64,000 nt of DNA. Source: Solimonas sp. K1W22B-7 (GTDB taxonomy: Bacteria > Pseudomonadota > Gammaproteobacteria > Nevskiales > Nevskiaceae). Position 1 is the stretch's first letter. Each line of letters starts with the position of its first letter. The translations under genes and the position numbers were made by a program. The DNA is taken from the NCBI RefSeq assembly GCF_003428335.1, contig NZ_CP031704.1:1550001-1614000 (forward strand), given 5' to 3'. The notes beneath the pieces are model-generated. The model was not told the DNA's origin, made no database searches, and saw only the letters and a program-made list of their open reading frames with translations. This document shows positions 1 to 64,000 of this stretch, piece by piece.

Positions 1-1
1 C

Positions 2-121
2 CAGGCCACGGTGCTGCACGCCCTGGGCCTGAACCACCTGAAGACCACCTTCCTCTACAACGGCCGCTCCGAGCGTCCGACGGTGGTCTACGGCGACATC
101 GTCAAGGAAGTCTTCGCCTGA
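2..121 (+). CDS. DUF1501-family protein, C-terminal end (partial)
   Basis: The reading frame entering from the left edge ends at a TGA at 119-121 and encodes the last 39 residues of a protein. The tail has a Leu-His-x-Leu-Gly-Leu-x-His segment, then a Tyr-x-Gly-Arg patch, and a closing Val-Tyr-Gly-Asp-Ile-Val motif before Phe-Ala. This is the usual end of DUF1501/sulfatase-like proteins, which are often Tat-exported and of unknown activity. The rest lies outside the window, so nothing can be said about its start or operon. It is followed 43 nt later by a secreted CHRD protein on the same strand. Confidence 0.6.
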   Translation, partial: QATVLHALGLNHLKTTFLYNGRSERPTVVYGDIVKEVFA

Positions 122-164
122 TCGGGCGAAGGCCGTTTTCTCAAAGACTCAAGGAACAGACACG

Positions 165-581
165 ATGAAACACGCACTTCATAAGATTCCCGCAGCGATC
201 CTGCTGCTGGCCCTGGGCGGAGCGGCCAGCGCCGCCGACGTCCAGATCAAGCTCAGCGGCGACCAGGAGACGCCGGCGGTCACCACCTCCGCCAGCGGCA
301 GCGGCACGCTGTCCGTCGGCGACGACAAGAGCATCTCCGGCAGCATCAAGACCAAGGACCTGGCCGGCGCCACCGCCGCGCACATCCACAAGGGTGCGGC
401 GGGCGACAAGGGCCCGCCGGTGGTGCACCTCACCAAGGCCTCGGAGAGCGAGTGGACGGTCCCGGCCGGCTCCAAGCTGAGCGACGAGGACTACGAGAGC
501 TTCAAGGCCGGCAAGCTGTACGTGAACATCCACACCGCGGCCAACAAGGGCGGCGAGATTCGCGGGCAGATCGCGCCCTGA
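165..581 (+). CDS. Secreted CHRD domain protein
   Basis: A 138-residue protein with a clear Sec signal peptide: positive N-terminus, hydrophobic stretch at about 9-21, and an Ala-Ser-Ala-Ala cleavage region near residue 24. The mature part is one CHRD domain. It has the typical Leu-Ser-Gly-x-x-Glu-Thr-Pro start, an Ala-His-Ile-His core near residues 75-78, a Tyr-Val-Asn-Ile-His-Thr segment and a final Gly-Glu-Ile-Arg-Gly-Gln motif. CHRD domains occur in animal chordin and in many secreted bacterial proteins, where their role is unknown. The start is supported by a purine-rich AAGGAA upstream. A strong terminator follows immediately, so the gene ends a transcription unit. Confidence 0.85.
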   Translation: MKHALHKIPAAILLLALGGAASAADVQIKLSGDQETPAVTTSASGSGTLSVGDDKSISGSIKTKDLAGATAAHIHKGAAGDKGPPVVHLTKASESEWTVPAGSKLSDEDYESFKAGKLYVNIHTAANKGGEIRGQIAP

Positions 582-601
582 GCGGGCGGCGGCAAAACAA
601 G

Positions 602-625
602 GGCGGCCGGATGGCCGCCTTTTTT
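602..625 (+). terminator. Rho-independent terminator of the CHRD gene
   Basis: A GGCGGCC stem at 602-608 pairs with GGCCGCC at 613-619, with a short loop. It is followed by a run of six T at 620-625, 20 nt past the CHRD stop codon. Confidence 0.85.
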
Positions 626-693
626 GTTGCCGAACGGCTGCTTGGTGATGCGATGCCGGGCTTGTAGGAGCCTGGGAACACAGTCCAAAAGAA

Positions 694-720
694 AAGGCGG
701 CCAGATGCCCTGGCCGCCTT
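694..720 (-). terminator. Terminator of the minus-strand tonB/exb operon
   Basis: AAGGCGGCCA at 694-703 pairs perfectly with TGGCCGCCTT at 711-720. Read on the minus strand the stem is followed by a T-rich tract (complement of the A run at 687-695). It lies about 20 nt beyond the stop of the last exbD gene and could also act weakly on the plus strand. Confidence 0.8.
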
Positions 721-741
721 TCTCGTTCCAGACGCTTGCGC

Positions 742-1173
742 TCAATCTGCGAACTGCTCTCCACCCACCAGTCCCACCTTGGTCAGCCCGCCGCGCTGGA
801 TCGCGGCCATGACGCTGGCGACGACGCGGTAGGCAGCCTGCTTGTCGGGGCGGACATGCAGTTCGGGCGTGATCTCCTGGGCTGCTGCTGCCTTGAGGCG
901 TGCTTCCAGCGCCGGCAGGTCGGCCAGGGTTTCCCCGTTCCAGAGGATGCTGCCCGAGGGCGCGATGTCCACGCGCACGACCTCGGGCGGTACCGCGGGC
1001 GGCGGCGGGTTGCCCAGCGGCATGTTGAGGTTGACCGAGTGCAGCTGGATGGGGATGGTGATGATCAACATGATCAGCAGCACCAGCATCACGTCGATCA
1101 GCGGCGTGGTGTTGATGTCGACGATGACATCCGGGTCGCCGGAGCCGGCGCCCGATCCGATATTCATGCCCAT
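742..1173 (-). CDS. exbD: Biopolymer transport protein ExbD (second copy of operon)
   Basis: A 143-residue ExbD/TolR protein, the proton-responsive partner of ExbB that helps energise TonB in the inner membrane. The N-terminus is followed by the Asp-Ile-Asn-Thr-Thr-Pro-Leu-Ile-Asp-Val-Met-Leu-Val signature, including the membrane-embedded Asp of the single transmembrane helix (about residues 25-45). The rest is a periplasmic domain. It is the last gene of tonB-exbB-exbD-exbD and lies 32 nt after the first exbD. Two tandem exbD genes are common where one TonB system serves several receptors; the two copies probably form a heterodimer, but that is inference. Confidence 0.93.
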   Translation of the reverse strand: MGMNIGSGAGSGDPDVIVDINTTPLIDVMLVLLIMLIITIPIQLHSVNLNMPLGNPPPPAVPPEVVRVDIAPSGSILWNGETLADLPALEARLKAAAAQEITPELHVRPDKQAAYRVVASVMAAIQRGGLTKVGLVGGEQFAD

Positions 1174-1205
1174 GAACGGGTTTCCTGCATTGGGTGGTGG
1201 TCCGC

Positions 1206-1631
1206 CTACTGCCGCGGCGGAGGTTCGGTGATGAAGCCGAGCTTGGCGATGCCGGCACGCTGGCTGGCCAGGACGACCCGGCCGACGTGCTCGTAGGCGG
1301 CGTCGCCGTCGCCGCGGATGTGGACCTCGGGTTGGGGATCCTGCTGGGCGATGGCCGTGAACTTCTCGAGCAGCAGGTCGGAGTTGCCGACCTGCTGCTC
1401 GTTCCAGAACACGTCGCCGGCGCGCGTCACCGACAGGGTGATGTTCTCCGGCTTGGTGATGCGCGGCTGGTTGCGCTCCTTGGGGAGCTCGACCGGCACC
1501 GTGCGGATCGCCACCGGGATGGTGATGAGGAAGATGATGAGCAGCACCAGCATCACGTCCACCAGCGGGGTGGTGTTGATGGTGGAGACGACCTCGTCCT
1601 CATCGTCGGCGGAGCCGATATGGATGCCCAT
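1206..1631 (-). CDS. exbD: Biopolymer transport protein ExbD (first copy of operon)
   Basis: A 141-residue ExbD/TolR paralogue with the Ile-Asn-Thr-Thr-Pro-Leu-Val-Asp-Val-Met-Leu-Val signature near residues 17-29. This holds the Asp that takes part in proton transfer inside the ExbB pentamer. A single transmembrane helix (about 20-42) is followed by a periplasmic domain of about 95 residues. It starts 6 nt after the exbB stop, which implies translational coupling. It shares the fold of the downstream exbD but differs clearly in sequence, so this is not a recent duplication. Confidence 0.93.
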   Translation of the reverse strand: MGIHIGSADDEDEVVSTINTTPLVDVMLVLLIIFLITIPVAIRTVPVELPKERNQPRITKPENITLSVTRAGDVFWNEQQVGNSDLLLEKFTAIAQQDPQPEVHIRGDGDAAYEHVGRVVLASQRAGIAKLGFITEPPPRQ

Positions 1632-1637
1632 GTCGGA

Positions 1638-2531
1638 CTACCGGGCCGCGGCGGCCTGCAGCGGGGTGTGCTGCACGAGTTTGACCGGAGCGTGGCCCTG
1701 GGCGGCACGTGCGGCGGCCGCGCCCAGCAGCACCGAATGCAGTTCGCCGCCGAAGCCGCGCACGCTTTCCAGCGCCGCCTTGTTGCGGCGGACCAGCCAG
1801 TTGTAGCCCAGCACCGCCGGCACGGCCACGGCCAGGCCGATGGCGGTCATGATCAGTGCCTCGCCGACGGGACCGGCGACCTTGTCGATCGAGGCCTGGC
1901 CGGCGATGCCGATGGCGGTGAGCGCGTGGTAGATGCCCCAGACGGTGCCGAACAGGCCGACGAAGGGTGCGGTGGAGCCCACCGTCGCCAGGAAGGCGAG
2001 TCCGCCCTGCAGGCGGCTCTGCACCGTTTCGATCGCGCGGTGGATCGACAGCTGGATCCAGTCGTTCAGGTCGATGTAGCCGAGCAGGCCTTTGTGCCGG
2101 ACGGTCGCGTCCGCACCGGACTTGGCGATGTGGTGATAGGCGCTGTCCGCATCCAGGGTCTCGACGGCCTGCTCCACGGAGTCGGCAGTCCAGAACGAGG
2201 CGTTGGCCTTGCGGCCCTGGCGGCTCAGGCGGGTCTGCTCATAGAGCTTGGTGAAGATCACGAACCAGCTGCCGGCGGACATCAGGACCAGGATGGCGAG
2301 GGTGCCCTTGGAGACGATGTCGCCGCCGTTCCACAGCGCCTTGAGGCCATAGGGGTTGTCGGTCGTGACCGTTGCCGGGGAGGCCGCGGGCGCCGGTGCG
2401 GCGGTGGACGCTGCCGCCTCCTCGGAAGCAGCGGCGGGCGCTTCCTGCGCCAGCAAGGCGGTGGGGAGCAGGGCCGTGGCGGCGAGGGCGAGAGCGGCCG
2501 TCAGTGTGCGAAGGCCTTTGAGGGAGGACAT
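1638..2531 (-). CDS. exbB: ExbB/TolQ/MotA-family proton channel protein
   Basis: A 297-residue ExbB. It is longer than the E. coli protein because of an N-terminal signal-like segment (1-29) and an Ala/Pro/Thr-rich periplasmic linker (about 30-65). Three transmembrane helices follow, at about 75-97, 185-210 and 225-250. The conserved ExbB/TolQ block around Ala-Thr-Val-Gly-Ser-Thr-Ala-Pro-Phe-Val-Gly-Leu-Phe-Gly-Thr-Val-Trp-Gly-Ile sits in the second helix region. The protein forms the pentameric channel that passes proton motive force to TonB through ExbD. It lies between tonB (72 nt gap) and exbD (6 nt gap) on the same strand. Confidence 0.93.
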   Translation of the reverse strand: MSSLKGLRTLTAALALAATALLPTALLAQEAPAAASEEAAASTAAPAPAASPATVTTDNPYGLKALWNGGDIVSKGTLAILVLMSAGSWFVIFTKLYEQTRLSRQGRKANASFWTADSVEQAVETLDADSAYHHIAKSGADATVRHKGLLGYIDLNDWIQLSIHRAIETVQSRLQGGLAFLATVGSTAPFVGLFGTVWGIYHALTAIGIAGQASIDKVAGPVGEALIMTAIGLAVAVPAVLGYNWLVRRNKAALESVRGFGGELHSVLLGAAAARAAQGHAPVKLVQHTPLQAAAAR

Positions 2532-2603
2532 GGAACGACTCCTGTTGAATCGGTTTGGATCGATGAAACGAGCGAAGGGATCGACGTTGCGGAGCAGGCG
2601 GGC

Positions 2604-3242
2604 TCAGTCGACGCGGAAGGAAATCGGTTGCCGGACGCGCACCTCGCGACCCTGCGCGGTGCAGCGGTACTGCGAGACGGCGCGCACGGCGGCCGAGTTG
2701 AAGATCGAGTTGGTGGAGCGGGTCACCTGCACGTTCTTCACGGAGCCGCTGGCATCCACCGTGAACTCCACCACCACGTCGCCGGACAGCCCCTGGCGTT
2801 CCGCCTGCGGCGGTATCTGCGGCGGATGGTTGCGGAAGTCCGGGCAGGCCACGCCGATGCTGAGTTGCTGCGGCACGGCCGGAGCGGGTGGGGCGGCGGG
2901 CGCGGGCGGCGGCGGCTCGGGGGCGGTGGCCTGGATCACCGGGGCCGGCGGCGGCTGCACCGGCGTTTCCACCGGCGGCACGTAGGAGGGCGGCGGCACG
3001 ACAGGCCTGGGCAGTTGCTTGACGACTTTAGGCGGCGGTGGCGGCGGCGGTGGCGGTGGCTTCACTTCTTCGATCAGGGCGACCTGCAGCGGCCCCTTGA
3101 TGACCTCGACGACCTTGCCCGCCAGGCCGCTGGCGAGCGCATAGACCAGCGCCGCGTGAAAGACCACGACCGCGCTCAGGCCGACAAGAAACTGGCCGGG
3201 GTCCCGCTGTGGCTGGGCGTAACTCAAGAGACGAAATTCCAT
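2604..3242 (-). CDS. tonB: TonB energy-transducing protein
   Basis: A 212-residue TonB. A short cytoplasmic N-terminus leads into one transmembrane helix (about residues 18-40). A long Pro-rich periplasmic spacer follows (about 55-125), including a run of about ten prolines near 63-73. The C-terminal TonB domain (about 125-212) ends in the typical Val-Asp-Ala-Ser-Gly ... Tyr-Arg-Cys block. TonB carries energy from ExbB/ExbD to outer-membrane receptors. It is the first gene of the operon, which reads leftward and ends at the 694-720 hairpin. Its regulation is probably iron-linked, but no clear Fur box was found in the AT-rich upstream region. Confidence 0.93.
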   Translation of the reverse strand: MEFRLLSYAQPQRDPGQFLVGLSAVVVFHAALVYALASGLAGKVVEVIKGPLQVALIEEVKPPPPPPPPPPKVVKQLPRPVVPPPSYVPPVETPVQPPPAPVIQATAPEPPPPAPAAPPAPAVPQQLSIGVACPDFRNHPPQIPPQAERQGLSGDVVVEFTVDASGSVKNVQVTRSTNSIFNSAAVRAVSQYRCTAQGREVRVRQPISFRVD

Positions 3243-3793
3243 GAAAGGGCTTGAGCGGGGGGTTTAGCAGCCTTCATGCCAAAACACAGGATTATTATTG
3301 ATCGATATAACTCCATGAATGGATATTGGTTTCTTGGTACGGGGCAGGGGCGTCGGGGTGCGGCGCCCGCCGGAGCTGTTGCATGGCCCGCAGCTTCGGG
3401 ATCGCTACTGTTGATTTGGCAACAGTGCAGGGATCAAGAAGAAGGGCGGAAGAGCATGGCCGGCTGCGTCCTGCCGGGGCTTCTGTCTCCGGTTGATACC
3501 GGCGCCGGCAGCGTCCGTGCCTGCAATCGCCCTTATATCGGAGCGAGCCTGGGAGAGAATTGTAATTGCATAATAATAGAGTGCGTAATTATTTTGAGAT
3601 ATATAAGAACGCACGTAGATTAAGCCTCGAAACGCGGCCAAACGGAAGCTGCATCGAAGCACTCCGCCGGAGCCGCCCAGGGATCTCGACGTCGAGTTTT
3701 TGATCTGGCCATGGCCGGATTCTTTTGCCGCTTGCGTTCATGCGCCGTATCACGAATTGACGGCATGCCGGCGGTGTTGCCCAGGAGTTTTTC
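3243..3793. other. AT-rich intergenic region between tonB and the sigma-54 activator
   Basis: About 550 nt with no convincing gene. It is clearly richer in A+T than its flanks, especially 3280-3325 and 3555-3620. The first patch is well placed to hold the minus-strand tonB promoter and the second may serve the plus-strand activator. The open frames here lack a ribosome binding site, have unlike codon use and match no family I recognise. Confidence 0.5.
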
Positions 3794-4930
3794 ATGTCCC
3801 AGGTTTATGGCAGTCGAGCACCGGTGTTTTCGCTGGTAGGCCGCGAGGCGCAGCCGACTTCGATTCGAGCCAAGGCGCTGGTCTTTGTCGATCCGCTCTC
3901 GCAGGGCATCCTGAGATATCTCGAGCGCGTGTCGCCCAGCGACGCCCCGGTTTTGATCATTGGAGAAACCGGTACCGGCAAGGAGCTGGTGGCGCGGCAG
4001 GTCCACCAGCTCAGCGGTCGCACCGGTCCTTTCGTGGCAGTGAACTGCGGTGCCATCAGCGAGCAACTGGCCGACAGCGAACTGTTCGGCCATGAGCCTG
4101 GCGCCTTCACCGGCGCCACCGGCCGCCGCGAGGGCTGGTTCGAGGCGGCCAACGGCGGCACGCTGTTCCTCGACGAGATCGGAGATCTGCCGCTGTCGCT
4201 GCAGGTCAAGCTGCTGCGGGTGCTGCAGGAGCGTGAAGTGGTGCGTCTCGGATCGCGGCGCAGCATCCCGGTGGACATCCGGCTGGTCGCCGCCACCAAC
4301 ATCGATCTCGGCGACGCGGTGAACGCGGGGCATTTCCGGCTCGACCTGTTCTATCGACTCAACATCGCCCAGTTGCGTCTGCCGGCACTGCGCGAGCGCA
4401 CCGGCGACATCCTGCCGCTGGCCGATCACTTCCTGGATGTCTATCGCCAGCGCCTGAACCTGCCGCCGCTGTCGCTAAGCCTCAGTGCCCGTCGCGCACT
4501 GGAGCGCTACAGCTGGCCAGGGAACATCCGCGAACTGGAGAACGTGATCCACTTTGCCCTGCTGGTGGCGCCGGCCCATGAAATCGGCGTGGAGCACCTC
4601 AAGCTCACCGGCGGTGTACTGGCGGGCTCCCCGGTGCTGGGCGGTGCGCGCGAGACCTCACCGCGCGAACGCATCGCGCAGGCCCTGCAGCAGCTGCTGG
4701 ACGCACCGGGCCAGACCCTTTTCAACGACCTGGAGAAGCTGATCGTGGATGAGGCCTTCCGCCACAGCCACAGCAACCAGGTGCGGGCCGCCGCGCAGCT
4801 CGGCATCTCGCGCAATGTCCTGCGCACCCTGCTGAAGAAGCATGGTCATCTCGGAGGGGCGGCCGAGGCCGGTGGCCCGGACGATGACGGCAGGCCGGAC
4901 GCCTACGGGCAGCCCTACGCCGTCAGCTGA
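3794..4930 (+). CDS. Sigma-54-dependent activator without a sensory domain (SfnR-like)
   Basis: A 378-residue bacterial enhancer-binding protein. The AAA+ domain begins almost at the N-terminus. Walker A is at residues 57-64 (Gly-Glu-Thr-Gly-Thr-Gly-Lys-Glu), the sigma-54-contacting GAFTGA loop at 103-108 and Walker B at about 122-129. The Arg-finger region and the Trp-Pro-Gly-Asn-Ile-Arg-Glu-Leu block follow near 240. A Fis-type helix-turn-helix is at about 325-350. There is no receiver, GAF or PAS domain, as in SfnR, the sulfur-limitation activator of pseudomonads. Such proteins are usually controlled through their own expression. The target is unknown; the desaturase genes downstream have their own sigma-70 promoter. 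Confidence 0.88.
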
Positions 4931-4999
4931 CCCCCGAGGGGCCCTCCCGGGCCTTTCGTCCCTGCATTTCCTTCTCTGGGGAGGGGAGTCCTGGATTAA

Positions 5000-5028
5000 T
5001 TGACATTGTAAAATTTACAAGGTAAATT
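5000..5028 (+). promoter_or_regulatory. Sigma-70 promoter of the TetR gene, predicted leaderless
   Basis: A perfect -35 hexamer TTGACA at 5000-5005 is separated by exactly 17 nt from TAAATT at 5023-5028. Transcription would begin about 7 nt further on, at 5035-5036, which is the A of the ATG start codon. No Shine-Dalgarno sequence precedes the ATG. The mRNA is therefore predicted to be leaderless. Confidence 0.7.
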
Positions 5029-5032
5029 TTAC
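5008..5032. promoter_or_regulatory. 25-bp perfect palindrome, TetR operator
   Basis: GTAAAATTTAC at 5008-5018 and its exact reverse complement GTAAATTTTAC at 5022-5032 are separated by AAG. Each arm is itself nearly palindromic, so two overlapping dyads lie side by side. The site covers the spacer and -10 box of the promoter at 5000-5028, so binding would block transcription. The adjacent TetR protein is the obvious ligand. Confidence 0.75.
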
Positions 5033-5035
5033 CGC

Positions 5036-5635
5036 ATGCCAAGAGCCCAATTGACCCCGGAAGAAGTGGAAGCCATGCGGCGCAGGCTGTCGTCCGCGGG
5101 GCTGCGCATCTACCGGCAGGAGGGACTGGAGGCGCTGACCTTCAGGCGGCTGGCGGATGCACTGGACGTCAGCCACATGCTTCCGTATCGCTATTTCGAC
5201 AACAAGGATGCGCTGCTGGCGCGCATGCGTGTCGATGCGCTGGGGCAGTTCGAGAGCTACGTGCGCGAGCACGAGTCGCGCGCCGACGGACCGATGGCCC
5301 AGGTCCATGCCGTGGCGGAGGCCTATGTCGCCTTCGCGCAGCAGCACCCGGCCGAGTATCTGCTGATCTTCGCCACGCACCAGCCGGCGCCGGGGCAGTA
5401 CCCGGAAGTGCTGCAGGCGCGTCGCAGTGTGTTCGAGCACGCGGTGGAAGTCTTGCAGCGCTGCATCGACCAAGGCCGCCTGCAGGGCGAGGCGAGTGAA
5501 CTGGCGCATGCCTTGTGGGTGAACCTGCATGGCCTGATGACCCTGCATGCCGCCGGCCAGCTGGTGCACGGCAAGACCCTGGAGCAACTGGTCGAGCCGC
5601 TGCTCGGCCGGCTGCTCAATGGCTACAGGACCTGA
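5036..5635 (+). CDS. TetR-family regulator of the desaturase/rubredoxin genes
   Basis: A 199-residue TetR-type repressor. The N-terminal helix-turn-helix (about residues 20-65) holds the typical Gly-Leu-Glu-Ala-Leu-Thr-Phe-Arg-Arg-Leu-Ala-Asp segment and Pro-Tyr-Arg-Tyr-Phe-Asp-Asn-Lys recognition region. The C-terminal helical domain (about 80-199) should bind a small hydrophobic ligand. It starts 36 nt before the desaturase and is probably transcribed with it. The start codon lies three bases after a perfect operator-like palindrome, so negative autoregulation of the whole tetR-desaturase-rubredoxin unit is the simplest reading. The ligand is unknown; a fatty acid, alkane or related lipid would fit. 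Confidence 0.88.
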   Translation: MPRAQLTPEEVEAMRRRLSSAGLRIYRQEGLEALTFRRLADALDVSHMLPYRYFDNKDALLARMRVDALGQFESYVREHESRADGPMAQVHAVAEAYVAFAQQHPAEYLLIFATHQPAPGQYPEVLQARRSVFEHAVEVLQRCIDQGRLQGEASELAHALWVNLHGLMTLHAAGQLVHGKTLEQLVEPLLGRLLNGYRT

Positions 5636-5670
5636 GCCGCGGTGCCCGCGGTTCGTGAAGGGAGACAAGC

Positions 5671-6573
5671 ATGAGCAAGACCATCGTCGCGCTGGACAAT
5701 CTCGGCCCGGACGAGATAGCCCGCTTCCGCGAGCTGACCGCCGCGCCGCCGGTGGCCTGGCCCACGGTGATCCTCAATATCCTGCTGATCGCGACCTTCC
5801 TGTCGGTGTACGGGTTCTGCGGCACCGGGCAATGGCCGCTGTGGCTGGGCCTGGTGGTGAACACGACGGTGGGCTACGTCGCCTTCAGCGTCGCGCATGA
5901 CGCCATCCACCGCTCGATCTCGCGCAACACCCGGCTCAACGACGTGATGGGCCAGTTGGGGATGAACATCGTGCTGCCCTACGTGGACCTGCGCATGTTC
6001 CGCTGGGCGCACATCCTGCATCACCGCTTCGCCAACGGCCCGCGTGACCCGGACCGTGTGTTCAAGGGGCCCTGGTGGTCGCTGCCGTTCCGCTGGGCGT
6101 TCATCGACCTCTGCTACTTCGTCTACGCGCTGCGCAACGGCGACAAGGTGTCGAAGCCCTTCCTGCAGGCCTGCCTGCGGCGCCTGGTGGTGTTCGTGGT
6201 GGCGCTCGCAGCCCTGGTCTGGGCAGGTTATGGCCTGGAAGTGCTGATGCTGTGGTTCATCCCCTCGCGACTGATCCAGATGGCGCTGGGCTTCAGCTTC
6301 TTCTGGCTGCCGCATGTGCCGCACGACGTGTCGCAGGAGGAGAACTTCACCCGGGCCACGACGATCCGCCGCGGGCACGAGTGGCTGCTGGGCCCGGTGC
6401 TGCAGTACCAGAACTTCCACCTGATCCATCACCTGTATCCGATGACGCCGTTCTACAACAACGGCAAGGTCTACCGCTTGATCGAGCGGGAGCTGCAGCA
6501 CAAGGAACTGGCGGTGCAGCACGGCTTCGCGATCCACCCGACGATCCACCCCGGCGCTTCCGCCCAGGCCTGA
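5671..6573 (+). CDS. Membrane di-iron fatty acid desaturase / hydroxylase
   Basis: A 300-residue integral membrane enzyme of the desaturase/alkane-hydroxylase superfamily. Its His clusters are visible at His76-x3-His80, His114-x2-His117-His118 and His250-x2-His253-His254, which should bind the di-iron centre on the cytoplasmic side. Hydrophobic segments lie at about 30-50, 57-75, 95-105, 165-190 and 195-215. A rubredoxin gene follows directly, which suggests that electrons come from a rubredoxin, as for AlkB, instead of cytochrome b5. It is shorter than AlkB (about 400 residues) and could be a lipid desaturase, a carotenoid-type hydroxylase or an alkyl hydroxylase; the sequence alone does not decide. 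Confidence 0.85.
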   Translation: MSKTIVALDNLGPDEIARFRELTAAPPVAWPTVILNILLIATFLSVYGFCGTGQWPLWLGLVVNTTVGYVAFSVAHDAIHRSISRNTRLNDVMGQLGMNIVLPYVDLRMFRWAHILHHRFANGPRDPDRVFKGPWWSLPFRWAFIDLCYFVYALRNGDKVSKPFLQACLRRLVVFVVALAALVWAGYGLEVLMLWFIPSRLIQMALGFSFFWLPHVPHDVSQEENFTRATTIRRGHEWLLGPVLQYQNFHLIHHLYPMTPFYNNGKVYRLIERELQHKELAVQHGFAIHPTIHPGASAQA

Positions 6574-6599
6574 TCCACATTTCTTCAGCGAGAACGCCG

Positions 6600-6764
6600 A
6601 TGCGACGCTACCAATGCCGCTACTGCTCGCATGTCTACGACGAGCGCCTGGGCGATCCGGACAGCGGCATCGCGCCGGGGACCCGTTTCGAGGACATCCC
6701 GGACGACTGGATGTGCCCGGAGTGCGGCGCCGCCAAGGGCGACTACGACCTGATCGAGGCGTAG
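6600..6764 (+). CDS. Rubredoxin
   Basis: A 54-residue rubredoxin with both iron-binding knuckles: Cys-Arg-Tyr-Cys near residues 6-9 and Cys-Pro-Glu-Cys near 39-42. The Asp-Pro-Asp-Ser-Gly-Ile-Ala-Pro-Gly-Thr and Ile-Pro-Asp-Asp-Trp segments of AlkG1/RubA-type rubredoxins lie between them. It is a cytoplasmic one-electron carrier. It lies 26 nt downstream of the desaturase, so it is the likely donor for that enzyme. No rubredoxin reductase gene is in the window. Confidence 0.93.
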   Translation: MRRYQCRYCSHVYDERLGDPDSGIAPGTRFEDIPDDWMCPECGAAKGDYDLIEA

Positions 6765-6771
6765 CCGCGGC

Positions 6772-7752
6772 TCACCCGACCGCGAGCACCAGCTTGCCGA
6801 TGTGGCTGCCGCCCTCCATCAGGCGATGGGCTTCCGCAGCCTGCTCCAGCGGAAACACGCGGTGGACCACGGGCCTGATCCGACCGGCCTCGATCAGCGG
6901 CCAGACCCGGGCGCGCAGGGCGCTGGCGATCGACGCCTTGTAGGCATTGCTGCGCGGCCGCAGCGTCGAGCCGCTCAGCGTCAGGCGGCGCAGCAGGATC
7001 TCCGCCAGCGGCAGGCTGCCCTTCGCGCCCCCCAGCAGCCCGATCAGGACCAGGCGGCCGTCGTCGGCAAGGCAGCCGATCTCCCGGCCGACGTAATCGC
7101 CGCCGACCATGTCGAGGATCACGTCGACGCCGCGGCCGTCGGTCAGGCGCCTGATTTCCGCGACGAAGTCGGCCTCGCGATAGTTGATGGCGCGTTCGGC
7201 GCCCAGCGCTACGCAGGCGCGCACTTTCTCCTCGCTGCCGGCGGTGGCGAAGACGCGGTGTCCCAGGGCCTGCGCGATCTGGATCGCGGTGACGCCGATG
7301 CCGCTGCTGCCGCCCTGCACCAGCAGGCTTTCGCCCGGGGCCAGTGCGGCGCGTTCGAAGACATTGCTCCAGACGGTGAAGCAGGTCTCGGGCAGGGTGG
7401 CGGCTTCCAGTTCCGACCATCCCGCTGGCAGCGGCAGGCAGTGCGCGGCGTTGGCGCGGCAGTACTCGGCGTAGCCGCCGCCGTGCACCAGGGCGCAGAC
7501 ACGGTCGCCGATGCGCAGGCCTGATGTGCCGACGTCACCGCCGACGATCTCGCCGGCCACTTCCAGGCCGGGCAGGTCGGAGGCATCCGCCGGCGCGCGG
7601 TACTGCCCCGCGCGTTGCAGCAGGTCGGGGCGATTGACGCCGGCCGCGGTCACGCGGATCAGGACTTCGCCCTCGGTCGGTACGGGCCGCTCGCGCTCGC
7701 AGAGCCGCAGGACCTCGGGTCCGCCCGGTTCGCTGATCTCGATTGCGCGCAT
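6772..7752 (-). CDS. NAD(P)H:quinone oxidoreductase, zinc-less MDR family
   Basis: A 326-residue protein of the quinone oxidoreductase/PIG3 branch of medium-chain dehydrogenases. It has the Ala-Ile-Glu-Ile-x-x-Pro-Gly-Gly start and Gly-Val-Asn-Arg-Pro-Asp. A nucleotide-binding Gly-Gly-Ser-Ser-Gly-Ile-Gly segment lies near residues 147-153, with Gly-Arg-Gly-Val-Asp and a closing His-Ile-Gly-Lys-Leu-Val. The Cys zinc ligands of alcohol dehydrogenases are absent. The enzyme would reduce quinones or alpha,beta-unsaturated carbonyls with NADPH in the cytoplasm. It converges tail to tail with the rubredoxin gene (7 nt apart) and follows the disrupted ferredoxin oxidoreductase gene on the same strand. 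Confidence 0.88.
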   Translation of the reverse strand: MRAIEISEPGGPEVLRLCERERPVPTEGEVLIRVTAAGVNRPDLLQRAGQYRAPADASDLPGLEVAGEIVGGDVGTSGLRIGDRVCALVHGGGYAEYCRANAAHCLPLPAGWSELEAATLPETCFTVWSNVFERAALAPGESLLVQGGSSGIGVTAIQIAQALGHRVFATAGSEEKVRACVALGAERAINYREADFVAEIRRLTDGRGVDVILDMVGGDYVGREIGCLADDGRLVLIGLLGGAKGSLPLAEILLRRLTLSGSTLRPRSNAYKASIASALRARVWPLIEAGRIRPVVHRVFPLEQAAEAHRLMEGGSHIGKLVLAVG

Positions 7753-7818
7753 GGTGCTGCCTTGTCCTCCGGCCCGTGTACGGGCCAGAAGATAACCGAT
7801 CCGGCAGCCGCGCCCGCT

Positions 7819-9911
7819 TCAGGCGGCGGCGTTGTAGATGCGCACCGGTGGCGCTGCTTTCGGCGGTGCGGCCAGCAACGCAGCCCTGCGTGCGTCGGCC
7901 TGCTCGATCGCTGCCATCTTCACGGGACCGAAACCGCGGATCTGCGAGGGCAGCGCAGCCAGTTCGATCGCGGTCGGCAAGCTTGCCGCACTCAGGCCGT
8001 CGACCTGCGCCTCCATGATCTGGAAATACTCGTCCACCAGCCGTCGCTCGGCGCGGCGTTCGGCGGTATGGCCGAACGGATCCGCCCAGCTGCCGCGCAG
8101 CGGCTTCAGTTTCGCCAGCAGCGCGAAGAGCTTGAAGACCCAGGGGCCGAAGCGGCGCTTGGCCGGGCGGCCGGTACGGCCGTCTATCGGCGAGATCATC
8201 GGCGGGGCCAGCCACACCGACACCTTGCCGGGATCGGCGAACTGCTCGTTCAGCGCGGCACGGAAGGCCGGGTCGACGTACAGGCGCGCCACCTCGTACT
8301 CGTCCTTGTAGGCCATCAGCTTGTAGGCGTTGGCGGCCACGGCATGGGCGAAGCGCTGGCCTTCGGCGCCATGCGCCACAGCGGCGTTGCGCACACGCTG
8401 CAGCAGCGCGCGATAGCGCTCGGCATAGCGGCTGTCCTGGTAGGCGACCAGGTCATTGGCGCGGCGCTCCACCAGCCCATGCAGGGTTTCGATCGGCGTC
8501 GGCGCGGCTGCCAGGCCAGCCAGCTGCTGCACCTGGGCCAGGTCGATCGCGGCCAGGCGACCCCAGTCCAGTGCGCGATTGTTGGCGGCCACGGCGGCAC
8601 CGTTGACCTTGATCGCATGGCGGATCGCTTCCAGCGACAGCGGCACCAGGCCCTTCTGCCAGGCATAGCCCAGCAGCAGCGTGTTGGCCGAAACAGTGTC
8701 GCCGAACAGGCCTTGCGACAGGCGGTTGGCGCTGATCAGGTGACGGTGGTCGGCGCTGCTGCGCGACAGCACCGCGTCGATCATCTGCGCCGCCGGCAGT
8801 TTCGCATCGCGGTCGGTGACTACGTCGGCGGTGGGAGTTTCGTCGCTGTTCAGCACCACCGCGGACTTGTTCGCGGACAGCTTCTGCAGCGCGTCCTGGC
8901 CGGCGGCGACGACGAAGTCGGTGCCCAGCAGCAGGTCGATGTCGGCCCCGCCGATGCGCACGGCGTGAATCGCGCCGGCCTTCGCGGCGATGCGCACCTG
9001 GCTGACCACGGCGCCGTTCTTCTGCGCCAGGCCGGTGAAGTCCAGCACGGTGGCTTCCTTGCCGTCGAAGTAGGCGGCGCTGCCCAGCAATGCGCCGATG
9101 GTCAGCACGCCGGTGCCGCCGATGCCGGCGACGTAAACGTTGTAGACCGCATCCAGTGCCGGCACCGGGGCGGTCGGCAGCGTCGGGAAAGTGGCAGCCT
9201 CGAAAGCCTTCAGCCGGCTGGCGTCGGGCTTGCGCAGCACCGGCGCGTCGATCTCGACGAAGCTGGGGCAGAAGCCCTTCACGCAGGACAGGTCCGTGTT
9301 GCAGCTGGACTGATTGATGCGGCGCTTGCGGCCGAAGCCGGTTTCCAGCGGCTCCACCGCGATGCAGCTGGACTGCACCGAGCAGTCGCCGCAGCCTTCG
9401 CAGACGCGCGGGTTGATGAACAGGCGGCGGCTGGACTCGGCCAGCAGTTTTTTCTTGCGGCGCCGGCGCTTCTCGGCGGCGCAGGTCTGCTCGTAGATGA
9501 TGGCGCTGACGCCGTCCTGCTCGCGCAGGTCGCGCTGCACGGCGTCCAGCGCGTCGCGGTGATGAATCTCGACGCCCGCCGCCAGTTCCCTGTCCTTGTG
9601 CCAGCGCTCGGGGTTGTCGCTGAACAGGGCGATGCGCTGCACGCCTTCGGCCGACAGCTGGCGCGTGATGCGCGCCGGGTCGATGCTGCCTTCGGCAGCC
9701 TGGCCGCCGGTCATGGCGACGGCGTCGTTGTAGAGGATCTTGAAGGTGATGCGGGTCCTGGCGGCCACGGCGGCACGCACGGCCAGCAGGCCGGAGTGCT
9801 GGTAGGTGCCGTCGCCCAGGTTCTGGAAGATGTGCGGCGTTTCCGAGAACGGCGCGGCGCCGACCCACTGCAGGCCTTCGCCGCCCATCTGGCTGAAGGT
9901 GGCGGGGTGGA
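7819..9911 (-). pseudogene. Fused indolepyruvate ferredoxin oxidoreductase, 3' part split off by an IS30 element
   Basis: About 697 codons in one open frame encode the C-terminal 60% of a fused 2-oxoacid:ferredoxin oxidoreductase. It holds the Gln-Met-Gly-Gly-Glu-Gly end of the TPP domain, a long Asp-Gly-Thr-Tyr-x-His-Ser-Gly region and a [4Fe-4S] Cys-x2-Cys-x2-Cys block near the middle. A second Cys-rich stretch and the Gly-Ile-Gly-Gly-Thr-Gly-Val gamma domain follow. The N-terminal part is at 10932-12353, beyond the insertion. Joining the two gives about 1,170 residues, normal for this family. The frame could restart at the Met at 9888, but the product would lack most of the TPP-binding region, so loss of function is likely. 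Confidence 0.85.
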
Positions 9912-10889
9912 TTCACATTTGAAATGCAACACTTTGGCGAAGACCTCGGCTGGGGTTTTGAAGCCGAGGCACTTGCGTGGCGTGTGATTGTAGATCTGAG
10001 CGATCTGCAAGAGTTGGTCTGGTGAGAGGTCTTCGACGTTGGTTCCCCGGGGTAGCCAGCGGCGCAAACGCCCGTTGGCATTCTCGACGCCACCCTTCTG
10101 CCAGGGGGAATGCGGATCGCAGAAATAGGTCTGCAAGCCCAGGGGCTGATGCAGGGTGTAGTGCAAGGCGAATTCGGTGCCGTTGTCGAAGGTGATGCTG
10201 CGGCGCAGGGCTGGGGGCAGTGGGGCCAGCAAGGCCTGGAGGGTTTGCGCCACCGGCGCAGCGGCCTTGCTGGGCTGGCGGACGATGGCGGTCAGCCGGG
10301 ACGTTCGCTCATGCAGGGTCAGGATGGCTTGGCCATAGCGCGCAAAGAGCATCAGGTCGGCTTCCCAGTGTCCCGCCTGGCGCCGGTCAGCCGCAGCCTT
10401 GGGGCGCTTTTCGATCGAAACCCGCTGCTGGATGTGCTCTGCCGGGCTGCCGCCCTTGCGGCCACGGAAGCCGCGCTTGCTCTTGGCACGGGGCAGATAG
10501 AGACGCCAGGAAAAGTCGTTGGTCCGGGCGATCTGGGCGGCAATGAAGCGATAGATGCTCTCGTAGCTGATCTGCAGATCCTGCTGAGCCAGCCGCCGCG
10601 ATACCTGCTCGGGAGACCAGCCTCGGCGCAATCCCTCCAGAACCCTGGCTTGCAGCTCGGCATCACGCAGAAGCCGGCTACCTTGCCAGCGGCGCGCCCG
10701 AGCTTGCTCGCCGGCATAGACGCTCTGGTAGCCCGTCGCGCCAGTGTTGCGCTTCAGTTCCCGAGAAATGCTCGATGGCGCGCGATCCAGAGCTGCCGCA
10801 ATTTGCCGGATCGACTCCCCGGCTTGGCGCCGACGGGAAATCTCACACCGTTCCTCGATTCCAAACTGCTCAAAGCTCTTGCGTCCCAT
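9711..10889 (-). CDS. IS30-family transposase, reading out of the element into the host gene
   Basis: An IS30-type DDE transposase. An N-terminal helix-turn-helix region (about residues 10-55) has Ile-Arg-Gln-Ile-Ala-Ala-Ala-Leu-Asp-Arg and Ser-Ser-Ile-Ser-Arg-Glu-Leu-Lys. The catalytic residues are Asp in His-Trp-Glu-Ala-Asp, Asp in Ile-Thr-Phe-Asp-Asn-Gly, and Glu in Gly-Gly-Val-Glu-Asn-Ala-Asn-Gly. The normal protein should end near Lys-Cys-Leu-Gly-Phe-Lys-Thr-Pro-Ala-Glu-Val-Phe plus a few residues. The element has no in-frame stop before its terminal repeat, so about 66 extra residues are read from the disrupted gene in a foreign frame. The catalytic core looks intact, so the element may still be active. 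Confidence 0.88.
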   Translation of the reverse strand: MGRKSFEQFGIEERCEISRRRQAGESIRQIAAALDRAPSSISRELKRNTGATGYQSVYAGEQARARRWQGSRLLRDAELQARVLEGLRRGWSPEQVSRRLAQQDLQISYESIYRFIAAQIARTNDFSWRLYLPRAKSKRGFRGRKGGSPAEHIQQRVSIEKRPKAAADRRQAGHWEADLMLFARYGQAILTLHERTSRLTAIVRQPSKAAAPVAQTLQALLAPLPPALRRSITFDNGTEFALHYTLHQPLGLQTYFCDPHSPWQKGGVENANGRLRRWLPRGTNVEDLSPDQLLQIAQIYNHTPRKCLGFKTPAEVFAKVLHFKCESTPPPSARWAAKACSGSAPRRSRKRRTSSRTWATAPTSTPACWPCVPPWPPGPASPSRSSTTTPSP

Positions 10890-10930
10890 TGCAGCACCCT
10901 CGTAATAGGGTGTTGCATTTGGTTTGTGAA
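9912..10930. mobile_element. IS30-family insertion sequence, about 1.02 kb
   Basis: The ends are imperfect terminal inverted repeats. The left end starts TTCACATTTG and the right end, read inward, starts TTCACAAACC; both continue with AAATGCAACAC. One IS30-type transposase gene fills the element on the minus strand. The element separates two halves of a single ferredoxin oxidoreductase gene. No target-site duplication could be recognised next to the ends, so the boundary may be off by a few bases. Confidence 0.88.
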
Positions 10931-10931
10931 C

Positions 10932-12353
10932 TCACGCGGTCTTCAGCGTGGGCTGCGACAGCGCCATGACGTGGCAGCCGATGCCGCCGCCGGTGATGGA
11001 GCCTTCCGGCGTCCTGGTGGAGGTGCCATGCGGGCAGCCGGAGCAGAAGAAGGGCTTGCGCGCCGGCATCGGCGTCACGGGGGTCGCACTGCTGCGTGCC
11101 TCGACCTCGGCCATGCGGTCCGACAGCGTCAGCGTGTCACCCAGCACGGCCAGGCGAGCGCGCAGTACGCGTGCCAGCATCAGCGGCGTGAACTCGGAGA
11201 CCACCGGCAGCAGCGGCCGGCCCTGCTCGTCGGTCTTGCCGGTGACGCGCGGGCGGCGCGCGGCGGGGCGGTGATACAGCGCGTCCTTGATCTGCGACTC
11301 GACGATCGGCTGCTTTTCCTCCACCACCAGCAATTCGTCGCAGCCTTCGGCGAAGTCCAGCAGCGTGCCGGCTTCCAGTGGCCAGCTCATGGCGATCTTG
11401 AACACCGAGACGCCCAGGGCCTGCAGGTCGTGGTCGCGCAGGCCCAGGTCGGCCAGGGCCTGCATCAGGTCCTGGTGGGCCTTGCCGACGGTGGCGATGC
11501 ACAGGCGCGGCTGGCGTGCGCGCAGGATCGGGCGGTTGATGCCGTTGGCACGTGCCCAGGCAATGGCGGCAGGAATGCGCTCGTCCACCAGGCGGCGCTC
11601 CAGCTCGGCGCGCTGCGCCGGCCAGGCGATGCGCGGGTCCCAGTTCAGGCCGTGCGCGGGCGCGCCTTCGGGTTCGACGAACAGCGGCGCCGCGGCAGGC
11701 AGCAAGAAGGAGGATGCGCTCTCGACGACCTCGGCGATGGTCTTCATCGCCACCCACAGACCGGAGTAGCGCGACAGCTCGAAGCCGGCCATGCCCAGCG
11801 ACAGGATCTCCTCGACGCTGGCGGGCTGGATCACCGGCATCATCACCGACTGGAAGATGCCGTCGGTCTGGTGCGGGAACATCGAGGACTGTGCCGCGTG
11901 GTCGTCGCCGGCCACCGCCAGCACGCCGCCCAGCCGCGAACTGCCCAGGATGTTGGCGTTGCGGAACACGTCGCCGCTGCGGTCCACGCCCGGACCCTTG
12001 CCGTACCAGACGCCGAACACGCCATCGACCCGGGTCTTGCCGTAGGCCTTGTGCATCTGCGCGCCCCACAGCGCGGTGGCGGCCAGGTCCTCGTTCAGGC
12101 CCGGCTGGAACACCACGTCATGCGCGTCCAGGTGCTTCTGCGCCTTCCACAGCTGCTGGTCGTAGGCGCCCAGCGGCGAGCCGCGGTAGCCGGAGACCAG
12201 GCCTGCGGTGTTGAGTCCGCGGAGACGGTCGTGGCGCCGCTGCGCCATCGGCAGTCGCACCAGGGCCTGGATGCCGGTCATGAAGATCGGGCCTTGCTCG
12301 CGCGCATAGACGTCGTCGTAGCTGAAGTCGGGTTGGGCGAGGGCCTGCGACAT
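10932..12353 (-). pseudogene. Fused indolepyruvate ferredoxin oxidoreductase, 5' part
   Basis: The first 473 codons of the same gene as 7819-9911. They cover the pyrimidine-binding domain (Thr-Gly-Ile-Gln-Ala-Leu-Val-Arg and Gly-Leu-Val-Ser-Gly-Tyr-Arg-Gly-Ser-Pro-Leu-Gly) and the Gly-Val-Trp-Tyr-Gly-Lys-Gly-Pro-Gly-Val-Asp-Arg stretch. The start of the second TPP region follows, with Phe-Cys-Ser-Gly-Cys-Pro-His-Gly and Gly-Ile-Gly-Cys-His. The frame stops (TGA at 10932-10934) next to the IS30 end. The intact enzyme would oxidise aryl or branched 2-oxoacids to acyl-CoA with reduction of ferredoxin. An Lrp regulator is divergent upstream, which fits amino acid breakdown. Confidence 0.85.
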
Positions 12354-12499
12354 CGGGTTCTCCGTGGCGGGCTCGGGGCGGCCCTGCTTTCATGGAGAAA
12401 TCTTAGGTCGGGAGGCGGAGTTCAGGATTCCAAATTTCGCTTCCGGATGGGCTTGTATTAGTATCAATGAACCAATTAAGTCTTGTTTAGTGGACGAAT

Positions 12500-12961
12500 A
12501 TGGCTGTAGAGCTCGACAAGTACGATATGAACATCCTGCGCGCCCTGGCGCGGGACGGGCGCATGAGCTGGCGCAACCTCGCCGACGACATCGGCCTGTC
12601 GCTGACGCCGACCCTGCGCCGCGTGCGACGGCTGGAGAGCGAGGGCTACATCGAGGGTTACAGCGCGCACCTGGACGAGAAGCGCCTGGTCGGTGCGATG
12701 AGCGCCTTCGTGTCGGTGACGCTGGAACGGCAGGTGGAGGAGGTGCTGGCGCGCTTCGAGTCGCGCGTGGCCGACCTGCCGGAGGTGATGAGCTGCTTCC
12801 TGATGTCAGGCGGTGCCGACTACACCCTGCGCGTGGTGGTGCGCGACCTGGACCACTACCAGCAGCTGCTGTCCAAGCTCACGCGCATCCAGGGCGTGGC
12901 GCACATCCAGTCGAGCTTCGCGCTGAAGTCGGTGATCCGCCGGCGCGCGCCGATCCTGTAG
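12500..12961 (+). CDS. Lrp/AsnC-family transcriptional regulator
   Basis: A 153-residue Lrp/AsnC protein. The N-terminal winged helix-turn-helix (about 1-60) opens with Leu-Asp-Lys-Tyr-Asp-Met-Asn-Ile-Leu-Arg-Ala-Leu-Ala-Arg-Asp-Gly-Arg. The C-terminal ligand-sensing alpha-beta domain (about 70-145) has the conserved Cys-Phe-Leu-Met-Ser-Gly-Gly-Ala-Asp-Tyr segment. It is divergent from the disrupted 2-oxoacid ferredoxin oxidoreductase gene with 146 nt between starts. It was probably its regulator, responding to an amino acid. The target being broken, the regulator may now be an orphan. Confidence 0.9.
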   Translation: MAVELDKYDMNILRALARDGRMSWRNLADDIGLSLTPTLRRVRRLESEGYIEGYSAHLDEKRLVGAMSAFVSVTLERQVEEVLARFESRVADLPEVMSCFLMSGGADYTLRVVVRDLDHYQQLLSKLTRIQGVAHIQSSFALKSVIRRRAPIL

Positions 12962-13079
12962 AGAACCTGTAGCGACAGGCATGTCAACTTGCAGGTAAGC
13001 CGGCTGCCCTGCCGCCAAGGGGGTGGGTGAGCCGGGTCAGGGTCGGGGATGCCCGGACCTGCGGGGGTAAATGTTGGCT

Positions 13080-13105
13080 CCCCCTCTAATAGGAGGGGGC
13101 CTTTT
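13080..13105 (+). terminator. Rho-independent terminator after the Lrp gene
   Basis: CCCCCTC at 13080-13086 pairs with GAGGGGG at 13093-13099 around a TAATAG loop, followed by CC and four T. It separates the Lrp gene from the DUF3450 operon. Confidence 0.7.
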
Positions 13106-13181
13106 GTAACCGATTGGACCCAGTATTAGATGTTGGAAAGTATGTCGCCGAGTAATTGCCGGTGGCCGAGGAGAATCGAAA

Positions 13182-13982
13182 ATGAAGGTGAACTGGATGA
13201 GAGCGATGCGGATGATGGCATTGCGGGCCCAGGCCCGCGGCGTTAAGGGATACCTGCTGGGAGTATTGGCGCTGGGGGCGGTGGTTTTGCCGGTGTCGGC
13301 GGCCAAGCTCTCCGACGTCACGCAGAGCGGAGACCAGTGGCTGGTGGCCCAGGTGGACTCGCAGAAGCGCGTGGACGGGCTGGCCGAGCAGGGCCGCGAC
13401 CTGGCCAACGACTACCGCACCACGCTGCGCGAATCCGAAGGCCTGAAGCTCTACCTGCAGCAGCTGCGCTCGCAGCTGAAGTCGCAGGAAGAAGAGATGA
13501 CGGTGATCCGCCAGGAATCGGCCGAGCTGGACCGCACCAACATCGAGATCCAGCCGCTGATGGTGCGCATGCTGGACTCCCTCGAGCAGTTCGTGGCGCT
13601 GGACGTGCCGTTCCTGAAGCAGGAGCGCGCCGGTCGCGTCGAGAAGCTCAAGGAAATGATGCCGCGCGCCGACGTCACGGTCTCTGAAAAGTACCGCCGC
13701 ATCGTCGAGGCCTACCAGATCGAGATGGAATACGGCCGCACGATCGAAGCCTACAAGGGCAAGCTGGCCGACAAGGAAGTGGACTTCCTGCGCGTGGGCC
13801 GCGTCGGCCTGTTCTACCAGACCCCCGATGGCGCCGAGACCGGCTACTGGGACCGCGACAAGAAGGACTGGACCGCCGATGACGACTACACCGAAGGCGT
13901 CAAGGAAGGCCTGAAGGTCGCCAAGAAGCAGACCTCCCCGAACCTGCTGATCGTCCCCATCCAGGCCGCCGCGAGCAAGTAA
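13182..13982 (+). CDS. DUF3450 periplasmic protein of a TonB2-type system
   Basis: A 266-residue exported protein. A signal segment at about 20-40 ends in Val-Ser-Ala-Ala. Residues 45-120 form a long coiled coil, followed by the DUF3450 core (Pro-Leu-Met-Val-Arg-Met-Leu ... Asp-Val-Pro-Phe-Leu ... Arg-Val-Gly-Leu-Phe-Tyr-Gln-Thr-Pro-Asp-Gly). DUF3450 genes routinely precede a large ExbB-like gene in TonB2/TtpC operons, and here that gene starts 3 nt later. A GAGGAGA ribosome binding site supports the start. The protein probably assists the ExbB-type partner in the periplasm; its exact role is unknown. Confidence 0.88.
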   Translation: MKVNWMRAMRMMALRAQARGVKGYLLGVLALGAVVLPVSAAKLSDVTQSGDQWLVAQVDSQKRVDGLAEQGRDLANDYRTTLRESEGLKLYLQQLRSQLKSQEEEMTVIRQESAELDRTNIEIQPLMVRMLDSLEQFVALDVPFLKQERAGRVEKLKEMMPRADVTVSEKYRRIVEAYQIEMEYGRTIEAYKGKLADKEVDFLRVGRVGLFYQTPDGAETGYWDRDKKDWTADDDYTEGVKEGLKVAKKQTSPNLLIVPIQAAASK

Positions 13983-13985
13983 GCC

Positions 13986-15389
13986 ATGAAACTGAACACC
14001 CTCAAACTCGCTGCCGTTCTCGCCCTGGGCGTCATCGGCCTTCCCGCCCAGGCCCAGGAGCCTGCCGCCGCCCCTGCCGCCACCCCGGCCACTGCCAAGA
14101 CCCTGGACGAACTGCTCGAGCAGGTCCGTACCGCCGACGCCCGCGACGCCAAGGCCAATGCCGATCGCGAAGCCCGCTTTGCTGCCGCCCGCGACCAGCA
14201 GGGCAAGCTGCTGGCCGATGCCAACGCCGAGAAGACCGCCCTGGAGAACCAGGCCGCGGCGCTGGCCAAGCAGTTTGAAAACAACGACAGCCAGATCGGC
14301 GAGCTGACCAAGGCCCGCGACATCAAGGCCGGCAACCTCGGCGAACTGTTCGGCGTCATGCGCCAGACCGCCGGCGACTTCGCCACCGTCGCCCGCAACA
14401 GCATGCTCACGGCCCAGTTCCCGGATCGCGTCTCCCAGATCGACCGCCTGGCGCAGACCAAGACCATGCCGCCGATGGAAGACCTGAACCGCTTCTGGTT
14501 CGAGATGCAGCGCGAAATGACCGAAGGCGGCAAGATCAGCCGCATCCAGGCCAAGGTCACCGCACCGGATGGCAGCCAGGCCGACAAGACCGTCCTGCGC
14601 GTCGGCCCCTTCGTGGCCGTCTCGGAAGGCCAGTTCCTCGAATACACCTCCGGCGCCGGCGCTTTCAGCACCCCGCCGAAGCAGCCCCCGGGCAAGTTCG
14701 GTGACGTGGCCGAGGACTTCGAGAAAGAGGGCAGCGGCTACCACGCCATGATCGTGGACCCGACCCGCGGCGTGCTGCTGTCGCTGTTCTCGCAGCGCCC
14801 GAGCCTGGTGGACCGCGTCGTCGAAGGCGAAGCGGTGGGCTACATCATCATCGGCCTGGGCCTGATCGGCAGCCTGATCGCGATCTTCCAGTTCGGCTAC
14901 CTGACCGCGACCAACGCCAAGGTCAACCGCCAGCTCGGCAACCTCAACAACCTCAGCGCCGACAACCCGCTGGGCCGCGTGCTGATGGCCTTCCGTGGCA
15001 AGAACGCCCCGAGCACCGGCGAAGAGGCCGAAGTCGTCGAACTGCGCATCTCCGAAGCCGTGCTGAAAGAACTGCCGCCGCTGGAACGCGGTCAGTCCTT
15101 CCTCAAGCTGGCGGTTGCCGCTGGCCCGCTGCTGGGTCTGGTCGGTACCGTCGTCGGCATGATCCACACCTTCCAGGTCATCACCGAGTCCGGCTCGGGT
15201 GATCCGAAGCTGATGGCCGCCGGTATTTCCATGGCCATGATCGCCACGCTGCTGGGCCTGGGCATCGCGATCCCGCTGCTGTTCGCCAACTCCGCGCTGC
15301 AGAGCCGTTCCAAGCGCATCACCCAGATTCTCGACGAGCAGAGCACGGGCCTGCTGGCCGAGCTGATCGAGAAGCGCACCCATGCCTGA
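13986..15389 (+). CDS. TtpC-like MotA/TolQ/ExbB protein with periplasmic domain
   Basis: A 467-residue protein. A signal peptide (1-22, ending Ala-Gln-Ala) is followed by an Ala/Pro linker, a coiled-coil periplasmic domain (about 38-110) and a further periplasmic domain to about 280. Three transmembrane helices come at about 285-305, 375-395 and 410-435. The last two hold the ExbB/TolQ proton-channel block (Gly-Pro-Leu-Leu-Gly-Leu-Val-Gly-Thr-Val-Val-Gly-Met). The architecture matches TtpC of Vibrio TonB2 systems, an essential fourth component there. The stop overlaps the start of the next, small exbB by 8 nt. Confidence 0.88.
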   Translation: MKLNTLKLAAVLALGVIGLPAQAQEPAAAPAATPATAKTLDELLEQVRTADARDAKANADREARFAAARDQQGKLLADANAEKTALENQAAALAKQFENNDSQIGELTKARDIKAGNLGELFGVMRQTAGDFATVARNSMLTAQFPDRVSQIDRLAQTKTMPPMEDLNRFWFEMQREMTEGGKISRIQAKVTAPDGSQADKTVLRVGPFVAVSEGQFLEYTSGAGAFSTPPKQPPGKFGDVAEDFEKEGSGYHAMIVDPTRGVLLSLFSQRPSLVDRVVEGEAVGYIIIGLGLIGSLIAIFQFGYLTATNAKVNRQLGNLNNLSADNPLGRVLMAFRGKNAPSTGEEAEVVELRISEAVLKELPPLERGQSFLKLAVAAGPLLGLVGTVVGMIHTFQVITESGSGDPKLMAAGISMAMIATLLGLGIAIPLLFANSALQSRSKRITQILDEQSTGLLAELIEKRTHA

Positions 15390-15906
15390 AGTCCTGCTCG
15401 CCCCGTTCCACGCGGTCGGCCAGCTGATCATCGCGGGCGGTCCGCTGGTCCTGTGGATCCTGCTGGCGGGGATCGTCATGTGGACCCTGATCTTCGAGCG
15501 CTTGTGGTTCTTCCACACCCAACTGTCGCCGATGGTCACGGGCCTGCTGGCCGACTGGAAGGGTCGTCCGGAGCACCAGTCCTGGGCTTCGCACCAGGTG
15601 CGCAAGGCCATGATCTCGCGCCTGAACGGTGCGATGGCCGCGAACATGCCGATGCTCAAGGTGTTGATTCCCATGTGCCCGCTGTTGGGCCTGGTGGGCA
15701 CCGTGCACGGCATGCTCGAGGTGTTCGACTCCATGTCCATCCTCGGCTCCGCCGATGCCCGGACCATGGCCTCGGGCGTCTCCAAGGCCATGAACTGCAC
15801 CATGACCGGCCTGGCGGTGAGCGTCACCGGCATGTACCCGGTGTTCTATTTTCAGTCGGCCATCCGCAAGCAGACCGAACTGCTCGCCGACCGCTTCACG
15901 TTCTAG
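15382..15906 (+). CDS. exbB: Small ExbB-type proton channel protein (TonB2 system)
   Basis: A 174-residue ExbB2-type protein with three predicted transmembrane helices, at about 12-36, 88-110 and 128-150. The central helix carries Pro-Leu-Leu-Gly-Leu-Val-Gly-Thr-Val-His-Gly-Met, the conserved channel motif. It is short compared with canonical ExbB (about 240), as expected for the ExbB2 subfamily. The gene overlaps the TtpC-like gene by 8 nt, so the two are translationally coupled and likely part of one complex. Confidence 0.92.
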   Translation: MPEVLLAPFHAVGQLIIAGGPLVLWILLAGIVMWTLIFERLWFFHTQLSPMVTGLLADWKGRPEHQSWASHQVRKAMISRLNGAMAANMPMLKVLIPMCPLLGLVGTVHGMLEVFDSMSILGSADARTMASGVSKAMNCTMTGLAVSVTGMYPVFYFQSAIRKQTELLADRFTF

Positions 15907-15918
15907 GAAAGAAAACCC

Positions 15919-16347
15919 ATGCGCCTGCGCAACCGCCGCCAGCATGCCGAGCACGACGAAGAGGCCATCGACCTCGCGCCGATGCTCGATTTCGTCCTGA
16001 ACCTGCTGATCTTCTTCATCATCACCGCCGTCTTCGTCAAGGAAGTCGGCATCAGCCTCAATCGTCCCTCGGCGCCGCCGGACAACCGGCAGCAGCAGGA
16101 GGAAGACGACAAGGGCACCTTGTTCATTGCCGTGCACAAGAGTGGCGATGTCTCGATCGACCAGCGCCTGATCGACACGGCATCCGTGCGCGCCAACGTC
16201 GAGCGTTTCCGTGGTGAGAAGCCCGAGGGCCCGGTGATCGTCGTGGCCAACACCAAGGCCCCGACCGGCATCGTCGTCAAGGTCATGGACCAGGCCCGTC
16301 AGGGCGGGGCCATGGACGTGATGCTGCAGCCGACCGCGTCCAAGTAA
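15919..16347 (+). CDS. exbD: ExbD/TolR-family protein (TonB2 system, copy 1)
   Basis: A 142-residue ExbD. The signature Ile-Asp-Leu-Ala-Pro-Met-Leu-Asp-Phe-Val-Leu-Asn-Leu-Leu-Ile-Phe-Phe spans about residues 16-32 and includes the membrane-buried Asp. Residues beyond 45 are periplasmic. It begins 12 nt after exbB. The Ala-Pro-Met-Leu-Asp form of the motif is the ExbD2 type and differs from the Asn-Thr-Thr-Pro-Leu-Ile-Asp form in the first operon of this window, so the two systems are distinct lineages. Confidence 0.92.
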   Translation: MRLRNRRQHAEHDEEAIDLAPMLDFVLNLLIFFIITAVFVKEVGISLNRPSAPPDNRQQQEEDDKGTLFIAVHKSGDVSIDQRLIDTASVRANVERFRGEKPEGPVIVVANTKAPTGIVVKVMDQARQGGAMDVMLQPTASK

Positions 16348-16372
16348 ACAAGAGCGAGCAGGAGGAGAACCC

Positions 16373-16780
16373 ATGCAAGCCCGCCGACATGCTTCAGATG
16401 ATGGACATCACGGTATCGACCTCGCGCCGATGCTCGACTTCGTCCTCAATCTCCTGATTTTCTTCATCATCATCACCTCATTCGTGAAACAGGCCGGTGT
16501 CAAGGTCGACAAGGAACAGGCGGAGACCGCCGAGTCCCGGGCCAACGGCAACATCCTGATCGCGATCAAGCCCAACGGCGAGATCTGGATGGACCGCAAG
16601 AAGGTCAATCTTCCCGAGGTCCGTGCGCTGGTCGAGCGCATGCATGCCGAACGTCCTGAAGACACCGTCGTGATCCTGGCCGACAAGGCCAGCGAGAGCG
16701 GCGTCATGGCCCAGGTGATGGACCAGGTTCGCGGTGGCGGCGTGCAGAGCGTCTCCGTGGCGACGCGCGGGCAGGAATGA
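16373..16780 (+). CDS. exbD: ExbD/TolR-family protein (TonB2 system, copy 2)
   Basis: A 135-residue ExbD that shares the Ile-Asp-Leu-Ala-Pro-Met-Leu-Asp-Phe-Val-Leu-Asn signature with the copy just upstream. The two periplasmic domains are clearly homologous, so they arose by tandem duplication and diverged. The start is preceded by AGGAGGAG, a very strong ribosome binding site. Its last bases overlap the tonB start by 4 nt (ATGA). Confidence 0.92.
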   Translation: MQARRHASDDGHHGIDLAPMLDFVLNLLIFFIIITSFVKQAGVKVDKEQAETAESRANGNILIAIKPNGEIWMDRKKVNLPEVRALVERMHAERPEDTVVILADKASESGVMAQVMDQVRGGGVQSVSVATRGQE

Positions 16781-17460
16781 GCATGAACGTCAGCCTGAAC
16801 CACCGTCCCCCCGCGGCAGCGCCCGTGCGCAGCACTCCCAGGGAACTGGGCGCCGGCCGCTTCCTGGCCCCGGCCGCACTGGCCTGCGTGGCCATGTTCA
16901 GCCTGTTCTGGACGCTGCATGCCCTGATCTCCGGTACCACCGGCGCCGCGGGCAACAGCGAACTGCTGCCGACCGTGGACTTCCTGCGCCTGGCCAAGAA
17001 TTTCGAGCTGGAGACCCGCGACCGCAGGCCGCCGCCCGAAATGCCGGACCGCCCTGAAGCGCCGCCGGAAGCCCCGGTGCAGCAGATGCAGGCCTCGGCG
17101 CCGAACCAGACCGCGATCAACATCAACATGTCGCTGGAGAACACCACCCAGGTGAAGGCCAACTTCGGCCTTTCATCGACGGATGGCGAGTACCTGCCGA
17201 TCGTGAAAGTGGCGCCGATGTATCCGGCCCGCGCGCAGACGCAGGGTATCGAGGGCTGGGTGCTGCTGAAATTCACCGTCACCGAAGCCGGCACGGTCAT
17301 CGACCCGGTCGTGATCGAAGCTTCGCCGCCGGGCGTGTTCGACGAGGCCGCCAAGAAGGCGGTGACGAAGTTCAAGTACAAGCCGCGTGTTGAAAACGGC
17401 AAGCCGATCGCGGTGCAGGGCATCCAGCACCTGATCCGCTTCGAGCTGGACAAGAAATGA
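16777..17460 (+). CDS. tonB: TonB2-type energy transducer
   Basis: A 227-residue TonB. A transmembrane anchor lies at about 28-48. A rather short Pro-rich spacer (about 84-110, far less proline than the TonB at 2604) is followed by a C-terminal TonB domain (about 130-225). The domain carries Val-Ala-Pro-Met-Tyr-Pro-Ala-Arg-Ala, Gly-Trp-Val-Leu-Leu-Lys-Phe-Thr-Val and a closing Ile-Arg-Phe-Glu-Leu. This is the compact TonB2 layout. It overlaps exbD upstream and the TPR gene downstream by 4 nt each, so the operon is tightly coupled. Confidence 0.92.
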   Translation: MSMNVSLNHRPPAAAPVRSTPRELGAGRFLAPAALACVAMFSLFWTLHALISGTTGAAGNSELLPTVDFLRLAKNFELETRDRRPPPEMPDRPEAPPEAPVQQMQASAPNQTAININMSLENTTQVKANFGLSSTDGEYLPIVKVAPMYPARAQTQGIEGWVLLKFTVTEAGTVIDPVVIEASPPGVFDEAAKKAVTKFKYKPRVENGKPIAVQGIQHLIRFELDKK

Positions 17461-18746
17461 TCATGGCCAAGCAGATCAAGAAACTGTTGCTGGTATCGCT
17501 GACGGCCGCCGTGGTCACACTGTCGGGCCTGTCGCTGGCCAAGGACAGCAAGGACAAGCCGGTCCCGCCGCCGACCAAGCAGACCCAGGTCATCCGCGCC
17601 GAGACCTACAAGGGCATGGAGGTCGCGCAGAAGGCTTATGAAGCCAAGGACTACAACGGCGCCATTGCGGCGCTGGACCTCCTCAAGGCGAAGGAAGCAA
17701 AGTTCAACGACTACGAACGGGCCACGCTGTACAACCTGTACGCGGCGGTCTACTACGCCCAGGACAAGGTGCCGCAGGCGATCGAGGCCTACATCAACGT
17801 CCTGAAGCAGCCCAACCTGCCGGATGCGCTGCGCGATGGCAGCCTGTACGCCATGGCGCAGCTGTACTTCATCTCGGAACAGTATCCGAAGGCCATCGCG
17901 GTGGTGAAGAAGTGGCTGTCGGTGTCGCCGACCCCCAGCCCCGAGGGCTATGCGCTGCTGGCGCAGGCCTACTACCAGACCCAGAAGTACAAGGAAGCCG
18001 AGCAGGCCCTGGTCACCTCCCTGAAGATTTCCAAGGAGCGGGGGCAGGCGCCGAAGGAGTCCGCGCTGGCACTGCTGCGCGCGATCTACTACGAGCGCAA
18101 GGAATACCCCAAGGCGGCCAAGGTGCTGGAAATCCTGGTCGGCCTGTATCCCGGCAAGGCGGCCTACTGGCAGCAGCTGGCGGGCATGAAAGGCCTGCTG
18201 GACCAGCAGCGCGAGCAGACCACGCTGATGCACGCGGCCTACCGCGGCAAGCTGATCGGCTCGGAATCGGACATCCTGAATCTCGCCAGGTTGTACATGG
18301 TGCAGGACGCCCCCTACGCCGGCGTGCGCGTGCTCACGCAGGGCCTGAAGGACAAGGTGGTCAAGCCCAATGCCCAGAACCTGGAGCTGTACGCCCAGGC
18401 CCTGGCGATGTCCCGCGAATACGAGAAGCAGATCCCGGTGCTGAAGAAGCTGGCCGAGATCAGCGGGCAGTCCAGGCATTACCTGTATCTCGGGCAGGCC
18501 TACGCCGAGCTGGGCAAGTGGACGGAAGCCGCCACGGCATTCCGCACGGCCCTGAAGGGCGGCGAGCGTACGGCCGACATCCAGATGCAGCTGGGCACGG
18601 CGCTGTTCAACGCCGACCGCTATGCGGAAGCCCGGGGAGCCTTCACGGCGGCACAGCAGTCGCCGGCACTGGCGCAGCAGGCTGCGCAGTGGGTGAAGTT
18701 CGTGGATCAGGAGATCGCCAGGCGGGAGGCCGTCAATGCTCGATAG
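17457..18746 (+). CDS. Tetratricopeptide-repeat protein of the TonB2 operon
   Basis: A 429-residue exported protein. A signal peptide is at about 1-24 (Leu-Ser-Gly-Leu-Ser-Leu-Ala-Lys). The remainder is almost all helical TPR units, for example Ala-Gln-Lys-Ala-Tyr-Glu-Ala-Lys-Asp-Tyr-Asn-Gly-Ala near residue 58 and Leu-Gly-Gln-Ala-Tyr-Ala-Glu-Leu-Gly-Lys-Trp near 345. A TPR gene is the regular last member of TtpC/TonB2 operons, where it is thought to act as a periplasmic scaffold. Its 3' end overlaps a small HTH gene by 11 nt. Confidence 0.9.
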   Translation: MIMAKQIKKLLLVSLTAAVVTLSGLSLAKDSKDKPVPPPTKQTQVIRAETYKGMEVAQKAYEAKDYNGAIAALDLLKAKEAKFNDYERATLYNLYAAVYYAQDKVPQAIEAYINVLKQPNLPDALRDGSLYAMAQLYFISEQYPKAIAVVKKWLSVSPTPSPEGYALLAQAYYQTQKYKEAEQALVTSLKISKERGQAPKESALALLRAIYYERKEYPKAAKVLEILVGLYPGKAAYWQQLAGMKGLLDQQREQTTLMHAAYRGKLIGSESDILNLARLYMVQDAPYAGVRVLTQGLKDKVVKPNAQNLELYAQALAMSREYEKQIPVLKKLAEISGQSRHYLYLGQAYAELGKWTEAATAFRTALKGGERTADIQMQLGTALFNADRYAEARGAFTAAQQSPALAQQAAQWVKFVDQEIARREAVNAR

Positions 18747-18993
18747 GCAGGCCACTGAAGGCTGGAGCGAGAGCCGGCGCAATGCCGGCTACGCATTGCC
18801 CTCCTGGGCCGAACCCCTGACCCCCCGCGAGGCGGAAGTCATGGAAGCCCTGGCCGGCGGACTCTCGCGGCCGCGCATGGCCAAAGCCCTGGGGATTTCG
18901 GCCAATACCGTCAAGTACCACCTGCGGAACATCTACGCCAAGCTGGGCGTCTGCAGTTCCGTCCAGGCCCTGCGGATGTACGTCCGCGGGTAA
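18736..18993 (+). CDS. Small LuxR-type HTH protein, stand-alone DNA-binding domain
   Basis: An 85-residue protein that is little more than a LuxR/GerE helix-turn-helix (about residues 27-82). It has Leu-Thr-Pro-Arg-Glu-Ala-Glu-Val-Met-Glu-Ala-Leu-Ala-Gly-Gly, Ile-Ser-Ala-Asn-Thr-Val-Lys-Tyr-His-Leu and Ile-Tyr-Ala-Lys-Leu-Gly. There is no receiver or autoinducer domain. It overlaps the TPR gene by 11 nt and so is made with the energy-transduction operon. It may autoregulate that operon or a linked receptor, but no target is visible. GerE-like single-domain regulators exist, so this need not be a fragment. Confidence 0.82.
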   Translation: MLDRQATEGWSESRRNAGYALPSWAEPLTPREAEVMEALAGGLSRPRMAKALGISANTVKYHLRNIYAKLGVCSSVQALRMYVRG

Positions 18994-19188
18994 GGTCTCT
19001 TCCAGCAGGGTTAGTCCTGCCGCTGCCGGTCTGTGAAGGCATCCGGACTTGTCCCGGCGTGAAATGTCTATTCGCCCGCATAAACTGTGGGGAATTCATT
19101 CCGCTCCCTCGCTAGCATCCTTGGAGTATCAGTCCTTCCCCTGCGGGACCCGCGATGGGGCGCAGGGCAGGCTCCTTGGGAGAGGGTG

Positions 19189-20205
19189 ATGGAAACGCTG
19201 TTCGTATTCGACAAGCGCAACTACCAGGACTGCCGCACCGCGTTCCGCGGGCCGCGGAATCGCGAGTACTACACCGGCGACTACTCGATCGAGCCCGGAG
19301 CGGTGATCGACGTACGGGCGGAATGCAAGGCCGTCGGCTCCAGCTCGATCATCCGCCTGCGTTCCCGCACCCGCCAGTCGTTCAGCCGCACCTGGGCCCA
19401 CATCCGCGAGGACGCCACGGATGTCGCCGTGCTCTGCTTCGTCAAGCTGGGCCGGCTGCGGGTGTCGCACCAGCGCGGCGAAACCCTGGCCCAGGCCGGG
19501 GACTTCATCCTGACCAAGTCGATGACGCCTTTTTCGGTCGAGTGCGAACCGGGGAAGGAGGGCCTGCTCGAACTGCTGCACCTGACCGTGCCCATGCACC
19601 TGCTGCGGCGCGTCCTCTGCCATGACGTGACCACCGGTTTCTGCGTGCCCGCCGCCGGCCGCAACTTCGCCATCGCCGAACGCATCCTCGCCGATCTCTT
19701 CGAGGATACCGGCGAGGTCAAGGAGCATGTGCAGCAACTGCTGGTGGACACCGCCCTGTCGGTGCTCGCCGAGGCCATCAAGGACCACGAGTCCTGCGTG
19801 CCGCAGCGCCAGACCCTGGCGGACAAGCGCCTGCAGGACGTGCTGCGCTTCATCGAGACCCATCTGTCGGACCCCAAGCTCAGCATCGTGATGGTGGCCA
19901 AGGGCTGCGGCATCTCGCCGCGGTACCTGCTGCTGTTGCTGAAGCTGCACGGCACGCTGTTCTCGACGCTGGTCTGGGACAAGCGCCTGAAGACGGCGGA
20001 GCAGTGGCTGGCCACGTCCGGCGCGGGCGATGCCGCCATCAGCGAAATCGCCTACCGCGTGGGCTTCAAGAGCCCCGCGCATTTCAGCCGCATGTTCAAG
20101 CGCGAGTTCAAGCTCAGCCCCAGGCAATATCGCGCCGCGGCTGCCGGGACACCCGCGCGCAAGGCCGGGGCCCTGGTCGTCGATGGCGGCGATTCTCGGC
20201 ACTAG
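19189..20205 (+). CDS. AraC-family regulator upstream of the Rieske oxygenase
   Basis: A 338-residue AraC/XylS protein. The N-terminal half (about 40-170) resembles the AraC-type effector domain of AraC_binding_2/NahR-like regulators. The C-terminal domain (about 225-325) has two helix-turn-helix motifs and the family tail Ile-Ala-Tyr-Arg-Val-Gly-Phe-Lys-Ser-Pro-Ala-His-Phe-Ser-Arg-Met-Phe-Lys. The start at 19189 is chosen for its GGAGAGG ribosome binding site; an upstream ATG at 19087 is in frame but has none. It ends 16 nt before the Rieske oxygenase, which it probably activates. Confidence 0.88.
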   Translation: METLFVFDKRNYQDCRTAFRGPRNREYYTGDYSIEPGAVIDVRAECKAVGSSSIIRLRSRTRQSFSRTWAHIREDATDVAVLCFVKLGRLRVSHQRGETLAQAGDFILTKSMTPFSVECEPGKEGLLELLHLTVPMHLLRRVLCHDVTTGFCVPAAGRNFAIAERILADLFEDTGEVKEHVQQLLVDTALSVLAEAIKDHESCVPQRQTLADKRLQDVLRFIETHLSDPKLSIVMVAKGCGISPRYLLLLLKLHGTLFSTLVWDKRLKTAEQWLATSGAGDAAISEIAYRVGFKSPAHFSRMFKREFKLSPRQYRAAAAGTPARKAGALVVDGGDSRH

Positions 20206-20221
20206 CGCCGGAGGAGAAGAC

Positions 20222-21640
20222 ATGAGCGCTGACGTACTGACCGCCTGGCCCGAAAGCTGGCGCGTCCTGGACCACGGCATCCGCAGCGGGCGCTACACCG
20301 ACCCTGCGTTCGCGCGTCTGGAATACGACAAGCTGTGGAGCACCGTCTGGCAGGCTGCCGCGCGGCTGGACGAAATCCCCGAAGCCGGCGACTACGCCAC
20401 CTACGACATCGGCGACCAGTCCGTCATCGTCGTGCGCGCCGAAGACGGCAGCGTCAAGACCTACCACAACGCCTGCCCGCACCGCGGCACCGCCCTGTCC
20501 GGCGGCGGCAACGGCCACTTCCCCCACTGCAAGATCATCTGCCCCTTCCACGGCTGGCGCTGGAACTTGCAGGGCCAGAACGAATACGTCCTGGAACGGG
20601 GCGAATTCCGCGGCGGCCAGCTGCAGGACAGCGACGTCGCCCTGCGTGCAGTCCACCACGTCGTCTTCGCCGGCTTCGTCTTCATCAACTTCGACCGCAA
20701 CCCCCAGCCCTTCGACGACTTCATCGCCCCGGTAAGGGAACTGATCGAAGGCCTGGCCATCGGCCAGATGCACCACTACTGGTGGAAAGCCCTGCCGGTG
20801 GCCGCCAACTGGAAAGTCGCCCAGGAAGCCTTCTTCGAGGGCTACCACGTTCCGGCCACCCACCCCCAGCTGGAACCGGACTCCGCCGACATCGTCATGA
20901 ACGGCACTCCCAGTGCCGAAGCCGAAGCCCACTTCGCCCACCGCAACGTCCAGACCGAGAAATACCCCCACGGCCACGGCCGCTTCTACGCCGGCAAGAA
21001 GACCCCCATGCAGGGCCACGTCCGCCAGGCCGGCGACCCGGTCGAGATGATGGCCGCCCGCCTGAATCTCCTGGTCGAAGGCATGGACGCCATGGTCCTG
21101 AAGGAAGACGTCGAGATCGTCCGCTCCCTCAAGGACAAGCCCATCCCCGAGGGCTCCAGCCTGGGCGCCGAATACGTCAAGGCCCTGTACACCACCGCCG
21201 CCATCCAGCAGCGGCCCATGCCCAGGCCCGTCCCCGAGATCCTGGGCATGTGGGGCGGCGAGATCTTCGTCTTCCCCAACCTCTTGATCCTGCCGCAGGC
21301 CGGCAACGCCATGATCTACCGCATCCGGCCCGACGGAAACGACCCGGACCGCTGCATCTTCGAGATCTTCTCCACCAGGACCTACCCGGCCGCAGTGAAA
21401 CCGCCGCGGGCCGAGGTCCGGAAGGTCACCGACATCATGGACCCGGAGCAGGTGCTGCTGATCCCGCGCCAGGACTTCCACAACATCCCGCGCATGCAGA
21501 AGGGTCTGCACTCCCGCGGCTGCAAGCAGATCTGGCTGGCCGTTGAGCACGAGAAGATGATCCTCAACATGCATCAGGAACTGGATCGCTATCTGAAGGC
21601 TGAGCCGGCACGCCCGGAGGTGAGGGTAGCCGCAGCTTGA
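20222..21640 (+). CDS. Rieske ring-hydroxylating oxygenase alpha subunit
   Basis: A 472-residue terminal oxygenase. The Rieske [2Fe-2S] ligands are Cys85-Pro-His87 and Cys107-Pro-Phe-His110. The catalytic domain (about 190-450) shows Asn-Trp-Lys-Val ... Glu-Gly-Tyr-His-Val-Pro-Ala-Thr-His, the two His ligands of the mononuclear iron. It would use O2 and electrons from a separate reductase to hydroxylate or demethylate a hydrophobic substrate. No beta subunit, ferredoxin or reductase gene is next to it, so it probably belongs to the alpha-only group and borrows electron carriers. The flanking AraC genes on both sides suggest tight inducible control. Confidence 0.9.
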   Translation: MSADVLTAWPESWRVLDHGIRSGRYTDPAFARLEYDKLWSTVWQAAARLDEIPEAGDYATYDIGDQSVIVVRAEDGSVKTYHNACPHRGTALSGGGNGHFPHCKIICPFHGWRWNLQGQNEYVLERGEFRGGQLQDSDVALRAVHHVVFAGFVFINFDRNPQPFDDFIAPVRELIEGLAIGQMHHYWWKALPVAANWKVAQEAFFEGYHVPATHPQLEPDSADIVMNGTPSAEAEAHFAHRNVQTEKYPHGHGRFYAGKKTPMQGHVRQAGDPVEMMAARLNLLVEGMDAMVLKEDVEIVRSLKDKPIPEGSSLGAEYVKALYTTAAIQQRPMPRPVPEILGMWGGEIFVFPNLLILPQAGNAMIYRIRPDGNDPDRCIFEIFSTRTYPAAVKPPRAEVRKVTDIMDPEQVLLIPRQDFHNIPRMQKGLHSRGCKQIWLAVEHEKMILNMHQELDRYLKAEPARPEVRVAAA

Positions 21641-21646
21641 AGGGAA

Positions 21647-22714
21647 CTAGGCCGCCTGGCGCGGCTGCAGGTGACGCCGGTAGCGCTGCGGGGTCGAGCC
21701 GGTCCAGCGCTTGAAGGCACGGCCGAAGCTGGACTGCTCGGAGTAGCCGAGCATGGCCGCCAGGTCGTCGATGGTGGTCTGGCCTTGCTCCAGGTGGGTC
21801 CTGGCGATCTCGAAGCGCTGGCGCTCGAGGATGTCGGAGAAGCGCAGGCCGTTGTCGCTCAGGTCCGTCTGCAGGGTGCGGACCGAGGTGCCGAGCTTCT
21901 TGGCGCAATGCTCGATCGAGCAACTGCCCGAAGACAGGGCGCCGCGCACATAGTCCTCCACGCGCTGGACGACGCCCAGGCGCGAAGCGGCACGGACCCG
22001 CTCCAGGTAGCCGCCGAGCAGCTTGAACAACAGGCGGTTGGAACTGCCCACCGACTGATCCATCACTGCGGTAGGGAAGGCGATGACATTGGTCGTCGTC
22101 TTGCCATGGAAGCCGCAGCCGAAGTGCCCGGCGATATCGGACACATCCTTCTTCCGGGTATCGACCGCGAGATTCACGTAGCTGGGCTTGAAGTGGCGTC
22201 CGCCGAGCTGGCGCAGCAGCTTCATGTTCATCAGGGCGCCCTTGTACTGGGCCTGGTCGGCCTGGCCCCTTTCGGCCGGCACGCGCCAGCGCAGTTCGGT
22301 GGTCTGCAGTCCTTCCGCCACCTCGAGCTCGACCAGGGGGCAATGGACCACCGGGATGAAGCCGGTGAAGCTGTCCAGGGCTTCGCGAAAGGTGGACGCG
22401 GCGCGGCACAGGGTGGCCACGGAACCGAAGACATCCGCATCCTGCAGCTGCGCCAGGCGCAGGCCGAACAGGGAGTCGTTGAACGAGGCGCTGCAGTGCT
22501 CCAGCAGTTCCACCACGGCCCTGCTGTCGATGTAGGCATCCGGGTCGCGCAGCGTGCGGGGATCGATGCCGTGCTGCTCGAAGATGCCGCGCGGATCGGC
22601 TCCCAGGTTCCGCACCAGTTCGCCGAAGCCCGTCAGGTTGGCGGCGCGGATCTGGCGCGCCACGGGCAGGGAGTCCAGCGGCCCCTCCAGGCTGTAGAAA
22701 TGTCCTTCGCTCAT
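21647..22714 (-). CDS. AraC-family regulator (Arabinose_bd / OruR type)
   Basis: A 355-residue AraC protein of the type with an N-terminal Arabinose_bd-like domain (about 20-210) and a C-terminal double helix-turn-helix (about 245-345). It includes Thr-Ile-Asp-Asp-Leu-Ala-Ala-Met-Leu-Gly-Tyr-Ser-Glu-Gln-Ser-Ser-Phe-Gly-Arg-Ala-Phe-Lys-Arg-Trp-Thr-Gly. It converges on the Rieske gene (6 nt apart) and starts 19 nt after the KstD-like flavoprotein on the same strand. It is therefore probably transcribed with that flavoprotein gene. A GAGGAG box precedes the start. Confidence 0.88.
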   Translation of the reverse strand: MSEGHFYSLEGPLDSLPVARQIRAANLTGFGELVRNLGADPRGIFEQHGIDPRTLRDPDAYIDSRAVVELLEHCSASFNDSLFGLRLAQLQDADVFGSVATLCRAASTFREALDSFTGFIPVVHCPLVELEVAEGLQTTELRWRVPAERGQADQAQYKGALMNMKLLRQLGGRHFKPSYVNLAVDTRKKDVSDIAGHFGCGFHGKTTTNVIAFPTAVMDQSVGSSNRLLFKLLGGYLERVRAASRLGVVQRVEDYVRGALSSGSCSIEHCAKKLGTSVRTLQTDLSDNGLRFSDILERQRFEIARTHLEQGQTTIDDLAAMLGYSEQSSFGRAFKRWTGSTPQRYRRHLQPRQAA

Positions 22715-22733
22715 TGGTCCGCTCCTCGATCCG

Positions 22734-24440
22734 CTAACCAGGCGTCACGGCAGCCGTGGTGCCCTGCTGCCGGCCCAGTGCATGCCGTGCGGCGATGTAG
22801 GCCCAGGTGAATGCCGGGCCGATGCTGCCGCCAGGGCCGGGCTCGACGCCGCCCATCACCGAGGCCGTGGCCGTGCCGGTGGCGTAGAGGCCGGCGATCG
22901 CCACGCCGTCGGTTCCCAGCACGCGGGCATGTTCGTCGGTCAGCAGTCCGCCGAAGGTGCCGACGTCGCCCGGGTAGAGCGGGATGGCGTAGAACGGAGC
23001 CTCCTCGATGCTGCCGAGCGTGCTGGAGGGCGCGTGCAGGGGATCGCCCACCCAGCGGTCGTAGGCGGAGTCGCCGCGGCGAAAATCCTCGTCGCGGCCC
23101 TGGCGCACGAAGCCGTTGAACCGCGCCACGGTTTCGCCCAGCTGTTGCGCGGGGATGCCGCAGGCGGTGGCCAGGGCGTCGAGCGTGTCGCCGCTGCGCA
23201 GGAATTTCTCCGCCGCCCAGGACTTGGGCTTCTTCGCGCCCGGCATCGTGCCGGCGAGCATGTACTTGCGCAGGTACTGGCTGTCGAAAATCATCCAGCT
23301 CGGCAGGGCAGGGGCGAGCCTGTTGCGCTCCATCATCCGTTCGGTGAACTCCGGATGGGAGCTGGACTCGCGCGCATAGCGCACGCCGGTCTGGTCGACG
23401 ACGATCGCGTGCGGCTTGTTGATGTCGTTCTGCATGGCGGTCTTGACCTGCTTGTCGCTGCTGCCCGGAGACAGCGCGATCTGCATGCCGATACGCTCGG
23501 CCATCTGCGCCGTCGCGGCGCCGATGCGCTGGCCCTCCTCGATCATCTCCCCGGTGTCGGCCTCGATACAGCTGGACCAGGCCGCGGAGGTGCCCGGGAT
23601 GTGCCGGTCGAGCATGCGCTGGTTGCGCGCGAAGCCACCGGCATTGATCAGCACGCCCAGGCGCGCATCGATGCGCTGGCCCGCGCCCTGGCTGCCGACG
23701 ACGACGGCGGTCACGCGGCCGTCCTCGACCACCAGTTGGCTGACGCCCGCTTCGAGGCGGATCTCCACGCCGGCCTTGAGCGCGGCCTGCAGCATCTGGC
23801 CCTGCAGCGCCTCGCCGGCGGTCTTGCGCTGCCGGCCGGTGAACCGGTCGGCGATCGCGCGGCCGAGAATGCGGGCCAGGACCTTCTTGGCCGCGCCGCT
23901 GCGCTTGATCCAGGGCAGCTGCATCGCCTCGTCGAGATTCGCCGGCAGGGGCAGGAAGCCGGGCCGCAGCCTGGCCTTCCAGCTGCCCAGCTGCTTGATG
24001 TCGAACAGCTCGGAGACCACCGCGCGGCCCGGTACCGAGGCGCCGGGGGCGTCGTAGTAGTCCGGCCAGGAAGGCATGCGCCGCAGGCGGATGCCCTGGC
24101 TGATCAGGAAATCGAGCATCTTCGGCGCTTCGGCAACATAGGTCTGCCGCCGCTCGCGGCTGGCACCGGGCATGTCGGGCCGCTCCCCGATCACCGCGTC
24201 GAGATAGGCGTTGGCCAGCTCCGCGCTGTCGGCGATGCCCGCGCTCTTCATGAAGCAGTTGCCGGGAATCCACATGACGCCGCCGGATACCGCCGTGGTG
24301 CCGCCGACCAGCGCGGTCTTCTCGAGGATCGCCACGGTCTTGCCGGCGGCACGCATCTGCAGCGCGGCGCACATCGAGCCGGCGCCGCTGCCGACGATGA
24401 CAAAATCGAAGCCCTGGTCCAGGGTGCCGTCGCCGTCCAT
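22734..24440 (-). CDS. FAD-dependent oxidoreductase, 3-ketosteroid dehydrogenase-like
   Basis: A 568-residue flavoprotein of the succinate dehydrogenase/KstD superfamily. The FAD-binding Gly-Ser-Gly-Ala-Gly-Ser motif is near residues 17-22, with Glu-Lys ... Val-Gly-Gly-Thr-Thr-Ala-Val-Ser-Gly-Gly about 25 residues later. A C-terminal Gly-Leu-Tyr-Ala-Thr-Gly-Thr-Ala-Thr-Ala-Ser-Val-Met-Gly-Gly block follows, then Pro-Gly-Gly-Ser-Ile-Gly-Pro-Ala-Phe. The length and the last motif match 3-oxosteroid 1-dehydrogenases and related ring-desaturating enzymes. Its substrate is not proven; a cyclic ketone or steroid is likely. It is divergent from the P450 gene. Confidence 0.85.
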   Translation of the reverse strand: MDGDGTLDQGFDFVIVGSGAGSMCAALQMRAAGKTVAILEKTALVGGTTAVSGGVMWIPGNCFMKSAGIADSAELANAYLDAVIGERPDMPGASRERRQTYVAEAPKMLDFLISQGIRLRRMPSWPDYYDAPGASVPGRAVVSELFDIKQLGSWKARLRPGFLPLPANLDEAMQLPWIKRSGAAKKVLARILGRAIADRFTGRQRKTAGEALQGQMLQAALKAGVEIRLEAGVSQLVVEDGRVTAVVVGSQGAGQRIDARLGVLINAGGFARNQRMLDRHIPGTSAAWSSCIEADTGEMIEEGQRIGAATAQMAERIGMQIALSPGSSDKQVKTAMQNDINKPHAIVVDQTGVRYARESSSHPEFTERMMERNRLAPALPSWMIFDSQYLRKYMLAGTMPGAKKPKSWAAEKFLRSGDTLDALATACGIPAQQLGETVARFNGFVRQGRDEDFRRGDSAYDRWVGDPLHAPSSTLGSIEEAPFYAIPLYPGDVGTFGGLLTDEHARVLGTDGVAIAGLYATGTATASVMGGVEPGPGGSIGPAFTWAYIAARHALGRQQGTTAAVTPG

Positions 24441-24500
24441 TCCGTGGTGCCTCCGCTGCGGGGAAAAGCCGGCTTCCGGGGCCGGCTTGACGTCTAGGTG

Positions 24501-24583
24501 AACACCATTGTTGATTTATTATGGAAGGCGGTCAAGCCGATTGCCGGGGTTGGCCCGGCCGCCCTATAATAAACATCACTGTT
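24501..24583. promoter_or_regulatory. Two copies of a candidate operator between the flavoprotein and P450 genes
   Basis: AACACCATTGTT at 24501-24512 and AACATCACTGTT at 24572-24583 each form a short dyad (AACA, four bases, TGTT). A related sequence lies at 28471-28482 in front of the aldehyde dehydrogenase and TetR genes. The second copy overlaps the predicted transcription start of the P450 gene. Shared control of the three promoters by one regulator is the inference; the TetR at 28569 is the best candidate. Confidence 0.45.
24541..24570 (+). promoter_or_regulatory. Predicted sigma-70 promoter of the P450 gene
   Basis: A consensus TATAAT at 24565-24570 is preceded by TTGCCG at 24541-24546 with an 18-nt spacer. 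The start of transcription would fall near 24577, inside the downstream operator-like dyad. Confidence 0.55.
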
Positions 24584-24643
24584 GTATTATTAATGATCAC
24601 AGGGCCGCCCGCCGGCCCGCTGGCGATCGACCTGGAGTTGCCG

Positions 24644-25906
24644 ATGACCCAAGCAGCCACCCTCACCCCCACGGCCCCCCGTCCGGCCCACGTGCCGGAC
24701 GCCCTGGTCTACGACTTCGACATGTTCGCCGACCCGGCGCTGCTGGTGGACCCGCACCAGCGCATCCTCGACCTGGTGAGGAACGCGCCGCCGGTGTTCT
24801 GGACGCCGCGCAACGGTGGCCACTGGATGCTGCTGAGCCATGCCGCCAACTTCAATGCCTCGCGCGACACCGAGTCCTTCTCCAGCGAGTTCATCTCGCC
24901 TGAAAAGATGAAGGCGCTCAGGGCGATGATGCCGCCGGGCTCGCCGCATATCCCGCAGGCGATTCCGATCAACCTGGATCCTCCCGAGCACGGCAAGTAC
25001 CGCGGACCACTGCAGCGCGTCTTCTCGCCCAAGGCGATGGCCCTGCTGACCGACGACATCCGCGCGCTGGCGCGCGACCTGATCCTCAAGGTCAAGGACA
25101 ATGGCCGCTGCGAGTTCATGACCGAGATCGCGGAACTCCTGCCCGTGCAGGTTTTCCTGAAGATGCTGGGCCTGCCGCTGGAACGTCAGGCCGAGTACCG
25201 CGCCCTGGTCCGGGACCACCTGGCGGATTCCAACCTCGATCCGCGCAAGATGATCATGAAGCTGCAGCGCGTGGCGGCCAACATGCGCGACACCATGCTG
25301 GAGCGGCGCGACAATCCCCGCGACGACATCCTGAGCCTGCTCTGGAAGCTCGAGATCGACGGCAAGCCGACCACGCTCGAGGACATGGAGAACTACGGCG
25401 TGCTGCTGTTCATCGCCGGGCTCGATACCGTCATGAACGGCATGGGGCACGGCGCACGCCACCTGGCGCGCGACCAGGCCCTGCAGCAGGAACTGCGCAG
25501 GGACCCGACGCGGGTCGGTGACGCCACCGAGGAACTGCTGCGCCGCTACACCTTCACGGTGCCGCCGCGCTTCGTGGGCAAGGACATCGTGTTCGACGGC
25601 GTGGCGATGAAGAAGGGCGAGAAGGTCATGCTGTACCTGCCGGCCGCCGACCTGGACGCGAAGGAGTACCCCGATCCGGACCGCTTCGATCTCCAGCGCG
25701 AGGGCAAGCCGCACATCGCCTTCAATGCCGGGCCGCATCGCTGCCTGGGGTCTCATCTGGCCCGGCTGGAACTGCAGGTACTGTACGAAGAAATGCTGGC
25801 GCTGCTGCCGGCCTTCCGCCTCGATCCGCAGCATCCGCCGCGCTTCCACGGCGGCCACGTGGTGGGCGTCGACACGCTGCACCTGGTCTGGGACGCACAG
25901 GTCTGA
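24644..25906 (+). CDS. Cytochrome P450
   Basis: A 420-residue soluble bacterial P450. The haem-thiolate motif Phe360-x-x-Gly-x-His-x-Cys367-Leu-Gly is intact. The I-helix Ala-Gly-Leu-Asp-Thr oxygen-activation motif lies about 105 residues earlier, and the Glu-Glu-Leu-Leu-Arg-Arg (ExxR) motif is between them. It needs ferredoxin and reductase partners that are not in the window. The start at 24644 is supported by GGAG six bases upstream; the frame is open further up to ATG codons at 24593 and 24521, but those lie at or before the promoter. The KstD-like and aldehyde dehydrogenase neighbours suggest oxidation of a steroid- or terpenoid-like compound. Confidence 0.92.
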   Translation: MTQAATLTPTAPRPAHVPDALVYDFDMFADPALLVDPHQRILDLVRNAPPVFWTPRNGGHWMLLSHAANFNASRDTESFSSEFISPEKMKALRAMMPPGSPHIPQAIPINLDPPEHGKYRGPLQRVFSPKAMALLTDDIRALARDLILKVKDNGRCEFMTEIAELLPVQVFLKMLGLPLERQAEYRALVRDHLADSNLDPRKMIMKLQRVAANMRDTMLERRDNPRDDILSLLWKLEIDGKPTTLEDMENYGVLLFIAGLDTVMNGMGHGARHLARDQALQQELRRDPTRVGDATEELLRRYTFTVPPRFVGKDIVFDGVAMKKGEKVMLYLPAADLDAKEYPDPDRFDLQREGKPHIAFNAGPHRCLGSHLARLELQVLYEEMLALLPAFRLDPQHPPRFHGGHVVGVDTLHLVWDAQV

Positions 25907-25930
25907 TATCGGGCGCAAGGAGAAAGAGCC

Positions 25931-26800
25931 ATGGGCCAGGCCGCAACAGCCTCGATGACGGTGGACGCCGAGATCCTCGTGCCCGCCGCGACCGTGCAAC
26001 TCGTCCGCTTCGACATGGCGCGTCCGGCGGACAACCTCCTGCGGGACGACAAGAGATACTGGCTGGACCTGTGCCTGACGCCGCGTCCGCAGAACGCCCG
26101 TGCCTGTTATCGCGACCACTGGAGTCCGCATCGCTTCGAGCGCATCGGCAAGGTCTTCCTGCTGCCGCCGGGCGAGACCATGCAGGCGCGCAGCGATGGT
26201 GTGTCCTCGCAGGCCTCGATTCTCTGTCACCTGCAGCCCGAGGCCTTGCGCGACGGCTGCGGCGAGGCCCTGCAGTGGACCGACAGCCGCTTGCAGGCCA
26301 GCCTCGACATCCGCGATGCCAGTGTGCGCAGCCTGCTGCTGCGCCTGGCGACGGAAGCGCGGCATCCGGGCTTTGCCAGCCAGCTGCTGGCGGAACTGAT
26401 CATCGGACAGCTGTCCATCGAGCTGCTGCGCTATTGCGCACGCGTCAGCGAAGCGCCTTCCGGCAGCGGCCTTGCGGCCTGGCGCCTGCGCCGGATCGAC
26501 GAGCGCCTGAGTGAAGTGGCGGCGGCGCCGACGCTGTCCGAGCTGGCCGCGCTCTGCAGGGTGTCGGTGCGGCAACTGACGCGCGGTTTTCGCCAGAGCC
26601 GCGGCTGCTCGCTGGGCGAGCATGTCGCCAATGACCGCGTCGAGCGGGCCAAGCGCATGCTGCTGGGGGACGAAAGCGTCAAGGCCGTGGCCTATTCGCT
26701 GGGGTTTTCCTCGCCGTCGAGCTTCTGCTTCGCCTTCCGCCGCAGCACCGGGGTGACGCCCCGCGAATTCCGGCAGCGCGCTCCACGCCTCGCCGCCTGA
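25931..26800 (+). CDS. AraC-family regulator following the P450
   Basis: A 289-residue AraC protein with a C-terminal double helix-turn-helix (about 185-285). It has Leu-Ser-Glu-Leu-Ala-Ala-Leu-Cys-Arg-Val-Ser and Val-Ala-Tyr-Ser-Leu-Gly-Phe-Ser-Ser-Pro-Ser-Ser-Phe-Cys-Phe-Ala-Phe-Arg-Arg. The N-terminal 170 residues match no domain I can name, though that length is usual. It starts 24 nt after the P450 with an AAGGAGAAAG ribosome binding site, so it is probably co-transcribed and may feed back on the P450 promoter. A perfect hairpin terminator follows. Confidence 0.85.
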   Translation: MGQAATASMTVDAEILVPAATVQLVRFDMARPADNLLRDDKRYWLDLCLTPRPQNARACYRDHWSPHRFERIGKVFLLPPGETMQARSDGVSSQASILCHLQPEALRDGCGEALQWTDSRLQASLDIRDASVRSLLLRLATEARHPGFASQLLAELIIGQLSIELLRYCARVSEAPSGSGLAAWRLRRIDERLSEVAAAPTLSELAALCRVSVRQLTRGFRQSRGCSLGEHVANDRVERAKRMLLGDESVKAVAYSLGFSSPSSFCFAFRRSTGVTPREFRQRAPRLAA

Positions 26801-26824
26801 GCGGCGTCTTCTGCAAAAAAGAAT

Positions 26825-26855
26825 ATGGCGCGGACCTGATCCAGGTCCGCGCCAT
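26825..26855. terminator. Bidirectional terminator between AraC and aldehyde dehydrogenase genes
   Basis: ATGGCGCGGACCTG at 26825-26838 and CAGGTCCGCGCCAT at 26842-26855 form a perfect 14-bp stem with a three-base loop. The minus strand continues into a run of six T (A run at 26815-26820), so termination is strongest for the leftward aldehyde dehydrogenase transcript. Confidence 0.88.
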
Positions 26856-26871
26856 TGGTTTTCCGGCGGAC

Positions 26872-28335
26872 TCAGGACGCGCGGATGCCGATCGCCTTGG
26901 TCTCGAGGAACTCCTCGATACCCTCGCGGCCCCATTCGCGGCCCATGCCGCTCTGCTTGTAACCGCCGAAGGGCAGGTCGCCGGTGATGCTCATGCCGCC
27001 GTTGACGCTCAAGGCCCCGGCGCGGATGCGCTTGACCATGGCCAGCGCGCGCGGCGTGCTGCCGAAGACCGCGCCGCCGAGGCCGTAGATGCTGTCGTTG
27101 GCGATGCGGATCGCGTCCTCGTCGTCCTCGTAGGGGATCACCACCAGCACCGGCCCGAAGATCTCCTCCTGGGCGATGCGCATGCTGTTGTTCGCGTCGA
27201 CGAAGCAGGTGGGTTCCACGAAGAAGCCGCCGCCCTTGTCGGGGCGTGCCTTGCCGCCGGCGATCAGGCGCGCGCCTTCCTTCTGGCCGATCTCGATGTA
27301 GCTCATCACACGTTCGAGCTGACGCTTGGAGATGACCGGGCCCATGATGCAGGTGGGCTCGTCGTACAGGCCCCACTTGCTGGAGAAACCGGCATAGGCC
27401 ATTTCCAGCGCCTTCACGGCTTCCTCGTAGCGGCTGCGCGGCACCAGCAGGCGCGTCGGGTAGGCGCAGCCCTGGCCGGCGTGGAACACCACCATCGAGC
27501 CCATCACCACCATCGGGAAGTTCGGCGAGTCGTCGAGCACGATGTAGGCCGACTTGCCGCCCAGTTCCAGGAACACGCGCTTGAGCGTCGGGGCGGCGTT
27601 TTCCATGATGCGCTTGCCGACGGCCGTGGAGCCGGTGAACGACACCAGGTCCACGCGCGGGTCTCGGGTCAGCATCTCGCCCGCCATCGCGGGATCGGCA
27701 GAGGTGACCACGTTGAACACGCCGGGAGGGAAGCCGGCCTCGGCGGCCAGCTCGCCCATGATCGAACCCATCAGCGGCGTATCGGGCGCCGGCTTCAGCA
27801 CCACGGTGCAGCCGGCCAGCAGCGCGGCGACGACCTTGCCGATGTTGACGTACAGGGGCACGTTCCAGGGGGTGATCGCGGCGACCACGCCGACCGCCTC
27901 GTGCACGACCAGGCGCTTGGTGTCGAAGCCGTACTCGTTGCGCAGGCCGCGGTCTTCTTCCCAGGTGACCTGGGGAAAGCATTCCAGCAGGCCGTCGGCG
28001 CCATTGAGCGCACCGTCGATCTGCGCGCGGGCGGCGGCGCCGATGGCCGAGCCGACTTCCACACGGGCGATCTGCACCAGCTTGTCGCGGTTGGCCTTGA
28101 GCAGGTCGCGGTACTTCTTCATCAGCTCGAAGCGGTACTCGCGGTTCACCGGCCAGTCGGTGCTGTCGAAGGCGCGCCGCGCCGCGGCGATCGCCTCGTC
28201 CACGTCGGCGGCGGAGGCATCCGCGGCCTGGCCCACCACTTCGCCGGTCCAGGGGCCGATGTTGTCGTAGGTCTTGCCGCTGCTTGCGCCGCGCAGCTTG
28301 CCGTCGATGTACAGCCTGGCCTCGGGAAGGGTCAC
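26872..28335 (-). CDS. NAD(P)+-dependent aldehyde dehydrogenase, GTG start
   Basis: A 487-residue aldehyde dehydrogenase. Visible are the Pro-Trp-Asn-Val-Pro-Leu segment, the cofactor Phe-Thr-Gly-Ser-Thr-Ala-Val-Gly motif, catalytic Glu in Leu-Glu-Leu-Gly-Gly-Lys and catalytic Cys in His-Ala-Gly-Gln-Gly-Cys. It closes with Glu-Ile-Phe-Gly-Pro-Val and Pro-Phe-Gly-Gly-Tyr-Lys-Gln-Ser-Gly. The GTG at 28335 is chosen because AGGAG lies 7 nt upstream; an in-frame ATG at 28350 has no such site, and the open frame back to 28452 adds residues unlike the family. It is divergent from a TetR gene and probably finishes oxidation of an alcohol or aldehyde made by the local oxygenases. Confidence 0.9.
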   Translation of the reverse strand: MTLPEARLYIDGKLRGASSGKTYDNIGPWTGEVVGQAADASAADVDEAIAAARRAFDSTDWPVNREYRFELMKKYRDLLKANRDKLVQIARVEVGSAIGAAARAQIDGALNGADGLLECFPQVTWEEDRGLRNEYGFDTKRLVVHEAVGVVAAITPWNVPLYVNIGKVVAALLAGCTVVLKPAPDTPLMGSIMGELAAEAGFPPGVFNVVTSADPAMAGEMLTRDPRVDLVSFTGSTAVGKRIMENAAPTLKRVFLELGGKSAYIVLDDSPNFPMVVMGSMVVFHAGQGCAYPTRLLVPRSRYEEAVKALEMAYAGFSSKWGLYDEPTCIMGPVISKRQLERVMSYIEIGQKEGARLIAGGKARPDKGGGFFVEPTCFVDANNSMRIAQEEIFGPVLVVIPYEDDEDAIRIANDSIYGLGGAVFGSTPRALAMVKRIRAGALSVNGGMSITGDLPFGGYKQSGMGREWGREGIEEFLETKAIGIRAS

Positions 28336-28470
28336 GTTCTGGCTCCTCATTGGATGCGTTATCGGGGACGTGCACGCGGGCAGGGAGGCTGCGCGGCACG
28401 CGCGCCAGCCGCGGGAGCCGAACCCCTGGATGCGGGCCGGTCGACAATGCATGGTCGCTTGTCAGTTATA

Positions 28471-28496
28471 ATCACCATCGTTGACTAGCAAGTCAA
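28471..28496. promoter_or_regulatory. Candidate operators in the aldehyde dehydrogenase/TetR divergent promoter
   Basis: ATCACCATCGTT at 28471-28482 resembles the two sites next to the P450 gene. Overlapping it, TTGACT at 28481-28486 and AGTCAA at 28491-28496 form a dyad with a four-base spacer. The location between the divergent aldehyde dehydrogenase and tetR starts suits a TetR operator. Confidence 0.45.
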
Positions 28497-28568
28497 GACG
28501 GAGGAGGCTAGCGGCAGCGCCGTCCGGACGCGGGCGGCGGCAACAGGAATTCCAGGGGCGAGGCTCAC

Positions 28569-29258
28569 ATGGCGGACGGGACCACTTTTCCGGGCAGGAA
28601 GCCGCAGAAGCGCAAGCGCAACCCGGATCGCACGCGCACCGCGATCCTCGAGGCCGCGGGCAAGCTGCTGGCGCAGGACTGGTCGGAGGGGCTGAGTGTC
28701 TCCCGGGTGGCGCAGCTCGCCGGAGTCAACCGCGGCACGGCCTACCAGCACTTCCCGACGCGCGAACAGCTGCTGGACGAGACCACCACCTGGGTGAGCG
28801 ACCGCCTGCGCCAGGCGGTCTTCGGGGACCAGCCGGCAGACCAGGACGTGCGGCAGATCGATCCGCAGAACGTCGCCGACCAGATGGTGAAGTTCGCCAT
28901 GGGCAATCCGGACCTGTGCCGCGTCTGGCTGTTCGAGGTACTGTCGTCCAACAGGGCCGACCGCGACCCCTTCTGGAAGCAGTACCGCAGTCAGCTCGAG
29001 AGCTTCGCGGAGACCGACCTGGCGCAGCCGGGCATCGACGTGGAGGTGCAGGCCGTGATCATGCTGATCGGCACCTTCCTGTGGCCGGTCTTCGCCCGCG
29101 GCCAGGCACGCACCGCCAAGGACCGCGAGCAATTGTCGAAGCGCTTCTCCAACGAACTCCTGCGCCTGAGTTTGCATGGCACCATGCGCCCGGAGAAATT
29201 CCCCGCGCTCAATGCCAGGGTGGCGAGCACGCCCGGTGAGGGCAAGCGGTCGAAGTGA
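28569..29258 (+). CDS. TetR-family transcriptional regulator
   Basis: A 229-residue TetR protein. The helix-turn-helix at about residues 22-65 shows [11 protein letters not shown] ... [20 protein letters not shown]. The C-terminal domain is helical and lacks a recognisable ligand signature. It is divergent from the aldehyde dehydrogenase and 34 nt upstream of a dienelactone hydrolase gene, which it probably co-regulates. A run of Lys/Arg precedes the HTH. Confidence 0.9.
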
Positions 29259-29292
29259 ACGGGCCTGGGCCCAAACCCTGGAGACTGGCGGC

Positions 29293-30012
29293 ATGCGCAA
29301 GCAGAAGATCGAGTACGGCAACGGCCCGACGCAGTTCCATGGCTGGCTGATCCGGGACGATTCCCTCGACGGCGTCCGGCCTGGCGTGCTGGTGTTTCCC
29401 GAGGCCTACGGGCTGAACGAACACGCCATCGAGCGCGCCGAGCGCCTGGCGCAGCTGGGCTACGTGGCGCTGGCGGCGGACATGCATGGCGGCGGCGTGG
29501 TCTACAGCGACACCGCCACGCTCGGGCCCGCCATCCGGTCACTCTTCGGTGACCGCGCCGAGTGGCGCGCGAGAGCCCAGGCCGCGCTCGATGCCCTGCT
29601 GGCGCAACCGCAGGTGGACCGCGACAGGGTTGCCGCAATCGGCTTCTGCTTCGGCGGCGCCACCTGCCTGGAACTGGCGCGCAGCGGCGCCCCGCTGTCG
29701 GCCCTGGTGACCTTCCACGCCGGCCTGCAGCCGCCCCTGGAAGCGGATGCCGGCCGCATCACCGGCAAGGTCCTCATCTGCCACGGCGCCGAAGACCCCC
29801 TGATGAAGCCGGAAGCCTTGAACGCCGTGCTGGCGGAACTGAGCCGCGACCGCGTCGACTGGCAGCTGCTCAGCTTCGGCGGCGTGGCGCACAGCTTCAC
29901 CAACCCCGACGCCGACGCTCGCGGAGCGCCCGGCTTCGCCTACAACGCCAACGCCGACCGCCGCTCCTGGGCCGCGATGCAGGGGTTGTTCGCAGAAGTA
30001 TTTGCGAATTAG
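29293..30012 (+). CDS. Dienelactone hydrolase-family protein
   Basis: A 239-residue alpha/beta hydrolase of the DLH family. The nucleophile elbow is Gly-Phe-Cys-Phe-Gly-Gly near residues 116-121, with Cys as nucleophile as in true DLH. The acid is Asp in His-Gly-Ala-Glu-Asp-Pro-Leu-Met, and the His is in Gly-Gly-Val-Ala-His-Ser-Phe. Classical substrates are dienelactones of chloroaromatic breakdown, but many family members act on other esters or lactones. The start is chosen at the Met preceding the conserved N-terminus. It is probably in one unit with the TetR gene. Confidence 0.87.
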
Positions 30013-30014
30013 CT

Positions 30015-30140
30015 CCCCTCTCCCGCTTGCGGGAGAGGGGTGGGCGAGGGGATGAATCCCCGAGGTAGGGCAACGCATGGAGCAGTTGCCGACGAGGGGA
30101 TGGCCCCCCGAGGTAGGGCAATGCATGGAGCAATTGCCGA
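30015..30140. repeat. REP-like palindromes: CTCTCCCGC hairpin plus two GGCAA-stem units
   Basis: A perfect 12-bp palindrome (CCCCTCTCCCGC at 30015-30026, complement at 30029-30040) is followed by two copies of a 35-bp unit at 30058-30092 and 30106-30140. Each unit contains a stem: GGCAAC/GTTGCC in the first and GGCAAT/ATTGCC in the second, so both sides of the stem changed together. A third copy is at 31150-31184. The remaining sequence to 30309 holds no gene I can support. Confidence 0.8.
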
Positions 30141-30309
30141 GAGAGGGTTTCTGTAGCTCTGCCAGTGATTAGCCCATGCTTGTGCCCGTTCGTAGGTTGG
30201 GCTGAGCGTAGCGATGCCCAACATCCCCGCTCGTGGAGTAGTAGGGCGGGCCTTCGCCCACACGCATCTGCTTTGACCCCATCCCGCACCCGCCCCGCAT
30301 AATAGCCCC

Positions 30310-31086
30310 ATGAACTCACCGCAGTCCGTCACCCGGGTCATCCACATCCTGGAAGCCCTCTGCGCCAGCCCCGAGCCCCTAGGCCTGGCGCAGCTGAGCC
30401 GTGTGCTGCAGGCGCCCAAGACCAGCATCGCCGCCCTGCTGCGTGGCCTCGCCGAGGAAGGGTTGGTGGAGCAGGTGGAAGGCAGCTACCGCCTCGGCCC
30501 CCGCGCCTTCGGCCTGGGCAGCGCCCTGCTCGAAGCCCGCCGCCGCTTCCAGTCCTCGGACCTGGTCCGCGCCGGCATGCGCCGGCTGGCGGAGCGCTCG
30601 GGCGAGACGGTGCTGTTCGCGGTGCGCGATGCCGAAGCCGGCACGCTGACCTACGTCGACGCCATCGAGAGCCGCAAGGTCGTGCGCTTCACTGTCTCCG
30701 TGGGAGACCGCCGCCCCCTGTACTGCACCGCCGGCGGCCGTGTGCTGCTGGCGGCGGAGCCGGAGGAAGAGGTGAAGGCATACTTGCGCCAGCTCAAGCC
30801 TCAGGCGCTGACCGCCAGCACGGAGGTCGACAAGCAGAAGCTTGCCGAGATCATCGCCGCGGTGCGGCAGACCGGCGTGGCGCAGACGATCGATCAGGCG
30901 GCGGATGGTGCAAGCGGCACGGCGGCAGCGGTGCGGGATGCTACCGGCGCCGCGATCGGCGCACTGATCGTCGCCGCGCCCAGTTCGCGGCAGCAGTCGC
31001 GTGGCGATGAGTTGGCGGGCATGGTGCGGGAAGAGGCGGCGGCGATATCTGCCAGCCTGGGCTATCGGGCTGCGGCGAAAGCCTAG
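30310..31086 (+). CDS. IclR-family transcriptional regulator
   Basis: A 258-residue IclR protein. The N-terminal winged helix-turn-helix (about 1-65) has Val-Ile-His-Ile-Leu-Glu-Ala-Leu-Cys and Leu-Ala-Gln-Leu-Ser-Arg-Val-Leu-Gln-Ala-Pro-Lys-Thr-Ser. The effector domain (about 80-250) includes Gly-Arg-Val-Leu-Leu-Ala and a closing Gly-Ala-Leu-Ile-Val-Ala-Ala-Pro. IclR regulators often govern aromatic or acid catabolism. It stands alone, bounded by REP-like repeats on both sides, so its target is not evident. Confidence 0.9.
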   Translation: MNSPQSVTRVIHILEALCASPEPLGLAQLSRVLQAPKTSIAALLRGLAEEGLVEQVEGSYRLGPRAFGLGSALLEARRRFQSSDLVRAGMRRLAERSGETVLFAVRDAEAGTLTYVDAIESRKVVRFTVSVGDRRPLYCTAGGRVLLAAEPEEEVKAYLRQLKPQALTASTEVDKQKLAEIIAAVRQTGVAQTIDQAADGASGTAAAVRDATGAAIGALIVAAPSSRQQSRGDELAGMVREEAAAISASLGYRAAAKA

Positions 31087-31107
31087 CTCTTCCTCCATCA
31101 GCATCTC

Positions 31108-31184
31108 CCTCTCCCCGCCTGCGGGGAGAGGGTTGGCGAGGGGATGGATCCCCGAGGTAGGGCAACGCATGGAGCAGTTGCCGA
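31108..31184. repeat. REP-like palindrome and third GGCAA-stem unit
   Basis: A CTCTCCCCGCCTGCGGGGAGAG-type hairpin at about 31108-31130 precedes a copy of the 35-bp unit at 31150-31184 (stem GGCAAC/GTTGCC). The arrangement, hairpin then unit, is the same as at 30015-30092. Confidence 0.75.
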
Positions 31185-31566
31185 GGTGAGGGGGCAGGCG
31201 ACGCTTTGGGTAGCCTTCCCCCGGTTCTCAGAGCTTCTCGTAGCTCGGTTTGCCGCAGGCAAGCCGGGTCGGACCGCCTCTACTTCTCCGCCCCAAGTTT
31301 GTCCGCAAATCTCTCAAACCTGACTCACCTGTCAGGTCGCCAACAGACAGCCAAACTCCTTGTCGCCACGGCACCAAGGCGCGATAGTGCGAGGCAGGGT
31401 GCCGCGGGGAATGTTGACCCACTTGGCTCGGAAGGCGATTCGATGTTTCGGCCTGCGCGCGTCGGTGATGTACTTCTCGTTAGCGACTTCTGATCCATCA
31501 AGGGTTTGCTGCCATTGGCCTTGAGTTGGATGTCAGAGTTAGGTATCAAAATAAAATCTAGTTGGT
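31185..31566. other. Intergenic stretch before the cassette array
   Basis: About 380 nt with no gene I can support. The open frame at 31206-31493 has no ribosome binding site and no recognisable protein. The stretch lies between a high-G+C regulator gene and the low-G+C array, so it may contain the decayed left flank of an integron, but no integrase remnant was recognised. Confidence 0.4.
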
Positions 31567-31598
31567 GTTGGGCCCAACAAGTAGGAGGTCACTGAGCT

Positions 31599-31943
31599 AT
31601 GTCCGAAGAGTCCGATCCGAAGCCATTCTCCATCAAACCAGATGGCTCTATGTCAATGAAGATAGAGCCCGATGGAAAGATAAGTGCAAGTTCCGATGAC
31701 CCGATTGAGATGGATCTTGGCACGATTAAGTCCGTTGGAATTGAAAACATCGGCGACGTGAAGGAGCACTCCATAAACAACCAATTCGGATTCGTGTCGC
31801 ATTTTGTGAGGTTCACGAATGGCGGTGAATTGGAGTTCGCGTACAACGCCCAGGGCCAGATCGTAAAATTTGAAGCCCGTAACTTGCAGACAGTTGTACA
31901 AAATGGCGAGCGTCTAATGTTCAGAGTGAGCAGCAAGCAGTGA
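31599..31943 (+). CDS. Hypothetical cassette protein 1
   Basis: A 114-residue protein that I do not recognise. The first 45 residues are rich in Ser, Asp, Pro and Lys, with two Pro-Asp-Gly turns. The rest looks like beta structure (Phe-Val-Ser-His-Phe-Val-Arg-Phe and Leu-Glu-Phe-Ala-Tyr). There is no signal peptide or membrane segment. AGGAGG lies 10-11 nt before the ATG. Its stop is 14 nt before a complete attC site, the normal place for a cassette gene. Confidence 0.7.
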   Translation: MSEESDPKPFSIKPDGSMSMKIEPDGKISASSDDPIEMDLGTIKSVGIENIGDVKEHSINNQFGFVSHFVRFTNGGELEFAYNAQGQIVKFEARNLQTVVQNGERLMFRVSSKQ

Positions 31944-31957
31944 GTGGGCGCACATCG

Positions 31958-32017
31958 GTCCAACCAGCGTTTCAAGCCGACGCGGCTGCGCCGCGCGGAT
32001 AAGCTAGGGCGTTGGGA
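31958..32017 (+). repeat. Complete attC recombination site
   Basis: The 60-bp site begins with GTCCAAC (R'' consensus RYYYAAC) and ends with GTTGGGA (R' consensus GTTRRRY except the last base). Between them a GC-rich hairpin, CCGaCGCGGC / GCCGCGCGG around TGC, has one unpaired A, as expected of the extrahelical bases that IntI reads. The interior TTCAAGCCGACGC is close to the attC of aadA-type cassettes. Confidence 0.82.
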
Positions 32018-32031
32018 ACTTTGGAGGGATC

Positions 32032-32565
32032 GTGAAGCGATCTAAGGTATCTACAGATCAACGTCAGGAGCATTCACATCTTCGCTGGCTTGTTGAAAGT
32101 CGTGCTGCAAATCAGCTGGCTTCCTTGCGATTGCTCGCTGTTATAGACAGTAATCATCAAAAAATACGGAGAAGCAGAACGCTCTCATTAAAGGCGCAAA
32201 TATTGGTAGGGGCTTGCTTTTCCCTATGGCGCGCCGCTTTCCTCGCCGATAAAACCGGCGCCAAGGAAGCTGTTCTAACTAACACGAGGGCTTTCTTAGC
32301 TAAGATGCTGGCGGACAACGCAATTGCTTATCCGCAAGATCGCGCTTCCCGCGAGTGGACCTTTAATTACTACATGAATAGTGCAGGCGACTGCTTGCTC
32401 TTGGTTGCCGATGATTGGCCTGATGTTGAGCGCGCTCTTCACACTTCAGGACTAGTGAACAAAGCGTCCGGGCCCAGGCGGCGATGGGAGTACTATCAAG
32501 CTGCCTTAGAGATCGCGGTAAGCAGCTTTGAAGCATCCTTTGGAAGGACTAGGAAATCTGCGTAG
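32032..32565 (+). CDS. Hypothetical cassette protein 2, GTG start
   Basis: A 177-residue, largely helical protein without recognisable domain. It starts with GTG, preceded by GGAGG four bases upstream, only 15 nt after the attC core site. Residues 45-75 are moderately hydrophobic. A Trp-Thr-Phe-Asn-Tyr-Tyr-Met-Asn segment and the Asp-Asp-Trp-Pro-Asp-Val region are the most distinctive parts. There is no signal peptide. The normal attC is missing downstream: a foldback element begins 4 nt after the stop codon. Confidence 0.7.
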   Translation: MKRSKVSTDQRQEHSHLRWLVESRAANQLASLRLLAVIDSNHQKIRRSRTLSLKAQILVGACFSLWRAAFLADKTGAKEAVLTNTRAFLAKMLADNAIAYPQDRASREWTFNYYMNSAGDCLLLVADDWPDVERALHTSGLVNKASGPRRRWEYYQAALEIAVSSFEASFGRTRKSA

Positions 32566-32568
32566 CTC

Positions 32569-32688
32569 GTAGGATGCGGTGAGCTTGCGAACCGCATCAA
32601 TCGTGTCTGGCGCGTATCGATGTTCGCCAGACTATGGCGCGGTAGTGGGCACGAGATGATGCGGTTCGCTATGCTCACCGCATCCTAC
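32569..32688. repeat. 120-bp foldback (MITE-like) element
   Basis: GTAGGATGCGGTGAGC at 32569-32584 and its exact complement at 32673-32688 are terminal inverted repeats. Nested inside are GCGAACCGCATC (32587-32598) with its complement (32658-32669), and TCTGGCG with CGCCAGA. The whole element can fold into one long hairpin. A smaller REP-type palindrome (AGCCCCGGAT ... ATCCGGGCT) follows at 32721-32742. The element carries no gene. Confidence 0.85.
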
Positions 32689-32747
32689 CGGGCTGGGATC
32701 AGGCATCGCGGCGCGCGAGAAGCCCCGGATTGCATCCGGGCTACTCT

Positions 32748-32781
32748 GCTGCGCCGCACGGCTTAAGCTAGGGCGTTGGAT
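32748..32781 (+). repeat. Right half of an attC site
   Basis: GCTGCGCCGCACGGCTTAAG followed by CTAGGGCGTTGGAT matches the right half of the 31958-32017 site almost base for base and ends in a perfect GTTRRRY core (GTTGGAT, 32775-32781). The left half is absent; foldback and REP sequence stands in its place. Confidence 0.75.
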
Positions 32782-32787
32782 GTGATC

Positions 32788-33147
32788 ATGGAATTTCCGA
32801 GCTTAGTGTTGCTCTGTGTGGCAGTAGCATTAGCCGTTATTGCTTGGGCGGTGTTACGTATAGTCCGCCGCCGCCGCATCGATGCGCAGTTTGGCGCAAC
32901 GGTTTCGGGTGGGCGTGGTGGCCATATCAAAATCCTGTGCGGCGGCAGGCCAGCACGTGCCGAGTATGAAGTTGGCACGACGGTAGACTTCCTCGTGTAT
33001 GAATCCAGTTTAGCCTGGGCGAGTGGCGACCCTCTTACAGCGAGTGATAAGCAGTTTCTCGCCGACACATTAAAGGCCTGGAGTGCAGCTCGCGGTTCTA
33101 AGTTGGAGATTGCGAATGACACCCAACGGGATTTTAAGGGGTCGTAA
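32788..33147 (+). CDS. Hypothetical cassette membrane protein 3
   Basis: A 119-residue protein with one N-terminal transmembrane helix (about 5-23) followed by Arg-Ile-Val-Arg-Arg-Arg-Arg, so the C-terminal 90 residues should be cytoplasmic. A Gly-rich turn (Ser-Gly-Gly-Arg-Gly-Gly) and the Leu-Cys-Gly-Gly-Arg-Pro-Ala-Arg patch follow. The function is unknown. ATG at 32788 is preferred to an in-frame TTG at 32776, which is inside the attC core. No attC is visible after it; a REP pair follows instead. Confidence 0.65.
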   Translation: MEFPSLVLLCVAVALAVIAWAVLRIVRRRRIDAQFGATVSGGRGGHIKILCGGRPARAEYEVGTTVDFLVYESSLAWASGDPLTASDKQFLADTLKAWSAARGSKLEIANDTQRDFKGS

Positions 33148-33165
33148 ATAACCCGCTGGAGGGCC

Positions 33166-33221
33166 GTAGGGCGGGGCTTTGCCCCGCCTGTCGCGAACGG
33201 CGGGTCAAGGACCCGCCCTAC
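33166..33221. repeat. 56-bp REP-pair element
   Basis: Terminal repeats GTAGGGCGGG (33166-33175) and CCCGCCCTAC (33212-33221) enclose two GC-rich hairpins, GGCGGGGC/GCCCCGCC and GGCGGGT/ACCCGCC. Like the 32569 element it starts with GTAGG and ends with CCTAC. It sits between cassette genes 3 and 4, where attC sequence would be expected. Confidence 0.8.
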
Positions 33222-33240
33222 TGAGCTAAGGGGAGTGGCT

Positions 33241-33699
33241 ATGGATACATCAGATGCAATCGCAGCTTTGTCAGTCGCTTTCGCAGCAGCATCCGCTTTG
33301 TATGCGCGCCACGCAGTAAGCGTTGCGCGACAGGCCAACGACATTTCTATCCACAATGAGCGTCTAAAGCTATACAAAGAGTTACTTTCATATCACGCAC
33401 ACCTTGCGTCTTGCGGAATCAGTGTTACTGAGCAGCAGCTATGGGCGTACCATGAAACTGCACAGTTAGCAGAGTTTTACTATGCCAAGGAACATGCGGA
33501 GACCTTCGAGGGCATATTCAGTGACTCTCTCCGGTTATTCAGTCTTCGGGATACTTTGGAGACTGCCAAAGAGGAACAATCCCAAGAGGAATATCAGCGG
33601 CTAGTTCATGATACCCGCCAATTGCATAGAGCCACGAGGGATAAATGTTCGGATCTTGCAGATTCACTCAAGCCGGTTCTTCGTATCGGCCGTCGTTAG
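33241..33699 (+). CDS. Hypothetical cassette protein 4, membrane-anchored
   Basis: A 152-residue protein. The N-terminus (about 6-25) is a weak hydrophobic helix. The rest is a highly charged, probably coiled-coil helical domain with many Glu, Gln, Lys and His. Similar small anchor-plus-coil proteins are common in bacterial accessory DNA, but the function is unknown. ATG at 33241 is preceded by AAGGGGAG; a GTG two codons earlier is in frame. It is followed by a hairpin, not by a recognisable attC. Confidence 0.68.
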   Translation: MDTSDAIAALSVAFAAASALYARHAVSVARQANDISIHNERLKLYKELLSYHAHLASCGISVTEQQLWAYHETAQLAEFYYAKEHAETFEGIFSDSLRLFSLRDTLETAKEEQSQEEYQRLVHDTRQLHRATRDKCSDLADSLKPVLRIGRR

Positions 33700-33707
33700 C
33701 AAAACTT

Positions 33708-33745
33708 CAGGCCGACAATCTCGCCTTCCGAGAATCTGCGGCCTG
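33708..33745. other. Hairpin between cassette genes 4 and 5
   Basis: CAGGCCG at 33708-33714 pairs with CGGCCTG at 33739-33745, and inside it TCTCG (33719-33723) pairs with CGAGA (33729-33733). No T run follows, so it is not a standard terminator, and no core GTTRRRY site flanks it. It could be a strongly diverged attC. Confidence 0.45.
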
Positions 33746-33765
33746 AGCGAGGCACTAGAGACAAG

Positions 33766-34242
33766 ATGAGTGCAGCGAACAATCTTGTAGGGACTGCCGG
33801 AGAATACTACGTATGCGCGGAGCTTTGCCGACGCGGATATCTGGCCCTACTTACCCCAAAGAACAATCCACTCTTTGACGTAGTCGCTACGAACATGAGT
33901 GGTAGCAAGAGCGTTGCGATCCAGGTGAAAACACGCTCTGAACGTAACACGCAAGGATGGAAGCTTGGAACTGACATTACTAAGAAAGTCGCTCCAGCGG
34001 GGATGTTCATTGCGTTGGTTAATCTAGTGCCGGAGAGCGCGCCGGAGATTTATATCTACGAGTACACGGTACTTTCAAAACGTATCACTGGCCTGTATGA
34101 ACAATATCTTGCCAAGCCTAAGCGCGATGGATCGGCACGGAAAGACGTTGGATTTAGATGGTTCGATGAAGTTAATTTCATCGAGGACGATCATGGTCGC
34201 AAGAACAGATGGGGACCAATAGTCGATGCACTGGGTTCCTGA
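33766..34242 (+). CDS. Cassette protein 5, predicted PD-(D/E)xK nuclease-like protein
   Basis: A 158-residue protein with the layout of a restriction-endonuclease-like fold. It has Gly-Thr-Ala-Gly-Glu-Tyr-Tyr-Val near residue 8 (Glu in helix 1), Pro-Leu-Phe-Asp-Val-Val near 36 (catalytic Asp) and Ile-Gln-Val-Lys near 51-54 (the [DE]xK position, here Gln-Val-Lys). This is the arrangement seen in Holliday-junction-resolvase-like and Vsr/Mrr-like proteins of about this size. A DNA or tRNA nuclease role is likely but unproven; defence is one option. The gene ends inside a left-half attC relic. Confidence 0.7.
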   Translation: MSAANNLVGTAGEYYVCAELCRRGYLALLTPKNNPLFDVVATNMSGSKSVAIQVKTRSERNTQGWKLGTDITKKVAPAGMFIALVNLVPESAPEIYIYEYTVLSKRITGLYEQYLAKPKRDGSARKDVGFRWFDEVNFIEDDHGRKNRWGPIVDALGS

Positions 34243-34268
34243 CCAGCGGTTCGAGCCGGCAGCCGCGG
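34236..34268 (+). repeat. Left-half attC relic at the array's right end
   Basis: ACCAGCGGTTCGAGCCGGC resembles ACCAGCGTTTCAAGCCGAC of the complete site at 31958-32017, and it occupies the expected place right at the stop of the last cassette gene. The right half is missing, so the array ends in a truncation next to chromosomal genes. Confidence 0.6.
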
Positions 34269-34420
34269 ACGAAAAATGAATTGCTTTTCAGGGTTCTGAG
34301 CCTGTCAAAGCATAGACGGACTTGTCCCTCAGGATCGCCATCCATGGCGGGACTGCAGCTACCTGATTGAGCCCCCGCCGGGCCATCCATGGCCGGGCCT
34401 TCGCTGGCGCCGATTGCCAT

Positions 34421-35584
34421 TTAGGCAATCGGCGACAACCCCAGCTCAGCCAGCACCTCCGCCGTATGCTCCCCCAACTCCGGAGCCGGCCCCGCCACGC
34501 GCCCCGGCGTCTGCGAGAACCACGTCGGCACGCCGGGAAACTTCACCGGCCCATGCTGCGAGTCCACCGTCTCGAAGAAGCCCGTCGCCTTCAGGTGCTC
34601 GTTCTCGAACAGTTCCCCCGGCGTGCGCAGCGGCGCAGCCGGGATGCCCAGGCCGCCCAGCAGGTCCAGCCACTCCTGCGTGGTGCGCTCCATGAAGGTC
34701 TCGGCCAGCAGGCCGTAGATGCGGTCGATCTGTTTCGCGCGCTGCTTGAGCGTCGCCATGCTGTCGTTGACCCAGTGCGGCTGCACCGCCTTCACGAACA
34801 GGCTCCAGTGCTTGTCGTTGTAGATCAGTGCCGCGACATGTCCGTCCTTCGTGCGGTAGGGGCGGCGGTTGCGCGCCACCGCGCGCGGGTAGAACGCCTC
34901 GCCCAGCGGCGGCGAGAACATGGCGCCGTTGGCGTGCTCCACCAGCATGAACGAAGCCATGGTCTCGAACATACCCACCTCTACCTCCTGGCCCTCGCCG
35001 CTGCGCTCGCGGTGGAACAGCGCCATCGTCGTGGCATAGAGCGCGGTGAGGCCCGCGACCTTGTCGGCGGCGATGGTGCCGACAAAGCTGGGCTCGCCGG
35101 TCAGCATCTGCTGCACGGCGGTCAGGCCGCACTCGGCCTGGATGGTGTCGTCGTAGGCGGGCTGGTCGCCCATGGGGCCGCGCCGGCTGTAGCCATAGGC
35201 ATTGGTGTAGACGATGCCGGGATTGCGCTGCGCCACGGCCGCGTAGTCGAAGCCGAGCCGGGCGATGGCCTTGGAGCGCATGGTGTGGATGAACACGTCG
35301 GCCTGTTCGATCAGTGCCCAGAGGGCCGTCTTGCCCTCCGGCGTCTGCAGGTCGAGGATCACGCTGCGCTTGCCGCGGTTCACGTTGGCGAAGACGCCGC
35401 CCATGGTGGGCGAGGGGCCCACGGAGATGTAGCGCGTGCCGTCGCCATCCGGCGGCTCGATCTTGATCACGTCCGCGCCCAGGTCGGCCATGATCTGCGT
35501 GCAGTAGGGCCCCATGACCATCGCCGTGAGATCGACCACCTTCACGCCCGCCAGCGGACCGCTGCGTTTCCCGGAACTGCCCAT
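34421..35584 (-). CDS. CaiB/BaiF family CoA-transferase
   Basis: A 387-residue class III CoA-transferase. It opens with Gly-Pro-Leu-Ala-Gly-Val-Lys-Val-Val-Asp-Leu-Thr and carries Asp-Leu-Gly-Ala-Asp-Val-Ile-Lys-Ile-Glu-Pro-Pro and Asn-Arg-Gly-Lys-Arg-Ser-Val-Ile-Leu-Asp. A Gly-Tyr-Ser-Arg-Arg-Gly-Pro-Met segment and the Asp-Asp-Thr-Ile-Gln-Ala loop follow. Such enzymes move CoA between carboxylic acids, for example to activate a substrate acid with acetyl- or succinyl-CoA. The start at 35584 is favoured by a purine-rich GAGGAGAAGAAGG; the frame is open to 35623. It is divergent from an acyl-CoA dehydrogenase 144 nt away, so the two probably share control. Confidence 0.9.
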   Translation of the reverse strand: MGSSGKRSGPLAGVKVVDLTAMVMGPYCTQIMADLGADVIKIEPPDGDGTRYISVGPSPTMGGVFANVNRGKRSVILDLQTPEGKTALWALIEQADVFIHTMRSKAIARLGFDYAAVAQRNPGIVYTNAYGYSRRGPMGDQPAYDDTIQAECGLTAVQQMLTGEPSFVGTIAADKVAGLTALYATTMALFHRERSGEGQEVEVGMFETMASFMLVEHANGAMFSPPLGEAFYPRAVARNRRPYRTKDGHVAALIYNDKHWSLFVKAVQPHWVNDSMATLKQRAKQIDRIYGLLAETFMERTTQEWLDLLGGLGIPAAPLRTPGELFENEHLKATGFFETVDSQHGPVKFPGVPTWFSQTPGRVAGPAPELGEHTAEVLAELGLSPIA

Positions 35585-35728
35585 GGACCTTCTTCTCCTC
35601 ATTCCATGGCTGGATTCTTCCATGAAGAGCGTACGTATTCCAGTACAATGCGCTAATATCGGTACAACATGCCGAGCCCCGGGGAGGGGCGCCGGCAGCC
35701 CTGAAAAGCCAATATCGGGTGTTGAATC

Positions 35729-36895
35729 ATGGACTTCTCACTGACGCCGGACCAGCAGAACATCCGCGACACGATCCTGAAGCACTGCCAGCAGTTCTCC
35801 GCCGAGTATTGGCTGGAGCGGGACCGGGACGCGGTCTTCCCGCAGGACTTCTTCCAGTCGATGGTCGATGGCGGCTGGCTGGGCATCGCCATGCCCTCGG
35901 AATACGGCGGCTCGGGTCTCGGCATCACCGAGGCGGCGGTGATGATGCAGGCCGTGGCCGAGTCCGGCGCCGGCATGAGCGGCGCCTCCAGCATCCACAT
36001 TCCGGTGTTCAGCGTGCAGCCGGTGGTGCTGTTCGGTTCGCAGCAGCAGAAGCAGCGCATCCTGCCGAAGGTGGTCACCGGCGAGGACCGCGTCTGTTTC
36101 GCGGTGACCGAGCCCAACGCCGGCCTGAACACCACCGAGATCAAGACCCGCGCCGAGAAGCGCGAGGGCGGCTACCTCGTCAACGGCGAAAAGATCTGGA
36201 TCTCCACCGCGCAGGGCGCCACCAAGATGCTGCTGTTGGCGCGCACCACGCCGCTGGACCAGGTCAAGCGCAAGACGGAAGGGCTGTCGCTGTTCTACAC
36301 CGACCTGGACCGCTCCAAGGTCGAGGTGCGGCTGATCCACAAGATGGGTCGCCACGCGGTGGACTCCAACATGCTGTTCATCAACGACCTCTTCGTGCCG
36401 GAGGAAGACCGCATCGGCGAGGAAGGGCAGGGCTTCAGGATCCTGCTGCATGGCCTGAACCCGGAGCGCGTGCTGGTCGCCGCCGAGGCCGTCGGCATCG
36501 GCCGCGCCGCGATCTTCCGCGCCGCACGCTACGCGCGCGAGCGCATCGTCTTCAACCGCCCCATCGGCATGAACCAGGGCATCCAGCACCCGCTGGCCAA
36601 GTGCTGGGCGCAGCTCGAAGCTGCGAACCTGATGGTGATGAAGGCCGCCACCCTGTTCGACAAGGGGCAGGACTGCGGCGTGGAGGCCAACACCGGCAAG
36701 TACCTCGCCGGCGAGTTCGCCTTCGAGGCCTGTCATACCGCGATGCTGACGCTGGGCGGCATGGGCTATGCGCAGGAGTACCACATCGAGCGCCTGCTGC
36801 GAGAGGTACTGATCCCGCGCACCGCGCCGGTGAGCCCGCACATGATCCTGAACTTCCTCGCCGAGAAGGTGCTGGAGCTTCCCAAGTCCTATTGA
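35729..36895 (+). CDS. Acyl-CoA dehydrogenase
   Basis: A 388-residue flavoprotein acyl-CoA dehydrogenase. It has Ala-Met-Pro-Ser-Glu-Tyr-Gly-Gly-Ser-Gly-Leu-Gly, Cys-Phe-Ala-Val-Thr-Glu-Pro-Asn-Ala-Gly (FAD-binding region), Asn-Gly-Glu-Lys-Ile-Trp-Ile-Ser and Phe-Asn-Arg-Pro-Ile-Gly. It closes with Thr-Leu-Gly-Gly-Met-Gly-Tyr-Ala. It would introduce the alpha-beta double bond into an acyl-CoA, with electrons passed to ETF. Together with the divergent CoA-transferase and the downstream lyase, transferase and hydratase genes it suggests breakdown of an organic acid through CoA thioesters. Confidence 0.93.
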   Translation: MDFSLTPDQQNIRDTILKHCQQFSAEYWLERDRDAVFPQDFFQSMVDGGWLGIAMPSEYGGSGLGITEAAVMMQAVAESGAGMSGASSIHIPVFSVQPVVLFGSQQQKQRILPKVVTGEDRVCFAVTEPNAGLNTTEIKTRAEKREGGYLVNGEKIWISTAQGATKMLLLARTTPLDQVKRKTEGLSLFYTDLDRSKVEVRLIHKMGRHAVDSNMLFINDLFVPEEDRIGEEGQGFRILLHGLNPERVLVAAEAVGIGRAAIFRAARYARERIVFNRPIGMNQGIQHPLAKCWAQLEAANLMVMKAATLFDKGQDCGVEANTGKYLAGEFAFEACHTAMLTLGGMGYAQEYHIERLLREVLIPRTAPVSPHMILNFLAEKVLELPKSY

Positions 36896-36911
36896 GCCCA
36901 GAAAAGCTCTT

Positions 36912-37090
36912 TTGCCACGGATTACACGGATGAACGCGGATCAGGACCAAGGATCTGTCCCCTCTCCCGCTTGCGGGAGAGGGTGCCCGTAGGGCGGGAG
37001 AGGGTTTCTGTAAAACTTCCGATGCTTAGTCAAGGCTAGAGTTACAGAAACCCTCTCCCCAACCCCTCTCCCGCAAGCGGGAGAGGGGAC
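36912..37090. repeat. Composite inverted repeat (REP/MITE-like)
   Basis: GGGAGAGGGTTTCTGTAA at 36996-37013 and its exact complement at 37042-37059 are the inner arms. Outside them lie palindromes of the CCTCTCCCGC type at 36960-36983 and 37064-37089, the same sequence as at 30015. A short repeat, TTGCCACGGATTACACGGAT plus GAACGCGGAT (36912-36942), recurs at 39323 and 39429. No coding sequence is present. Confidence 0.8.
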
Positions 37091-37148
37091 TGCTTCAATT
37101 CAACGAACTGTCCGTGGCTAAGCTTCTTTTCCAGATCGAGAGAAAACC

Positions 37149-38042
37149 ATGACCCAAGCCCAGGAACTCTTCGGCGCCCGCTCCTGGCTGTTCGCCCCCG
37201 GCGACAGCGAGAAGAAGATGGAGAAGGCTGCCGCCAGCGCGGCCGACATCGCCTTGTTCGATCTCGAAGACGCGGTGGCGGAGGCCGAGAAGCCCCGGGC
37301 CCGCGCCCTGGTGCGCGCCTTTCTGGAGAAGGCCGATCCGGCGGCGCGCACGCGCCTCTGGGTACGGATAAACCCACTGCAAGGCCCGCATGCCCTGGCC
37401 GACCTCGCCGCGGTCATGCCGGGCCGCCCCGGCGGCGTCATGGTGCCCAAGACCCGCGGCGGCCATGACCTCGTCGTGCTCGATCACTATCTCTCCGCAC
37501 TCGAAGCCGCCAACGGCATCGAGCAGGGCGCTACCCGTGTCTTCCCGCTGGTCACCGAGACCGCCGAGGGCATGCTCACCACGGTCACCTACGTCGGCGC
37601 GCCGCGGCTGGTGGCGATGACCTGGGGCGCCGAAGACCTCGCCGACGAACTAGGCGCCAGCGAGAACAAGAACGCCGACGGCAGCTACGGCTTCACCTAC
37701 GAGCTGGCGCGCAGCCTCTGCCTGGTCGGCGCCGCGGCCGCGCGCGTCGCGGCGATCGACACCATCCAGGGCGACTACCGTGACCTGGACGGCCTGCGCA
37801 AGCGCGCCACGCAATGCCGCCGCGCCGGCTTCCGCGGCATGCTCGCCATCCACCCGGGCCAGGTCGAGGTGATCAACGAGGCCTTCATGCCCAGCGCCGA
37901 GGAGATCGCGCAGGCACAAGAGATCGTGGACCTGTTCGCCGCAAATCCCGGCCTGGGGACCATCGGCTACAAGGGTGCCATGCTCGACCGGCCCTACCTC
38001 GCCCGCGCGCAGCAGCTGCTGAAGCTCGCAGGCCGGGCATGA
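37149..38042 (+). CDS. HpcH/HpaI aldolase / CitE-like acyl-CoA lyase
   Basis: A 297-residue member of the citrate lyase beta/malyl-CoA lyase family. It has Arg-Ser-Trp-Leu-Phe-Ala-Pro-Gly-Asp, Phe-Asp-Leu-Glu-Asp-Ala-Val (metal-site acidic residues), Arg-Ile-Asn-Pro-Leu, Met-Val-Pro-Lys-Thr and Thr-Trp-Gly-Ala-Glu-Asp-Leu. The C-terminal Gly-Met-Leu-Ala-Ile-His-Pro-Gly-Gln is typical. CitE-like enzymes outside citrate lyase cleave (or form) beta-hydroxyacyl-CoA such as malyl- or citramalyl-CoA. The stop overlaps the start of the CoA hydrolase/transferase gene (ATGA), so the two act together. Confidence 0.9.
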   Translation: MTQAQELFGARSWLFAPGDSEKKMEKAAASAADIALFDLEDAVAEAEKPRARALVRAFLEKADPAARTRLWVRINPLQGPHALADLAAVMPGRPGGVMVPKTRGGHDLVVLDHYLSALEAANGIEQGATRVFPLVTETAEGMLTTVTYVGAPRLVAMTWGAEDLADELGASENKNADGSYGFTYELARSLCLVGAAAARVAAIDTIQGDYRDLDGLRKRATQCRRAGFRGMLAIHPGQVEVINEAFMPSAEEIAQAQEIVDLFAANPGLGTIGYKGAMLDRPYLARAQQLLKLAGRA

Positions 38043-39310
38043 GTGTCGTCACCGATGCGGCCGGGCTGGATCTCGGCCGCTTCCTGCGCCGCGGTGACCG
38101 CATCGTCTGGGGCCAGGCCTGCGGCGAGCCGCAGACCCTGGTGGAGGCGCTGATCGCCCAGGCCGAGGGGATCGGGAATCTGTCCGCCTTCACCGCCACC
38201 AGCTTCTCCAGCCTGCTGACGCCGGAGGCCGTAAAGGGCTTCTCCCTGTCCAGCATGGGCGCCATCGGCACGCTGCGCACGCTGACGGCCGCCGGCAAGC
38301 TCGGCATCATCCCCTCCCACGTCAGCCAGATCGGGCCGATGATCGAGCAGGGCATCATCCCCTGCGACGTTGCCTTCGTGCAGCTGAGTCTTGCCGACGA
38401 GCACGGCAACCACAGCTTCGGCCTGATCAGCGACCACGTGCAGGCCATGGTGAAGAAGGCCCGCGTCGTCATCGCCGAGGTCAACGAGCAGGTGCCTTTC
38501 ACCCATGGCGAGAAGCTGCCGGCCTCGCGCATCGACTGCGCCGTACAGGTCTCGCGCATGCCGGTGGAAGTGGCGGCACCGAGGATCGGCGAGACCGACG
38601 AGGCCATCGCCCGGCATGCGGCGTCCTACATCGGCGACGGCGCGGTGCTGCAGACCGGCGTCGGCGCCGTGCCCGACGCGATCCTGCGCCTGCTGCGCGA
38701 CCGCCGCGACCTCGGCGTGCACTCCGGCATGCTGGGCGACGGCCTGGTCGAACTGGTCGAGGCCGGCGTGGTCACCAATGCGCGCAAGGCCATCGACACG
38801 GGCGTGTCGATCAACGGCGCGCTGATCGGCACGCGCCGGCTCTACCAGTGGGCGCACCGCAACCCGCAGATCCGCATGTGCAGTACCTCGTACACGCATG
38901 ACGCGGCGGTGCTGGCCCGGCTCGAACGGCTGGTCACGATCAATTCCGCGCTGGAAGTCGATCTGACGGGCCAGGTGAATGCGGAGCAGAGCGGCAATGC
39001 CTACCTCGGCGGCACCGGCGGCCAGGTGGACTTCGTCCGTGCCGGCTCGCGCTCGCCCGGCGGCCGCTCGATCATCGCGCTGTCGGCCACCGCCAAGGGC
39101 GGCAGCCTCAGCAAGATCGTTCCGGCCTTGTCCGGCCCGGTCACCACCGCGCGCAGCGACGTCGACGTCATCGTCACCGAGTTCGGCGCCGCCGAGCTGA
39201 AGGGCCAGACGCTGGCCGAGCGCGCGCGCCGCCTGATCGCCATCGCGCATCCGAACTTCCGCGAGGAGCTGGAGCGCGCGGCCCACGACATACAGAAGCG
39301 AGGCTTCTGA
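38039..39310 (+). CDS. Acetyl-CoA hydrolase/transferase family protein
   Basis: A 423-residue family I CoA-transferase of the acetyl-CoA hydrolase/4-hydroxybutyrate CoA-transferase type. It has Val-Trp-Gly-Gln-Ala-Cys-Gly-Glu-Pro, Gln-Thr-Gly-Val-Gly-Ala-Val-Pro-Asp-Ala-Ile, His-Ser-Gly-Met-Leu-Gly-Asp-Gly-Leu-Val-Glu and Val-Thr-Glu-Phe-Gly-Ala-Ala-Glu-Leu near the C-terminus. A succinyl- or acetyl-dependent transfer of CoA to an organic acid is likely. The gene overlaps the CitE-like gene by 4 nt and ends inside a terminator hairpin. Confidence 0.9.
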   Translation: MSVVTDAAGLDLGRFLRRGDRIVWGQACGEPQTLVEALIAQAEGIGNLSAFTATSFSSLLTPEAVKGFSLSSMGAIGTLRTLTAAGKLGIIPSHVSQIGPMIEQGIIPCDVAFVQLSLADEHGNHSFGLISDHVQAMVKKARVVIAEVNEQVPFTHGEKLPASRIDCAVQVSRMPVEVAAPRIGETDEAIARHAASYIGDGAVLQTGVGAVPDAILRLLRDRRDLGVHSGMLGDGLVELVEAGVVTNARKAIDTGVSINGALIGTRRLYQWAHRNPQIRMCSTSYTHDAAVLARLERLVTINSALEVDLTGQVNAEQSGNAYLGGTGGQVDFVRAGSRSPGGRSIIALSATAKGGSLSKIVPALSGPVTTARSDVDVIVTEFGAAELKGQTLAERARRLIAIAHPNFREELERAAHDIQKRGF

Positions 39311-39325
39311 AAAAGCCTCTTTTTT
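39300..39325 (+). terminator. Terminator overlapping the CoA-transferase stop
   Basis: GAGGCTT at 39300-39306 pairs with AAGCCTC at 39313-39319, followed by six T (39320-39325). The TGA stop codon lies in the loop. The hydratase downstream therefore needs its own promoter or read-through. Confidence 0.8.
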
Positions 39326-39460
39326 ACCGCGGATCACGCGGATGAACGCGGATTTTCAGAATGCTTTTCCAGGGCATTTGAGTCGCCCGGCACATGTGGG
39401 CGTCGTGCAGGGCCCGCCATTCATCTTGATCCGTGTTCATCCGCGCAATCCGCGGCAAAG
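39323..39460. repeat. Inverted pair of an ATCCGCG-type repeat
   Basis: A 31-bp repeat (core GCGGATCACGCGGATGAACG) at 39323-39353 is followed at 39429-39460 by a near copy in opposite orientation. A third copy is at 36912-36942. The second copy runs into the AAGGAG ribosome binding site of the hydratase gene. Only this repeat, with a short spacer, lies between the two genes. Confidence 0.75.
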
Positions 39461-39472
39461 GAGTTTTCAGGA

Positions 39473-40240
39473 ATGACCGACGCCGTCCTGTTCGATGCCC
39501 GCCAAGACGGCATCGCCATCCTCACCATCAACCGCCCGGACACGCGCAATGCCCTGAGCCGCGAAGTGCGCGAGGGCCTGTTCGCGGCCTGGGAGCGCTT
39601 CGAGCGCGATGACAGTCTGCGGATCGCCATCCTCACCGGCAGCGGCGACAAGGCTTTCTGCGCCGGCGGCGACCTCAAGGAAATGGTCGAGCGCGGGCTG
39701 CAGGTGCCGCCGCGCGACATGTTCCCGATGCCCTACGACAACATCGAGCTGTCCAAGCCCACCATCGCCGCCGTCAACGGCGTGGCCTTCGCCGGCGGCT
39801 GGATGATCGCCCAGGCCTGCGATCTCTGCGTGGCCAGCACGGCGGCGAAGTTCGCGATCACCGAGGTCAAGGTCGGCCGCGGCTCGCCCTGGGCGGCGCC
39901 ACTGATCCACATGATCCCGCAGCGGATCATGATGGAGATCATCCTCACCGGAAAACCGATCACCGCCCAGCGCGCCTACGAGATCGGCCTGGTGAACCGG
40001 CTGGCCGAGCCGGCGGCACTGCTGGATACGGCCATCGAGCTGGCGAAGGAAGTCCTCGAAGGTGCCCCGCTGTCGGTGAAAGCCGGCCGCGAGACGGTCA
40101 TGCTGTCCACCGAGATGGGCCGCTCCGCCGCGCTGCAGGCCGCGCGCGCCGCGCATGAATACACCTACTGCAGCGCAGACGCCCAGGAAGGCCCGCGCGC
40201 CTTCGCCGAGAAGCGCAAGCCGCAGTGGCAGGGGCGCTAA
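39473..40240 (+). CDS. Enoyl-CoA hydratase/isomerase family protein
   Basis: A 255-residue crotonase-fold protein. It has Ile-Asn-Arg-Pro-Asp-Thr-Arg-Asn-Ala-Leu, the oxyanion-hole Phe-Cys-Ala-Gly-Gly-Asp-Leu-Lys-Glu-Met and Asn-Gly-Val-Ala-Phe-Ala-Gly-Gly. It would hydrate or isomerise the enoyl-CoA made by the acyl-CoA dehydrogenase upstream. The glutamates of classical hydratases are not all recognisable, so the exact reaction is open. The AAGGAG site at 39458-39463 supports the start. Confidence 0.9.
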   Translation: MTDAVLFDARQDGIAILTINRPDTRNALSREVREGLFAAWERFERDDSLRIAILTGSGDKAFCAGGDLKEMVERGLQVPPRDMFPMPYDNIELSKPTIAAVNGVAFAGGWMIAQACDLCVASTAAKFAITEVKVGRGSPWAAPLIHMIPQRIMMEIILTGKPITAQRAYEIGLVNRLAEPAALLDTAIELAKEVLEGAPLSVKAGRETVMLSTEMGRSAALQAARAAHEYTYCSADAQEGPRAFAEKRKPQWQGR

Positions 40241-40318
40241 GGCCTCTCATTTCGCAGCCGGACAGCGGCACGACAGCAGAACGTCTGCACGTCAATCTCC
40301 CGTCGCGATTTTTCCGGA

Positions 40319-41716
40319 TCAGGCAGGGAGGTCAGCAGGCCTGTCTGGCAGTGAACGGACACCGTCGAAAAAGCCGGGTACGAGTTCTGGCCAACCCATC
40401 TGACGGCGCAGCTTCTCGATGTGTTTCTTGTAGGCGTGAATTTCGATATAGCCCTTGGTGCGGTCGGAATCGATGAACCTGATTCCCCCCGACAGGTCCG
40501 GACGGTCCTCATGGAGGCGCCGCTCGAATGCCCTGGCGTTGTCGGGCTGGTGGTTCTGATCGTGCAGATAGTTCGCGACCAGTTGCGACACCCGGTCAAA
40601 GAGCGTGTAGGCACTGGAGTTGGTTTCCAGATAGCCCAGGCCGAACAGGTTGTTGTGCTTGGGATTGAAAGCGGTCAGATTCAGCTTCGGCCTGCCGCCA
40701 TCCCAGTCGAAATACGTCTCCGGCACATACGGGATGCTCATGTTGTAACCCGTGGCATACAGCACCAGATCGATCTTCTCGCGTGAACCATCGGCGAACA
40801 CCACGTGGTCGCCGTCGAAGCATCTGACGTCCCCCTTGGCCTTGATGTCGCCATGCTGCAGATAGTGCAGCAGCTGCGAATTGAGCAGCGGATGGGACTC
40901 GAACAGCCTGTGGTCCGGCCTGGGCATGCCCGTGCGCGAGGTATCGCCCAGGACCATGCGCAGCAGTAGGCTCATGGCCGGCCTTTGCAGCCACATCGGC
41001 AGCTGCGGGCCGCTGTTGGCGAACTCGTCTACCGGAATGCCGAAAACATGCTTGGGAATGAAATGGTAGCCACGACGCACGCTGACGAAAGCGGCATCGG
41101 CGTTCGCGGCGGCATCACAGGCGATGTCGGCGCCGGAGTTGCCTAGCCCGACGATCAGCACCCGCTTGCCGCGGAATTCGTCCGCGTGCTTGAACGTCAC
41201 GGAGTGGCGGATTTCGCCGTTGAAATGGCCTTCGTGCCGCGGCAGACGTGGATGCCAGTTCGTGCCGGTGGCACACACCACGGCGCGATAGCGCCGCAGC
41301 TCTCCGCTGTCGAGCCTGACCCGCCAGGACTCGCCGTCCTTGTCGACCTGTTCGATGGCGGTCCGGAAGCGAATCGCATCGTACAGGCCAAAGGCACGCG
41401 CGAAACTGCGTGTGTATGCGAGGATCTGCCGATTCGAGGGATAGTCCGGATAATCGTCGGGCATCGGAAAGTCGTAGAAGCCCGACGTGCCGCGCGAGGA
41501 GATGAAGTGCGCCGAGTGATACATCGGCGTGCCTGGATTGCTCAGATCCCAGATGCCGCCAACATCGTCGTGGCGCTCGAACTGATCGTAGGGAATGCCG
41601 CGTCGCTTCAATGCCCGGGCCACACTGAGGCCGGCCGGGCCGGCACCTACGATGCAGACCGCATCTGAACGATCGGTGATTTGGTTCTTCGGATCAGATT
41701 TAAACGTGGAGGGCAT
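40319..41716 (-). CDS. Flavin-containing monooxygenase (FMO/BVMO, MymA-like)
   Basis: A 465-residue class B flavoprotein monooxygenase. The FAD motif Gly24-x-Gly-x-x-Gly29, the FMO fingerprint Phe-x-Gly-x3-His-x3-Phe (near residues 170-180) and the NADPH motif Gly-Leu-Gly-Asn-Ser-Gly are all visible. The Phe ending of the fingerprint is the FMO or type II BVMO form, not the Trp of type I BVMOs. It would insert oxygen into a ketone (Baeyer-Villiger) or oxidise N or S. It follows the esterase gene by 27 nt in one transcript. The esterase would cleave the ester formed. The set esterase-FMO-divergent AraC resembles the mymA/virS locus of mycobacteria. Confidence 0.9.
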   Translation of the reverse strand: MPSTFKSDPKNQITDRSDAVCIVGAGPAGLSVARALKRRGIPYDQFERHDDVGGIWDLSNPGTPMYHSAHFISSRGTSGFYDFPMPDDYPDYPSNRQILAYTRSFARAFGLYDAIRFRTAIEQVDKDGESWRVRLDSGELRRYRAVVCATGTNWHPRLPRHEGHFNGEIRHSVTFKHADEFRGKRVLIVGLGNSGADIACDAAANADAAFVSVRRGYHFIPKHVFGIPVDEFANSGPQLPMWLQRPAMSLLLRMVLGDTSRTGMPRPDHRLFESHPLLNSQLLHYLQHGDIKAKGDVRCFDGDHVVFADGSREKIDLVLYATGYNMSIPYVPETYFDWDGGRPKLNLTAFNPKHNNLFGLGYLETNSSAYTLFDRVSQLVANYLHDQNHQPDNARAFERRLHEDRPDLSGGIRFIDSDRTKGYIEIHAYKKHIEKLRRQMGWPELVPGFFDGVRSLPDRPADLPA

Positions 41717-41743
41717 GACAGTGCTCCGGTGAAAGTCGTCGCG

Positions 41744-42643
41744 TTACAGCGATGCGCTGCGGTTCAGGTGGCCGCGCAGAAACGCTCCCAGGGTTTTCAG
41801 CGACTCCGCCCCTTCCTTGACGATGCCGGCCTGGACCTGGAAGTCATGCCACAGCCCCTCGAATTCACGCAGCTGCACGTCGACCCCGGCGACACGGGCG
41901 CGCTCCTTCAGGCTCAAGGAATCACTGAGCAGTATTTCCTCGCTGCCGACATGAATCAGCATGGGCGGCAAGCCTTTCAGGTCGGCATAGAGCGGCGAGC
42001 ACAGCGGGTGATCAAGGGGCAGGTCCCCGGTGTAGGCCCGAGCCCATCGTGTGACTCCGTCCGGCGTCAACTGGGGATCGCGCTGCACGTGAGTCCAGTA
42101 GGTCTCGCCTCGGGAAGCAAGATCCACCCAAGGGGAGATCAAGGCGAGCGCCACCGGCATCGGCTCGCCGGCGTCGCGCAATGCAACAGCAGTGGCGAGC
42201 GCCAGTCCTCCACCTGCCGAATCGCCAGCGATCGCGATGTGACGCAGCCCCTGCTTCCGCAACCAGCGGTAAGCACTAAGCGCATCTTCCAGCGCCGCAG
42301 GATGAGGGTGTTCGGGCGCCAATCGATAGTCCGGGACGTGTACCGCAACGCCTGACGCCTTGGCGAAACGACCTGTCAGGGCACGGTAGGCCCGCGCTGA
42401 CAAGATGTTGTAGCCGCCTCCATGCAGATAGAGAATGGCGAGGTCGGCGGCGGGATCGCCGACCGTCACACGCTCTGCAGGCACGCCATTCATGTTTTGC
42501 AGGTTTGCGCGCGCGCCTCGCTGACCGATCATCGCGACGCTGAGATAATGAGACCAGTGGCGCTGGAACCCTATGGAGAAGGTGGAGCCAAATACCGGCT
42601 TGAGCACGACACGCAATGTGCTGCGATAGATTTTCTTCAGCAT
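41744..42643 (-). CDS. HSL-family alpha/beta hydrolase (esterase), LipR-like
   Basis: A 299-residue esterase of the hormone-sensitive lipase family. The oxyanion-hole His-Gly-Gly-Gly (near residue 78), nucleophile Gly-Asp-Ser-Ala-Gly-Gly (near 146), Asp and His (Leu-Trp-His-Asp-Phe) are all present. The start at 42643 is set by alignment with the paralogue at 47449, which has the same length and the same Met-Leu-Lys start. It would hydrolyse the ester made by the monooxygenase downstream. The promoter region carries a 28-bp AraC-type site at 42705-42732. Confidence 0.92.
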   Translation of the reverse strand: MLKKIYRSTLRVVLKPVFGSTFSIGFQRHWSHYLSVAMIGQRGARANLQNMNGVPAERVTVGDPAADLAILYLHGGGYNILSARAYRALTGRFAKASGVAVHVPDYRLAPEHPHPAALEDALSAYRWLRKQGLRHIAIAGDSAGGGLALATAVALRDAGEPMPVALALISPWVDLASRGETYWTHVQRDPQLTPDGVTRWARAYTGDLPLDHPLCSPLYADLKGLPPMLIHVGSEEILLSDSLSLKERARVAGVDVQLREFEGLWHDFQVQAGIVKEGAESLKTLGAFLRGHLNRSASL

Positions 42644-42704
42644 GTCAGGCCCTGTCGCTCTTGAAGGTGTGAGCAACAGTGTCCGGATCGGGCGCCTGCC
42701 ATCC

Positions 42705-42732
42705 TTGACACGGGCAGACAATGTTTTGACAC
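42705..42732. promoter_or_regulatory. AraC/VirS-type operator: two GTGTCAA half-sites 21 bp apart
   Basis: On the minus strand, GTGTCAA at 42732-42726 and again at 42711-42705 are direct repeats with a 21-bp period, with TTGTCTG between them. The site at 46400-46427 matches it at 23 of 28 positions. In both cases 22 bases separate the proximal half-site from a GGA[CT]ACTG -10-like element. The distal end is 8 nt from the AraC gene start, so binding could also repress that gene. Confidence 0.8.
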
Positions 42733-42740
42733 TATCGGAC

Positions 42741-43751
42741 ATGTCTCTCATGGTGCGCGCCAGTGGCATACGGGCATACGCGGCGGTCATGCGCGGGCTC
42801 GGTGCCGACCCCGCGCCGTTCCTGCGGCGGCATCACATTGCGCCCAAGGCACTGGACGACGACGACGCACTGCTGGACCTGCGTGCCGTGGCGCAGCTGC
42901 TCGAAGCCAGCAGCGCGGACACCGGGTGTGGAGACCTCGGGCTGCGGATCGCCGAGAACCAGGATATCGGCATCCTCGGAAAGCTCGGCGTCATCATCCA
43001 GAGCGCGGCGACGGCCTCCGAGGCGTTCCAGATCGCCTCGCGATACATGTTCGTGCATAGCCAGGGGCTGGCGATGGCGATCAACCCGCACAGCGAGTCG
43101 ATCAAGGGGGCGGTCGAAATCGTCTTCGAGATCCGGCCGCCGCAGCGGCAGAACATCGATCTTTCCCTCGGCTTGACCCATCGCTTCGCCAGAGCGCTGC
43201 TGGGCGTGCACTACGACCTGAAGCTCGTCACGCTCCCGCACACGCCGGTCGCGTCGCTGAGCCGTTACCGTCGGTTCTTCGGCGCGCCGGTCATCGCCAA
43301 CCAGGAGCGCGCGGCCTTGCATATGCACGCAACTTCCCTGCGCGCCGAACTGCGGGGCGCGAATTCCGAGCTGCGACAGATCACGGAGGACTACCTGTCG
43401 CGGCACTTCCGCGTGCCCGGCGACGCCATCAGTACGCGGGTACGGCTCGCCCTGCGGCGCATGCTCGGCACGCCGCAGGCGACCATGGAAGGCATCGCGG
43501 CGATGCTCGCCATCCATCCACGCACCTTGCACCGCCGGCTCCAGGCAGAGGGCACCGGATTCGAGGACATCAAGGAATCCCTGCGCCAGGAGCTGGCGCT
43601 GCAATACCTGCGGGAGACCCAGGTTTCACTCGGCCAGGTTTCGGGGCTGCTCGGCTTCCCCGAGCAATCGGCGTTCACCCGATCAAGCCGGCGCTGGTTC
43701 GGCAAGACACCGTCGGCCATCCGGAAGGAATCCAGGTCCGGCCGGTTCTGA
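42741..43751 (+). CDS. AraC-family regulator, VirS-like
   Basis: A 336-residue AraC protein with an N-terminal Arabinose_bd-like domain (about 15-205) and C-terminal double helix-turn-helix (about 235-330). It has Met-Glu-Gly-Ile-Ala-Ala-Met-Leu-Ala-Ile-His-Pro-Arg-Thr-Leu-His-Arg-Arg and Leu-Gly-Phe-Pro-Glu-Gln-Ser-Ala-Phe-Thr-Arg-Ser. This is the domain plan of VirS and OruR. The start 42741 gives the normal length; an in-frame ATG at 42642 lies in the esterase gene. It is divergent from the esterase-monooxygenase operon and probably activates that operon and the one at 46478 through the repeated GTGTCAA sites. Confidence 0.9.
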   Translation: MSLMVRASGIRAYAAVMRGLGADPAPFLRRHHIAPKALDDDDALLDLRAVAQLLEASSADTGCGDLGLRIAENQDIGILGKLGVIIQSAATASEAFQIASRYMFVHSQGLAMAINPHSESIKGAVEIVFEIRPPQRQNIDLSLGLTHRFARALLGVHYDLKLVTLPHTPVASLSRYRRFFGAPVIANQERAALHMHATSLRAELRGANSELRQITEDYLSRHFRVPGDAISTRVRLALRRMLGTPQATMEGIAAMLAIHPRTLHRRLQAEGTGFEDIKESLRQELALQYLRETQVSLGQVSGLLGFPEQSAFTRSSRRWFGKTPSAIRKESRSGRF

Positions 43752-44323
43752 TACCGCTCAAGCGCCGTCATGGTTCACTTGCAAACCGCCAAGGACTTGC
43801 CCACCGCCGCCAAACAAATTGAGCACCCGTGGCCAGCCAAACTGACCACCGCCGCCACAGCAGCTGCCCACCGTGCCAGGCAGCTGACCAGCGCCACCCG
43901 CTTGCTGACCAAGAGCGGCAGCCTGTTGTCGTGATGCTCCTGCACCAGTGTCAGGTGGTCCCGCAAGGCGAAGGCGCGGTAGGCGTCGTGGGCTCGGTCT
44001 GTGGATGCTGCTGGGCTCGGCGCTGTATTTCTTCTACGCCCGCCGTCGCAGCCATCTGGCGCGCGCGACCTGTCCGCAGGCGACTCCCTATCCGTCCGCT
44101 ATTGCTCTGCCGCCGGCCTGGCCGATTCCATAGCATTCCCCCAACAAGCTGGCTGGCGCCCGGGACCCCCCTGCGCTGCAATGGAGGGGCGAGGCGCGTG
44201 CGGGCGGTTGCATCGACGCCGCCTGCGGCATCCCGCCGCATCCGGCCTGCTTGAACAGGAACGCGAACAAATCACCGCCGCGTCGCGGCGGCTGGCGGCG
44301 GCAGGACCGACCCGGATACATCG
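43752..44323. other. Intergenic region with two dubious small frames
   Basis: About 570 nt without a convincing gene. A 54-codon frame at 43771-43935 is rich in Ala, Thr and Lys and has no good ribosome binding site. Another at 43948-44133 encodes a short hydrophobic helix followed by Tyr-Ala-Arg-Arg-Arg and starts with GTG. Neither matches a family I know. The region may be the remains of a gene lost by deletion. Confidence 0.35.
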
Positions 44324-46138
44324 ATGAACGCAGACTTCAAGCAGGCTTGTGCTCCGCTCGCGCTGGCGCTCGCTGTATTGCTGGCGGCCTGCGGCGACAG
44401 CAGCAAGCCAGGCGCGCTGCCCGGCGGCGGATCCGGCACCGTCATCGGCGCCGGCGAGCAGCTCAAGCCCGACGGCCAGGGCAGGCCCTGCCGGTCGGGT
44501 CTGGGGCGGACTTACGACGTCACCATCCCATCGCCGCTCGGCAACGGCGAAACCATCGCGGCGACCGTGTTCGAGCCGGCGCTGATGGATTGCAGCAAGA
44601 AATATCCGCTGGTGCTGGCCGCCGCCGGCTGGAGCAGTCCGCGCCAGACCTCGCTCGTTCCCACGGACCCGCAGACGATCGCCTTCCTTCCCTTTGCGCC
44701 CCTCGACGTGCTGGTGGCCGCCGGCTATGGCGTGCTCAGCGTGGACAATCGCGCCTTCGGCCAATCCGGCGGCAGGGCGCGCCTGCAGGATCCGGACTAC
44801 GAAGGCGCCAACGTGGTACGCGCGGTCGATTGGGCGGAAGCGAATCTGGACTGGCTCGCCTACGGCCCCAGCGAGGATGGCAGCGATCCGCACAACCTCA
44901 TGCTCGGTTCCATCGGCCCCTCTTACGGCGGCGCTTTCCAGCACATGCTGCTGGCAATCGATCCGAAGCAGCGCCTCGACGCGATCGTGCCTTCCGTCAC
45001 CTGGCACGACCTGAGCTACAGCCTCGCCCAAGGCGGCGTATTGAAGGAGCAGTGGCTGCACGGATTGCACGACCAGGTCAAGGACACCCCCGAGAAGCTC
45101 GATCCCTTCCTGCTGCAGCTGATGGATCAGGCCTTCGCCGACAACCGGCCCGATCAGCAGGCATTGGACTTCCTGCGCTACCACGGCCTGGGCTATTTCT
45201 GCGGCGGCCGGCGCGTCGCGACCAACGGCGGTTCCGGCACCGCGCCGCGCCTGGCGCCACGCTATCCGCCGAAGGTCAACGCGCTCTACATCCAGTCCTC
45301 GCGCGACACCATTTTCAACCTCAACGAGGCGCTCGCCAACTACGAGTGCCTCAAGCCCAACGGCGGCGACGTGCGTATCTTCACCGACCAGATCGGCCAC
45401 AACTCGACCGGCCTGCTGGTGCAGCTCGGGGTCCTCGCGTTCGCGTTTCCCCGGGACCCGGGAATCATCTACCAGCCCGATCCGACCTCCACCGGCGTCC
45501 TCTGCGGCGGCACGACGACGATCCAGGCGGTTCTGGCCTTTTTCAACGAGCACCTGAAAGGCATGGGCGGGCAGGCCGACCAGGTGCTCGGCACCCAGCC
45601 CATCTGCCTGAGCCTTACCGCGGTCGATTCGGTGAAAGTGGACGCGATCCAGCGTGGCGGCCGAGGCTTCGACATCGCCGCCGACGCACCCGGAAACACC
45701 GTCACCGTCGGCCAGGACAATAGCCAGACCACCACGGTGCCGCTGCTGACGGTGAGCGATGTGAGCAACGTGCTCGCCGGCATCCCCACGCTGGACGTGA
45801 CGCTGACCGATCCCGACAACCCGTCCGCCCGCGGCGGCGACACCATCATCTACGTCGGCATCGGCCAGAAGCACCTGCTCGGCCTGACGCCCTGGGATCT
45901 GGTCGACAACCAGCTCACGCCGCTGCGCGGCCTGGGCCATCACCGGGTCGAGATGAGCGGCGTGCTGGAGCGCGCCCAGGTCGGAGACCAGCTCGGCCTG
46001 ATGATCTTCGGCGCCAACGACAACCAGTATCCGACCGCTGGTTTGACCGTCGTGCCGCCGCACGCCGTGCGCGTGCGGGTCCAGGGGACGGTGCAGCTGC
46101 CGCTGCTCGGCAACCTGCTGCCGGCGCTGACGCCTTGA
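44324..46138 (+). CDS. Lipoprotein alpha/beta hydrolase (CocE/NonD-like)
   Basis: A 604-residue exported hydrolase. A lipoprotein signal ends at Leu-Ala-Ala-Cys (Cys near residue 24), followed by a Gly/Ser linker. The alpha/beta-hydrolase core has Asn-Arg-Ala-Phe-Gly-Gln-Ser-Gly-Gly and the nucleophile Gly-Pro-Ser-Tyr-Gly-Gly. A C-terminal beta-rich domain (about 440-600) resembles the X-Pro dipeptidyl-peptidase/CocE jelly roll. The substrate is unknown; an ester or amide acted on outside the cytoplasm is likely. The start is preceded by little ribosome-site signal but fits the signal peptide. A small open frame begins 1 nt after its stop. Confidence 0.82.
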   Translation: MNADFKQACAPLALALAVLLAACGDSSKPGALPGGGSGTVIGAGEQLKPDGQGRPCRSGLGRTYDVTIPSPLGNGETIAATVFEPALMDCSKKYPLVLAAAGWSSPRQTSLVPTDPQTIAFLPFAPLDVLVAAGYGVLSVDNRAFGQSGGRARLQDPDYEGANVVRAVDWAEANLDWLAYGPSEDGSDPHNLMLGSIGPSYGGAFQHMLLAIDPKQRLDAIVPSVTWHDLSYSLAQGGVLKEQWLHGLHDQVKDTPEKLDPFLLQLMDQAFADNRPDQQALDFLRYHGLGYFCGGRRVATNGGSGTAPRLAPRYPPKVNALYIQSSRDTIFNLNEALANYECLKPNGGDVRIFTDQIGHNSTGLLVQLGVLAFAFPRDPGIIYQPDPTSTGVLCGGTTTIQAVLAFFNEHLKGMGGQADQVLGTQPICLSLTAVDSVKVDAIQRGGRGFDIAADAPGNTVTVGQDNSQTTTVPLLTVSDVSNVLAGIPTLDVTLTDPDNPSARGGDTIIYVGIGQKHLLGLTPWDLVDNQLTPLRGLGHHRVEMSGVLERAQVGDQLGLMIFGANDNQYPTAGLTVVPPHAVRVRVQGTVQLPLLGNLLPALTP

Positions 46139-46312
46139 ATGGAGGAGCGCATGGCGATGCTGGTGGCATCCCTACGGGTGCAGGACGAGGCGACGCTGGC
46201 GCAGATGGAGGCGGACAGGCGCTATCCAGCCCTTCCCATTTTGCTTTTCTTACAGAGCGGCGGTGATCGATGGAGCAGCGGGCAGTCTGATTGCCAGCCC
46301 TGGTCAGCTTAG
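46139..46312 (+). CDS. Possible small protein of 57 residues
   Basis: A short frame beginning directly after the hydrolase stop (TGAATG). The first 30 residues (Met-Glu-Glu-Arg-Met-Ala ... Asp-Glu-Ala-Thr-Leu-Ala-Gln-Met-Glu-Ala) look like a real amphipathic helix, while the tail is unlike protein. It could be the remnant of a truncated gene. I do not recognise it. Confidence 0.3.
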   Translation: MEERMAMLVASLRVQDEATLAQMEADRRYPALPILLFLQSGGDRWSSGQSDCQPWSA

Positions 46313-46399
46313 TTGCCGTTGCTGGTCAGCGAGCGCTCGCAGGGCGGCCGGAAATGCCCTGATACCGCTGGTGTACAGGACGAAGGTCGCTGTCCGTCA

Positions 46400-46427
46400 G
46401 TGTCAAAAATTTGTCTGATGGTGTCAA
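46400..46427 (+). promoter_or_regulatory. Second AraC/VirS-type operator upstream of the oxidoreductase operon
   Basis: GTGTCAA at 46400-46406 and 46421-46427 repeat with the same 21-bp period and the same TTGTCTG centre as the site at 42705-42732. GGATACTG at 46448-46455 holds the likely -10 element (GATACT). The proximal half-site would cover the -35 position, the usual place for class II activation by AraC proteins. Confidence 0.8.
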
Positions 46428-46477
46428 TTTCAGGGCGTGGGCAGTCGGGATACTGCTTCCGTTCTGGAGGACACCCG

Positions 46478-47434
46478 ATGAAAAGAATCCTTGTTGTTGG
46501 CGCCGGCGCCGTCGGCGCCGTTTATGGCTGGCACCTGCATCGCGCGGGGCACGAGGTGCATTTCTTCGTCAAGCCGAAGTACCGCGACTCGGTGTCCGCG
46601 GGACTCACGCTGCACCGCCTGCGCTACCGCGCCACGCAGCGCGAAGACTGGAGCGGGGTGCGCGTCGTGACCGATCCGGCCGCCGTTGCGCGCGGGCACT
46701 GGGATCAGGTGTGGCTCACCCTGTCCTCGGATGCGCTGCGTGGCGAACTGGCGGCACAGCTGCTCGCGGCGATCGGCACGGCAACCGTCGTCTGCCTGCA
46801 GCCGGACCTTGAGGACGCCGACTATGTGCGCACGCGTGTCCGCGCACCGGAACAGGTGGTCCACGGCCTCATCACGCTCATCAGCTACCAGTCGCCGCTG
46901 CCGGGGAAGGCGGGACCTTCGGGCATCGCCTACTTCCTGCCGCCGTTCACGCCGACGCCGCTGTCCGGAACGCCGGAGCGGGTGAGCGGCGCGGTCGACG
47001 CACTGAGAGCCGGCGGCATGGCCGCGCGTGCCGTGCCGGACGTGGCGCCCGGGACAGCGGCCGCGACTGCGCTCATGCAGCCGATGATTGCCGCGCTGGA
47101 AGTCGGCCACTGGCGCTTGTCCGCCTTGCCGGGCAGCGAACCCCTGCGCATGGGCCTGCGTGCGGTGCGCGAAGCACTGGCGATCGCGCGGAAGACCGCG
47201 GGAGCGCGGACGGCGGGGTTCCTGCCGTTACTCCGGCCCTGGACATGGCGGCTGCTCCTGCCGCTCGCGGCGCGCCTGCTGCCGCTGCCGCTGGAGTCCT
47301 ATCTGCACTACCACTTCTCCAAGGTCGGCGCGCAGACGCGACTGATGCTGGAAACCTACATCCGCCTCGGCCGGACGCATGGCCTCGAGACGCAGTCCTT
47401 GCAGAAGCTGCGGCAAGCCCTGCCATCCCTCTGA
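46478..47434 (+). CDS. Ketopantoate reductase (ApbA/PanE)-like oxidoreductase
   Basis: A 318-residue NAD(P)-binding protein. It opens with the Rossmann motif Ile-Leu-Val-Val-Gly-Ala-Gly-Ala-Val-Gly and continues in the ApbA/PanE pattern, though the Lys and Glu of true ketopantoate reductases are not obvious. A distinctive C-terminal hydrophobic segment (about 250-275) is unusual for PanE. In this operon it more likely reduces or oxidises a ketone/alcohol than serves in pantothenate synthesis. The start is supported by GGAGG eight bases upstream. Confidence 0.8.
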   Translation: MKRILVVGAGAVGAVYGWHLHRAGHEVHFFVKPKYRDSVSAGLTLHRLRYRATQREDWSGVRVVTDPAAVARGHWDQVWLTLSSDALRGELAAQLLAAIGTATVVCLQPDLEDADYVRTRVRAPEQVVHGLITLISYQSPLPGKAGPSGIAYFLPPFTPTPLSGTPERVSGAVDALRAGGMAARAVPDVAPGTAAATALMQPMIAALEVGHWRLSALPGSEPLRMGLRAVREALAIARKTAGARTAGFLPLLRPWTWRLLLPLAARLLPLPLESYLHYHFSKVGAQTRLMLETYIRLGRTHGLETQSLQKLRQALPSL

Positions 47435-47448
47435 TCCGGATACCTGAA

Positions 47449-48348
47449 ATGCTGAAGTCATTCCTGGGCGGCGCCGTGCGCGTCGGCATCAAACCGGTCC
47501 TGCGCCCGAACTTCTCCGTCGGATTCCAGCGCCGCTGGGTCAACGGACTGACGTCCATGCTGCCTGGGCCGCGGGGGACGCAGGTCCGCCGGCAGACCAT
47601 GGCCGGCCTGCCGGCGGAGTGCGTGAGCGTCGGCGAGCCCGCAGCCGGCCACGCGATCCTGTATCTGCACGGAGGGGGTTACAACATCGGATCGGCGCGG
47701 GGCTACCGTGTCATCACCGGGCGCATCGCGCGAGCGGCACAGGTCTCTGCCCACACACCGGACTACAGGCTGGCCCCCGAGCATCCTCATCCCGCGGCGC
47801 TGGATGACGCGGTCGCTGCCTATCGGTGGCTGAGGGAACAGGGCGTGCGCAGCATCGCGCTGGCGGGCGACTCGGCCGGCGGCGGGCTCGTTCTTGCCAC
47901 CGCACTGGCCCTGCGCGATGCCGGCGATCCGATGCCGGCCGCGCTGGCCCTGATTTCCCCATGGACGGATCTCGCCGCCCAGGGCGAGACCATGAAGACC
48001 CACGCAGCGCGTGATCCGTCGCAGTCCCCGGCCGGTCTCGCCAGGTGGGCACGAAACTATACGAACGGCCTGCCCCTCGAGCATCCGCTGTGCTCTCCGC
48101 TCTACGCCGACCTGAAAGGGCTGCCGCCGATCCTGGTCCATGTCGGAAGCGAGGAGGTTGTCCTCAGCGATTCCTTGCGGCTGCGGGATCGCGCGGTCGC
48201 TGCCGGCGTGGACATCCAGGTACGCGAGTTCGAAGGTCTCTGGCACGACTTCCAGCTGCACGCCGGCATGCTCGCGGAAGCCGATGAGTCGCTCGCGGAA
48301 CTCGGGCAGTTCCTGCGCCGGCACCTGAACGGCCACGTGCTGGTGTAG
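47449..48348 (+). CDS. HSL-family alpha/beta hydrolase, paralogue of 41744-42643
   Basis: A 299-residue esterase with His-Gly-Gly-Gly-Tyr-Asn, Gly-Asp-Ser-Ala-Gly-Gly and Leu-Trp-His-Asp-Phe, all aligned without gaps to the esterase at 41744. The two share long identical blocks (Pro-Asp-Tyr-Arg-Leu-Ala-Pro-Glu-His-Pro-His and Leu-Cys-Ser-Pro-Leu-Tyr-Ala-Asp-Leu-Lys-Gly-Leu-Pro-Pro). A duplication that spread to both operons of one regulon is the likely origin. It lies 14 nt after the oxidoreductase. Confidence 0.92.
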   Translation: MLKSFLGGAVRVGIKPVLRPNFSVGFQRRWVNGLTSMLPGPRGTQVRRQTMAGLPAECVSVGEPAAGHAILYLHGGGYNIGSARGYRVITGRIARAAQVSAHTPDYRLAPEHPHPAALDDAVAAYRWLREQGVRSIALAGDSAGGGLVLATALALRDAGDPMPAALALISPWTDLAAQGETMKTHAARDPSQSPAGLARWARNYTNGLPLEHPLCSPLYADLKGLPPILVHVGSEEVVLSDSLRLRDRAVAAGVDIQVREFEGLWHDFQLHAGMLAEADESLAELGQFLRRHLNGHVLV

Positions 48349-48390
48349 CGCAGGCCACTCCTCCTCATCGCCAAGCGAGAACACTCCATC

Positions 48391-49278
48391 ATGTCTGTCG
48401 AATCGGGAATGCGTCCTGGCCTCTATGCGGGGCATCGATTTCTGGGCTGGCTGTCCGGCGTCAACGCGAGCGCTGCCGAGCGGCCCCGGCCCGTGGACGT
48501 CGAAGGGTTTCGCGCAGCCCAGCGCCTGGCCTATGACTGCGTCGTCGCGGTCGGCAAGGAAATGCAGGAGGGCGACTCGGAACTGGAGGTCACTGAACGT
48601 CTGCAAGCCTGGCTCGATGCGCATGGAGCGCCGAACTTCCTGCATCGTCCGTTCGCCTGGTTCGGCGAGCACAGCCGCTTCTCCGGCTACGACAGCTTCC
48701 ACGACTTCCATCCCGGCGACCGCAGGCTGAAGGCAACGGACATCGCGATCCTGGACGTGTCGCCCATCGTCAACGGATACATCGGTGACGTCGGCTATAC
48801 CCTGAGCCTGTCGGCCTCGCCAGCGCTGCGCAAGGCACAGCGCCTCCTGCGAGAGCTGCGCGAGGAAATACCCGGTTTGTTCATGTCCAGCCGCAGCACC
48901 GCGCAGATCTGGCAGGCGGTCGATCGCCGGATCGCCGATGCCGGATACACGAATTGTCACGCCCTGTACCCGCTCAGCGTGCTCGGCCACCGCGTCTACC
49001 ACGTGACCGAGTCGAAGGACAGCGGCCTGCGACTGCCGCTGCGCAGGTTCGGGGTGAACTGGTTCAGCGCCACCGCCCAGCGTGCCTTCCTCTCGCACGG
49101 CCTCTTCAAGGAAGTGCTCAATCCCGATCATCGCGGCAGCAAGCTCGGGCTATGGGCCATCGAGCCGCACGTGGGAGGAGCGGGCTTCGGTGCGAAGTTC
49201 GAGGAAATCCTGGTGGTGGAGGATGGCCGCGCCTACTGGCTCGATGACGAAGTTCCGCACCTGAGAAATATCGCATGA
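48391..49278 (+). CDS. M24 (Xaa-Pro aminopeptidase-like) metallopeptidase family protein
   Basis: A 295-residue pita-bread-fold protein of the M24 family. The metal ligands are recognisable: Asp in Leu-Asp-Val-Ser-Pro and in Gly-Asp-Val-Gly-Tyr-Thr, His in Leu-Gly-His-Arg-Val-Tyr-His, Glu in Ala-Ile-Glu-Pro-His, and Glu in Phe-Glu-Glu-Ile-Leu-Val-Val. The N-terminal creatinase domain is missing, as in methionine aminopeptidases. Family members may be peptidases or have lost that activity. Its place in an operon for ketone/ester turnover is odd. It overlaps the next gene by 4 nt. Confidence 0.85.
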   Translation: MSVESGMRPGLYAGHRFLGWLSGVNASAAERPRPVDVEGFRAAQRLAYDCVVAVGKEMQEGDSELEVTERLQAWLDAHGAPNFLHRPFAWFGEHSRFSGYDSFHDFHPGDRRLKATDIAILDVSPIVNGYIGDVGYTLSLSASPALRKAQRLLRELREEIPGLFMSSRSTAQIWQAVDRRIADAGYTNCHALYPLSVLGHRVYHVTESKDSGLRLPLRRFGVNWFSATAQRAFLSHGLFKEVLNPDHRGSKLGLWAIEPHVGGAGFGAKFEEILVVEDGRAYWLDDEVPHLRNIA

Positions 49279-49655
49279 CGACCTGGCTGAAGTTTGTCGC
49301 TGTTTCCATGTTCCTCGGCGTCCTCGTGGAAATCCTGGCGCGCGCGCTGCGTCTGTGGGTCTACACGCCGCCGCGCATGGTGGCAGTCAACGTCCTGGTC
49401 ACCGTCGGGCTGCTGTTCGGCACGCTCGCCTGGCTGACCCAGGGCAGCGCCCTGCCGGTCCAGTTCCTGTGCGGCGCGATCATCGGCATCGCCTATGAGG
49501 CGCTGAATTTCGCCGGGCTGAACGCCTGGACCTTCCCCGGCAACAGGCTCGGGCCCCTGAAAGGCCGGACGGCCTTGACGATCGGAGTGGGCATGGCCTG
49601 GGGCCTGTATCCTGTGCTGGCCACGCTGCTGGTCCGCTTCCTGGCGCGACCGTGA
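49275..49655 (+). CDS. Small integral membrane protein
   Basis: A 126-residue protein with about four transmembrane helices (about 5-25, 38-58, 62-82 and 98-120) and almost no loops. I do not recognise the family. It overlaps the M24 gene (ATGA) and the next gene (GTGA) by 4 nt each, so it is a fixed operon member. A transport or membrane-remodelling part is possible. Confidence 0.75.
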   Translation: MTTWLKFVAVSMFLGVLVEILARALRLWVYTPPRMVAVNVLVTVGLLFGTLAWLTQGSALPVQFLCGAIIGIAYEALNFAGLNAWTFPGNRLGPLKGRTALTIGVGMAWGLYPVLATLLVRFLARP

Positions 49656-50497
49656 TCCCGATCCGCCCTTCCCAACTCAGGTCGCCCACGGTCCGCACCG
49701 TGGCGAGCCTGATCTGGAACGCCTTTGCCGGGCCCCTCCGCGATCCGAAAGGGCTGCTCCTGGGCAGCGCGATCGTTGCCCTCATGCTCTGGGGCTATCA
49801 CGGCAATCTCGAACTGCTGGGGATGCTGTGGGACGGGTGGGCCGGACCGGGCAGCGACCCATCGGCACGCGCGAGGATCATCCCGGGGATTGCCTGGGAT
49901 CAGGAGTGGCTGAGTTTCTGGGCAGGCGCCCTGCTGGTCGTCGGAATCCCCGCGATCATGATCCGATACGTGTTCAAGTTGCCGCTGCGCGAGTTCGGGC
50001 TCGGCCTGCCGCCGCGCGGCCTCCGCAGGCTCGCATTGATGACGGCGGCCGTACTTTTCGTCGCCTCTTTCGGCGCGTTCTACCAGTATGGCAACGACCC
50101 GGCCATGGCCTCGACGTATCCGTTCTTCCGCGACTTCGATGGAGTCGGCCAGTTCGTGGTCTACGAGCTGGGGTACCTGCCGTTCTTCCTGGCGATCGAG
50201 TTCATCTTCCGCGGCTACCTGCTCTTCGGCCTGTACCTGCTGCCGACTGGCCAGGCCCCCGCGGGCAATGCCGGCGGGATGGGGCAGCGCTATCCCCTCG
50301 ACTGGCGGATCCTGGTCCCGATGCTCGCCTACACGGCCTGGCACCTCGGCAAGCCGCTGCCGGAGCTGTGGGGTACGCTGTTCTGGGGCCCGGCCGCCAG
50401 TGCGATCGTGCTCGCGACGCGCTCGATCTGGCCGGTCGTCATCGTCCACTGGCTGCTCAACGTGTGGATGGACCTCGTCATCTGGCAACAGTGGTAG
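49652..50497 (+). CDS. CPBP-family intramembrane protease (GTG start)
   Basis: A 281-residue multi-spanning protein. It carries the motifs of the CPBP (CAAX-protease and bacteriocin-processing) family: Glu-Phe-Ile-Phe-Arg-Gly-Tyr-Leu-Leu (the first Glu of the usual Glu-Glu pair replaced), Ala-Trp-His-Leu-Gly-Lys-Pro and His-Trp-Leu-Leu-Asn-Val-Trp. These are the catalytic Glu and His positions. Six to seven transmembrane helices are predicted. CPBP proteins cleave prenylated or other membrane proteins; the substrate here is unknown. It starts with GTG inside the overlap with the previous gene. Confidence 0.82.
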   Translation: MIPIRPSQLRSPTVRTVASLIWNAFAGPLRDPKGLLLGSAIVALMLWGYHGNLELLGMLWDGWAGPGSDPSARARIIPGIAWDQEWLSFWAGALLVVGIPAIMIRYVFKLPLREFGLGLPPRGLRRLALMTAAVLFVASFGAFYQYGNDPAMASTYPFFRDFDGVGQFVVYELGYLPFFLAIEFIFRGYLLFGLYLLPTGQAPAGNAGGMGQRYPLDWRILVPMLAYTAWHLGKPLPELWGTLFWGPAASAIVLATRSIWPVVIVHWLLNVWMDLVIWQQW

Positions 50498-50515
50498 GAA
50501 CCCATCGGAAACTTC

Positions 50516-51325
50516 ATGAACGCATCCATTCGTCCTTCTCACAAACCCGGTCGCACGCTGATCACCGGAGCCTCCTCGGGCATCGGCGCCGAGTTCGCCC
50601 GGACCTTCGCCCGGCATGGGCACAGCCTGATCCTGGTCGCACGTCGTGCCGACAAGCTCGAAGCCCTGGCGCAAGGACTGCGGCAGCAGTACGGGATCGC
50701 GGTCGAAGTCATCCCGCAGGACCTCGGCCAGGCCGGGGCCGCCGAGCAGCTGCATCGGGAGGTCACGCAGCGCGGACTGGCGGTCGATATCCTGGTCAAC
50801 AACGCGGGCCTGCTTTTCCGTGGCACATTCCCGGAAACCAGGCTGGCGGAGCAGCAGGCCCTGCTCCAGCTCAATATCACCGTGCTGACGGAACTGACGC
50901 ATCTCTTCCTGCCGGCCATGGTCGAGCGCGGCCACGGCCGTGTCCTCAACCTTGCGTCCAGCGCGGCGTTCCAGCCGCTGCCATGGACCGCCACCTATGC
51001 GGCGAGCAAGGCCTACGTGCTGTCGTTCTCCGAAGCGCTGTCCATCGAGCTGAAGCACCGCGGCGTGTCGGTCACCGCCCTGTGTCCGGGCTTCACGGAA
51101 ACCGACATGATCGCCCAGCAGGGAGCCAAGACCTTCAAGATCCCCGGAGTCAGGAACCTGACTCCAGCGAAGGTTGCGGAGCAGGGCTACGCGGCCTGCA
51201 TGGCAGGCACGCCGGTGTACATCAATGGCGCCGTCAATCGCGCGCTGGTCCTGATGGGTCAGCACCTGCCGCGCTGGTTGCAGCGCCTTTCGGCCGAGTG
51301 GTTCGCCAGGGCGGCCATGCGCTGA
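50516..51325 (+). CDS. Short-chain dehydrogenase/reductase, SadH-like
   Basis: A 269-residue classical SDR. The cofactor motif Thr-Gly-Ala-Ser-Ser-Gly-Ile-Gly is near residue 18 and Asn-Asn-Ala-Gly near 96. The catalytic Ser and Tyr-Ala-Ala-Ser-Lys are near 150-168. It would interconvert a secondary alcohol and a ketone, the natural step before the Baeyer-Villiger-type enzyme at 40319. A SadH-type SDR is also part of the mycobacterial mymA operon. It ends the AraC-controlled operon. Confidence 0.92.
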   Translation: MNASIRPSHKPGRTLITGASSGIGAEFARTFARHGHSLILVARRADKLEALAQGLRQQYGIAVEVIPQDLGQAGAAEQLHREVTQRGLAVDILVNNAGLLFRGTFPETRLAEQQALLQLNITVLTELTHLFLPAMVERGHGRVLNLASSAAFQPLPWTATYAASKAYVLSFSEALSIELKHRGVSVTALCPGFTETDMIAQQGAKTFKIPGVRNLTPAKVAEQGYAACMAGTPVYINGAVNRALVLMGQHLPRWLQRLSAEWFARAAMR

Positions 51326-51425
51326 CGGCGAGTTGGAGCCTTCTGCCTGTTTCATCGCGCAGAGCCGCGACGCAAGTATGAAAACAGGGCCGAACAACGC
51401 CCTTCTTAGACGAGGGAAACAAGCT

Positions 51426-51836
51426 GTGCAGAACATACGCCACGGCCGCCAGCGTCTGGGCTTGGTGTTGGCGATGGGGGTGTTAGCATATGCTGGCTGT
51501 GCTTCCGCACCTTATTTTAGCCTGCCGTGAGGTGAGGAGGTAGTCAATGGCGTGCTCAATACCACCATCACCATCACCATCACCTTCGGCGCGGCTGTGC
51601 GTACCCAGACGCGTAGTCAGGATTTGGTGGGAAATGCCAACCTCGATGCCAATGTCTGCGGCCTCTCACCGGATGGCATGATTCTGTACCAGGCCAGCAA
51701 AGGGTTGTTCCGCACGCAGACTTTCCCGGCCGAGCATCTCGTCAATGCACCGGGACAGTTCACGCTCAACGCGGACGACGGCAATCCCAGCTACGACAAG
51801 GGAGGGCTTGCCGTCGTCCGCGAAGGTGCGAGCTGA
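51426..51836 (+). pseudogene. DUF1302 family protein remnant with in-frame stop, truncated
   Basis: In one frame from a GTG at 51426 there is a signal peptide (Leu-Val-Leu-Ala-Met-Gly-Val-Leu-Ala-Tyr-Ala-Gly), then a TGA stop at 51528-51530. The frame then continues with Asn-Thr-Thr-Ile-Thr-Ile-Thr-Ile-Thr-Phe-Gly-Ala-Ala-Val-Arg-Thr-Gln and Asn-Ala-Asp-Asp-Gly-Asn-Pro-Ser-Tyr-Asp-Lys-Gly. The last pattern is characteristic of the N-terminus of DUF1302 outer-membrane proteins. Everything beyond about 115 residues is gone. Together with the stop this marks a dead gene. Confidence 0.75.
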
Positions 51837-51978
51837 ACCTGGTGCGCCACGAACTGGCCGCCTCCTACTTGCGCGATCCACGCCTACAAATCGTTGAAAT
51901 TTCCCTGCTGCTCGGATACTCGGAGCACAGTGCGTTCACGCGGGCATTCCGCGAATGGACGGGGGTAAACTCCTATCG
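51830..51978 (+). pseudogene. AraC-family regulator fragment (C-terminal HTH)
   Basis: About 48 codons encode the final part of an AraC DNA-binding domain: Arg-His-Glu-Leu-Ala-Ala-Ser-Tyr-Leu and Ile-Ser-Leu-Leu-Leu-Gly-Tyr-Ser-Glu-His-Ser-Ala-Phe-Thr-Arg-Ala-Phe-Arg. The effector domain is absent and the end has drifted. It abuts the DUF1302 relic, so a deletion joined two genes. Confidence 0.72.
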
Positions 51979-52079
51979 AGGCGCGGCTGCGGCTGCAGGC
52001 AGCATCCAGAGATGCGAGTGCATAGCTGCTGTTCCGATAGTTTGGATGCTGCTGGAACATTGGCACCACAGGCACAAGT

Positions 52080-53084
52080 CTATGCCGAAGATGGCCCGAA
52101 CTTCTTCCGGTAAGCACTGGGGGACACGCCTTCTTGCTTGGTAAAGGCACGGGTGAAGGTTGTCCGGTCGGCAAAGCCTAGCTTCTCCGAGATCGACGAA
52201 ATATCAAGGGCAAGATCACGCAGCATCCGCTTGGCTGACCGGAACCGTATCTCAGTGTGAATCTCACGGAATGAGGTGCCTTCTTCCGATAGCTTCCGCT
52301 GCATAGCGCGGACACTCATTTCGAGTTGCGCGCAAACCTGCTCCCCTGTCATTTGAGGATTCTGGTCGAGCAGCGACTCGATGGCGGCTCTGAGCGGGCT
52401 TCCACTCGCGCAAAGCTGCAGCCTGCGGTCGAAGATCATGCGTGACTGAGCCTGCACCGCGGAGGAGGCCACCGGTGACTTCATGTCGAGAAAACGTGAG
52501 GAGAACCTCAGGGCGTTGACGTCGGCACCGAATACCGGGGATGTATAGAAATACTTCCGGTAGTTGGAGACCGATGTCTGGGGGCTGTGGCTGAGGGAAA
52601 TGCCGAAATCCACGGGCTGGGAAACCACGCCTTGGATCGTTCGCATCAAGACCAAGATCACCATCTCGATGACTCCCGGCGCTTCGATCCGCGAACCGAG
52701 TCGATGCAGGTCGACTTCGATCTGCATATGGGAGTCCGTCAGCTGATGGTCCAGATGCAGCTCCGGCATGATGATTCGCGGGAACTCCTTCAGGAGCGGG
52801 ATGGCGTCCCGCAGGGATCGGGCCGAAATCAGCATGGAGTTAATTTCGGGGGCTGCCTCGTAGACGCAGGCCGAGCCGATCACCATCGGAAAATAATCAC
52901 GGCTTGAAAGCTGGTGGGCGAAATCGTAAATGCGGGCGAGGGTGTGCATCTCGATGCGCATCCGGTGTTCGGATACGACATATCCCTCCGGCGACACGCG
53001 CCTCAAGAGCTCCTCGAGGTTGAAGCCACACGCGAGGCCGGCTCGTGACAAGATCGAGAACCCTTCAACGTCGATGCGCAGCAA
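52080..53084 (-). CDS. AraC-family regulator (TTG start)
   Basis: A 334-residue AraC protein. The N-terminal 200 residues resemble the Arabinose_bd type. The C-terminal helix-turn-helix pair (about 235-330) has Gly-Glu-Gln-Val-Cys-Ala-Gln-Leu-Glu-Met-Ser-Val-Arg-Ala-Met-Gln-Arg-Lys and Leu-Gly-Phe-Ala-Asp-Arg-Thr-Thr-Phe-Thr-Arg-Ala-Phe-Thr-Lys. The start codon is TTG with AGGGGG about eight bases upstream; a TAA closes the frame soon before it. It is divergent from another AraC gene, with twin palindromic sites in between. Confidence 0.87.
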   Translation of the reverse strand: MLRIDVEGFSILSRAGLACGFNLEELLRRVSPEGYVVSEHRMRIEMHTLARIYDFAHQLSSRDYFPMVIGSACVYEAAPEINSMLISARSLRDAIPLLKEFPRIIMPELHLDHQLTDSHMQIEVDLHRLGSRIEAPGVIEMVILVLMRTIQGVVSQPVDFGISLSHSPQTSVSNYRKYFYTSPVFGADVNALRFSSRFLDMKSPVASSAVQAQSRMIFDRRLQLCASGSPLRAAIESLLDQNPQMTGEQVCAQLEMSVRAMQRKLSEEGTSFREIHTEIRFRSAKRMLRDLALDISSISEKLGFADRTTFTRAFTKQEGVSPSAYRKKFGPSSA

Positions 53085-53160
53085 GATGAAACCCCCTGAT
53101 TATCCCAACCTGCGGAAGCCTACGGGAAGCCTGATCGGCGACTCAAGAAGCGGCGGAAAA

Positions 53161-53294
53161 TGCAACGCTATGGCGCGTATTGCAATAAGGTTGACCTAGT
53201 CTGGGGGAAATCTACTGCCCTTCCCGCGGTTTTTGAAGCCTGAATGGGGCGACACGGGTGTCGTCAGGTGCAACGCCATGGCGTGATTTGCAAT
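53161..53294. promoter_or_regulatory. Twin 26-bp palindromic operators between divergent AraC genes
   Basis: TGCAACGCTATGGCG at 53161-53175 and TGCAACGCCATGGCG at 53269-53283 are each followed by a few bases and then TTGCAAT. Each unit is a dyad (TGCAA ... TTGCA) around an inner CGC-[CT]-ATGGCG palindrome. The copies begin 108 bp apart. Another dyad, CGACAC/GTGTCG, is at 53250-53263. Confidence 0.6.
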
Positions 53295-53460
53295 AGAGAT
53301 GGCCTGTTGCCGGCATCACACTGCCACCAGAGGAATCGAATGTCACTGCCGTGGGCGCTTGATCCGGGAAATCCGGAACGAGCGCGAGGGCCTTAGCCCC
53401 ATCCCTTGGCCAACGAAAAACGACATCGTCCTCTTCGAGCTGGCAGGATGGAGGAGAGCG

Positions 53461-54234
53461 GTGAACTCGTATGCAACCCTATGGGGAGATCGCATCATAT
53501 GGATCTCGCCCAAGATGTCGTCTGGCCCGAGTGCCAGGCCCACAGTCACGATTCTCGTCGGTCTGAGAGGCACCCTTTCTGTCAGGCTTTCTCGTGACCT
53601 TGTCGTCAACGGAAGGATTCTGCTGCTTGCCCCAGACACAGTTCGATCGCTCGACGCTCCCCATGGTTGCTACAGCCTGAACCTGGACCCGATCCATCGG
53701 TTTTGTCGACGAATCCGCGCCGATGTTCTGCAGAGCAGTCCCGTCGTCGATCTCTCCAGTTCAGTGTCGCCCAGCTTGCTGGATATCATCAGCAGTCCCG
53801 TCGAGGCTCCTCTGGACTGCGAGAGGAACTATCGACAATCAGAACTCCTTCTCAACACCCTGTTTCCAGACGCCTTCGGCGTAGCCCCGATCGATCCCCG
53901 CATCGATATGGTGGCGACCTGGCTGCGTACTCATACGCCAAGGCAGATTGATGCCTCGTTCCTCGGAAAGCTCGGCGGTTTCTCGGCAGGGCGTCTGACG
54001 CATGTCTTTACCAGGGACCTAGGGTTATCCCCGAGGCGCTACCTGCTCTGGGTAAAAATGAGATTGGCACTCGAGCTTCTCTCCCAGGACAGGTCTCTCA
54101 CCGATGTCGCTTACACGATCGGGTTCTCGAACCCGTCGCACATGAGCCGCGTATTCAAATCCTACTTCGCGCTGAAGCCTTCGTTCCTTTCGAACGGCGA
54201 CCTGGTGCAACTGCATAACTGCGCGACCCAGTAA
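53461..54234 (+). CDS. AraC-family regulator preceding the tri-heme/MMPL cluster
   Basis: A 257-residue AraC protein if it starts at the GTG with GGAGGAG four bases upstream; the frame is open to an ATG at 53299 (311 residues) which has no ribosome site but lies just after the operator. The N-terminal half is a probable cupin-like sensor. The C-terminal helix-turn-helix pair ends in Val-Ala-Tyr-Thr-Ile-Gly-Phe-Ser-Asn-Pro-Ser-His-Met-Ser-Arg-Val-Phe-Lys. The genes after it encode an envelope system, which it may activate. Confidence 0.82.
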   Translation: MNSYATLWGDRIIWISPKMSSGPSARPTVTILVGLRGTLSVRLSRDLVVNGRILLLAPDTVRSLDAPHGCYSLNLDPIHRFCRRIRADVLQSSPVVDLSSSVSPSLLDIISSPVEAPLDCERNYRQSELLLNTLFPDAFGVAPIDPRIDMVATWLRTHTPRQIDASFLGKLGGFSAGRLTHVFTRDLGLSPRRYLLWVKMRLALELLSQDRSLTDVAYTIGFSNPSHMSRVFKSYFALKPSFLSNGDLVQLHNCATQ

Positions 54235-54604
54235 GCATAGGACAAAAAAGAGAGTCGGCCATCGCCGCGGGAGCAACGTGGCCGACAAAGCCTCAGCTTC
54301 GAAATGACCGGACCGCGGAGGAGCAATCCGGCCTGCCAACTATCGATGCATTCGACGTGCGCAACCATGGCCGTGCGTGCCAACTTGCGTGGACACCGAA
54401 AATTGTTGCGCGTGCAGGGGAACCATTCGTCGGAATTAATCCAGGTAACTCCATGGCCGGTGACAAGTACATACAAGTCCATCAGGTACGTGAAAGAACT
54501 CCAGAAGTCGCAGACGTAGGATCAACGTGTACAGCTACCGGACGATGCCTGCACATGGCCGAGCGTCTGGGGATTGCGCGAAATAATGAGGAGAGGATTT
54601 AGAC
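54235..54604. other. Intergenic leader of the tri-heme cluster
   Basis: About 370 nt with no convincing gene. GAGGAGAGG sits 9 nt before the ATG at 54605. The space is large enough for a regulated promoter, but no clear -35/-10 pair stands out. Confidence 0.4.
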
Positions 54605-57415
54605 ATGAACATGGCGCGCGTTATTGCGCTGCTTTTCTTGCTGACTTCAGCAACGGGATGCGGCATGTACAAGGGATCATCCGAGGTAGAAGGCTCGGCT
54701 GGTGTCCCCTCCAGCAGTGCAACCAGTTTTTCGTCGGACGAGGCGTTCTTCAACGCCCGTGTTAAGCCCAATATTCCGTTCTGCCGGACCTGCCACGTGC
54801 CGGGTGGCGTGGCAGACGTCGACAAGGGCCGCCTCTTTATGCTGTCGGGCAATCCGGCAGAGGACTACGCCAAGTTCAAGTCGTCATGGACTGCGCTGGG
54901 CAAGGGCGTGGAAACCAATCGCATCCTGACCAAGCCCTCCGGACAGGATCCGGAGCCGCATTCCGGAGGAAGTCCGTGGCTCCCCACGAGCCAGCAGTAC
55001 AAGGATGTGAAGATCCTCCTAACCTGCTGGAACAGCCCCGCCGAATGCGCCGCCTTGCTGGCCAACGTGGGTGGCGGAGTCATCCAGGAAACCTTCCCGC
55101 TGCTGGGCAACCCCGGTAAGCATTTCTTCGTCAACACGCTGTGCGACGGCAAGCCGGACAGCACGCCGATCAACTGGCGTGCGAACGATCCCCGCTTTCT
55201 GCTGACGCAGGATGCAGGGTTGATCGATAGCGAAGAGTACGCCGTTCACTTCAATGATCCGTTCGAGGAATGCCGTACGGAAGCCCTTTTTGCGAATCAG
55301 AAGCGTCAGAACGAGTTGCGAGTCGCGAAGGGTCAGAAGGCAATATACGGTGCCAAGGACTACGCCAAGACTTGCGGAGAATTCCGCGAGCGCGTCCGTA
55401 AAGGCGGGGACTGGGTCTCGATGACTCCCACCGATACAAAGCCCGACGGGTCGCATGCTTCTGGAAATTTCAACAATAGAAATAATTCCTGGAAGGATTG
55501 GGGTCTTTCCGAGCGTCCGGATAATTTTGATGAGCAGTGGGTGGAGCGCTTTGGTGGCGCGCTGGCCCCGGACCCGGTCTTCAACAAGAAGGGTGAGCTG
55601 ATTGCGGGTGTATACAACCCCTATCCGATGCCGGGCGAAGAGGAGTTCCTGGGTAAGCCTTACACCGTTCCAAACGATGGAAAGTTTCACGTTCCTGGCC
55701 CTGGAACGTTTATCAAGAACTTCGGGGGCACTGGCCGACTGCAGCTCGGAACGGCTCAGGCCAAGAATGTCGATGGAAGCTTCAACGGTGGCTCGGGTGG
55801 AACCTGCTTTGGGTGCCATGCAGGTCGTATCGGTCAAGGAGAAGTGACCGGTCGCGACGGTCTTGGAAATCAGACAAAAGATCGTTTCGGAAAAAATCCG
55901 TACGGTGGATTCATGGGTCTTCCCAATACCAATATGGATACTGCTGGAAGCGCCGATCTGGGCCCTATCGCTGTGGGTGCTTTGGGCGCAACGCGCGGAA
56001 CATTCAACGCCGACATCCCCGTGGAGATCATGGTAGGAATTCGAGATTTCGATTCTCTCGATGCGCACAAGGTACTGGTGATCCCGAATCACTCCAGCTT
56101 CGGCGACCAGCGTCCGCCCTCTTGGTGGTGGCTGCACAACAAGACCCGCTACCTGTGGTTCGGAGGTCATTCGACCGATTCGTCGCGCGGCAACATGTAC
56201 TTCGGCAGTATCAACGGACTGAGCGGCGATGAGTTGAAGGAGAACGAGGGCGTCTACTTCGAGGACGTGCACGACTGGACGCTGTCGACTGAAGCTCCCG
56301 ACTATCCGCAGGGCTATTGCTCCGGCGCGGACGGCTCGGCGAAGCCGGGTGACAAGACGGGCTGCATTGATCGCAAGCTGGCCGAGTCGGGAGCGATCCT
56401 GTTCCACGAGAAGAACCTGTGGGCGGGCGATGGGAACTCCGACATTCCGCGCCCGAAGGGTAACGGCTCCTGCGCAAGCTGCCACGGCGCCTACTCTCCG
56501 CGGTATGCCAACGACAAGCGATTCCTACCTGATCCGCGCCTTGTCGGCATGACCGGCTACACCGTTCCCCTGGAGATCATCAATACCGATTCTGCGCAAA
56601 CCGAGGGATGGATTGCGCCGTTCCGCACCCATATCTCTACTTTCTGGTGGGCCTATCCGGATGCCGTCGAGGGCTATGTTGCGCCTGAGGAGAAGAATCT
56701 CCTGCAGGAGATCGTGGATGACTACGCCCTGACGGATGGGCTGACCGGTGAAAACATTGCGGACTATATCAATCGCAATCTGAACAACATGGGCCTCCTG
56801 CAGCCTGTGGGGAATCTGGTGTCCACCATCCTCAGCGGTGTGCTCGGCCCTGTTCCGTCGATCCCTCTGGGGCAGATTGCGGGCAGAAAGAAGGGCGCGT
56901 GCTCCTTCGAAGAGAAGACCATTGGCTATCACACGCCTCCGCTCCATGGTGTCTGGGCCAATTCGCCGTACTTCCACAACGGATCGGTCCCCACTATTTG
57001 GGAGGTGCTCAAGCCATCCGATCGCCGTCCCATCTGGCGGCGCCAGCGGACGACAACCGACGTTGCTTTCAACGGCTTCGAGTGGCGCCTGGACAGGGGC
57101 TACGACTTCAAGGACATCGGTTGGAAGGCTGAAGCTCTCAACTGCGGCGACACGCCTCCGGGCGTGCCCATGATCCTTTGCGCGATCGACACGGACCTTC
57201 GCCCGGAGCTGACCTGGCTGACGGACTTGGTGCAGGGTGAGCTTAGCTGGCTCACCTATACCGGCACGATTGTTCCTGGCGGAGATTCGGGTCGTGAAGA
57301 TCGCATGATCTTCAACACCAACAAGTACGCCAAAAAGAATCGCGGTCACGAGTGGACCAAGGTGCTGACTGACGAAGAGCGCCGCGCGGTCATCGAGTAC
57401 CTGAAGACCCTGTAG
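54605..57415 (+). CDS. Tri-heme c-type cytochrome lipoprotein, RoxA/MauG-like
   Basis: A 936-residue exported protein. A signal sequence ends in a lipobox-like Ser-Ala-Thr-Gly-Cys (Cys19). Three CxxCH haem-binding motifs are present, at Cys60-Cys63-His64, Cys401-Cys404-His405 and Cys623-Cys626-His627. The C-terminal region (about 775-800) has Pro-Pro-Leu-His-Gly-Val-Trp-Ala-Asn-Ser-Pro-Tyr-Phe-His-Asn-Gly-Ser-Val-Pro-Thr. This is typical of the di-haem peroxidase/MauG superfamily and especially of rubber oxygenase RoxA. RoxA has about 680 residues and two haems, so this protein is larger and has one haem more. An oxidase or oxygenase acting on a hydrophobic substrate outside the inner membrane is inferred. 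Confidence 0.82.
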   Translation: MNMARVIALLFLLTSATGCGMYKGSSEVEGSAGVPSSSATSFSSDEAFFNARVKPNIPFCRTCHVPGGVADVDKGRLFMLSGNPAEDYAKFKSSWTALGKGVETNRILTKPSGQDPEPHSGGSPWLPTSQQYKDVKILLTCWNSPAECAALLANVGGGVIQETFPLLGNPGKHFFVNTLCDGKPDSTPINWRANDPRFLLTQDAGLIDSEEYAVHFNDPFEECRTEALFANQKRQNELRVAKGQKAIYGAKDYAKTCGEFRERVRKGGDWVSMTPTDTKPDGSHASGNFNNRNNSWKDWGLSERPDNFDEQWVERFGGALAPDPVFNKKGELIAGVYNPYPMPGEEEFLGKPYTVPNDGKFHVPGPGTFIKNFGGTGRLQLGTAQAKNVDGSFNGGSGGTCFGCHAGRIGQGEVTGRDGLGNQTKDRFGKNPYGGFMGLPNTNMDTAGSADLGPIAVGALGATRGTFNADIPVEIMVGIRDFDSLDAHKVLVIPNHSSFGDQRPPSWWWLHNKTRYLWFGGHSTDSSRGNMYFGSINGLSGDELKENEGVYFEDVHDWTLSTEAPDYPQGYCSGADGSAKPGDKTGCIDRKLAESGAILFHEKNLWAGDGNSDIPRPKGNGSCASCHGAYSPRYANDKRFLPDPRLVGMTGYTVPLEIINTDSAQTEGWIAPFRTHISTFWWAYPDAVEGYVAPEEKNLLQEIVDDYALTDGLTGENIADYINRNLNNMGLLQPVGNLVSTILSGVLGPVPSIPLGQIAGRKKGACSFEEKTIGYHTPPLHGVWANSPYFHNGSVPTIWEVLKPSDRRPIWRRQRTTTDVAFNGFEWRLDRGYDFKDIGWKAEALNCGDTPPGVPMILCAIDTDLRPELTWLTDLVQGELSWLTYTGTIVPGGDSGREDRMIFNTNKYAKKNRGHEWTKVLTDEERRAVIEYLKTL

Positions 57416-57552
57416 TCGCGACGAGCAATCCCGCAAGGCGGCGGGGAGCCCGGCATCCGGGCCCCCCGCTTCCGGGAATCGCATGGCATCAGGCCATGCA
57501 AACACCCTACTAGAACGTTTCCGCCCGCATGCACGGGCGGAGTGAGGAGATC

Positions 57553-60015
57553 ATGAGCAGTCATCTTGAGCAGGAACAGGGTCGTCCGATTACCGACACC
57601 CTGCGCTTCAGAATCGCCCGATGGGTCATCGAGCACCGGCTGCTCATGGCTTGGCTGTTCGCCTTGGTGACCCTGGGCTTCGCGGCCGGCCTGCCCGGCC
57701 TGACCATCAAGACCATCTTCTCCGACCTGCTGCCCTCGGACGACCCGTTTGTGCAGGTCTTCAAGGACCACCCGAACTTCGGCAATCCGCTCACCGTAAC
57801 AGTGATGATCAAGCACAAGAACGGGGATATATACAACGCGGAGACCCTGAACAAGGTCTGGGCATTTACTCGCGACATTGACCTCATCGCGGGCATCGAC
57901 CACAACACCCTGATCTCGATCGCGACCGAGAAGGCGCGTTATGCCGAGGCTACGCCTTACGGCGTGGATCTGCGGCCGATCATGGAAGACTCGGTCCCCA
58001 AGGATGCCGACGCTATCAAGGACTTCCGACGTCGGGTCGAGCAAAGCCCCAACGTCCGCACCTTTTACGTCTCAGGCGACGAGTCCGCCACGCTGATCAC
58101 CGCAGCTTTCCTCGAGCACCTGCTGGACTACGACGTGGTGTTCAAGGAGGTTCAGGGCCTGTCTGAGAAGTACCGGGACGCCGACCATGAGATTTATGTC
58201 GTCGGCCAGCCCATCCTGACGGGCTGGGTCTACAAGCTGCAGAAGCAGACCTACTTGATTTTCGGGATCACCCTGGTGGCCCTGGTGGTGATGCTGGCCC
58301 TCTACATGAGGAACATCGCCGGCACGGTCACGCCGATCATCTGCAGCCTGATGGCGGGTGTCTGGGGCTTCGGCTTCGTGGGTTGGCTAAAGCTGCCGGT
58401 CGAGCCCCTGCTGATGGTTGTGCCACTGCTGCTCATCGCCAGATCGTTCTCCCACTGCATCCAGTTCGCGGAACGTTACTACGAGGTCTACAAGCACATC
58501 GGCGACAAGAAGAAGGCTGCCGAGATCTCGATGGCTGTCATGATGGTGCCTTCGATTCTGGGCATCTGGACTGACGTCTTCGGCATCCTGGCGATCATGA
58601 TCGCCCCGATCCCGGCGATGGAACGCTTTGCCCTGTTCTGCGGGTTCTGGGCCTTCTGCATCATCCCGACGGGCGTCTTCCTGATCGCTGTGGTTCTGTC
58701 GTATCTGCCCACACCGAAAAACATCGACCAGATCACGGCGCAGGACAGGAAGGGCTTCCATGCATTCCTGAAGCGGGTACTCGGCAAGACCGCCATGCTG
58801 ACCTATGGTCGTCCGGCCAAGCTCACCACCCTGGTTGTGGTGGTGATATCGATCGTGGCGGTCTACCTGTCCATGCAGATCAAGATCGGCAATCCGGTCG
58901 AGGGGTCCAATCTTCTGTGGGAAGACTCGGACTTCAACACGGCGATCCGTGCCATCAATCGACACTTCCCGGGTGTAAATACACTGGAGCTGATCATCGA
59001 GGCCAAAGCCCGCGACATCAGCACGCGCGTCGCACGCACTCCGGAAGTGGTGAATGCATCCCTGGCCCTGCAGGCCATGGTGGAGTCGGACCCAGACATG
59101 CCGCCCCGAGCGACGCTGTCGTTTGCCGACTACATGATGGAGGGCAATCGCCTCTTCTCGGGCGGTGATCCGAAATGGTATCCGCTGGACCCGACGAAGT
59201 CGGCTGTCGGCGCGGCGGGCAATGCCGTGACCTTCGGTACCAATCCTGTGAACTTCTCCCACATCACGGACTTCGAGTTCCAGAACTCGACGGTGTCCCT
59301 GTGGTATCCGGACAACAAGCAGGAAACCGTGGATGCAGCCTTGGCCAGCGCCAGGAAGGCTGTGGCGGCACTGGGCACCGAGCATGAGGGATTCCGCATC
59401 CGCATGGCGTCCGGAACCATTGCCCTGCAGCAGGCGATGAACTTGGTGGTTGAACGCTACCACTGGGTCATCCTGGGCGTGCTCAACCTGGTGATCTACA
59501 TCATCTGCTACATCGCGTACCGCTCCTTCATGGCGGCGTTCCTGCTACTGATCCCGGTAAACCTGTCCAATTTCCTGCAGCTGTCGATCATGCACATCCT
59601 CGGGATCGGCCTGGACATCAACTCGGTGATGGTGGCGGTCCTGGGCGTGGGTGTCGGAATCGACTACGGCATCTACCTGCTGTCGCGCATCTGCGAGGAA
59701 TTCGGAGCGCACGAGGGGGATTGGGGCCAGGCGATCGTCGCTTCGCTGACCACCACCGGCAAGGCCATCCTCTTCACGGCCCTGATCATGCTGATCGGCA
59801 TCCTGCCCTGGTACCTGCTGTCCGACCTCAAGTTCATGGCCGACATGGGCCTGCTCCTGGTCGCAATCATGATGATCAACATGGTCCTGGCCCTGATCGT
59901 CCTGCCCTTGCTGGTCTGGGTCGTCAAGCCGAGTTTCGTTGGCCGAGAGGACCTCATGGTTGGCGAGAACATTGATCTGTCGATCTTCAAGACCGATAGC
60001 CCGCAGCCCGTCTGA
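57553..60015 (+). CDS. MMPL/RND-superfamily transporter
   Basis: An 820-residue membrane protein. It has one helix at about 30-50, a large periplasmic loop, a group of five helices at about 235-385, a helix near 420, a second large loop, and a final group of five helices at about 635-790. This is the 12-helix RND layout. The helix with Val-Gly-Val-Gly-Ile-Asp-Tyr-Gly-Ile-Tyr (near 695) bears the acidic residue used in proton coupling. MMPL-type RND proteins move lipids or hydrophobic molecules. The start follows GAGGAG. It lies 137 nt after the cytochrome gene and is followed by the DUF1329 gene. Confidence 0.92.
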   Translation: MSSHLEQEQGRPITDTLRFRIARWVIEHRLLMAWLFALVTLGFAAGLPGLTIKTIFSDLLPSDDPFVQVFKDHPNFGNPLTVTVMIKHKNGDIYNAETLNKVWAFTRDIDLIAGIDHNTLISIATEKARYAEATPYGVDLRPIMEDSVPKDADAIKDFRRRVEQSPNVRTFYVSGDESATLITAAFLEHLLDYDVVFKEVQGLSEKYRDADHEIYVVGQPILTGWVYKLQKQTYLIFGITLVALVVMLALYMRNIAGTVTPIICSLMAGVWGFGFVGWLKLPVEPLLMVVPLLLIARSFSHCIQFAERYYEVYKHIGDKKKAAEISMAVMMVPSILGIWTDVFGILAIMIAPIPAMERFALFCGFWAFCIIPTGVFLIAVVLSYLPTPKNIDQITAQDRKGFHAFLKRVLGKTAMLTYGRPAKLTTLVVVVISIVAVYLSMQIKIGNPVEGSNLLWEDSDFNTAIRAINRHFPGVNTLELIIEAKARDISTRVARTPEVVNASLALQAMVESDPDMPPRATLSFADYMMEGNRLFSGGDPKWYPLDPTKSAVGAAGNAVTFGTNPVNFSHITDFEFQNSTVSLWYPDNKQETVDAALASARKAVAALGTEHEGFRIRMASGTIALQQAMNLVVERYHWVILGVLNLVIYIICYIAYRSFMAAFLLLIPVNLSNFLQLSIMHILGIGLDINSVMVAVLGVGVGIDYGIYLLSRICEEFGAHEGDWGQAIVASLTTTGKAILFTALIMLIGILPWYLLSDLKFMADMGLLLVAIMMINMVLALIVLPLLVWVVKPSFVGREDLMVGENIDLSIFKTDSPQPV

Positions 60016-60058
60016 ACGCTACATATTCCCCGACAACCTGGGTGGAAGGAGAAACGAA

Positions 60059-61447
60059 ATGAGAATCCGCAAATACGACGTCGACTACGGTCGCCGGACC
60101 CTGATGAAGAACGCCGCGATCGGTCTCGGTGCCGGCGTTCTGCTGCCGCTGGAAAAGGTATTCGCCGCGGGTGGCGAGAACATCGCCAAGGCCTATCCCG
60201 ATGAGTTGCTGGACATCGGCATGTACACCAAGGGCAAGCTCAAGGCCGGAGACATGGTGACCGCCAGCAACGTGGACGCGGTCAAGAACCTGCTGGATCC
60301 GATCACCTACGAGCAGATCAAGAACGTGGGTCGCAAGATCAAGATCCGTCCGACCACGACGGACATGCCGAAGATGTTCTCCCACGAGTTCTACACCACG
60401 ACCCAGAAGAACCTGGCCAGTGGCACAAAGGCCAGCTGGGACAGCAAGGGCAATGTGGTAACCAGCGCCGGCAAACCTTGGGTGGGCGGCTTGGCGTTCC
60501 CCAGTGCCAAGACCGGCGACGAGGTGCAAGCGAACCTGGCGATGAGTTGGGGACGCGGCGACTATTGCCAGTACGCTGTCCGCGACACGGTGTTCAATCC
60601 AGACGGCAAAATCGCCTACGACTACGACCTTCTGTGGGCCGAGTTGCAGATACAGAGCCGCCTCGACGGTACGGTGTTCCAGAACAAGGCGGACCTGCTC
60701 CGCATGCAGACCGTGCTGTTCACGGCCACCCAGGACGTCGCCGGCAGCTCGTTCCTGTCCACCTGGTACTACGACCAGAGCAAGTTCCCGGACCTCTATG
60801 GCTACCTGCCGCAGTTCCGTCGTGTCCGCCAGTTCCCGACCAACCAGCGCTTCGAGCCGCTGATTCCGGGCGTGAGCTGGTTCCTGTCCGACGCATGGGC
60901 CGCGGGTGATCCGATGCGCACCTGGGGGGAGTTCAAGATCCTGGCGCGCCAGCCGATGCTAACGCCGGTCAACAGCAACTTCGTCGCGGGCAACAACTGG
61001 ATGCCCGGGACTCACGGCGGGCCGAACAATGACATGTGGTTCGATACCGAGTTCGAACTGTCTCCGGAGGTGATCCTGCTGGAGTCCAAGCCGACGCAAT
61101 ATCCGCGCTCGCCAGTGGGGCGCCGCGTTTCGTACATCGACGCGCGCAATCAAGTGGCTTACGGCGGCATCCGCTATGACCGTCAGGACAAGCCCTGGCT
61201 GAACTTCGAGGCTGGATTCGGCCAGTTCGTGGACGGCAAGAAGATCATCATGGGACCCGATGGCAAGCATCCCGCCTGGTCCTGGACCTATGTGGTCGCC
61301 TACGACATCCAGAGCCGCCGCATGGACCGCATCCGCCACGCGGCGCAGTGCGCTGGCGGCTACAAGAGCGAGTTCGCTGCCGACAACGAAGCGGTCTACA
61401 AGCAGTTCTTCACCCAGCAGGCGCTGCAGCGTCTGGGCCAGGTATGA
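60059..61447 (+). CDS. DUF1329 protein with Tat-type signal
   Basis: A 462-residue exported protein. A twin-arginine signal (Tyr-Gly-Arg-Arg-Thr-Leu-Met-Lys near residues 10-17, then a hydrophobic stretch) ends around Ala-Phe-Ala-Ala. The mature part follows the DUF1329 pattern: Ala-Lys-Ala-Tyr-Pro-Asp-Glu-Leu near 45, Tyr-Ile-Asp-Ala-Arg-Asn-Gln-Val near 360 and a C-terminal Trp-Ser-Trp-Thr-Tyr. DUF1329 proteins are LolB-like beta barrels that likely carry a lipid-like ligand in the periplasm. The start follows AAGGAG; its stop overlaps the next gene by 4 nt. Confidence 0.88.
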   Translation: MRIRKYDVDYGRRTLMKNAAIGLGAGVLLPLEKVFAAGGENIAKAYPDELLDIGMYTKGKLKAGDMVTASNVDAVKNLLDPITYEQIKNVGRKIKIRPTTTDMPKMFSHEFYTTTQKNLASGTKASWDSKGNVVTSAGKPWVGGLAFPSAKTGDEVQANLAMSWGRGDYCQYAVRDTVFNPDGKIAYDYDLLWAELQIQSRLDGTVFQNKADLLRMQTVLFTATQDVAGSSFLSTWYYDQSKFPDLYGYLPQFRRVRQFPTNQRFEPLIPGVSWFLSDAWAAGDPMRTWGEFKILARQPMLTPVNSNFVAGNNWMPGTHGGPNNDMWFDTEFELSPEVILLESKPTQYPRSPVGRRVSYIDARNQVAYGGIRYDRQDKPWLNFEAGFGQFVDGKKIIMGPDGKHPAWSWTYVVAYDIQSRRMDRIRHAAQCAGGYKSEFAADNEAVYKQFFTQQALQRLGQV

Positions 61448-62484
61448 ACCACTCGTTCACCACTATGCGCCGTGGGCTACTCATGATGGTTGTCGCGGCC
61501 GCCATCATGTCAGGGCCCACCGTAGGGGCGAGCGTTCCGACGGTTGCTGACGTCGGCTCGGCTAGGACCCGGTTACTGGCGTCGGCGACTCCGCATCTGC
61601 CGCTCTTCGACGTCAGTGCTGGGAGCAGCAAGCTCTTCGCTGCCGGCGCCGGGGGGCGGATTGTGCGAAGCGACGACGGCGGCCAGCACTGGAGTTCCGA
61701 GAAGTCCTGCACGCAACTCTCCCTGCTGGGCGTTTCCAACGCGGGAGAGCACGCGGTGGCGGTCGGGCAGATGGGCGTTCTCTGCATACGAAAGGCTGAC
61801 GGCAGCTGGGCTCAGGTCGACACCCGGACCACGGAAAGGCTGTTCGACGTCGCGATCAACAGCAAGGGAGCCGGCGTGGCGGTTGGCGCTTTCGGCGTCG
61901 TCCTCAGGACCACCAACGGTGGCGCCGACTGGGTGCCCGCAGCGCCGCTGTGGTTCGGCGTGTTCCGCGATGGCGCCGGCCGGTTGGGAGAGAGTTTTGC
62001 GCCCAGCCTGTATGGCGTCCAGATGGACGACGAAGGCAACGCCTGGGTGGTTGGCGAACTGGGCTTGGTCATGACGTCTGCAGATGGCGGGACAAGCTGG
62101 GCGGTCCGCCGGGCTGGCGGCAACGACGATCTCGGCGTGGATCCCACGGTCTCGGGTATTCACATGCAGAAGAACGGCGTGGGTTACGCCGTTGGCCAGC
62201 AGGGCCTACTGCTGCGCACGGGAGACCACGGCGTCAGCTGGGCCGAGTTGCCTCGGCCCTCGCACGCCAACCTCCTGGGAGTCGTCGGCTCCGAGCGGGG
62301 GGCGGTGTTAATCACCGGCATGCGTGACATGCGCGTCAGCCGGGACGGGGGAAAGACTTTCCAGATGGTTGAAGGGGATGACGTCTCGACGGGCTGGTAC
62401 CACGGGGCAGTTTTGGCGCCTGGCGGAGATGCGGCGCTGACAGTCGGTATTGCCGGTCACGTCCTGAGCGTTCGTTGGCAGTAA
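61444..62484 (+). CDS. YCF48-related beta-propeller protein
   Basis: A 346-residue exported protein. A signal segment is at about 9-30, and then there are repeated BNR/YCF48 units with Gly-Gly-x-Ser/Asp-Trp turns (for example Ser-Asp-Asp-Gly-Gly-Gln-His-Trp, Thr-Asn-Gly-Gly-Ala-Asp-Trp, Ala-Asp-Gly-Gly-Thr-Ser-Trp). These make a propeller. YCF48 is an assembly factor in plants; bacterial relatives like this are regular neighbours of DUF1302, DUF1329 and MMPL genes. It overlaps the DUF1329 gene by 4 nt. Confidence 0.85.
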   Translation: MNHSFTTMRRGLLMMVVAAAIMSGPTVGASVPTVADVGSARTRLLASATPHLPLFDVSAGSSKLFAAGAGGRIVRSDDGGQHWSSEKSCTQLSLLGVSNAGEHAVAVGQMGVLCIRKADGSWAQVDTRTTERLFDVAINSKGAGVAVGAFGVVLRTTNGGADWVPAAPLWFGVFRDGAGRLGESFAPSLYGVQMDDEGNAWVVGELGLVMTSADGGTSWAVRRAGGNDDLGVDPTVSGIHMQKNGVGYAVGQQGLLLRTGDHGVSWAELPRPSHANLLGVVGSERGAVLITGMRDMRVSRDGGKTFQMVEGDDVSTGWYHGAVLAPGGDAALTVGIAGHVLSVRWQ

Positions 62485-62514
62485 GAGACAAATAGACAAA
62501 TGAGGAGAGCTGGC

Positions 62515-64000
62515 GTGACGAAGAAGAGGGGTTCGGCGACGCTACGAACGGGGAAGGTCTTTGCGCTCGGGGCGTTGATGGGCGCGAGCATCCAGCCCGT
62601 AGCTGCATTCGATATTGATGCGAGCTTTGGCGGCTTTGTTCGGTTGGAAGGGGCTGCCAGTACCGGATACGAGAACCCGAACAATCAGGGAGGAAACGTC
62701 TACAACGACGTGACCGTTCATCGAACGGCCTATCTACCGCCGGCGTTGACCTCCAACCTTCTGAGCGGGATTGTGCCTTGGGGCGCAGTACCGCTGGGAG
62801 ATCCCACCGCGGCGTTGGGCAGCATCCCTGTGCTTGGGGGATACTGGAGCCTATCCTGTCGCCCGTCGTCGGCCCGGTCGTCGGTGGACTGCTCGGCACT
62901 CTTGTGGGCACGGACGACCACATACGCCGCGGTGATCGAATCCAGACGACATCGAACGATTTCAACTACACAGTCGCTCGCGCCGAGGCGGAGTTGAGCC
63001 TGAGGTTCGGCGAACACGTACGTTTCATCACCCGCGCCCGTGGCGTCTTCGATCCCTCGATCTACGAGGAATTTGACCAGCGCAATCTGGATCGTCCGAG
63101 ACAGGGTGGCGTCGATAGCGGCCCCTGGGCAGACCCGGGAATCTACGAGGGGCGACCGGACTACTTCAGTTACAAGGTTGCAGACGGCAAGGGCGGTTTC
63201 GTCCAAGCCAACCCGCTGGAGTGGGCAGGCCGTGACTATTTGGTCTATCTGCCTGCCGCAATCGTGGAGCTGACCGCCGGTGACCTGAATCTGCGCCTGG
63301 GGAACCAGCAGATTGCCTGGGGCCAGTCCTTGTTCTTTCAGGTCTTTGATATGCCGAACGGCCTGGACCTGCGTCGCCACAGCATCCTGGATCGCGCCTT
63401 GGAGGAGTTCTCCGACAAGCGCGTTCCGATGCTGTCGGCTCGCCTGAGCTATCAGCTGACGGATGGAATCCTGTTCGACGGCTATGTCGGAAAATTCCAG
63501 CCGACGGTTCTGGGGAATCCGAACACTCCGTACAACATCATTCCGACGCAGTTCACCGTGCAGGATCAGTATGTGATCGGTGGCTATGACGAGAAGGTTG
63601 TCGGTGGCTTTCGCCTAAAAGGCGACTACGGACAATGGGGGTTCCAGGCGGCTTACTTCAATCGATACAACCCCCTTGGCGTCTTCCGGTGGACGGCGAC
63701 GGGAGTCGACCGCCAACTGGATGGCAGGATCAACTCCGTCGGTTCGTTGGTAAACCTCCTGTATTCCCTCAAGCTGCCTGGTTGTTCAGAAGCCGCCTAT
63801 GACCCGCTTCTGTGCCGTCGTTATGCCGACACGGGCGATGCATTGGCCAACGCGCCGTTTCATGCCGGCGACGGCGGCGTGTACTCCGCGGATGAGTGGT
63901 TCCACTACGCCGCGGAGGTTCGACTGGACGGTGTGGGCGGTCTTAATGCTGCCATTAACGAGTTTCCAGGCGCCCAGGATGTGTATGCCACGCCGGTTGA
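62515..64000 (+). pseudogene. DUF1302 outer-membrane protein, frameshifted, runs off the window
   Basis: From the GTG at 62515 (AGGAG seven bases upstream) the frame encodes a signal peptide (to about residue 30) and the DUF1302 start (Phe-Asp-Ile-Asp-Ala-Ser-Phe-Gly-Gly). It then leaves the family pattern at about 62840 and stops at 62997. From 62845 a second frame continues without stop to the window end with Leu-Ser-Leu-Arg-Phe-Gly-Glu-His, Trp-Gly-Gln-Ser-Leu-Phe-Phe-Gln-Val-Phe-Asp and more DUF1302 sequence. The change falls at a run of five G (62836-62840); one more G would restore one frame. The cause may be a real mutation, phase variation or a sequencing error. Confidence 0.78.

Follow-up and report, generated by a model that had tools for sequence, protein, structure and literature searches.

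A VirS-like regulator of Solimonas sp. K1W22B-7 probably controls two operons through matching direct-repeat operators

The window analysed here, a stretch of 64,000 nucleotides from Solimonas sp. K1W22B-7 (contig NZ_CP031704.1), holds a gene for an AraC-type regulator with a direct-repeat site at its start and a second, very similar site ahead of another set of genes. An earlier note on this DNA had proposed that one regulator reads both sites. We asked whether this is so, which operons would be joined in this way, and how such a site would be recognized. The genes concerned, in window positions, are these:

40319-41716, minus strand: FMO-type flavin monooxygenase, second gene of operon 1, with the fingerprint FNGEIRHSVTFK
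41744-42643, minus strand: esterase 1 (Abhydrolase_3, hormone-sensitive-lipase type), first gene of operon 1, divergent from the regulator gene
42741-43751, plus strand: VirS-like AraC/XylS-family regulator (PF12625 and HTH_18)
46478-47434, plus strand: divergent ketopantoate-reductase-like (ApbA) protein, first gene of operon 2
47449-48348, plus strand: esterase 2, operon 2, starting with the ATG at 47449
48391-49278, plus strand: M24-family metallopeptidase-like protein, operon 2
49275-49655, plus strand: small hydrophobic protein without a family match, by eye a membrane protein, operon 2
49652-50497, plus strand: CPBP/Rce1-like protein, operon 2
50516-51325, plus strand: short-chain dehydrogenase/reductase, last gene of operon 2

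The gaps between the genes of operon 2 are at most 42 nt. The start of esterase 1 was chosen by hand within a longer open frame, and the query used for esterase 2 began one codon before 47449. A search of the 85 genomes with esterase 1 gave esterase 2 as the best match (66% identity). Between the regulator gene and operon 2 lies an S15/CocE-type hydrolase (44324-46138) whose start looks lipoprotein-like by eye; its gene has no motif match at the start. Just after operon 2, a short open reading frame (51842-52144, plus strand) that ends, by eye, in an AraC-like HTH overlaps the end of a diverged PF12625 regulator gene (52080-53084, minus strand); it looks like a gene fragment.

The fingerprint of type I Baeyer-Villiger monooxygenases is FxGxxxHxxxWP. 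The window monooxygenase carries FNGEIRHSVTFK at this place, and we did not class it as a member of that group. Among the FMO-like reading frames of the other loci that we fetched, two of which come from this same genome, FxGxxxHPQxWP was present in 18 of 24, another W motif in two, and none in four. Set against this usual form, the fingerprint makes the window locus look like a variant of the usual pairing between such regulators and enzymes of the Baeyer-Villiger type.

The reading frame of the regulator is open up to 42642, and we placed its start at 42741 by homology and by register with its relatives. Its product scores 129.7 bits for the PF12625 domain (cut-off 27.6) and 59.8 bits for the AraC HTH (cut-off 33.6), and its closest relative in the PDB is Mycobacterium tuberculosis VirS (8rcx, E 2.9e-54, query residues 4-328 of 336). 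The best named equivalog model is QhpR (NCBIfam NF049968, E 3.2e-51); the score of 174.2 bits lies below the model's cut-off of 250, and we do not regard the protein as a QhpR. This one genome of 5.37 Mb gave 46 PF12625 matches, several with a recognizable candidate operator upstream.

The two sites had been described as 28-mers at 42705-42732 (minus strand) and 46400-46427 (plus strand) that agree at 23 of 28 positions, each with two GTGTCAA boxes 21 bp apart, and all of this proved correct. When the surroundings were aligned, the similarity was found to extend 9 bp further upstream, giving a 37-bp block with TGTC at positions 1, 11, 22 and 32. The earlier note had seen one box in each repeat. 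Its GTGTCAA part is real, but each repeat holds two boxes, and the TGTCYG had been missed. The operator unit is 16 bp long, with box A (TGTCYG) followed by box B (TGTCAA), which starts ten bp after box A, and it recurs with a period of 21 bp, so that the consensus reads TGTCYG-N4-TGTCAA-N5-TGTCYG-N4-TGTCAA. Both window operators have the boxes TGTCCG-N4-TGTCAA-N5-TGTCTG-N4-TGTCAA. They lie, with their -10-like elements, as follows:

42705-42741, minus strand: operator 1, with A1 at 42741-42736, B1 at 42731-42726, A2 at 42720-42715 and B2 at 42710-42705
42678-42683, minus strand: GACACT, -10-like element of the esterase-monooxygenase operon, 21 nt after operator 1
46391-46427, plus strand: operator 2, with A1 at 46391-46396, B1 at 46401-46406, A2 at 46412-46417 and B2 at 46422-46427
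46449-46454, plus strand: GATACT, -10-like element of the second operon, 21 nt after operator 2

Operator 1 adjoins the regulator gene, with box A1 overlapping the first base of the start codon, and operator 2 is about 3.7 kb away. The two are identical at 30 of 37 positions and at all 24 box positions; all seven differences fall within the 13 spacer bases. Around them the sequences are unrelated, with agreement at chance level upstream (11/60), in the spacer to the -10 (6/20) and downstream of the -10 (7/40), which argues that the pair is not the remnant of a recent duplication.

The earlier note had placed a shared GGA[CT]ACTG 22 bases after each site; the gap is in fact 20 bases in both. 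In an alignment of 26 sites, positions 21-28 after the operator read [GC]nAnnnTG (A at position 23 in 0.81 of the sites, T at 27 in 0.81, G at 28 in 0.69), and both window sites, GGACACTG and GGATACTG, fit this pattern. The operator columns of the same alignment were picked with the motif, so their conservation is partly built in. If a 17-bp spacer is assumed, the -35 element starts on the last two bases of the operator. A scan for consensus sigma-70 promoters listed none at either operon start, which suits an activator-dependent promoter but is not proof of one.

On the strand of the regulator gene, positions 42705-42743 read TTGACA (the complement of box B2), 17 nt, and then GACACT. This arrangement would put the transcript start at the ATG and suggests a leaderless regulator mRNA that begins inside the gene's own operator. 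The GACACT fits TATAAT at three of six positions, and the consensus scan does not list this promoter.

The genome scan that the earlier note had proposed turned up no crowd of randomly placed site pairs. All four exact copies of the half-site TGTCYGN4TGTCAA in the 5.37-Mb genome lie within the two window operators; allowing one mismatch adds 13, a number close to that of the reversed control (11). The 37-bp family pattern with up to three mismatches gave three matches, the third at the start of a PF12625 paralogue, and its reversed control gave none. The shorter 28-bp pattern with up to two mismatches matched 11 times, with only the two window sites exact; because the reversed pattern was as frequent (12 matches), the other nine look like background, and at this setting the 28-bp pattern is uninformative beyond the two exact sites.

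Operators of the same build stand beside related regulators. With up to five mismatches, the four-box site was present on the divergent strand for 22 of 28 regulators picked by protein similarity, 18 of these sites lying within 3 nt of the regulator start, and for none of 28 shuffled upstream regions in 100 rounds. This count is partly circular, since the motif was framed on the window sites and on several of these same loci, and most of the relatives used in framing it are also among the 28. Less circular are the reversed-motif control and the count of AraC neighbours. Across 85 genomes of the order, the motif search found 36 sites in 24 genomes and its reversed control found none, and for 32 of the 36 matches an AraC HTH gene lay no more than about 1,250 nt away on the opposite strand. 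Only four do not face an AraC gene, site 2 among them, and a second operator acting in trans would accordingly be unusual. The other three (L105:7113-7149, L095:7367-7403 and L111:7480-7516), all from other genomes, may be operators that act in trans there.

In the related loci the outer box lies mostly on the regulator start codon. The same arrangement occurs with one mismatch in Pseudoruegeria, with four, four and three mismatches in two Cupriavidus records and one Burkholderia record, and also in Mycolicibacterium alvei. In two Rhodococcus relatives one repeat is clear and the second degenerate, and for a Sphingomonas relative no more than a weak candidate site was seen. A motif-free test of repeat periods favoured 21 bp (13 of 46 promoters at 12/16 or better, versus 0-5 for periods of 14-20 and 22-29), to which we give little weight because several of the 13 lie far from the gene start in GC-rich sequence. 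Two partial genes, L020 and L031, were left out of the 28 regulators, the 26 aligned sites and the 138 upstream regions described below, and L029 and L032 were also left out of the alignment.

Footprinting of site 2 in other species failed because the first gene of operon 2 has no relatives to compare. Searches for them returned nothing from the remaining 84 genomes of the order (E 1e-15), from the remaining 368 genomes drawn from the class (1e-30) or from the plasmid collection. For the M24 gene, a search of 369 class genomes at 1e-40 returned only a 38% paralogue in its own genome. Relatives of 37-38% occur in seven plasmid records, and in the three of these that were examined (L144, L147 and L148) the motif with up to four mismatches was not beside the M24 relative.

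Which regulator reads site 2 can be approached through the boxes themselves. We scored 138 regulator upstream regions, 46 of them from this genome and with the window regulator present twice, using a score that rewards box B and the repetition of box A while leaving the letters of box A free. A score of at least 13 was reached by 57 of the 138 regions and by one of 138 shuffled ones, 129 of which scored 9-11; some of the 57 sites are not at a gene start. Because box B is rewarded, its conservation here is partly built in, and the -10 columns and the letters of box A were not picked in this way. Box B is common to many candidate operators of the PF12625 genes of this genome, and box A varies by group (TGTCTC, TGGCCG, TTTCGC, TTGCAT and others). 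The GTGTCAA part is the half common to many regulators of the family, and TGTCYG appears to be the more specific half.

The first recognition helix of the window regulator reads HPRTL-H-RRL. At the position of this His, 24 of the 26 regulators in the site alignment have Gln, as does M. tuberculosis VirS, and one has Arg. Among the 55 distinct sites scoring at least 13, the sixth base of box A is C for 35 of 44 Gln regulators, for none of five His regulators and for one of six Arg regulators (Fisher p 0.001 for Gln versus His, a guide only, as the His and Arg cases are few and the genes are related). G at this base is found in seven of the 55, and both window sites carry it. The A1 boxes of the five His cases are TGTCCG, TGTCCG, TGTCCT, TGGCGA and TGGCGA, so that two of the five read TGGCGA instead of TGTCYG. 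Across the candidate operators of the 46 PF12625 promoters in this genome, the next best likeness to site 2 is 18 of 24 box positions.

The proposal that one AraC regulator and two operons are joined by a promoter-adjacent direct-repeat site is supported by the conservation of the site at related regulators, the near-fixed spacing to a -10-like element, the uniqueness of the site in the genome and the match between helix and box A. Together with the identity at 24 of 24 box positions, these lines of sequence evidence point to one regulator for both operons, and we consider it very probable that the VirS-like protein encoded at 42741-43751 binds both 37-bp operators in the manner of XylS and controls both operons. 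By analogy with XylS, one monomer would occupy each repeat unit, with HTH1, the one assigned to box A, on that box and HTH2 on box B. Two monomers would sit side by side on the two repeats, the downstream one contacting RNA polymerase at -35. With a 17-bp spacer, where the -35 covers the last two operator bases, the bound dimer would be at the position of a class II activator and could, in the presence of ligand, help RNA polymerase to initiate at both operons. Operator 1 touches the start codon of the regulator gene, and for this reason the regulator very likely acts on its own gene too; this effect would probably be a hindering one.

Two known systems come closest to this arrangement. XylS binds two TGCA-N6-GGNTA repeats, of which the second overlaps the -35 by two bases (excerpts of PMC4225500 and PMC5481539). 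The window sites resemble the XylS-Pm system of the TOL plasmid in having two promoter-adjacent direct repeats, each made of box A, 6 bp and box B, here TGTC-N6-TGTC twice at 21 bp, and they would share the two-base overlap if the spacer is 17 bp. They differ from it in their boxes, TGTC/TGTCAA versus TGCA/GGNTA; the N-terminal domain of the window regulator is PF12625. The other system is that of VirS itself, the nearest PDB relative. An esterase and a dehydrogenase are likewise encoded in the mymA operon, which runs divergently from virS. In M. tuberculosis, transcription of virS and of mymA, the monooxygenase operon, goes up together when a VirS ligand is supplied (PMC13234193, in part); the main text of that paper makes no mention of a binding site, footprint or direct repeat. 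In the window, by comparison, operon 1 starts with an esterase, has two genes rather than seven, is joined by a second operon in trans, and encodes a monooxygenase with FNGEIRHSVTFK rather than FxGxxxHxxxWP. No description of the operator was found in the literature searched, where subscription journals were poorly covered, so an earlier description may exist.

Of the other readings, the one to be taken most seriously, though we think it unlikely, is that the regulator acts as a repressor of both operons, released by its ligand, and not as an activator. In a mammalian reporter assay, the ligand that raises mymA transcription lowers the signal from the VirS operator (PMC13234193, in part), and this combination leaves room for repression. 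The same source reports that a virS loss-of-function mutant is slightly less, not more, susceptible to ethionamide and does not respond to the drug, which speaks for a need of VirS and against repression. The site geometry, moreover, is that of XylS, a positive regulator (excerpt of PMC4225500), and the scan listed no sigma-70 consensus promoter at either operon start.

That a different PF12625 paralogue binds site 2 seems to us improbable. The genome has paralogues in plenty, many with box B in their candidate operators, and the Arg-type regulator at genome position 2692734 has a candidate operator with TGTCCG as box A twice; yet that operator agrees with site 2 at 18 of 24 box positions and differs in box B, whereas site 1 agrees at all 24. 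The nearby gene at 52080-53084, beyond operon 2, has no such operator upstream, its best score of 11 lying within the 9-11 of most shuffled regions. Least credible of all is the idea that site 2 is functionless and resembles site 1 only because the stretch was duplicated together with an esterase gene. The close relationship of the two esterases speaks for such an event, but similarity beyond the operator and the -10 does not exceed chance, the 13 spacer bases within the operator agree at only six, and the gene adjoining site 2 is not esterase 2.

Control of both operons by the one VirS-like regulator is therefore the reading that we retain. The regulon is of a known kind, VirS-like regulation on a XylS-like operator, and its unusual points, as read from the DNA, are the second operon in trans and a legible match between regulator and box. 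From gene content we would guess that the monooxygenase, the two paralogous esterases and the dehydrogenase carry out oxidation and ester cleavage of a hydrophobic substrate that doubles as the signal.

More tentatively, and with rather more doubt than belief, we suggest that PF12625 (VirS-like) regulators across phyla share one operator grammar, a 21-bp direct repeat of box A and TGTCAA whose outer box lies over the regulator's own start codon. Box B would be the shared part; box A would act as the address, with a Gln/His/Arg switch in the first recognition helix to read it. Since the complement of TGTCAA is the -35 consensus TTGACA, the same 37 bp may also serve as the leaderless promoter of the regulator, in which case a single binding event would both activate the target and shut off the regulator. 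The layout is common to many related regulators, and the shared grammar is the useful part of the finding: the operator of a VirS-like regulator can perhaps be read from sequence in its location, its shared half and its specificity half. Such a reading rule would help to assign targets to PF12625 regulators, with 46 matches in this genome, before any experiment.
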